Shown one piece after another: positions 1 through 23,470 of a stretch of DNA of 23,470 bases (the stretch's first letter is position 1; each line of letters starts with the position of its first letter). The stretch is taken from the IMG/VR virus record IMGVR_UViG_3300015360_000204, positions 1 to 23,470 of that record; one strand, given 5' to 3'. A model generated the notes under the pieces. That model made no database searches and was not told where the DNA came from. It saw nothing but the letters and a program-made list of their open reading frames with translations. The DNA comes from a virus. The position numbers and the translations under genes were made by a program.

Positions 1-4
1 GACG

Positions 5-406
5 GTGGCAGCAGCCGAGCCTATTGTAATGTATTTGATTGTACGTGAATCTCTTGGAATGAGTATTGGTAAGACTGCTGCGCAATGTGCTCATGCATCT
101 CAAATGCTTCAGATACAGTTTGAAGAATTAAAATCAAAAGATTTATGTGGTTGGTGCGAAGGAACGGATAAGTATAATATTGAGTTATTCAATAAATGGC
201 TAGATACATCATATCGTAAAGTTGTACTTAAAGCAAGTGAAAAAGAATGGGGTAAGTTAAAAGAGCTGATGACTGATACTGATGTACTAGTAATAGATGC
301 AGGATTAACTGAGATACCATCTAATACTGAAACTGTTATTGGTTTATTTCCCATTAAAAAATCTTCAGTTAACAAAACTATTAAACGATTACAGGTATTA
401 AAATGA
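5..406 (+). CDS. Peptidyl-tRNA hydrolase, PTH2 family
   Basis: The product is predicted to release peptides from stalled or drop-off peptidyl-tRNA in the cytoplasm. The archaeal/eukaryotic-type PTH2 signature is clear: a first beta strand (YLIVRESLGM), then GKTAAQCAHAS at residues 22-32 with the Lys and Gln-x-x-His of the active site, and a C-terminal core with VLVIDAGLTEIP and the strand TVIGLFP. Length (133 aa with the GTG at base 5) is slightly above the usual 115-120. The start is uncertain: the frame is open to the left edge, so GTG at 5 may be internal, and the ATG at 29 would cut into the first strand. The gene overlaps the next ATG by four bases (ATGA). With IF3 and seven tRNAs further on, it belongs to a translation-related set. 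PTH2 in place of bacterial Pth is typical of some phages. Confidence 0.88.
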   Translation: MAAAEPIVMYLIVRESLGMSIGKTAAQCAHASQMLQIQFEELKSKDLCGWCEGTDKYNIELFNKWLDTSYRKVVLKASEKEWGKLKELMTDTDVLVIDAGLTEIPSNTETVIGLFPIKKSSVNKTIKRLQVLK

Positions 407-628
407 TCAATAAAAAAATCATTGATTGCCGAATTGAAAAATAAAGCTTTTAAAATAAAGTAATTATTTTATTGATTGCAAATTGATCCTAAATTCCCTA
501 AGAAGAAATTTGGTTCAAGTATTCGTAATGTATTGGAAGTAGATAATGAAATTCCTGTATTTTCACAGGACAGAAATTATATTGACAAATTCGTTTATGA
601 ACCAAAATTAGAAGATAATGGAAAATAA
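403..628 (+). pseudogene. Small phage gene broken by a 49-bp duplication-like insert
   Basis: Translation from the ATG at 403 (coupled to the previous stop) reads MINKKIIDCRIEK and stops at TAA 442-444. A second open frame, offset by +1, runs from about 476 to 628 and begins IDPKFPKKKFGSS. Both joints carry nearly the same sequence: ATTGATTGCCGAATTGA at 421-437 and ATTGATTGCAAATTGA at 471-486. Removing the 49 bp between the two ATT codons (433 and 482) gives one continuous frame of about 58 codons, MINKKIIDCRIDPKFPKKK and onward, ending 11 bp inside the next gene. The insert holds a perfect 8-bp AT-rich hairpin (451-458 with 464-471). The second part lacks an ATG; TTG at 476 is the only candidate start and has no obvious ribosome binding site. 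Function is unknown. A recent duplication is the plain reading; see findings for a bypass alternative. Confidence 0.6.
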
Positions 629-1304
629 AGAATCATTTCACAATAGAGTTAAGCCATATCTATCTACTTCACAGCAATTGGATGTGAAGCTTGCTTATGT
701 TCTAGCTAAATTTGGTCATCGATCACAAGTTAGAAAGGAGCTAACTGATGGTAAACAAACTCGTTACTTTGAGCATGTTCGTCGCGTTGCCATTATTCTA
801 ATGGATGATATGAAGATTATGGATCGTAATATGATTATTGCGTCTCTTCTTCACGATTCTGTTGAAGATACAGATGACGTTACGAAAGAGTTGCTTGAAC
901 ATTCTTTTGGTACGGAAGTAGCTAGTATTGTTGGGCTTCTTTCAAAAGTTCCTAAGGAAGGCTATCATGAAAGATTGGCGATGTGCGTAAGCTGGAAAGC
1001 ACTTGCTATTAAGGCTTGCGACAGGCTTGACAATCTAAGATCCCTTATGGTTGATGGAACGACTGCTGAGTTCCAGAAGAGACAGATTAAGGAAACAAAA
1101 GAGTACTACTTCCCTTTGTTTGATAAGTTGCTTACAATGTGTCCACAGGAACATCTTGTGAATGTTTCAGTAGTTCGCGATGAAGTTAGAAGGCTTATTG
1201 AAAGATACTCAACGATAATTGAATTGCGTGAACAAGCAACTGAAAAATTAGCTGATCATGATAAATATTTAGAGAATCTTATCAAAGAAAATGATCTACA
1301 TTAA
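618..1304 (+). CDS. HD-domain hydrolase, SpoT/Mesh1-like (possible (p)ppGpp hydrolase)
   Basis: This 228-aa protein resembles the hydrolase half of RelA/SpoT enzymes. The metal-binding pattern is in order: H34 (FGHRSQ), H53 (YFEHVRRVA), H79-D80 and E83-D84 (LLHDSVEDTD), the helix FGTEVASIVGLLSK, and D135 in KACDRLDNL, matching the KxxDRLxN motif of RSH proteins. Family knowledge suggests removal of the 3' pyrophosphate from ppGpp or a related nucleotide. No synthetase domain or TGS/ACT region follows, so it is a stand-alone hydrolase like Mesh1. The ATG at 618 overlaps the end of the broken gene upstream by 11 bp. Substrate is inferred. A phage could use it to blunt the stringent response or an alarmone-based toxin. 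Confidence 0.82.
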   Translation: MENKESFHNRVKPYLSTSQQLDVKLAYVLAKFGHRSQVRKELTDGKQTRYFEHVRRVAIILMDDMKIMDRNMIIASLLHDSVEDTDDVTKELLEHSFGTEVASIVGLLSKVPKEGYHERLAMCVSWKALAIKACDRLDNLRSLMVDGTTAEFQKRQIKETKEYYFPLFDKLLTMCPQEHLVNVSVVRDEVRRLIERYSTIIELREQATEKLADHDKYLENLIKENDLH

Positions 1305-1319
1305 TTAAAGAGTTTATAA

Positions 1320-1340
1320 TTGGGCATACGGGTATGCCAA
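1320..1340 (+). promoter_or_regulatory. Hairpin containing the start codon of the small zinc protein
   Basis: GGCATA (1323-1328) pairs perfectly with TATGCC (1333-1338) around a CGGG loop. The flanking TT and AA can extend it past one bulged G. The ATG at 1334 lies in the 3' arm, and no good Shine-Dalgarno sequence precedes it. The fold would hide the start codon unless it is opened. Regulation is inferred. Confidence 0.4.
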
Positions 1341-1534
1341 ACAACGAATCAGATCAATTTGGAGATGATGAGCCAACACGTCCTGAAACTCCTTCATCTA
1401 AGTCTGGAAAGTTCAGGGCTTGTTTCCTTTGCTCAACATTTATGTCAGAATTTCTTTTCATAAACGAAAAGTGTGTTTGCCAAAAATGTTTTGACTCCAT
1501 TCATGACGGAACGTACAGTATCATTAACAAGTAA
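1334..1534 (+). CDS. Small zinc-binding protein, function unknown
   Basis: This 66-aa protein has an acidic, Pro-rich N-terminus (about residues 1-27) followed by a compact four-cysteine site: CFLC, then CVCQKC about 14 residues later, likely one zinc ribbon or knuckle. I do not recognise the family. It lies between the HD hydrolase and the ligase gene. The start is in a hairpin with no strong ribosome binding site. The two CxxC-type pairs favour a real gene, but the start is less sure. Confidence 0.6.
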   Translation: MPNNESDQFGDDEPTRPETPSSKSGKFRACFLCSTFMSEFLFINEKCVCQKCFDSIHDGTYSIINK

Positions 1535-1555
1535 CTGCGTCTCGTTCACCCATCC

Positions 1556-1579
1556 GGCGCTACGCCTGTAGTGCCAGGC
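1556..1579 (+). promoter_or_regulatory. Two mutually exclusive hairpins ahead of the ligase gene
   Basis: GGCGCTAC (1556-1563) pairs with GTAGTGCC (1568-1575), with one G-T pair and a GCCT loop. Alternatively GCCTG (1564-1568) pairs with CAGGC (1575-1579). The two folds share bases and cannot form together. The stretch 1540-1580 is much richer in GC than its surroundings. It has no T-run, so a simple terminator is unlikely; it may be a leader structure or a processing site. Confidence 0.35.
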
Positions 1580-1618
1580 GGGTACTTATCTATTTACTAT
1601 TTCCATAAAGGTAAATCA

Positions 1619-3487
1619 ATGTCATCGCGAATTGCAGAACTTGCTTCAAAAATCTTCAAGGCTCGTCAGGATTATTACAACAGCAACCCAACAGTTAGTG
1701 ATAAAATTTTCGATGCATGGGTCGATGAACTTCGAGCTCTTGATCCAACTAACAGAGCCGTCACTGACATTGGTGCGCCTGTTGCTCCTTCAGAATGGAA
1801 GAAGGCTAAGCATCAGATTCCTATGGGATCTCTTGATAAGGTAAATCAGCCGCATGAACTTACAAAATGGGCTGAGGTTGCATCAAATCAAAAACTGTTT
1901 ATTACAGAAAAGCTTGATGGCATTTCAATTGAAGTAATCTATGAGAATGGTATTGTTAAACAAGCAATTACTCGTGGTGATGGTGAAACTGGCGAAGATA
2001 TTACTTCAAATGTAGTTAAAATGCATGGGGTTGTTCGTAGAACTCATTTCAATTTTAATGGTTCAATTCGTGGTGAAATCATTATGAGGAAGACGAATCA
2101 CAAGAAATATTTTGCTGATAAATCTAATCCGCGTAATGCAGCTTCAGGTACAGCTAAGCGATTGGATGGTATTGGTTCTGAACACCTTAATGTAATCTTT
2201 TACCAAGTAATTGGTGATATTGAGTTCAAGACAGAGAATGATCAATTTGATTGGCTTGATATGCAAGGGTTTCAAACTCCTAATCGTTGGACATCTGCTA
2301 ATGCAGCGGCTGCTTCTAAACATTGGCGTGACTATCAGGATAAGTTCAGGGCAGACCTTGACTATGATATTGATGGTTTGGTTATCCGAATCAATGATAT
2401 GGATTTTCAACAAGCTCTTGGTGATAAAGACATGCGCCCTAAAGGTGCTATCGCTTTTAAGTTTGATAATGAGACTAGGGAATCTGTCATCAAAGATATT
2501 GTCTGGCAGGTTGGCAATAGTGGGCGTCTTACGCCAGTTGCCATAGTTGATCCGGTTGTTCTCGTTGGAGCCGTTGTAATGCGAGCTAGTATCTACAATA
2601 TTGCATATATTGAGGAGCTTGGCATTGATATTAGCGCAACTGTCCTTGTGGCAAGAGCCAACGATGTTATTCCAAGAATTGAATGGGTTGTAAAGGGGAC
2701 TGGCAAGACTCATCAGCCACCAACACATTGCCCTGAATGTGGTCAGCCAGTAGTATTGTCTGGTGAGAATCTGATGTGCTTCAATACTTTGTCATGTCCA
2801 GCTCAAGTGGTTGGAAGGATTAAAAATTGGATTAAGGATCTCAATGTTCTTGAATGGGGCGATACTCTTGTTGAGCGTCTTGTTCAATCAGGTAAGGTTA
2901 CAACAGTAGCAGATCTTTATAAGCTTACTGTAGATGATCTTGCTGTTATTGATCGTATGGGTCAAAAGTCAGCGCAGAAGTGTTATTATACCCTTTGGGC
3001 TGGTGCTGAGGTTCCACTTGAGATTTTCATTGGAGCACTTAGCATTCCTATGATTGGGTCTTCAACAATCAAGCTTATCATGAATGCAGGTTGTGGTACA
3101 CTTGAGAAGTTTGGTCAACTTGGAGCGGCTCAGTTTGAGACTGTTCCTGGTGTTGGACCTGTGAAAGCCAAGTCATTGGCTGATGGATTGGTTTCAAATC
3201 AGCAAGTTATCCTTGATTTGTTGGCAAATGGTGTAAAGATTAAAGGAGTCACTCAGGGTAAACTTACTGGTAAATCGATTTGTTTTACTGGTTCAATGAA
3301 CATCAAGCGACCAATTCTTGAAAAGATGGCGTCTGAAGCTGGCGCAGATGTGAAGGGATCAGTTGGTAAAGGATTGACTTACCTTGTTATAGCTGACCCA
3401 AGTAGCAGTAGTTCCAAAGCTGTTACTGCTAGAAAACTTGGTACTCTGCTGATTTCCGAGCAAGACTTTTTGGATTTGGTGAAGTAA
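1619..3487 (+). CDS. ligA: NAD-dependent DNA ligase
   Basis: Seals nicks with a 3'-OH and 5'-phosphate using NAD+. The ATG at 1619 follows AAAGG at a suitable distance and gives 622 aa, close to bacterial LigA; the upstream GTG at 1571 lies in a hairpin region and is rejected. Domains in order: Ia (about 1-60, RQDYYNSNPTVSD), adenylation domain with catalytic K98 in KLDG and the RGDGETGEDIT motif, OB fold (VGNSGRLTPVAIV), Zn site C371, C374, C387, C393, helix-hairpin-helix repeats (about 440-540), and a C-terminal BRCT domain (about 545-622, ICFTGSM). All key residues are present, so it should be active. Many phages carry shorter ATP ligases; a full LigA with domain Ia and BRCT is less common and suggests acquisition from a bacterium. 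Confidence 0.95.
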   Translation: MSSRIAELASKIFKARQDYYNSNPTVSDKIFDAWVDELRALDPTNRAVTDIGAPVAPSEWKKAKHQIPMGSLDKVNQPHELTKWAEVASNQKLFITEKLDGISIEVIYENGIVKQAITRGDGETGEDITSNVVKMHGVVRRTHFNFNGSIRGEIIMRKTNHKKYFADKSNPRNAASGTAKRLDGIGSEHLNVIFYQVIGDIEFKTENDQFDWLDMQGFQTPNRWTSANAAAASKHWRDYQDKFRADLDYDIDGLVIRINDMDFQQALGDKDMRPKGAIAFKFDNETRESVIKDIVWQVGNSGRLTPVAIVDPVVLVGAVVMRASIYNIAYIEELGIDISATVLVARANDVIPRIEWVVKGTGKTHQPPTHCPECGQPVVLSGENLMCFNTLSCPAQVVGRIKNWIKDLNVLEWGDTLVERLVQSGKVTTVADLYKLTVDDLAVIDRMGQKSAQKCYYTLWAGAEVPLEIFIGALSIPMIGSSTIKLIMNAGCGTLEKFGQLGAAQFETVPGVGPVKAKSLADGLVSNQQVILDLLANGVKIKGVTQGKLTGKSICFTGSMNIKRPILEKMASEAGADVKGSVGKGLTYLVIADPSSSSSKAVTARKLGTLLISEQDFLDLVK

Positions 3488-3613
3488 TATAAAAGATCCA
3501 GATACCTATATGTAGGTAAAGTTATTGGTGACGAGTATTTACAAGGAAGGGTGACTTTCTTTGATGATGACGGTATGTCTGTAGAAATAGTAGCCTTGAA
3601 TAATAAATATTAG
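3488..3613 (+). pseudogene. Start-less open frame between ligA and the RlmN-like remnant
   Basis: The frame directly after the ligA TAA stays open for about 41 codons, to TAG at 3611-3613, and reads plausibly as protein (KVIGDEYLQGRVTFFDDDG, then SVEIVALNNKY). It has no start codon near its 5' end and no ribosome binding site; the first in-frame GTG or ATG is internal. It may be the tail of a lost gene. I do not recognise the family, and it does not contain the missing radical SAM core of the next frame. Confidence 0.35.
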
Positions 3614-4101
3614 ATGAAGGTTTGCCTGCTAAGTTTAATATTTCAACTATCATGCCAATAACATTTAAGAAATCATTGGTAGATACATTTCATTACATAA
3701 ATCCAACTATTTATTATTCTTTATATTCAACAAATGAAGATTGGCGTAAAAGTTGGATGCCAGCAGCCATGAACGTATCTGGTGCCCTTGATATTTTAAA
3801 AGAGTATCAAGACTTTTCAAAAAAGATAGTTAAAGTGCATTTTCCATTCATTGCTAATGAGAATGATTCTGAAAATGAGATTAATAGTATGTGTGATGCT
3901 ATAATTAAATCTAAATTACAATGTGAATTCAATCTTGTTAGATATAATCCAGCCTCTGCTGATCAAGGAGTAGAGTCCTCAGAAGAGGTAATAAAAAGAA
4001 ATACTGAGATAATATCTAATAGGTTTAGATTCAATGGTAAGGTACAAATTATACCAAGAGTTGGTTTTGATGTAAAAGCTTCTTGCGGTATGTTTGTATA
4101 A
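3607..4101 (+). pseudogene. RlmN/Cfr-like radical SAM remnant, C-terminal part only
   Basis: The frame opens at 3607 (ILDEGLPAKFNISTIMPIT) and runs to 4101. The match to the C-terminal half of RlmN/Cfr 23S rRNA A2503 methyltransferases is recognisable: xISTxMPI (family VSTVG), YYSLYSTNEDWRKSWMP (family SLHAPND...MP), FPFIANENDSENE (family LL.GVNDS), CEFNLVRYNP (family NLIPYNP), and a terminal ASCGMF (family AACGQL) carrying the conserved Cys. The N-terminal part, including the CxxxCxxC iron-sulfur motif, is absent from this frame, and the 134 bp to ligA are too short to hold it. Translation could begin at ATG 3652 or TTG 3622, giving a protein of about 150-160 aa without SAM chemistry. A 5' deletion is the likely cause. 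Confidence 0.65.
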
Positions 4102-4115
4102 TTATTTGGAGTAAC

Positions 4116-4346
4116 ATGCACGACATATTTTTTGATTTAGAAAACTTACGTAAGACAGTAAATGAAGAGGATGAATCTGATCAAGAATATTGGTTTTTTG
4201 GTCAAAGTTTTACGGATTCAAATCCAGAGACTAAAGAAAAGTCTAAGGGTTGTGTATGTAAGACTTGCAACGAGTTTTCTCCATATGCAGAATCAAATCA
4301 AGAAGATGGCAGTTTTAAATGCTATTCTTGTAAAATGCACGGATAA
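4116..4346 (+). CDS. Small acidic zinc-ribbon protein, function unknown
   Basis: ATG at 4116 follows TTTGGAG, a good ribosome binding site; the in-frame ATG at 4083 overlaps the previous gene and lacks one. The 76-aa product is acidic in its first half (DIFFDLENL, EEDESDQEY) and ends in a ribbon with CVCKTC and, about 18 residues on, CYSC. It could bind nucleic acid or a host protein. I do not recognise the family. It is followed by the hairpin leader of the nuclease gene. Confidence 0.65.
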   Translation: MHDIFFDLENLRKTVNEEDESDQEYWFFGQSFTDSNPETKEKSKGCVCKTCNEFSPYAESNQEDGSFKCYSCKMHG

Positions 4347-4359
4347 TTTCAATGAAACA

Positions 4360-4399
4360 CCCTCCAACGAGGTGGTATATGCCTGTGGAGGGTTCATCA
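4360..4399 (+). promoter_or_regulatory. Hairpin sequestering the ribosome binding site of the nuclease gene
   Basis: CCCTCCA (4363-4369) pairs perfectly with TGGAGGG (4386-4392). The latter is a near-ideal Shine-Dalgarno sequence seven bases before the ATG at 4400. Inside the loop AGGT and GCCT can form a second short stem. A competing pairing, CACC (4360-4363) with GGTG (4376-4379), would free the ribosome binding site. This looks like an on/off translation switch for a potentially toxic nuclease. Regulation is inferred from structure only. Confidence 0.55.
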
Positions 4400-4995
4400 T
4401 GAATAATAATTCAAAATTCGTAATCACACAAGATATCTATGACCGCTGTGTTTCTTTTGCAAATGCATCTGTAGGAACCAGCTCAAATAAATATGCAAGC
4501 CGCAATCAATTTGACGTAGAGAAAATAAAAAAAGATATTCGCAATGGTAAGATTGCTGAGGAAGCAGCTTGGGAAGTCTTATCTAAGAGCTATCCAAATC
4601 TTTCTAAGCCTGACCATTCAATTTATACAGCCAAACAGAAATCTTGGGAGCCTGATTTAACTGATAAGGAAATCCCAATTAGAGTAGCAGTTAAGTCTCA
4701 AGATATCGAATCAGAGATTAATTTTGGCAGATCATGGGTTTTCCAATTTAATAAAACATCAAATTATGATCGCGATACTGGTATTTTTGGTGATGTTGAT
4801 AATAATTATTATGCAATTTTCATATCATTAAATATACCTAAACGTTCTGGTACGATTCAAGCTATAGTAAAAATAAAATGGCTACATGATCATAATTTGT
4901 TTAAACCGATGATAAAAACTAATCTTCAAAATAATAAATTAGCGATTTATTATGATGATTTAGTTAAATTTAAGGATGAACTATGGCAGATTTAA
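4400..4995 (+). CDS. PD-(D/E)XK-like endonuclease, putative
   Basis: The 198-aa product has the layout of small restriction-type nucleases: a helix with acidic pair EEAAWEVL (about 54-61), then EPDL with D86, then RVAVKSQ with K99 and Q101, followed by a phenylalanine/asparagine-rich beta region. The residue two before the Lys is Ala (A97) instead of the usual Asp/Glu, so the metal site is either rearranged or impaired. The start is the ATG after the buried TGGAGGG. The gene overlaps the HNH gene by 13 bp, and a Dam methylase follows, so a restriction-modification-like or DNA-degradation role is possible. Family assignment is by motif layout only. Confidence 0.5.
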
Positions 4996-5513
4996 CTAAA
5001 AAATGTAAGACCTGCGGTATAGCTAAAAATATAAATGATTTTCCTATTCATTCTAAAAATGATTTGAAAATTTATTATAGAACAGAATGTATAATTTGTG
5101 ATGCAATCTATCGTGATAGATATCGAAAATCTAATCCTAGTATAAAAATACGAGAAAATATTTCAAGAAGTATAAATTCACATTTAAAATCTTATAATTC
5201 GACCAAGAATGGCGAAAGTTGTTTAAAACATTTACCATATTCTGTTCAAGAATTAAAGTTACATTTAGAGTCTATATTTGAACCTTGGATGAATTGGTCA
5301 AATTATGGGAAATATGATACAAATTTATGGGATAATAATAATACTTCTACATGGACGTGGCAAATAGATCATATCATTCCACATTCTAATTTTTATTATT
5401 TATCTATGATCGATGAAAGCTTCAAAAAATGCTGGGCTTTGGAAAATTTAAGACCATATTCTGAAAAACAAAATTTACTTGATGGCGTAACGAGGGTTAG
5501 ATATATTAAATAA
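4983..5513 (+). CDS. HNH endonuclease (homing-type)
   Basis: A 176-aa endonuclease. An N-terminal zinc site (C8-x2-C11 and C36-x2-C39) is followed by a basic linker, the helical section KHLPYSVQELKLHLES, and the HNH core with WQIDHIIPHSNF (D129-H130), WALENLRPYSEKQN and a final helix. This pattern is common in free-standing phage HNH homing enzymes, which nick or cut related DNA. All core residues are present. It starts inside the preceding nuclease gene and its TAA shares one base with the ATG of the Dam gene. A second, decayed relative lies at 15529-15958. Confidence 0.85.
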   Translation: MADLTKKCKTCGIAKNINDFPIHSKNDLKIYYRTECIICDAIYRDRYRKSNPSIKIRENISRSINSHLKSYNSTKNGESCLKHLPYSVQELKLHLESIFEPWMNWSNYGKYDTNLWDNNNTSTWTWQIDHIIPHSNFYYLSMIDESFKKCWALENLRPYSEKQNLLDGVTRVRYIK

Positions 5514-6313
5514 TGACAATTAGCCCTTTTAGATATCCAGGCGGAAAGACAAAGATGCTTCCTATATTAATGGAATATCTTGAGCCGATGATAGCTACCT
5601 CTAACAGATTCATTGATGTATTTGTTGGAGGTGGTTCTGTTTTGCTTGAAGTAGCAACCAAGTATCCAAAAATTGAATTGTGTGCCAATGATAAAGATAA
5701 TTGGATTTATTCTTTCTGGAGTGTGGTTAGCGATCCTGATGACCATGACTTCGTTGCTTTATTGAAGTTATTAGATCAGAAACCAACCATAGAGCTATTT
5801 TATAAGTTACGAGAGACGTTTACGTTGGACAAGGTTGAATGTGCCTACAGGGCATTTTTTTTCAATCGCACAGCTTTTTCAGGCATTCTTTCCAGCGGAC
5901 CCATCGGAGGTAAAGATCAGAAGTCAAAATACACAATAGATTGCCGCTATAACGAAAAGAAGTTGAAACAAAAGTTACGAGAGTGTAGATCTTTATTAGT
6001 TGGCAGGACTACAGTTGAGAATAAAGATTTTAGTGATTATGAGCCACTAACCAAATCGCAAGATGCTTGCTATTTAGATCCACCTTACTACATTAAAGGT
6101 GATGCTCTTTATGTTTTCTCTATGAAGCATGAAGAGCATGAAGATTTAGCGATTATTCTTAATTCCAGAAAAAACTGGTTACTGTCTTATGATGATTGCC
6201 CACAGATTAGAAGTCTGTATAGTAATAATGCAATAATTGATTTGGCGGCTAGGTATTCAATTAATGGTAAGAAATCTTCTTGGGAGAAGAAGAATGAGCT
6301 TATCATCAAATGA
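5513..6313 (+). CDS. D12-class DNA adenine N6-methyltransferase (Dam-like)
   Basis: Transfers a methyl group from SAM to the N6 of adenine in DNA. The 266-aa protein carries FRYPGGKTK (residues 6-14, D12 family start), SAM-binding motif I FIDVFVGGGSV (33-43), the AND charged turn (58-60), FFFNRTAFSGI (115-125) and the catalytic DPPYY (189-193). Length and order fit the Dam/MboIIA family, and no key motif is missing. The recognition sequence cannot be read from sequence. It could protect phage DNA from host restriction or from the two nucleases encoded just upstream. Confidence 0.92.
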   Translation: MTISPFRYPGGKTKMLPILMEYLEPMIATSNRFIDVFVGGGSVLLEVATKYPKIELCANDKDNWIYSFWSVVSDPDDHDFVALLKLLDQKPTIELFYKLRETFTLDKVECAYRAFFFNRTAFSGILSSGPIGGKDQKSKYTIDCRYNEKKLKQKLRECRSLLVGRTTVENKDFSDYEPLTKSQDACYLDPPYYIKGDALYVFSMKHEEHEDLAIILNSRKNWLLSYDDCPQIRSLYSNNAIIDLAARYSINGKKSSWEKKNELIIK

Positions 6314-6717
6314 ATGGACCATTGATCTTCCATGAAACGATTAGATTATATACTTTTACAACATCACAAGAGCATGTAGAAGTCACTTATGTTCCAGCCG
6401 CATGGGTTTCTTTATCGGATGATGCCTGCTATTACATTGAACTTTGCATTTATGGAAAAGAATATAGATTGAATTTGTATAATCAATCAACTTGGTTTTA
6501 TTCTGACAAAGTTAAGAAAGCAATAGAGATTCCAAAGAAGATACAACTTTCCAGTGTTGTTACGATTATAAAATCTCCATTTGATTTAGAAATGACATCT
6601 AGTAATTTAGATGAAAAGTATTATGAGTTACCTGAAGAATCTATTGAATTAGAAGTTAGTGTAGATAAAATATTTTTAGCACTAGAAAAGTTAGAAAGAT
6701 TAAGGTTTTTCTTATGA
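6310..6717 (+). CDS. Hypothetical protein
   Basis: 135 aa, ATG overlapping the stop of the methylase gene (ATGA). Beta-strand-rich N-terminal part, one Cys-containing stretch (CYYIELCIYGKEYRL), and a helical, Leu/Glu-rich C-terminus. No motif I can assign. The 4-bp overlaps on both sides make it part of a translationally coupled run from the nuclease genes to 7049. Confidence 0.6.
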   Translation: MNGPLIFHETIRLYTFTTSQEHVEVTYVPAAWVSLSDDACYYIELCIYGKEYRLNLYNQSTWFYSDKVKKAIEIPKKIQLSSVVTIIKSPFDLEMTSSNLDEKYYELPEESIELEVSVDKIFLALEKLERLRFFL

Positions 6718-7049
6718 ATGATGATGAGTTGGAAGAACGTGTTGCAGAATATCCATGTAGAACTTTACATGAAACTGAAAATCTTGATGTAACAGTTGAT
6801 TATGAAAATGGATGCCACTATATTCTTACAAAGAAATTTCACTTTACTATTTGGGAAAGTTACATTGATGTAACACCAAATAGGTCTGGTGTTGTAGATA
6901 CTAATCAATTTATTGAATCTAGCATCCATATAAAAGATATTAGACTTGACATTGGATCTAAATTTTTCTTTAATGATCTAAATTATATTAATGAAGATGA
7001 GATTCTGAAAAAAGTTGAAAAGATTTCCATTTACGTAACCTTTAGTTGA
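6714..7049 (+). CDS. Hypothetical acidic protein
   Basis: 111 aa, acidic, mostly predicted beta structure (DVTVDYENGCHYILTKKFHF), no recognised domain and no signal or membrane segment. The start ATG overlaps the preceding stop by four bases. It may be related in style to the gene before it (both end in a helix rich in Lys/Glu/Leu), but I see no clear sequence match between them. Confidence 0.55.
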   Translation: MNDDELEERVAEYPCRTLHETENLDVTVDYENGCHYILTKKFHFTIWESYIDVTPNRSGVVDTNQFIESSIHIKDIRLDIGSKFFFNDLNYINEDEILKKVEKISIYVTFS

Positions 7050-7062
7050 GATTATAAAAATT

Positions 7063-7254
7063 ATGAGTTAATTTAATACTAGTATCGTTGAAATTATTAA
7101 TATAGAATTAGGTGCATTACCTGAAAAATATAGAGATTTTTACGATGTGCGAGCGAGATATTATGAGTTAGTTGAAGAATTATTCAAAGATAATATTGAG
7201 GATGAAATTATTTGTCCCGATGATATAATTACTCAAACTAAAGATGATTGGTAA
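7063..7254 (+). pseudogene. Small gene with an in-frame TAA at codon 3
   Basis: From ATG 7063 the frame reads Met-Ser-stop (TAA 7069-7071), then stays open for 60 codons, beginning FNTSIVEIINIELGALPEKY, to TAA 7252-7254, which overlaps the next ATG. The body is acidic and helical and looks coding. No other ATG lies early in the frame, so expression needs suppression, an unusual start codon, or the gene is dead. One base change (for example CAA or GAA to TAA) would explain it. Function is unknown. Confidence 0.5.
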
Positions 7255-7553
7255 TGGAAATAATTATTTGTTTATTAGCTATTTTTGGATTGGCGTTTGC
7301 TTTTAAAGAAGCAGATGGTCCTTGGGATAGCATAAGTTTGTTACGCAATAAATTGATGACCAATAAATATGTAGGAGTTTTCTTTTTTCACTTACTGGAA
7401 TGTTACTTCTGTATAGGATTTCATTGCGGTTGGATCGTATACTTGCTCTATTATAAAAATTGGTCATGGAATTTAATAATAATTTGGGGGCTTGCTGGCG
7501 CCGCGTGGAGTCTTATAATGCACTTGCTACTCGACAGAGTAACTAAGGAGTAA
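7254..7553 (+). CDS. Small three-helix membrane protein, DUF1360-like
   Basis: 99 aa from the ATG at 7254 (TAATG overlap with the previous frame). Three hydrophobic segments: about 2-17 (IIICLLAIFGLAFAF), about 40-67 with a conserved-looking ECYFCIGFHCGW, and about 72-92. The Cys-x-x-Cys followed by a Gly/Trp-rich helix resembles the CPYCLGFW-type motif of small phage and bacterial DUF1360 membrane proteins, whose role is unknown. It would sit in the host inner membrane. The family call is tentative. Confidence 0.6.
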   Translation: MEIIICLLAIFGLAFAFKEADGPWDSISLLRNKLMTNKYVGVFFFHLLECYFCIGFHCGWIVYLLYYKNWSWNLIIIWGLAGAAWSLIMHLLLDRVTKE

Positions 7554-7556
7554 GTC

Positions 7557-7751
7557 TTGAAACATTTACTATTTGTGATTTTATTTTCTGGATGCATTGA
7601 AGCTCATACACTCAACTCTAATCCAAAACTATTAGAACCATTGCCCCAATATAGGTTGGTTTGCGGTCCTGTTTTATGTTGTTATTGGTCTGATGGAAAG
7701 ATGGATGGTTGTGTGAATTCACCCAATTATCCAGAACCTTTTCATAGATAA
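7557..7751 (+). CDS. Small secreted or lipid-anchored protein, Cys-rich
   Basis: 64 aa starting at TTG 7557, which lies six bases after a perfect AAGGAG (7545-7550). That spacing decides the start. The N-terminus is a short signal sequence, KHLLFVILFSGC, with a lipobox-like FSGC. The mature part contains CGPVLCCYW and two further Cys/Pro-rich turns, suggesting disulfide bonds in the periplasm. The neighbour just upstream is a membrane protein, so a joint envelope function (for example superinfection exclusion or lysis) is possible but not shown. Confidence 0.6.
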   Translation: MKHLLFVILFSGCIEAHTLNSNPKLLEPLPQYRLVCGPVLCCYWSDGKMDGCVNSPNYPEPFHR

Positions 7752-7773
7752 TTTGTCGAGAAAAAGGTATATA

Positions 7774-8001
7774 ATGGACATAAATAATGATGAGTCGGAC
7801 TCATTAAGAAATAGAAGCGGCAACGTAGAAATAAATAGTCGCTTAGTTAGTTTTCTATATCAATTGATGCGAGATCATCTCCCAATGGGAGTGATTGAAA
7901 AAATTGTGCAAGATGCAGATGTTCCAATTGTAGAATATACAAATGGATGGCTAGCGAAGTACGCCGAAGACATTGCAAACCGTTTAAAAGATCAAGGATA
8001 A
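7774..8001 (+). CDS. Hypothetical protein
   Basis: 75 aa from ATG 7774, preceded by AAAAAGG. An upstream in-frame TTG at 7753 is possible but has no ribosome binding site. The product is acidic at the N-terminus and helical after residue 20 (LVSFLYQLMRDHLPMGVIEK). No family recognised. Its stop sits four bases before the PARP start, so the two are probably translated from one message. Confidence 0.55.
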   Translation: MDINNDESDSLRNRSGNVEINSRLVSFLYQLMRDHLPMGVIEKIVQDADVPIVEYTNGWLAKYAEDIANRLKDQG

Positions 8002-8005
8002 CATT

Positions 8006-9505
8006 ATGGCTGAAAAATTAGTTGCCTATTCCGCAGGCTCAGAACCTTCCTTCCCTTCAAATTATGATGTGGCAGTTCGTAGGACATTGAATTTCACAGA
8101 CATCACCAGCAACAATAACAAATTCTATAACCTAGAAGTTCAAGTTGGACCCAATGGTGAGTCTCGTATCTTCACTACCTATGGTAGGGTTGGTGGTACA
8201 TCTGCTAGAGAATATCGTATCTGTCGAGATAAATCTCAAGCAGAGATTGAAGCAGACAAGATCATCAAGGCTAAAACCAAAAAAGGCTATGCAGAAGTTA
8301 AACTTCTAAAATCTGAAGTTGGTTCTGAAATTGGTAAATCTAAAGTTGAAGCCTCAAAAGTATCTGTTGATGACCTTCATAAGGTTGGTATTAAGGTTTC
8401 AGAGCCTGAAACTAGCAAACTACATCCTCAAGTTGGTGATCTAGTTAGAACTTGGTTCGGTGTCACTGCTGACTTCGTAGAACTAAACCTTGACACTAAG
8501 AAATGCCCTCTTGGTCAACTATCTCTAGATCAAATCACAAAAGCTAAAGACTTCCTTGAAGAAGCTCGTAAGATGGTTCATAGTAAGAAACCAGATGCTA
8601 CTGAGTTAAATCGGTTAACTAATCTTTACTATTCAAACATCCCCCATAATTTTGGGTATGCGCGTATTAATGCAGATGCGCTTCGTTTTGATACAGATAC
8701 GAAGATCGATCACGCTTTTGATATATTAGATGTCTTTTCTGACGCTAAGAATGTTCAAACTCTTATCTCTAAGAAGAGTCATATTGATTCTCAATATGAT
8801 ACATTAAACTCTAGTATTGACTTTATTGATCCCGCAGATCCAGTTTGGAAATGGATTGATAAGATGGTTCTTGATACAAGGGCAAGCAATCATCATTTCC
8901 TTGGTAAGCTTAAGACTCATAAGGTATTCAAGGTCAATAGGAAAGATGAAGATAAAATCTTCTTGGAGACCGTTGAGAAGATTGCCGGGCAGTGCGGGAA
9001 GCACAACCCATCTAGCGTCTATGCCGGGCTCGTAAAAGATCGTCCCGACCTTTCAAAAGAAGAGCGTATGTTGTATGCTAAGGCAAACGTATGCCCTGGC
9101 TGGCACGGTACTCGTAGAGTTAACATGATCGGTATTACAACTAAAGGTCTTTTAATTAGACCTTCAGGTGTTGTTCACGCTGGAAGTGCATATGGCGACG
9201 GTATTTATTGGGCTACAAATAGTACAAAATCAATGAATTATTGTGATGTGCAAGGATCTTACTGGGCACAAGGCAATAATAAAACAGCCTATCTATTTTT
9301 AGGAGACGTTGCTTATGGTAACTGTAAAATGGTTTCTACATCTGGCTTTTACACAAAATCTAATATAGCTCCTAACCACAGTGTTTGGGCACAAGGTGGT
9401 AAAGGTGGCGTAATTAATGATGAGTTAATCACTTATACTCCAACTGGTAATGGGCAGCAACATAGGCTTCGTTACATTATAGAATTTGAGACGTTAGCCA
9501 AGTAA
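8006..9505 (+). CDS. PARP: WGR domain, regulatory helical domain and ADP-ribosyltransferase
   Basis: Transfers ADP-ribose from NAD+ to a target. At 499 aa it has a full PARP1-3-type C-terminal architecture: WGR domain (about 28-100; YNLEVQVGPNGESRIFTTYGRVG), regulatory helical domain (about 135-265; ELNLDTKKCPLGQLSLDQI matches the NIDTKKMPLGKLS signature), and catalytic domain (about 275-499). The catalytic triad is intact: H367 in GWHGTR, Y401 in GDGIYWA and E473 in NDELITY, the Glu associated with polymer extension. In eukaryotes the WGR domain senses DNA breaks and relieves inhibition by the helical domain. ATG 8006 follows AAGGA. It shares a gene run with macro-domain and NADAR proteins. 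A phage copy with H-Y-E and the regulatory domain retained is notable; the target is unknown. Confidence 0.93.
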   Translation: MAEKLVAYSAGSEPSFPSNYDVAVRRTLNFTDITSNNNKFYNLEVQVGPNGESRIFTTYGRVGGTSAREYRICRDKSQAEIEADKIIKAKTKKGYAEVKLLKSEVGSEIGKSKVEASKVSVDDLHKVGIKVSEPETSKLHPQVGDLVRTWFGVTADFVELNLDTKKCPLGQLSLDQITKAKDFLEEARKMVHSKKPDATELNRLTNLYYSNIPHNFGYARINADALRFDTDTKIDHAFDILDVFSDAKNVQTLISKKSHIDSQYDTLNSSIDFIDPADPVWKWIDKMVLDTRASNHHFLGKLKTHKVFKVNRKDEDKIFLETVEKIAGQCGKHNPSSVYAGLVKDRPDLSKEERMLYAKANVCPGWHGTRRVNMIGITTKGLLIRPSGVVHAGSAYGDGIYWATNSTKSMNYCDVQGSYWAQGNNKTAYLFLGDVAYGNCKMVSTSGFYTKSNIAPNHSVWAQGGKGGVINDELITYTPTGNGQQHRLRYIIEFETLAK

Positions 9506-9534
9506 GTCTGATAAATTTCATATTTACGAATAAA

Positions 9535-10011
9535 ATGAATATCTTCGTACTAGACAAAGATACTAAGCTATGTGCGCAGTATCATAATGATAGGCATGTA
9601 GTTAAAATGATATTGGAGACGACTCAATTGTTGAATAATGTGTTTATGAAACATGATTCTCAATATGTTCCTGTATATAGACCAACTCATAAGAATCACC
9701 CTGCTTCGATTTGGGCTTCTGAAAATTCAGGTAATTTTCGTTGGTTACTGAAACTTGGTCTTGATTTATGTGAAGAGTATACATTTAGGTATGGTAAAGT
9801 TCACAAATGTGAAGCTATTCTTCGAGATTTCGCAAAATCAAAATCAATCGATAAGATTCCAAAAGGGGAGCTTAAACAATTCACCTTATGTATGCCAGAT
9901 CAGTATCATTCACCAAATGCCGTTGATTCATACCGAATGTATTATAAAATGGAAAAACAGCATATTGCTCAATGGAAAAACCGTTCGATTCCATTTTGGT
10001 TTAACTCATGA
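9535..10011 (+). CDS. Conserved phage protein (MNIFVLDKD family), function unknown
   Basis: 158 aa. The opening MNIFVLDKD, then YHNDRHVVKMILETTQLL, YRPTHKNHPASIWA, NFRWLLKLGLDLCEEYTFRYGK and a terminal PFWF are the hallmarks of a widespread phage family that I recognise but whose function is not established. The Asp/His-rich conserved blocks (DRHVVKM, HKNHP) suggest an enzyme. The layout is distantly reminiscent of Pyr_excise-type proteins, but I do not claim that activity. It ends in a 4-bp overlap with the next gene. Confidence 0.75.
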   Translation: MNIFVLDKDTKLCAQYHNDRHVVKMILETTQLLNNVFMKHDSQYVPVYRPTHKNHPASIWASENSGNFRWLLKLGLDLCEEYTFRYGKVHKCEAILRDFAKSKSIDKIPKGELKQFTLCMPDQYHSPNAVDSYRMYYKMEKQHIAQWKNRSIPFWFNS

Positions 10012-10271
10012 AAAATATTCAAGTGTATGAACTAATGCGGGTGATTTATCCACGTAAACATATGCCCAAAGATGTAAAGGAGGCTTTTGAAGATTATTGT
10101 ATTGATAATTCAAAAAGCAATGATTCTTATGTTCATTGGAATGTTAACAAGGCTACAGAAGGTTTGAAGAAAAGTGAGTTTACACCTACGCCTGAATCAA
10201 CAATCAATCGTTGGTTAGTTCGTAATGGTTTCGTATTGGGCGACATAGTTTTAATTCTCTATTCTTGGTAA
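10008..10271 (+). CDS. Hypothetical protein
   Basis: 87 aa, ATG overlapping the previous stop (ATGA). Basic and acidic patches alternate; the C-terminal third (STINRWLVRNGFVLGDIVLI) could be a small helical domain. No recognised family. The 92 bases after it hold a short hairpin (10278-10282 with 10289-10293) and no gene. Confidence 0.55.
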   Translation: MKNIQVYELMRVIYPRKHMPKDVKEAFEDYCIDNSKSNDSYVHWNVNKATEGLKKSEFTPTPESTINRWLVRNGFVLGDIVLILYSW

Positions 10272-10363
10272 AAATCATCAGCACTCACGCTGACCTCCAA
10301 TATCATCTTTGCATATTTTGTGTGGGGTGATTGAAATTATAAAACATAGATTAAAAGGTAATA

Positions 10364-10939
10364 ATGCCGAATTGGTGCAAAAATAGATTAACAGTCATTG
10401 GTCCATCTGAAAAAATAGTTGCTTTCATTTCAAAAGCTCATGGAGAGTATCACCATTTTACCCCAGGCAAATATAATCTTTTCAATGAGGAAAGCTTGAA
10501 AAAAATTCAAGGCGAAGATTACAAAACGCCTGAACAGAATCGTAAAGAAAACCCTCAACAGCTTTCTTTTCATCAGCTAATACCTATTCCAGATCATGTA
10601 ATGGCTAAAGAGTATGATCCTTACGGTATTGATACAGAGCGTAGGTTATGGGGAGTTAAATGGGGATCATATGAATCTGAATTGATTTCATATAAAGATG
10701 GACAAGCGTTATATGAGTTTAATACTCCATGTGGTCCACCAAATACATTTTTAGAAAATGTATCATATGAATGGTCAGATTTGGGATTTGCATTATCATT
10801 TGTTGAAGAATACCCTACAAGGGGCAGGTTGCTTGCAAGAAATGGTAAAATTGCTATTGTAGCAAATGAACGGACGCCATTCAAAGGTTCTCGTAATATG
10901 TACTACACGTCTCACAACAAATGGGTTAAAACGCTATGA
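10364..10939 (+). CDS. Api92-like phage protein
   Basis: 191 aa. The opening MPNWCKNRLTVIGP, followed by FHQLIPIPDH, GIDTERRLWGVKWG and the TPCGPP/ENVSYEWSDLGFALSFVEE region, is the Api92-like (ferredoxin-like fold) family found in many phages and plasmids. The function is unknown. AAAAGG precedes the ATG at a good distance. The stop overlaps the next start by four bases. Length is typical for the family. Confidence 0.8.
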   Translation: MPNWCKNRLTVIGPSEKIVAFISKAHGEYHHFTPGKYNLFNEESLKKIQGEDYKTPEQNRKENPQQLSFHQLIPIPDHVMAKEYDPYGIDTERRLWGVKWGSYESELISYKDGQALYEFNTPCGPPNTFLENVSYEWSDLGFALSFVEEYPTRGRLLARNGKIAIVANERTPFKGSRNMYYTSHNKWVKTL

Positions 10940-11265
10940 GATCTCCTGAAGAAACAATTATTAAATTGAATTTGACCATTGACAATCTTTTGGCTAGACC
11001 CAAAATGTTTGGGACGAACCAAGAAGCATTGTGGGTTCAAGTAAATCAAATTCTTGAAATTATTTCTTTTATTAGTGATAAAAAGCTAAATTGGTTTAGA
11101 GTGCATATTGATACGGATGCAACACTAGATCTATCTGAATCATCAATTGCATTGCCTGGCAGAAACCTAAGTGATGAAAAGTTCATGGAAGGTCTACGTA
11201 TTATGAGAATGATTGCAAATAAACAAATGGAAGAGCACGATGGAAAAACTACCAACACCAAATGA
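10936..11265 (+). CDS. Hypothetical protein
   Basis: 109 aa beginning with an ATGA overlap. The N-terminal half is helical (EETIIKLNLTIDNLL; VNQILEIISFISDKK), followed by a short strand-rich section (FRVHIDTDATLDLS) and a C-terminal helix. No family recognised. It overlaps the next gene by 26 bp in a different frame. It sits between the PARP and macro-domain genes. Confidence 0.55.
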   Translation: MRSPEETIIKLNLTIDNLLARPKMFGTNQEALWVQVNQILEIISFISDKKLNWFRVHIDTDATLDLSESSIALPGRNLSDEKFMEGLRIMRMIANKQMEEHDGKTTNTK

Positions 11266-11434
11266 AATTATGGCTCTAATAGCAGATATGATGCTAGAAT
11301 CAGATGCGAAAGAATTTGGCTCATCAATCTGTCATGGACCTGGACCAGAGATTGTAATTGAGTTTCAAGACCCAAATGATGAGAATCGAAACTTAACAGA
11401 GTATCGTATTACGATTGAAAAGGTTAAATCATGA
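11240..11434 (+). CDS. Hypothetical protein
   Basis: 64 aa from ATG 11240, chosen because GGAAGAG lies just upstream; the longer start at 11213 has no such site. Acidic, with HGPGPEIVIEFQDP in the middle and a strand-helix ending. No family recognised. It overlaps the macro-domain gene by four bases and is probably translated together with it. Confidence 0.55.
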   Translation: MEKLPTPNEIMALIADMMLESDAKEFGSSICHGPGPEIVIEFQDPNDENRNLTEYRITIEKVKS

Positions 11435-11919
11435 TTGAAATCATTACTGGCAATCTATTAGACGCCAAAGAAAAATACATTTGTCATCAATGCAATTGTG
11501 TTTCTCATATGGCGGCTGGTGTTGCTAAAGCAATTTTTGATGAATTTACTTATTCTGATATTTATAGTCAACGAATCTCGTATGGAGTACCAGGAACCAT
11601 TATTGTGAAGGGTAATGGTAAAAATGAAAGATTTGTAGTCAATATGTTAAGTCAGTATTATCCTGGTGGACCTAGACCAATAAATGCTGGTAACATCGAA
11701 GACGATGAACGTACTCGTCAAAAATTATTTAATAAATGTCTTATGGCTTTAGCGAAGATTACAGACCTGGAAAGTATTGCTTTTCCTCATCGTATAGGGT
11801 GTGGGTTGGCAGGTGGCGATTGGAATTGGTATAAAGGCACGTTGGATAATTTTGCTAATTATGTATACAAAATGCAGAATGCAAAAGTAGTTATCTATCA
11901 AAGGGAAGAAGATAAATAA
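11431..11919 (+). CDS. Macro-domain protein (ADP-ribose binding or hydrolase)
   Basis: 162-aa stand-alone macro domain. Visible motifs: ITGNLLDAKEKYICHQCNC (binding-loop start), SHMAAGVAKAIF (AAGVA, the glycine loop), VNMLSQYYPGG, and FPHRIGCGLAGGDW near residue 120, the pyrophosphate-binding loop of TARG1/Poa1-like macro domains. Family members bind ADP-ribose, remove ADP-ribose from proteins or nucleic acids, or hydrolyse ADP-ribose 1''-phosphate. The TARG1/Poa1-like grouping is my inference. The gene lies between PARP and NADAR, with 4-bp and 1-bp overlaps to its neighbours, which suggests a matched reversal role. Confidence 0.87.
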   Translation: MIEIITGNLLDAKEKYICHQCNCVSHMAAGVAKAIFDEFTYSDIYSQRISYGVPGTIIVKGNGKNERFVVNMLSQYYPGGPRPINAGNIEDDERTRQKLFNKCLMALAKITDLESIAFPHRIGCGLAGGDWNWYKGTLDNFANYVYKMQNAKVVIYQREEDK

Positions 11920-12104
11920 TGAAAAAGATGGATATGGAATTCTATTAGTTCTTTCAACTTATGAAGAAAACGACAGATAATTTAAGGCAAATGCAACAAA
12001 CGCAAGAAGAAATGCATTGGCAATTCGGTGAACCTCAGGAGTTCCTTGATTTTGTTGATGCACTTAACGATACGCAAAATGGCTGGGTTAGTAGTAACTG
12101 TTGA
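11919..12104 (+). pseudogene. Small gene with an in-frame TAG at codon 10
   Basis: The ATG at 11919 shares its A with the macro-gene stop, a typical coupled start. The frame reads MKKMDMEFY, TAG (11946-11948), then continues in frame (FFQLMKKTTDNLRQMQQTQ) to TGA at 12102-12104, one base before the NADAR start. A CAG-to-TAG change would restore EFYQFFQLM, a natural-looking helix. An internal ATG at 11961 has no ribosome binding site. It is either a nonsense mutant, a suppressed gene, or a shorter protein from 11961. Function is unknown; its place between macro and NADAR genes makes it worth attention. Confidence 0.55.
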
Positions 12105-12105
12105 T

Positions 12106-12588
12106 ATGACGATTAAATTTTATAAATCAAACCCTCCACATGGATATTTAAACAATTTTTATCCAGCTAGGATGTATATCTATGGTCGTTGGTGGGCTAC
12201 AGTTGAACATGCCTATCAAGCTCAAAAGACATTAGTACTTGAAGAGTATGATGGAATTTGGCAAGCAAAGACCCCTCGTGAGTCTAGAGACCTTGGACAA
12301 AAGGTAACTATGCGAAATGATTGGGATACAATCAAATATGCTGTTATGAAGGATTGTGTAAGGGCTAAGTTTCTTCAGCATAGTACCATTAGAATGCAGT
12401 TACTTAATACTGGTGATGAAGATATTGTTGAAGACTCTCCAATTGATTATTATTGGGGATGCGGAGCCGATGGTACTGGCAAAAATATGTTAGGCAAGAT
12501 TTTAGTAGAAATTAGAGAAGAACTAAGCGATGACGCGCCGTCTTTTTTATTAATTGCTGCCCCTTGCTTTTATCCTCAAAAAATGTAA
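12106..12588 (+). CDS. NADAR family protein (YbiA-like N-glycosidase fold)
   Basis: 160 aa from ATG 12106. The NADAR pattern is clear: FYKSNPPHGYLNNFYPARM, the signature WWATVEHAYQAQKTL, LGQKVTMRNDWDTIKYAVM, and WGCGADGTGKNMLGKILVEIR. Some members cleave N-glycosidic bonds of riboflavin intermediates; others remove ADP-ribose from guanine bases, and the family is linked to NAD/ADP-ribose systems by gene context. Here that link is direct: PARP and macro-domain genes precede it. The longer upstream start at 12028 lies within the preceding broken gene and is rejected. The C-terminal 20 residues are hydrophobic and may be an extension. Confidence 0.9.
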   Translation: MTIKFYKSNPPHGYLNNFYPARMYIYGRWWATVEHAYQAQKTLVLEEYDGIWQAKTPRESRDLGQKVTMRNDWDTIKYAVMKDCVRAKFLQHSTIRMQLLNTGDEDIVEDSPIDYYWGCGADGTGKNMLGKILVEIREELSDDAPSFLLIAAPCFYPQKM

Positions 12589-12624
12589 GTTAGTGTAGAA
12601 ACAGAAATATCAGGAGATTATTTT

Positions 12625-13308
12625 ATGGCAAATCTAAATGATGTGGTTGAGTCGGTTGTTGCATCGTTCGTTAGCACTGGTGAGCTATTTACGGCTCTTG
12701 ATGTAAGTAATAAGGTAAAAGAATCTTTACCATTTGCCAGGCATCGTGAGGTAAGGGGTTTAGTTCGAACGATGTTTGCACAGAGCATTGAGCCATCTGG
12801 CTACGCTAAAACTCCAATTACTGTTCGTCTTACTGATGGTACAACGGCAGAAGCAATCCTATATCACCCACTAGCTGATTCATGGGATCTAGATGTAAAA
12901 TACAATACGCAGAAGCGTGAGCAAGCTGCGGCTCGTCCTGGTATGAATTCAGCTCCTGTAGTTGTTCAATCAGCCACTTCAACGGTTAAAGTTGATACAG
13001 ATGGTTCAATTAAGATTGACGCTAATGCAGTCAGTCTTCCAATTGGCGTACCTACTGGTATTGATCCAAAACATGTTGCTTTTTGTGGTACGCATTATCC
13101 AGGGTTTGTTACACCTCCAGGTTTTGTAAAGCCAACAGTTCCATCTTCAATGCTACCAGACGCGCCAGTTGCAGCTACGCCCGTAACAGCCGTTGTTGTT
13201 AGTCCTTCAACAACTACAGTACCTGCAAAGAAACCAGCACCCAAGACAAGTGCCAAAGATCTTTGGGACAATCTATTCACTACCCCTTCACTATTTCCAA
13301 GGTCATAA
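12625..13308 (+). CDS. Hypothetical protein with winged-helix-like N-terminus and Pro/Ala/Val-rich tail
   Basis: 227 aa after a strong AGGAG (12612-12616). Residues 1-75 look like a small helical, possibly winged-helix domain (GELFTALDVSNKVKESLPF, then HREVRGLVRTMF). The middle is strand-rich, and the last 60 residues are low-complexity Pro/Ala/Thr/Val before a short C-terminal motif (AKDLWDNLF). The ordered-domain, linker, short-motif design suggests a protein that tethers a partner. No family recognised with confidence. It opens a coupled trio with the next two genes. Confidence 0.6.
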   Translation: MANLNDVVESVVASFVSTGELFTALDVSNKVKESLPFARHREVRGLVRTMFAQSIEPSGYAKTPITVRLTDGTTAEAILYHPLADSWDLDVKYNTQKREQAAARPGMNSAPVVVQSATSTVKVDTDGSIKIDANAVSLPIGVPTGIDPKHVAFCGTHYPGFVTPPGFVKPTVPSSMLPDAPVAATPVTAVVVSPSTTTVPAKKPAPKTSAKDLWDNLFTTPSLFPRS

Positions 13309-13544
13309 TGAAAATTAATCTAGTATCAAATATAGTATCTCTTGTTCGTCCAGGTGACGGAAGTGTTATTGTTGAGTTAAAAAGCTCAAAAGGTGATGTT
13401 GAAAAAGTATCTGTAAGCTCAAAAACAGCCGCACTTACTGGATCTCTAACTCTTAAAGGAATTGTTGCAAACCAGCTTAAGTTTGGTGATAAGTTCAGAG
13501 TTACAATCGAAATTCTTGATGATTCAGTAGAGGATAATCAATGA
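13308..13544 (+). CDS. Small beta-rich hypothetical protein
   Basis: 78 aa from the ATG at 13308, which shares a base with the previous TAA. Alternating hydrophobic strands (LVSNIVSLVRPGDGSVIVEL; KFGDKFRVTIEIL) suggest a small beta barrel. The acidic end DDSVEDNQ resembles tails of single-strand-DNA-binding or adaptor proteins, but that is a guess. It overlaps the next gene by four bases. Confidence 0.55.
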   Translation: MKINLVSNIVSLVRPGDGSVIVELKSSKGDVEKVSVSSKTAALTGSLTLKGIVANQLKFGDKFRVTIEILDDSVEDNQ

Positions 13545-14146
13545 GTGGAGTATATGTCGTAACCGCTATTGAATATACTGCAAGCGCTATAAATGCTGAT
13601 AATATTGGAGTAGAAGTTTTTGCCGGTTTTGAAGCAGCAAGGACAAGAGCTTTAGAGCTTCTCATTTTTGATTATAAACCATCATCCATTCACGATCCAG
13701 TTATGGAAGATTTGCTAGATGGTGAGGCTCAGTGGGTATTTGCAAGCACTAATACTGAGTCAGTTGTTATTACTTACAGAAATATTCCTGGATTTTCAAA
13801 TGCTGTATTTTATGATGAATATGATCTGGCGCTAGGAAGTCTTCCAGGTGGATTTACTAACAGTAATAAGCCTATAACTATGGAATACTTGATTAAGTTT
13901 CCTCATGATGTAAAAAGTATTTATGAGTTATCAGATTTCCAAAAATGGGCTTTAACAGTAGCTAGAATTAGAAGATCTCCAAATTATAGTGTAACTCTTA
14001 ACAGATTCAATATTATAAAGCAAAAAGAAGCCATATCGCATTTAGGAGTAAATCCTTACAATATGTCTGTTTTTGGTGACAAAATAATTGAAGTTGAATG
14101 TGTACCTATAGAAAACATTAGACTTATTTCAATGAGACAAGTTTAA
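13541..14146 (+). CDS. Hypothetical protein
   Basis: 201 aa, ATGA overlap at the start. The N-terminal 50 residues resemble a short alpha/beta domain (YVVTAIEYTASAINADN; FAGFEAARTRALELL). The remainder is mixed, with several Ile/Asn-rich stretches. No known motif. It converges on the minus-strand gene, the two stops overlapping by four bases, with no terminator between them. Confidence 0.55.
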   Translation: MSGVYVVTAIEYTASAINADNIGVEVFAGFEAARTRALELLIFDYKPSSIHDPVMEDLLDGEAQWVFASTNTESVVITYRNIPGFSNAVFYDEYDLALGSLPGGFTNSNKPITMEYLIKFPHDVKSIYELSDFQKWALTVARIRRSPNYSVTLNRFNIIKQKEAISHLGVNPYNMSVFGDKIIEVECVPIENIRLISMRQV

Positions 14147-14754
14147 TATTTTTCGTGAATACCAGTTACATTGTCTTCATATAGTCTAGGCATAGGTTGA
14201 ACTCCGGTAACATTATCGGAATTCAATCTTGCCTCATGAAAGTTATTGGCATATTCTGGTGGTGCAAGAACAGGATTTTGTTCAATAAATCTTTCAACAT
14301 GTGATAATAAATCCTTAAGTTGATCAACTGAAATAACAATAACTTTTTGTTTCAAAGCATTCTTTACAAAGAAATCTATATTTTCAAGTTTAGCAATGGT
14401 TGAACGACTGGTCATGTACTCTATAAATCTTTGAACCCCACCATAAGCTTCTTTATCTGAAGCCGTTCTCATAATATTACGTAAATCAATATATAGGTCT
14501 TTCATTAACTCTGCTATAGCTTTAACAAACATATATTGTTTTTTGTCGGCATTTTTGCCCATATGGTCACGAATTTGGGTAAATGAATATAATTCACCAC
14601 CTAAAGCGCTAATACATGATAATAATTTAGAATGAAACTCCATTACGAATTCATCCATCATTTCAGTTTGAGATTTGAAAGCGCCCTGTTCTTCGCCTAA
14701 TGATAGTTTTTGATAGAATTTTTGAGCCAATTTTAGTATTTTTGCATGTGTCAT
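14143..14754 (-). CDS. Hypothetical helical protein, the only minus-strand gene
   Basis: 203 aa, almost entirely helical and charged: HAKILKLAQKFYQKLSLG at the N-terminus, then a series of long amphipathic helices, and a C-terminal tail with two DNVTG repeats about 19 residues apart. The AK-LAQKF opening resembles proteins that recur in some large phages, several of them structural, but I cannot assign a role. It is transcribed against all neighbours, from a divergent start region shared with the phosphoesterase gene. Its upstream AGG is a weak ribosome binding site. Confidence 0.65.
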   Translation of the reverse strand: MTHAKILKLAQKFYQKLSLGEEQGAFKSQTEMMDEFVMEFHSKLLSCISALGGELYSFTQIRDHMGKNADKKQYMFVKAIAELMKDLYIDLRNIMRTASDKEAYGGVQRFIEYMTSRSTIAKLENIDFFVKNALKQKVIVISVDQLKDLLSHVERFIEQNPVLAPPEYANNFHEARLNSDNVTGVQPMPRLYEDNVTGIHEKY

Positions 14755-14771
14755 ATTAACCTAACAATAAT

Positions 14772-14801
14772 ATGAGAATATTCAATGGTTTGTGATATAC
14801 T
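14772..14801 (+). promoter_or_regulatory. Putative extended -10 promoter ahead of the phosphoesterase gene
   Basis: TGATATACT at 14793-14801 is an extended -10 (TGn plus TATACT), with a weak ATGAGA at 14772-14777, 18 bases upstream. It lies in the divergent gap between the minus-strand gene and the phosphoesterase start, where a promoter is expected. Host-type sigma70 recognition is inferred. Confidence 0.5.
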
Positions 14802-14838
14802 CTATGCAGATATAGAATTTTACTCATCGGTGGAAAAA

Positions 14839-15489
14839 ATGTTAAAAATAGTTTCAATTTCAGATACTCATACCAAGCATGGTGCAATTGTTATGCCTCC
14901 AGGTGATGTATTGGTACATGCTGGCGATATTACAAACAAAGGGTCTATTAAAGATCTAACTAGTTTTACGACCTGGCTAAAGTTACAGTCATATAAACAT
15001 AAAGTTGTTATTGCTGGTAATCATGATTTTTGTTTTGCGAATGCAAATCAAGTTATAGCTCGTACTCTTATTGAAGAAGCTGGTGCAGTATATCTTCAAG
15101 ATTCAGAAGTTACGATTGATGGCGTGAAATTTTGGGGAAGCCCTTGGCAGCCTTTTTTTTATGATTGGGCATTCAATTTACATCGTGGTAAGCCTATTGC
15201 GGAAAAATGGGCTTTGATACCAGAAGACACCAATGTACTTATCACTCATGGTCCTCCAAAGAATGTTTTAGATATTGTTGAGAGTGATTGGGGGCATAGG
15301 GAGCATGTTGGTTGTGAAGACCTTTTACACCGATTAATCAGTCTTCCAAAACTAAAGGCTCATATTTTTGGTCATTTGCACCTTGGATATGGAGTTACAG
15401 GCGATAAAAATGGTATTCAGTTTGTGAATGCTTCTACCTGTACTGAGCGATACGAACCATTAAATAAACCAATTGTAATCGAGATTTAA
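14839..15489 (+). CDS. Calcineurin-like metallophosphoesterase
   Basis: 216 aa from ATG 14839; an earlier in-frame ATG at 14785 overlaps the promoter and is not used. All five metal-site motifs are present in order: D9-T-H11 (SISDTHTKH), G29-D30 (HAGDITN), G60-NHD (AGNHDF), THGP (136-139) and GHLH (178-181). The enzyme hydrolyses phosphate mono- or diesters with two metal ions. The SDTHTKH start and C-terminal NAST are typical of the small, single-domain bacterial and metazoan (MPPED-like) group. The substrate is unknown: nucleotide, nucleic acid or protein. No signal peptide. Confidence 0.88.
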   Translation: MLKIVSISDTHTKHGAIVMPPGDVLVHAGDITNKGSIKDLTSFTTWLKLQSYKHKVVIAGNHDFCFANANQVIARTLIEEAGAVYLQDSEVTIDGVKFWGSPWQPFFYDWAFNLHRGKPIAEKWALIPEDTNVLITHGPPKNVLDIVESDWGHREHVGCEDLLHRLISLPKLKAHIFGHLHLGYGVTGDKNGIQFVNASTCTERYEPLNKPIVIEI

Positions 15490-15528
15490 GGAATCTGTAA
15501 TATCACTACTGATATATAAATATCATAG

Positions 15529-15744
15529 GTGATTTGTGAAAATTGTACAATAAAAGAGAGTATCGAAAAATCTTGTAAAAAACTTTATGATAAAGCGCGT
15601 TACAAAAAAAATAGAGAAAAGATTCTAGCGAAACAAAAAGAATACGCATCTTATCATAAAAACGAAATAATTGAATATCATAAGAAATGGTATATAGAGA
15701 ATAAATCTGTGTTGTTAGTAAGGCATAAATCATATAAAAAATGA
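15529..15744 (+). pseudogene. N-terminal fragment of a decayed HNH endonuclease
   Basis: 71 aa from GTG 15529. CENC at residues 3-6 is half of the usual zinc knuckle. A basic, Tyr/Lys-rich linker follows (KILAKQKEYASYHKNE), as seen in phage HNH homing enzymes. The frame ends at TGA in AAAAAATGA, and the homologous protein continues in the -1 frame (next entry). The start overlaps the remnants of the intergenic stretch and has only a weak ribosome binding site. It could be a separately translated peptide, but a frameshifted HNH is the simpler explanation. Confidence 0.6.
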
Positions 15745-16115
15745 AATATGCTATGGATATCATTTTTAGATTAAAAACAATATGTTCAAGCGCAATTTAT
15801 CAAGCGATGAAAAGCTCTAAAAATGGATCTTCAATTTTAGATTATCTCTCGTATTCAATGCAAGAGTTAAAGCAGCATTTAGAAAATAATTTTGATGATA
15901 AAATGTCTTGGGATAATTATGGAGACTACTGGCAAATAGATCATATTATTCCACAAATCAGAAATGAATTTATGTGTGATAAATGTGATATTCTTATTGC
16001 ATGTTATAATGGAGATGGTAGCGGTGAAACTTATAATTGTATACAATATGCCAAGAAAAATGGTAAAGAAATTATAATTATAGATCCAACAATTTGCAAT
16101 CATCATATAAACTGA
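15741..16115 (+). pseudogene. HNH core fragment fused to the tail of a SLOG-like protein
   Basis: Residues 1-72 continue the HNH enzyme (LSYSMQELKQHLENNF, NYGDYWQIDHIIPQ), closely matching the intact copy at 4983-5513. After IDHIIPQ (about base 15958) the expected HNH C-terminus (the LENLRP...N part) is missing. In its place comes IRNEFMCDKCDILIACYNGD, then SGETYNCIQYAKKNGK and IIIIDP, which resemble the end of a YspA/DprA-like SLOG nucleotide-binding protein. The fusion is in frame, so a 124-aa chimera could be made, but neither domain is complete. It probably arose by a deletion joining an HNH gene to its neighbour. Confidence 0.65.
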
Positions 16116-16155
16116 GTCAAAAGTATAAATAAGCGAATTATTTACATTTACCTGC

Positions 16156-16168
16156 GCCTTGACAAGGC
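16156..16168 (+). other. Palindrome GCCTTG-A-CAAGGC overlapping a -35 box
   Basis: A perfect odd palindrome with arms of six bases; its centre lies in TTGACA of the promoter described next. It could act as a short hairpin or as an operator half-site pair for a dimeric repressor covering the -35. The T-run after it is too short for a confident terminator. Confidence 0.35.
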
Positions 16169-16186
16169 TATTTAAGAAACTATAGT
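16159..16186 (+). promoter_or_regulatory. Sigma70-like promoter of the Gly-rich lipoprotein gene
   Basis: TTGACA (16159-16164, perfect -35) and TATAGT (16181-16186, five of six) with a 16-base spacer. The start of transcription is expected near 16193, about 30 bases before the ATG at 16222. This is the best consensus promoter I find in the window. Confidence 0.7.
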
Positions 16187-16221
16187 ATGTGTGTCGCGAA
16201 CAACTTTTTGGAGAATTTATA

Positions 16222-16467
16222 ATGAAAAAAATTATGTGTGTACTTGTTTGTCTATTTGTTTCTGCTTGTGATTCGAATGTTTCAGTGAAGCTTGCTGATC
16301 CAGTTGTTGATGCTGGTCATGAAGGTTCTGCTGGTAGCGGTGGTGCTTCAGGTGAAGGCGGTCAATCAGGTTCTGGTGGGCAGGCTGGTTCTGGTGGGCA
16401 GGCTGGTTCTGGTGGTCAAGCTGGTTCAAGTGGTCAAGCTGGTTCTGGTGGTCATGGCGGCAAGTAA
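16222..16467 (+). CDS. Gly-rich lipoprotein with GSGGQA repeats
   Basis: 81 aa from ATG 16222, preceded by TTGGAGAA. Signal peptide MKKIMCVLVCLFVSAC with lipobox VSAC, so the mature protein would be lipidated at the Cys and exported. After a short spacer the protein is made of a Gly/Ser/Gln/Ala repeat with a six-residue period (GSGGQA), encoded by five 18-bp units at 16369-16458, the last one diverged. Such repeats are flexible and often surface-exposed; the role could be to shield the envelope or exclude superinfection, which is inference. The strong promoter suggests it is made early by host polymerase. Confidence 0.75.
   Translation: MKKIMCVLVCLFVSACDSNVSVKLADPVVDAGHEGSAGSGGASGEGGQSGSGGQAGSGGQAGSGGQAGSSGQAGSGGHGGK
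16369..16458 (+). repeat. 18-bp tandem repeat in the lipoprotein gene
   Basis: Five units of 18 bp based on GGTTCTGGTGGGCAGGCT, starting at 16369, 16387, 16405, 16423 and 16441. The first two are identical; later ones differ by a few bases, and the fifth is diverged at its end. In-frame tandem repeats of this kind gain or lose units by slippage, so length may differ between isolates. Confidence 0.9.
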
Positions 16468-16492
16468 ATAACAAAACTATCGGCGTGATACC

Positions 16493-16957
16493 ATGACTAT
16501 TATTAAAAAAGCCGCGGACTTGACAATCAGGGTAAAAGACTTTAATATGGTAGCAACGGACGAGAAGCTTCTAATGAAGCTTCGATCTTTAACGCTGCAC
16601 AAATATTCTGGTATGAATCATGAACTTAATCAACTTCTGAAAATAATTAAGATTAGACCTGTTGATTGTAAAATAATTCTTGGTTATGTTAAAGATGAGT
16701 TAGTAGCTTGGTCTATGCTTTCAAAAGAGCAGAGCGAATATGCTTTCCCAAACTTTAACAATGGGTATAACGCCAGTAAGGGTGTTTTGTTTGAAGTATT
16801 CGTTGCACTTGCTCATAGACGTAAAGGAATCGCATCGATAATGATGAAGGTTGCTAGGCGTAAAGTGAATGGTACAAAACTTTGTATTGTTCCTTGGGAT
16901 CATGCAAGTCAGGGTTTTTATGGTAAGTTTTCTAATTTCAACGTAGAAATCTTATAA
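16493..16957 (+). CDS. GNAT-family acetyltransferase
   Basis: 154 aa. GNAT motif A is visible as EVFVALAHRRKGIASIMMKV, with the acetyl-CoA-binding R-R-K-G-I-A at residues 109-114 after a beta strand. A later PWDHASQGFYGKF matches the motif B region (N/D-x-x-A/S-x-x-x-Y). It transfers an acetyl group from acetyl-CoA to an unknown amine, possibly a host protein, tRNA or small molecule. No strong ribosome binding site precedes ATG 16493, so the start is moderately sure. It precedes the tRNA array and a perfect TATAAT lies at its end. Confidence 0.75.
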   Translation: MTIIKKAADLTIRVKDFNMVATDEKLLMKLRSLTLHKYSGMNHELNQLLKIIKIRPVDCKIILGYVKDELVAWSMLSKEQSEYAFPNFNNGYNASKGVLFEVFVALAHRRKGIASIMMKVARRKVNGTKLCIVPWDHASQGFYGKFSNFNVEIL

Positions 16958-16958
16958 T
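16930..16958 (+). promoter_or_regulatory. Possible promoter of the tRNA array
   Basis: A perfect TATAAT at 16953-16958 lies 36 bases before the first tRNA. The -35 candidate TTCTAA (16930-16935, 17-base spacer) matches poorly. Position supports a role in tRNA transcription; the weak -35 limits confidence. Confidence 0.35.
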
Positions 16959-16969
16959 AATCTAGGAAT

Positions 16970-16991
16970 ATGCTGATATATGAATCAGCAT
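16970..16991 (+). other. 8-bp hairpin 3 nt upstream of tRNA-Leu(UAG)
   Basis: ATGCTGAT pairs perfectly with ATCAGCAT around a six-base loop. It ends three bases before the mature tRNA 5' end. The same geometry recurs ahead of tRNA-Arg(UCU). It may mark a processing site or end the GNAT transcript. Confidence 0.5.
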
Positions 16992-16994
16992 CAT

Positions 16995-17080
16995 GTTACC
17001 ATGGTGGAATGGCAGACACCGCAGTTTTAGAAGCTGCTGCCCGTTAGGGCGTGGGGGTTCAAGTCCCTCTGGTAACACCA
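16995..17080 (+). tRNA. tRNA-Leu(UAG)
   Basis: Acceptor GTTACCA pairs with TGGTAAC, then A and an encoded CCA. Anticodon stem GCAGT/GCTGC with loop TTTAGAA gives anticodon UAG (reads CUA and possibly other CUN). The long variable arm (TGCCCGTTAGGGCG) marks a class II leucine tRNA; the T-loop is TTCAAGT. It is not an amber suppressor, which would need CUA in the anticodon. Confidence 0.95.
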
Positions 17081-17108
17081 ATAGTTAAGAAAAATATATT
17101 AAAATAAT

Positions 17109-17194
17109 GCTACCTTGATGGAAATGGCGAGACATGTGGGTCTAAGAAGCCCATGCCGAAAGGTGTGAGAGTTCGAATCTCTCAGGTAGTACCA
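17109..17194 (+). tRNA. tRNA-Leu(AAG)
   Basis: Acceptor GCTACCT/AGGTAGT, encoded CCA, long variable arm and TTCGAAT loop. Anticodon stem TGGGT/GCCCA with loop CTAAGAA gives AAG (reads CUU, and CUC if A34 becomes inosine). The D-arm parallels the preceding leucine tRNA, so the two are probably related. A34 leucine tRNAs are unusual in bacteria. Confidence 0.9.
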
Positions 17195-17234
17195 AATTGA
17201 TGAATATATCAATGCTAAGTGATAATGTAAATAT

Positions 17235-17311
17235 GGTGTCGTGAGGGAGCTGGCGAACCCGATTGACTGTGAATCAATTTTTGACGGGATCAAAACCCGT
17301 ACGACACCCCA
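17235..17311 (+). tRNA. tRNA-His(GUG)
   Basis: Acceptor GTGTCGT/ACGACAC with an extra G at -1 facing C73, the histidine identity pair, and encoded CCA. Anticodon stem ATTGA/TCAAT with loop CTGTGAA gives GUG. D-stem GGG/CCC and T-stem ACGGG/CCCGT are complete. Confidence 0.95.
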
Positions 17312-17318
17312 ATACCAT

Positions 17319-17392
17319 GCCTCGTTCGTCTAATGGTAGGACAAAGCCCTTTCAAGGCTTGAACAGGAGATCGATACTCCTACGGGGTACCA
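17319..17392 (+). tRNA. tRNA-Glu(UUC)
   Basis: Acceptor GCCTCGT/ACGGGGT with G-T pairs, encoded CCA. Anticodon stem AAGCC/GGCTT with loop CTTTCAA gives UUC. T-stem AGGAG/CTCCT with loop ATCGATA. Close in form to bacterial tRNA-Glu (TTCGTCTAATGG D-arm). Confidence 0.95.
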
Positions 17393-17428
17393 AAGTAAGG
17401 TGCGGCTATTAGCTGTGCCTCGTGTTTG

Positions 17429-17446
17429 ATAAAGATTTCTCTTTAT
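17429..17446 (+). other. 7-bp hairpin 2 nt upstream of tRNA-Glu(CUC)
   Basis: ATAAAGA pairs with TCTTTAT around TTTC, ending two bases before the tRNA. It sits at the end of a 56-base spacer that holds no gene. Similar leader hairpins precede two other tRNAs in the array. Confidence 0.4.
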
Positions 17447-17448
17447 AT

Positions 17449-17523
17449 GGTCCTATCGACTACTGGCTAGGTCGAGATCCTCTCAAGGTCTAGGAATGAG
17501 ATCGATACTCATTATGATCACCA
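17449..17523 (+). tRNA. tRNA-Glu(CUC)
   Basis: Acceptor GGTCCTA/TATGATC has one C-T mismatch and one G-T pair, then A and encoded CCA. Anticodon stem AGATC/GGTCT with loop CTCTCAA gives CUC (reads GAG). The T-loop ATCGATA is the same as in tRNA-Glu(UUC), pointing to duplication and divergence. Many bacteria read both Glu codons with UUC alone, so a dedicated CUC tRNA is an addition. Confidence 0.85.
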
Positions 17524-17551
17524 TTTCAGAAAGATACATAACCCAAAGTAA

Positions 17552-18076
17552 ATGCAAAAACAAAATACACAAAACAGAATCCGTATAAATAATTTCATTC
17601 GTGTACCACAAGTAAGAGTAATTAATGCAGAAGGTTTATCATTAGGTGTCATGACAGCTAATGAAGCTTTAAAACTAGCCAGAGAGCAAAATTTGGATTT
17701 AATTGAAATTAATCCAAAAGCATCTCCGCCAGTTTGCAAGATAGTAGATTTTGGTAAGTATAAGTATGAAGAGAAAAAGAAGCTTTCTGAAGCTAAGAAA
17801 AATCAGAAAGTATCTGAGTTAAAAGAAATCTCATTCAGACCAAACACTGATGATGGTGACTTAAACCACAAATTAGAATCTGCTAGACAGTTTCTAACTG
17901 ATGGCGATAAAGTGAAATTCACAGTCAAGTTTCGTGGAAGAGAAATTACTCACCCTAAAGTTGGTGAGGATAAACTCAGATGGATTCTAAAAGAGTTATC
18001 TACTCTAATAGCATTTCATACACCACTTTCTTTAGAAGGAAAAGTGATGTCTGTAATGATTAACCCAAAAACATAA
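17552..18076 (+). CDS. infC: Translation initiation factor IF3
   Basis: Binds the 30S subunit, checks start-codon pairing and prevents premature 50S joining. The 174-aa protein has both domains: N-terminal (about 1-80) with IRVPQVRVINAEGLSLGV, LDLIEINPKASPPVCKIVDF and GKYKYEEKKK, matching the IF3 signature ([22 protein letters not shown]); Lys-rich linker; and C-terminal (about 90-174) with KEISFRPNTDDGDLNHKL, GDKVKFTVKFRGREITH. Length is close to the bacterial protein (about 180). It lies inside the tRNA array, 28 bases after tRNA-Glu(CUC) and 33 bases before tRNA-Arg(UCU). It begins with an ordinary ATG, not the AUU used for self-control in Escherichia coli, and lacks a strong ribosome binding site. 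Confidence 0.95.
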   Translation: MQKQNTQNRIRINNFIRVPQVRVINAEGLSLGVMTANEALKLAREQNLDLIEINPKASPPVCKIVDFGKYKYEEKKKLSEAKKNQKVSELKEISFRPNTDDGDLNHKLESARQFLTDGDKVKFTVKFRGREITHPKVGEDKLRWILKELSTLIAFHTPLSLEGKVMSVMINPKT

Positions 18077-18084
18077 ATAATTAC

Positions 18085-18106
18085 ATAGCATATTTCAGTA
18101 TGCTAT
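18085..18106 (+). other. 8-bp hairpin 3 nt upstream of tRNA-Arg(UCU)
   Basis: ATAGCATA pairs with TATGCTAT around TTTCAG, ending three bases before the tRNA, the same stem length, loop size and spacing as the hairpin ahead of tRNA-Leu(UAG). It follows the infC stop and could also end that message. Confidence 0.5.
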
Positions 18107-18109
18107 TAT

Positions 18110-18181
18110 GCCCCTAGAAGCGGCTCTTCTCGTTAGTCTTCTAAACTGACTATCGTGGTTCGACTCCACGTAGGGGTGCCA
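18110..18181 (+). tRNA. tRNA-Arg(UCU), short D-arm
   Basis: Acceptor GCCCCTA/TAGGGGT, G73, encoded CCA. Anticodon stem TTAGT/ACTGA with loop CTTCTAA gives UCU (reads AGA). T-arm CGTGG TTCGACT CCACG is standard. The D-arm is reduced: GAAG/CTTC around only CGGCT, leaving no room for the usual positions 8-9, so the molecule is 72 nt. It may fold atypically but has all other parts. Confidence 0.88.
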
Positions 18182-18202
18182 TTACATTCATATATTTTAT
18201 AT

Positions 18203-18279
18203 GCCCTCGTAGCATAACTGGATAATGCTCTTGACTACGAATCAAACGATTGCAGGTTCAAATCCTGCCGAGGGTACCA
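18203..18279 (+). tRNA. tRNA-Arg(ACG)
   Basis: Acceptor GCCCTCG/CGAGGGT, A73, encoded CCA. Anticodon loop CTACGAA gives ACG (I34 after deamination, reads CGU/CGC/CGA), on a stem of TTGA/TCAA with one C-A mismatch at the top. D-arm and T-arm (GCAGG TTCAAAT CCTGC) are standard. It would need the host adenosine deaminase TadA. Confidence 0.92.
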
Positions 18280-18304
18280 TCATTCTTTATTAGGAAATTA
18301 CATT

Positions 18305-18742
18305 ATGATCGTTAAACTTGGCGAACAGCAAGAATTTGTATTCAGTCAAAAAGCCATTGAAAATATTAATCGTTTGTTGAAATTGCTTAAAACTAGATTA
18401 GCTTGCAGTTCTACGAAAAATCTTAATGGAACAACATCCATTGATACCTCTATATAATCTACTGATACACTAGTACATTTTTTAGTTTTATCATTAAGCG
18501 ACTTTAATCAAACGCCTCAATTTACATCGTTTGATTTTGAGTGCTATAAATTTGTAGATGTATTTGCTGAATCATTGGTTGAAGGGGCTACATTAAAAGC
18601 ATTGGCTTCACAAGCTTTGATTGAGCGTGGAAGAGAATTTGCTCTATCAGATAGCGGTATTTCATTTATACCACCAGCCATATCTGAACTTCTTCAAACG
18701 CAATTCCAATCTGTCATTTCATTTCACAATGAAAAAAATTAG
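18305..18742 (+). pseudogene. Unknown phage gene with an in-frame TAA at codon 51
   Basis: The ATG at 18305 follows TTAGGAAATTACATT. It opens a frame of 145 codons interrupted once, by TAA at 18455-18457, and ended by TAG at 18740-18742. Before the stop: MIVKLGEQQEFVFSQKAIEN and a Leu/Lys helix. After it: STDTLVHFLVLSLSDFNQ, YKFVDVFAESLVEGATLKAL and a helical C-terminus. Both halves look coding and stay in register, which points to a single substitution. Function is unknown. The second half overlaps the next small gene by 14 bases. If not recoded, only a 50-aa peptide is made. Confidence 0.6.
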
Positions 18743-18809
18743 AGAAATTAAAAAAGAAATTCATGAATTTGATTATGAAGATTTTGATGATGAAGAAGAG
18801 ATCGAATAA
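18729..18809 (+). CDS. Short acidic peptide
   Basis: 26 aa from ATG 18729: a Lys-rich first half (MKKIREIKKEIHEF), then a run of Asp/Glu (DYEDFDDEEEIE). It has no good ribosome binding site but abuts the next ATG directly (TAA then ATG at 18810) and starts inside the previous frame, as coupled phage genes do. It might be a small inhibitor-like peptide. Coding status is uncertain. Confidence 0.4.
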   Translation: MKKIREIKKEIHEFDYEDFDDEEEIE

Positions 18810-19054
18810 ATGCTCAAATTAGTATTAGTATTTTTAGCCGCAATCGTAGTCGATTGGATCTGGGCAGAATTATTTACACTGCAAAGAAGGAGGCTGTAAA
18901 GTCTGCCTTCTTTTCTAGTTTAATAGTTCTGGTTGGAGCCTTTATGACGCTATCATACCTAGAAGATCATCGAGCCATTGTTTCAATGTCTATTGGTGCT
19001 TTTATAGTAACATATATTTCAGTTTCTCGCAGTAAGAAGCAAGACAGTAAATGA
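18810..19054 (+). pseudogene. Small membrane protein gene with a one-base frameshift
   Basis: From ATG 18810 the frame encodes a hydrophobic start (MLKLVLVFLAAIVVDWIWAE) but hits TAA at 18897. The -1 frame, from about 18865, continues IIYTAKKEAVKSAFFSSLIV, then LVGAFMTLSYLEDHRAI and a second membrane segment, ending at TGA 19052-19054. One extra A after GCAGAA (18865-18870) would join them as WAE-IIYTAKK. The joined protein of about 81 aa, with two or three membrane segments, resembles small phage inner-membrane proteins of unknown role. An AAGGAGG at 18887-18893 sits inside the first frame just before its stop. No classical slippery heptamer is present at the junction. Confidence 0.6.
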
Positions 19055-19083
19055 AGGTACGCCCTTTTGAAGTAGATGATTAA
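19051..19083 (+). pseudogene. Truncated coupled start, 10-codon frame
   Basis: ATG 19051 overlaps the preceding TGA (ATGA) and reads MKVRPFEVDD before TAA at 19081-19083. The same frame then stays open to TAG at 19219-19221 (45 codons starting DGYTKQTLAWQKTCQMLSRM), but that part also forms strong hairpins, so its coding nature is unclear. It may be the remains of a gene overwritten by a structured element. Confidence 0.3.
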
Positions 19084-19084
19084 G

Positions 19085-19260
19085 ATGGTTATACTAAGCA
19101 AACTCTTGCCTGGCAAAAAACGTGCCAGATGCTTAGTCGTATGTACACTTTCGCGTTAGTAACGGTGTCAATTCATATGACACGCCCACCCCATAATGGT
19201 AGACTCAATCCTGACATGTAGGTTAGGTTTGTTTCGCCATCCCACGCGCTCGCCGCAAGG
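19085..19260 (+). other. Structured, GC-richer non-coding stretch
   Basis: Nested stems: ACTAAGCA (19093-19100) with TGCTTAGT (19130-19137), and inside it CTGGCA (19110-19115) with TGCCAG (19123-19128) around AAAAACG. Then GTGTCA (19165-19170) with TGACAC (19178-19183) around a seven-base loop. The tail 19225-19260 is unusually GC-rich. Composition differs from the AT-rich neighbours. It may be a small structured RNA or leader; no tRNA can be completed from it. Confidence 0.4.
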
Positions 19261-19270
19261 AATTTCGACA

Positions 19271-19375
19271 ATGACGTTGTTAGTGCAAAATGATTCGCTA
19301 TTCGTGAATACGAAAGAAACGTTACTATCCGCAATGGTAGAAGTTTATGTTAGTTCAAAATACAAGGAAAATTGA
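19271..19375 (+). CDS. Small hypothetical protein
   Basis: 34 aa from ATG 19271, nine bases after AAGGA (19257-19261), ending in TGA directly before the next ATG at 19376. The sequence MTLLVQNDSLFVNTKETLLS is plausible as protein; no family is recognised. The ribosome binding site and tight spacing to the next gene support it. Confidence 0.45.
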   Translation: MTLLVQNDSLFVNTKETLLSAMVEVYVSSKYKEN

Positions 19376-19702
19376 ATGCCCCGACCTGATTTTATTACAG
19401 AAGAAGATATCGCCCGTTGGTCCTACAACATCGATAATGATGATAATTTGCCAAAAGAATTTGTGAATTCACCTCTGATTAGAGAGGTTTGTTATGCAGG
19501 GCTTTGGTTGAGTGAAGAGTTGGATAAGGCAGATTGCCCAGAATCTATCGTAACCAGGATTCAGTATACTGCTGGAAAGATTGCTTTCGGTAGAGATATC
19601 TGGGATGTTCATCAGGGTATTCTTGCGAAGTACAAGACTGGTGAGTTGGTTTTTGAGGATGAGGAAGAAGAGACTGTAGCATCTATGCGACAGATGAACT
19701 AA
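19376..19702 (+). CDS. Hypothetical acidic protein
   Basis: 108 aa. N-terminal ITEEDIARWSYNIDND and a central helix with EVCYAGLWLSEELDKADCPE, then IQYTAGKIAFGRDIW, and a very acidic end (FEDEEEETVASM). It resembles conserved small phage proteins, but I cannot assign a family. ATG 19376 is preceded by AAGGAAAATTGA, so the ribosome binding site overlaps the end of the small gene upstream. Confidence 0.65.
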   Translation: MPRPDFITEEDIARWSYNIDNDDNLPKEFVNSPLIREVCYAGLWLSEELDKADCPESIVTRIQYTAGKIAFGRDIWDVHQGILAKYKTGELVFEDEEEETVASMRQMN

Positions 19703-20125
19703 ATGGAAAATCAAAAGGAATATCTATATAGATTAGTACTTGCTCAAACTTGTTTGTGGTGTCAACATAAAGATGAAGTCTTATGGTCACCACCGCAACT
19801 TGAACAAAGTGGACAGCCCCAAAACCTACCTGGACACATAACACTATTCATACCTGGACACATAACACGATTCAAATACAAATGTCAACTATGTGGAGAA
19901 ACATCTGGATATGTTGAATATCATTTTTATTCTGATGGATATAGCTCATCGAGAACTGTATTTATTACTATAAAAGAGTATGCATTAATTTTCAATGGGA
20001 ATAATACTATTAGTTTTAGTAAAGGGAAAGGTATTCCTAGAGTAGATATTCCCAATGTCATTTTACCATTACACGATCAAGATTCTACGCTAAAGAAAAT
20101 ACAAATCTATTTGCTATTTTCATAA
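19703..20125 (+). CDS. Zinc-binding hypothetical protein with a duplicated 8-residue segment
   Basis: 140 aa, starting directly after the previous stop. A CLWC pair (about residue 17-20) and a CQLC pair (about 61-64) make a likely zinc ribbon, separated by a Pro-rich loop. In that loop a 24-bp segment is repeated in tandem with one mismatch (19827-19850 and 19851-19874), giving PGHITLFI-PGHITRFK. The C-terminal half is beta-rich. No family recognised. The duplication is in frame and lengthens the loop between the two cysteine pairs. Confidence 0.6.
   Translation: MENQKEYLYRLVLAQTCLWCQHKDEVLWSPPQLEQSGQPQNLPGHITLFIPGHITRFKYKCQLCGETSGYVEYHFYSDGYSSSRTVFITIKEYALIFNGNNTISFSKGKGIPRVDIPNVILPLHDQDSTLKKIQIYLLFS
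19827..19874 (+). repeat. 24-bp tandem duplication
   Basis: TACCTGGACACATAACAC followed by T (first copy) or G (second copy) and ATTCA; the two copies are adjacent and differ at that one base. It lies within the zinc-protein gene and keeps its frame. High identity points to a recent event. Confidence 0.9.
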
Positions 20126-20129
20126 AAAG

Positions 20130-20162
20130 AGCCTCGCATATTAAAAAAGATTATGCGGGGCT
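20130..20162 (+). terminator. Hairpin between the zinc-protein gene and the MoxR gene
   Basis: AGCCTCGCATA (20130-20140) pairs with TATGCGGGGCT (20152-20162) with one T-G pair, around an A-rich loop. It is followed by TTGACTATTA, not a clean T-run, so termination may be partial or bidirectional. It divides the small-gene block from the ATPase pair. Confidence 0.55.
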
Positions 20163-20192
20163 TGACTATTAAAGATTCATAATTATTATCTA
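20162..20192 (+). promoter_or_regulatory. Possible promoter of the MoxR/VWA pair
   Basis: TTGACT (20162-20167) is a good -35, beginning in the last base of the hairpin. The matching -10 region near 20186-20192 (TTATCTA) is poor. A promoter is expected here because a hairpin precedes and a well-marked operon (GGAGAG, 20202-20207) follows. Confidence 0.35.
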
Positions 20193-20216
20193 AAAGTACC
20201 CGGAGAGAAAACAAAT

Positions 20217-21338
20217 ATGTCAACACCACAGCAGATGGCAAGTTCAGATTTCAATTTACAGAAACTATCAACCAAAGACTTATCAACTCATGTAAAAGGT
20301 TGTATCCAAATTGGCGGCAATATCGCCATCTTTGGTCGTAGAGGTACTGGTAAGACTGAAATCTCTAAGCAAGAGATTAAAGAAGCTAAAATGAAGGAAG
20401 TCTATATGAATCTTTCAGTTTATGAAAGAACAGATATGGGCGGTTATCCTAACATCATGACGGCAGATCCAGATAGGAAATATGTAGGCTTCCTACTTCC
20501 AGCCTTCTATGAATATATGATTGAAGGTAATATTCCTGTTGTTGCATTACTTGACGAGGTTGATAAGGCAGATCCAAGTCTTTGGGCACCTCTTCTAGAG
20601 TTCACTCAGTTTCATACGATTGGTGGTCGTGCTCTACCAAATCTAAAAGCAATCATTATGACTGGTAACCTTATTTCAGAAGGTGGTTCGCGCCCTAGTT
20701 TACCTCTTCTAGATAGGTCTGAGAAATATTTTGTTGAAGCTGATGCTGCTTCATGGTTGGAGTGGGCTGGTAAAACTGGTGGAATTCACCCTTCCATTAC
20801 TGCATATATTACTGATCATCCAAAAGATCTATTTGGCGCTGTAGATCCAGAGGATCGTTATGCTGACCCATCACCCCGTGGTTGGGATCGGGCATCAGGG
20901 ATTCTTTATGCTGGTGAAGCACTTGGTTGGTCATCAGATATGCTAAATATGAAGGTTTGTGGTTGTATTGGTAAAGATGCTGGTATTAAGTACAGCAATT
21001 ACTATGAGCATTACCAGAACCTTCTTCCAATGATTGAGGATATCTACAATGGCAAGGATGTATCTGCTAAGTACTCAACCTTAGAACCAACAAAAAAGTT
21101 AGTTGCTTGTATGATCGTTTGTGCCCGTCTAGCTACTCAGCTTGACCAAAGCAAACCAACTGATCAAGTTACTTCTCTCAAACATGTAGGTGTATTCTTA
21201 CAGAAGGTATCTTACGAGAATGTTCTTGTTACTGTAAGAAGCCAGATTCAAATTGAGCGTATCGTTCGATTCAATCTAGATGAGCATCCAGATTGGGAGC
21301 AGCTACTTGCAAAAATCAACAAGAAAGTGTCATCTTAA
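20217..21338 (+). CDS. MoxR-type AAA+ ATPase
   Basis: 373 aa. Walker A GRRGTGKT at residues 40-47, Walker B VVALLDEVDKAD at 108-119 (DE 113-114), then sensor-1 IIMTGN and an arginine-rich region after RPSLPLLDRSEKYF. C-terminal lid helices follow. MoxR ATPases act as chaperones that load or activate a partner with a VWA domain; that partner is encoded 39 bp downstream. GGAGAG lies ten bases before the ATG. The target of the pair is unknown. Phage copies of this pair occur in some large phages and are usually without assigned function. Confidence 0.88.
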   Translation: MSTPQQMASSDFNLQKLSTKDLSTHVKGCIQIGGNIAIFGRRGTGKTEISKQEIKEAKMKEVYMNLSVYERTDMGGYPNIMTADPDRKYVGFLLPAFYEYMIEGNIPVVALLDEVDKADPSLWAPLLEFTQFHTIGGRALPNLKAIIMTGNLISEGGSRPSLPLLDRSEKYFVEADAASWLEWAGKTGGIHPSITAYITDHPKDLFGAVDPEDRYADPSPRGWDRASGILYAGEALGWSSDMLNMKVCGCIGKDAGIKYSNYYEHYQNLLPMIEDIYNGKDVSAKYSTLEPTKKLVACMIVCARLATQLDQSKPTDQVTSLKHVGVFLQKVSYENVLVTVRSQIQIERIVRFNLDEHPDWEQLLAKINKKVSS

Positions 21339-21377
21339 TACTATATTGCTGCGGATATATAAGTAATTGGAGTCTAA

Positions 21378-23063
21378 ATGAAATTTTCCAAAGTAATAGG
21401 TAAGGTTGATCAAAAACTAGTAGAACAGGCTGAAGATAAATTATCCCAGGTATTTCTTGAACTAGGTACTCGATATACAAACGAGCATGTAGGAACTGGA
21501 ATGGGTGGTGATCCGCTTATCTTCGGATTGATGTATCCTGTAGAGCATGTTTGTACAATGAATATTCCTACTGCCGCTACTGACGGCAAGAGGTACTACT
21601 GGAACCCAAAATTTGTACTAAAACAAAGCAAGATTGGTTTGCGTATAGTTTGTGGGCATGAAGCTTGGCACGCTCTTTATATGCATCCTCAACGCAGAGG
21701 TTCACGACTTCCTAAGCTATGGAATATTGCTGTTGACTATATAGTTAATGGTACTGTCATGGATGACTTCAAAGCTAGGAAAATGGATGCTGCTGAAACA
21801 TTTACCAAACATCTTGGTAAATATATGACTCTTCCACAACTGGCTTTGTTATACAAAGACCCTTTCAGTAAAATCAAAGGGTTTGAGGATATGAATCCTT
21901 ATGATGCTGATGACACAGAAGCAAAACTTCCAAGTGCTGATGAAGATAGGGATTTAACTGTTGAGGAACAGAAAGAGTTAGAACGTAGAGCTAAGAAGAC
22001 TAAATTCTTCTATGCTGATCCAAATATTGATGAAGAGATGCGTAGACCTGAAAAGATTTACGATATGCTTTATCAGATTCTTCCAAAGTGCCCTAAATGT
22101 GGTCGAGTTGGTATTTACAACCCTCCACAAAAAAAGAAGGATAAAAAGGAAAAGCAAAAGAGTAAGGATAAAGAAGAGAAGAACAGTGATCAGGGTGGAG
22201 ATAAGTCTGAATCTGGAAAAGGTAAAGATAAGTCAGATAAACATGATCATGGCAATGGTGATCAACCATGTGATTGTCCTGGTGACCACCCTGGCGAAGG
22301 TCAAGGTGATGGAGAAGGTGATGGTTGTGGAAGTGGTGGCGGTTGTGGGGGCGGCATTGATGTGTTCGGGCTCGGCGGCACCTTAGACGATCATATGGAT
22401 ACAACTGAAAGTGAAGAGAAGCTTGCTAAGAGAGTTTCTGATGCTATGGAAGCTGCTAAGAAAATGGCAGGTCATGTTCCAGCAGCATTGGAAGATGAAC
22501 TTGGCAAGTTAACTGCACCAAAAGTAACTTGGCAAGACATTATTAGAATTAGACTATTAAAAGCTAGGGCTGGTAATGGTCGTAATGATTGGACTCGTTT
22601 CAGAAGTCGTCCAATGTTCAGCGGATTACTAATACCAAAACGTAAAAATTACTTTGCTCATTTTGGTTGTTTACTTGATACTAGCGGCTCTATGGGTAAG
22701 GAAGATATGGCTTTAGGGCTATCTCAGCTTGCTGCTCTAGATGAGCGTTCAGAAGGAACAATCGTCCCTGCTGATGCTACTATCTATTGGGATAAAGCCA
22801 CTAAGATTAAAAAAGCTAATGCTGAAGAACTTTCTAAAGTTAAAGTAGTTGGTCGTGGTGGAACTAAGTTTGCTGAATTCTTCACTGATCATGAAGAAAA
22901 TATTGGTAAATGTGATTTCTTAATCATGATTACTGATGGTTACTTGCTTGATTCTGATATTGCTGAAATGAAAAATCCAGGTATTGAAGTAATTTGGTTG
23001 ATTACTAGTCATAGTGCTTTTAATCCACCATTTGGTCGTGCCTTCGATCTTCATTCTAGCTAA
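21378..23063 (+). CDS. Metallopeptidase-like/VWA protein (DUF2201 type), partner of the MoxR ATPase
   Basis: 561 aa. The N-terminal domain (about 1-235) has a zinc-peptidase signature HEAWH at 94-98 followed by the helix LWNIAVDYIVNG. A CPKCG (238-242) begins a low-complexity linker (about 250-330) of Lys/Glu, then Gly/Asp/Cys. The C-terminal domain (about 340-561) is a VWA fold with MIDAS residues DTSGS (434-438), GGT (494-496) and D520 in MITDG. This layout matches DUF2201-type proteins that work with MoxR ATPases. The predicted role is ATP-driven action on a target complex, with possible protein cleavage. GGAG precedes the ATG. Nothing is missing from either site. Confidence 0.88.
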   Translation: MKFSKVIGKVDQKLVEQAEDKLSQVFLELGTRYTNEHVGTGMGGDPLIFGLMYPVEHVCTMNIPTAATDGKRYYWNPKFVLKQSKIGLRIVCGHEAWHALYMHPQRRGSRLPKLWNIAVDYIVNGTVMDDFKARKMDAAETFTKHLGKYMTLPQLALLYKDPFSKIKGFEDMNPYDADDTEAKLPSADEDRDLTVEEQKELERRAKKTKFFYADPNIDEEMRRPEKIYDMLYQILPKCPKCGRVGIYNPPQKKKDKKEKQKSKDKEEKNSDQGGDKSESGKGKDKSDKHDHGNGDQPCDCPGDHPGEGQGDGEGDGCGSGGGCGGGIDVFGLGGTLDDHMDTTESEEKLAKRVSDAMEAAKKMAGHVPAALEDELGKLTAPKVTWQDIIRIRLLKARAGNGRNDWTRFRSRPMFSGLLIPKRKNYFAHFGCLLDTSGSMGKEDMALGLSQLAALDERSEGTIVPADATIYWDKATKIKKANAEELSKVKVVGRGGTKFAEFFTDHEENIGKCDFLIMITDGYLLDSDIAEMKNPGIEVIWLITSHSAFNPPFGRAFDLHSS

Positions 23064-23066
23064 ACA

Positions 23067-23098
23067 ATAATTGCATTGGTTAATTCCAATGCAATTAT
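23067..23098 (+). terminator. Perfect 13-bp hairpin after the VWA gene
   Basis: ATAATTGCATTGG (23067-23079) pairs exactly with CCAATGCAATTAT (23086-23098) around TTAATT. It begins three bases after the stop codon. The T-run is weak, but stem length and place make it a likely terminator or mRNA-end stabiliser. Confidence 0.7.
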
Positions 23099-23199
23099 CT
23101 ATAATAAGCCATACTGAAATGACTCAACTAGTTATTATAAATATTGTGCTTACTATCGGATTGTATTTTAACATTTCAAAAAAGCCGGAATAAACCTTC

Positions 23200-23470
23200 A
23201 TGGTAAAACCATTTACTATTGCAACCCCACGTTATCATATCAGAAATACGAAAGGTTACATATTTAACGTTTTCAAACGTAAAACAAATGCCATCGCTGC
23301 CGCAATCGAAATGGCAACTGAACATCCTGGTAATACATTTATCGTATCCAAAACTGTAAATGGTAAACAAAAAAACATTTTTACTATGACCATTGATATT
23401 CAATCTGATCTTATAGATTTCCCAGAGATTTATGAGAGTATAATCAAAATCTTTCAAAAGAAGGTTGCTC
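23200..23470 (+). CDS. Hypothetical protein, 3' end outside the window
   Basis: Open from ATG 23200 to the right edge (90 codons and one base), with GGAA 10 bases upstream. The N-terminus (MVKPFTIATPRYHIRNTKGY) is basic and strand-rich; AIAAAIEMATEHPGNTFIV reads as a helix-turn-strand. No family recognised. The opposite strand is also open across 23176-23457, but composition, the ribosome binding site and strand context favour this reading. The 100 bases before it hold the hairpin above and AT-rich sequence. Confidence 0.65.
   Translation, partial: MVKPFTIATPRYHIRNTKGYIFNVFKRKTNAIAAAIEMATEHPGNTFIVSKTVNGKQKNIFTMTIDIQSDLIDFPEIYESIIKIFQKKVA

Follow-up and report, generated by a model that had tools for sequence, protein, structure and literature searches.

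A gene pair of large phages encoding a PD-(D/E)XK-like protein and an adenine methylase: a probable restriction–modification-like operon with a homing-type HNH gene inserted at its junction

Results

Layout of the locus

The DNA analysed in this study, referred to as the window, is the whole of the 23,470-base virus record IMGVR_UViG_3300015360_000204. Three overlapping genes encode a PD-(D/E)XK-like protein (PDK), an HNH enzyme and a DNA adenine methylase (Table 1). A previous sequence-only reading had described them as an overlapping run at 4400–6313. All three plus-strand frames exist and each overlaps the next, the HNH and methylase genes by 1 nt (TAATG, read from the sequence); the limits of the run, however, have to be corrected, as the ATG start of PDK lies at 4399, 1 base before the position given, and 4-nt overlaps lead from the methylase into 6310–6717 and then into 6714–7049, so that the run is longer than was stated. 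Overlap between neighbouring genes is ordinary in phages, and what goes beyond chance here is the conservation of the PDK–methylase pair, not gene overlap alone. A DNA-level search of known phages with window positions 4300–6400 gave no match. In an Rfam scan of the window only tRNAs exceeded the gathering score; six tRNA genes lie at 16995–18279, and among them at 17552–18076 is an ORF that we read as IF-3-like.

Table 1. Features of the PDK–HNH–methylase locus, with positions in the window
Feature	Position	Strand	Description
PDK	4399..4995	+	198 aa, PD-(D/E)XK-fold nuclease-like; from translation, conservation and predicted fold
PDK conserved residues	within 4399..4995	+	E54...D86...A97-V98-K99...Q116
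HNH endonuclease gene	4983..5513	+	176 aa, open frame, between PDK and methylase
D12-class N6-adenine DNA methyltransferase	5513..6313	+	266 aa, DPPY motif
PDK/HNH 13-nt overlap	4983..4995	+	HNH start codon within the last codons of PDK (..CTATGGCAG..)
RNA hairpin before PDK	4359..4393	+	3' arm contains Shine-Dalgarno-like GGAGG

The hairpin before PDK has a stability of −22.4 kcal/mol (z −3.96), which is exceeded by 9 of the 1171 66-nt tiles of the window. Inspection by eye of the region preceding PDK in 17 relatives did not reveal this hairpin; two of them, L096 and L090, have different hairpins at this place (−16.5 and −15.4 kcal/mol, respectively). Possibly the window hairpin serves as a translational brake that would hold back PDK.

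PDK has a predicted nuclease fold and an altered active-site motif

The first protein had been taken for a PD-(D/E)XK-like nuclease, and its structure model agrees with this assignment. With the AlphaFold model of PDK (mean pLDDT 87.4, pTM 0.86), Foldseek found no PDB match at E≤0.001, the best being DpnI with an E value of 0.049. In a second structure comparison, made with the 598 PDB chains ranked highest by Foldseek, the top chains were NhoI (Z 8.8; 3.3 Å over 122 residues), Eco15I (8.4), I-Ssp6803I (8.3) and DpnI (7.9), and the folds of EcoRV, PvuII and Hjc matched at lower Z; Z was at least 8 in 10 of the 598 chains, values to be read with the caution that scores of 7 to 8 are frequent with this tool for models that have no clear match. 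The best 50 of the 598 chains comprise restriction enzymes, I-Ssp6803I, Holliday junction resolvases, the influenza PA endonuclease and SPARDA complexes, kinds that presumably all possess a PD-(D/E)XK domain, and because the matches are uniform in kind we accept the fold assignment: PDK is predicted to have the core alpha-beta fold of the superfamily. Among predicted viral proteins Foldseek gave 29 matches at ≤0.001, mostly uncharacterised; of the 50 viral matches listed, two carry the name 'Restriction endonuclease' and one 'HNH endonuclease'.

In library searches the window PDK had no counterpart up to an E value of 1 among the families of Pfam, PADLOC and NCBIfam and matched one unnamed PHROGs family weakly (0.012), and a sequence-profile search against solved structures returned nothing meaningful, with two chains at E values of 0.26 and 1.3. 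When the 23 rows of the PDK alignment were scanned, matches were seen in single members only, namely Pfam DUF7299 in one row (6.6e-4, plus weaker matches), a PADLOC model in one (0.011) and the PHROGs family 'virion structural protein' in one (0.0027).

This alignment, in which the rows of L110 and L112 are identical and L024 is not included, has E54, D72, D86, K99, Q116, an SWVFQ block and K180 invariant in 23/23 rows. PDK nevertheless departs from the canonical PD-(D/E)XK active site of D followed by (D/E)-x-K: at position 97, in place of the expected D or E, 13 of the 23 rows have A, 7 have G and 3 have H. The alanine that had been noticed in place of the acidic residue before the lysine is real (R95-V96-A97-V98-K99), and as the second acid is missing from every row, catalysis by PDK is not assured. 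Other residues may complete the metal site, and analogy to Hjc-type enzymes points first to E54. Inspected by eye, the PDK of L024 keeps E, D, K and Q and has H at position 97; since L024 also has the methylase, the idea that a histidine at this position marks PDKs with no methylase was dropped.

The methylase is of the D12 class and is linked to PDK

The adenine methylase is certain as to class. It matches Pfam PF02086 (D12) with an E value of 5.2e-29 (102.2 bits vs a cut-off of 22) and PHROG phrog_56 with 2.7e-55, its solved relatives are 7m6b, 2dpm (DpnII methyltransferase) and 1yfj/1q0s (DNA adenine methylase), and the DPPY motif is present in 18 of 18 methylases. Its score against the Dam subfamily model TIGR00571, 91.8 bits, is below the curated cut-off of 114.85, and GATC specificity should therefore not be assumed.

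Pattern-based scans of viral contigs for PDK gave 7 loci and an alignment-based query gave 28. In 23 of these 28 loci, comparison with the window proteins placed a methylase no more than 0.8 kb downstream of PDK and in the same orientation, which corresponds to the separate, adjacent nuclease and methylase genes of a type II restriction–modification (R-M) system. Five loci have no methylase: L002 and L092 stop at the contig end, and in L113, L114 and L115 (phage RM378), all three with divergent PDKs, the absence is real. No PF02086 (D12), PF01555 or PF00145 methylase was found in the records of these three (46, 138 and 130 kb), and PDK can thus exist without a recognised methylase. One further pair, L024, surfaced only among the HNH loci described below, and the PDK scan was therefore not exhaustive. 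Cellular genome contigs, scanned twice by pattern, yielded no PDK relative, and the 14 records searched for copy number, all chosen for holding PDK, have one PDK match each.

Purifying selection is alike in the two genes, with pS of 0.49–0.85 and pN of 0.10–0.26 across four comparisons of PDK and three of the methylase, the highest pS being near saturation. Taken together with the family-wide absence of the second acid, this indicates that the altered motif is an old, maintained property and not the result of decay of the window copy. PDK and the methylase are a conserved gene pair, and from their linkage and the predicted fold we consider an R-M-like reading of the pair to be likely though unproven.

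The DNA ligase LigA is encoded near most pairs and a PARP gene near many, and neither was present within roughly 10 kb examined around the pairs of L105, L106 and L110-L112. The corresponding window genes are an NAD-dependent DNA ligase at 1571–3487 (our reading), which adjoins the pair in many relatives, and at 8006–9505 a phage PARP with WGR, regulatory and catalytic domains, which many related loci also have close to the pair. The latter is followed by a macro-domain protein, with a match below the cut-off, and by a protein that we read as NADAR-like; these genes possibly form an ADP-ribosylation island.

The HNH gene belongs to a dispersed family

The protein between PDK and the methylase had been called an HNH enzyme, which is upheld by a best PHROG match to 'endonuclease VII' (1.4e-10) and by four residues, D129, H130, N155 and N164, that are invariant in 20/20 rows. 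It consists of an N-terminal CxxC...CxxC finger and a C-terminal D129-H130...N155...N164 part, and so has the catalytic His and downstream Asn of HNH-type nucleases, the residue roles being our own assignment. A Pfam search with the window protein gave no real match and no HNH model, and HNH_4 was seen in 2 of 7 relatives below the cut-off. The structure model (pTM 0.53) resembles PDB entries weakly: 89 chains could be aligned, 21 at a Z of at least 2 and 2 at a Z of at least 5, and the catalytic domain was matched by GVE2 HNH alone (Z 2.5).

The best 80 of 142 HNH relatives were kept, giving 79 loci, mainly in large phage contigs. The PDK–methylase pair is present in 4 of these 79 loci, and in three of the four the HNH gene is reversed and lies beyond the methylase. 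Twelve records contain 33 HNH matches, distributed over 9 of them and including 10 in one record of 452 kb; in the other three, which may be incomplete and include the 433-kb record of L098 with its pair, none was found. HNH relatives lie downstream of the methylase on the opposite strand in L091, L093 and L102. A second, broken copy with three stops in the match is present at window positions 15529–16115, and its frame runs into an unrelated tail with weak SLOG and 'GTP-binding domain' matches. Elsewhere in the genomes of the L099 and L101 records, HNH copies lie no more than about 0.4 kb from other D12-methylase matches, which perhaps reflects a preference for such places, or else chance.

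The junction is a patchily occupied site

Nineteen distinct PDK–methylase pairs were compared and their junctions classified by reading the sequences. In 9 of the 19 the two genes meet directly, with a gap between match ends of −4 to +5 nt. An HNH gene lies within the junction in four (the window, L094, L108 and L024), an ORF of about 50 residues resembling a zinc ribbon in two (L091 and L102) and other small ORFs in three (L093, L101 and L099, the last apparently broken), and the L098 junction holds a spacer slightly longer than 100 nt with no evident ORF. The HNH frame is broken in two of the four carriers, L108 and L024, where sequencing errors are possible. In L024 HNH genes flank PDK on both sides (5566–6411 and 6945–7587), and it is the downstream one that is frame-broken and whose end overlaps the methylase start.

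On a tree of PDK plus methylase the four HNH carriers need 4 changes, 3 of them forced by well-supported branches, a single clade of carriers is rejected (p-AU 0.0009), and the distribution of the HNH label shows no more clustering than that of shuffled labels. This result demonstrates patchiness, and by itself does not separate repeated gain from repeated loss. Ranked by similarity to the window HNH, the L094 copy comes 27th and the L108 copy 63rd of 94, which leans towards separate arrivals. The L094 and L108 copies, on the other hand, stand 5th and 8th in each other's rankings of 94, and constraining three junction HNHs to group together gave a likelihood 29.87 units better than the free quick tree (p-AU 0.717), so that some junction HNHs may also have a common origin followed by losses. 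The HNH gene tree itself (95 rows, 136 columns) lacks resolution and is compatible with one insertion as well as with several.

Presence and absence at one site, dispersed copies and decayed copies are the marks of a free-standing homing endonuclease, and the HNH family displays all three. The HNH gene is not part of the conserved PDK–methylase pair. The sequence-only reading had offered two views of the locus, a three-gene R-M-like set and a homing gene that had entered between a nuclease and its methylase. As 15 of the 19 distinct junctions have no HNH, and the search likewise detected none in the 433-kb, possibly incomplete L098 record, the three-gene set as put forward is unsupported. The second view is well supported by the occupancy of 4 of the 19 junctions, the carriers not forming one clade and the dispersed relatives, and we regard it as very probable that a gene of homing type, with putative homing activity, has been inserted here. 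Relatives in which the genes are unlinked had been named as evidence that would count against the set; they exist for the HNH, and for the pair they are confined to the three divergent loci.

Use of the overlapping start codon

Judged by eye, the methylase of the insert-free loci L090, L096, L110 and L111 starts at an ATG within the last codons of PDK (..tATGgca..). The equivalent ATG starts the HNH gene in the window and in L094 and another small ORF in L101, and other overlapping ATGs are used in L108 and L024. In the window, the methylase start sits on the HNH stop codon. Presumably the gene that arrived adopted the existing start signal, and the methylase gained a new overlapping one.

Discussion

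In this study, we examined an overlapping gene run in an uncultivated phage, and we favour, with a probability of roughly 0.6, the explanation that it contains a two-gene R-M-like operon of large phages into whose junction an HNH homing-type gene has been inserted. According to this model, the methylase would mark the phage DNA and PDK would cut unmarked DNA, either that of the host chromosome, thereby feeding phage replication, or that of competing phages. The HNH gene would be a selfish passenger, which would cut HNH-less genomes at or near the junction and be copied in by repair. It would use the overlapping start codon that belongs to the methylase in some relatives, and through this takeover the methylase would stay coupled behind it. 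Nuclease activity, sensitivity to methylation and use against host or rivals are all putative properties of PDK. A more far-reaching version of the model is possible but tentative: the pair would represent an undescribed R-M lineage of giant phages with an E-D-(A/G/H)xK-Q active site, serving host takeover or rival exclusion, and the junction would be a repeated landing site for HNH genes at which the operon stays coupled through takeover of the methylase start codon. A literature search of titles and abstract openings, its coverage lying mostly outside subscription journals, found no description of the PDK–methylase pair among the entries listed.

The altered active site leaves room for a different and rather less likely explanation, in which PDK is a nuclease of repair, recombination or host-DNA degradation, or a dead DNA-binding protein, and the methylase an orphan shield against host restriction, both being neighbours in a DNA-metabolism operon. 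This would account for the absence of the second acid in 23/23 rows and for the L113, L114 and RM378 records, in which none of the three methylase families was found; by our reading of the ORFs, the PDKs of L113 and L114 are situated among replication or nucleotide genes, and LigA is close in many loci. However, the adjacency of the methylase persists amid different neighbours in L105, L106 and L110-L112, and PDK is under purifying selection comparable to that on the methylase, which speaks against decay of the protein.

The identity of the best structural matches raises another alternative, which we think improbable. PDK and the methylase could be a Dam/MutH-like or DpnI-like pair in which PDK senses methylation for strand discrimination or repair together with the nearby ligase, as the best folds include the methyl-dependent NhoI, Eco15I and DpnI and LigA is near in many loci. 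Yet EcoRV, PvuII and Hjc folds match as well, at lower Z, MutS_V was found in 0 of 11 related records (which may be incomplete, and hosts could supply the function), and for a DpnI-like enzyme, cutting the mark made by its own partner would be self-harmful. Least credible is a three-component set with HNH as the restriction partner of the methylase, as for Hpy99I and its methylase, since the resemblance of the N-terminal finger to part of Hpy99I (Z 6.8, 3.1 Å over 45 residues) and the HNH–methylase overlap in the window are set against 15 of 19 junctions with no HNH, such a methylase in just 4 of 79 HNH loci, and the L098 record, which has the pair and in which no HNH of this family was found.

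If the R-M-like operon model is correct, a set of uncultivated large phages would be armed with a compact R-M-like system that goes unrecognised by the family libraries searched in this study, and PDK would offer a departure from the classical catalytic motif that can be tested. The junctions would form a natural series, empty, occupied, broken or with other cargo, for studying how a selfish endonuclease enters an overlapping operon and how insertion can avoid silencing the gene behind.

With regard to known viral systems, the R-M genes of chloroviruses and Marseilleviridae likewise place a methylase beside a nuclease on a large dsDNA virus (PMC7019647, PMC7253447), while their hosts are eukaryotic and the nuclease family described here has an altered motif and a putative activity. 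In chloroviruses the two kinds of gene invariably lie side by side, and a role in host-DNA degradation is ascribed to the packaged nucleases, which are not the cause of virus exclusion (PMC7019647); the marseillevirus R-M system can cut the DNA of viruses lacking it while host DNA is not degraded (PMC7253447). Neither role can therefore be assumed for the pair, and by analogy both host-DNA degradation and attack on rival viruses are possible.

PDK shares with PD-(D/E)XK nucleases such as NhoI, Eco15I, DpnI, EcoRV and I-Ssp6803I the predicted fold with E, D and K in place, but differs from them in having no meaningful sequence match in the PDB and A, G or H instead of the second acid. The best PADLOC match of the methylase is PD-Lambda-5_B (1.1e-57), a component of PD-lambda-5, which its discoverers describe as R-M and abortive infection compacted into one system (PMC9519451). 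That system is defined by components A and B, whereas no component A was detected among five window proteins scanned and PDK, matching no PADLOC family, is not the partner by sequence.

The window HNH resembles the F-CphI/Endo VII (DHHRN) group in its PHROG endonuclease VII match and in having DH and a distal N. In that group, DHDH lies between CX2-4C and CX2C and some members have no second H (PMC6083498); the window protein instead has DHII, with no CX2C after DH, and because the second histidine is missing it does not conform to the F-CphI motif as given there. A closer parallel in behaviour is offered by the free-standing HNHEs of lactococcal Skunavirus, whose copy number and genome place vary among related phages (PMC12724721), just as copies of the window HNH family vary in number and place among related phages; the window HNH, however, is of another family, with a Zn finger and HNH, its homing is putative, and it is located inside an R-M-like pair. 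The pieces of the locus are of known kinds; as variants, the nuclease family and its active site are new.
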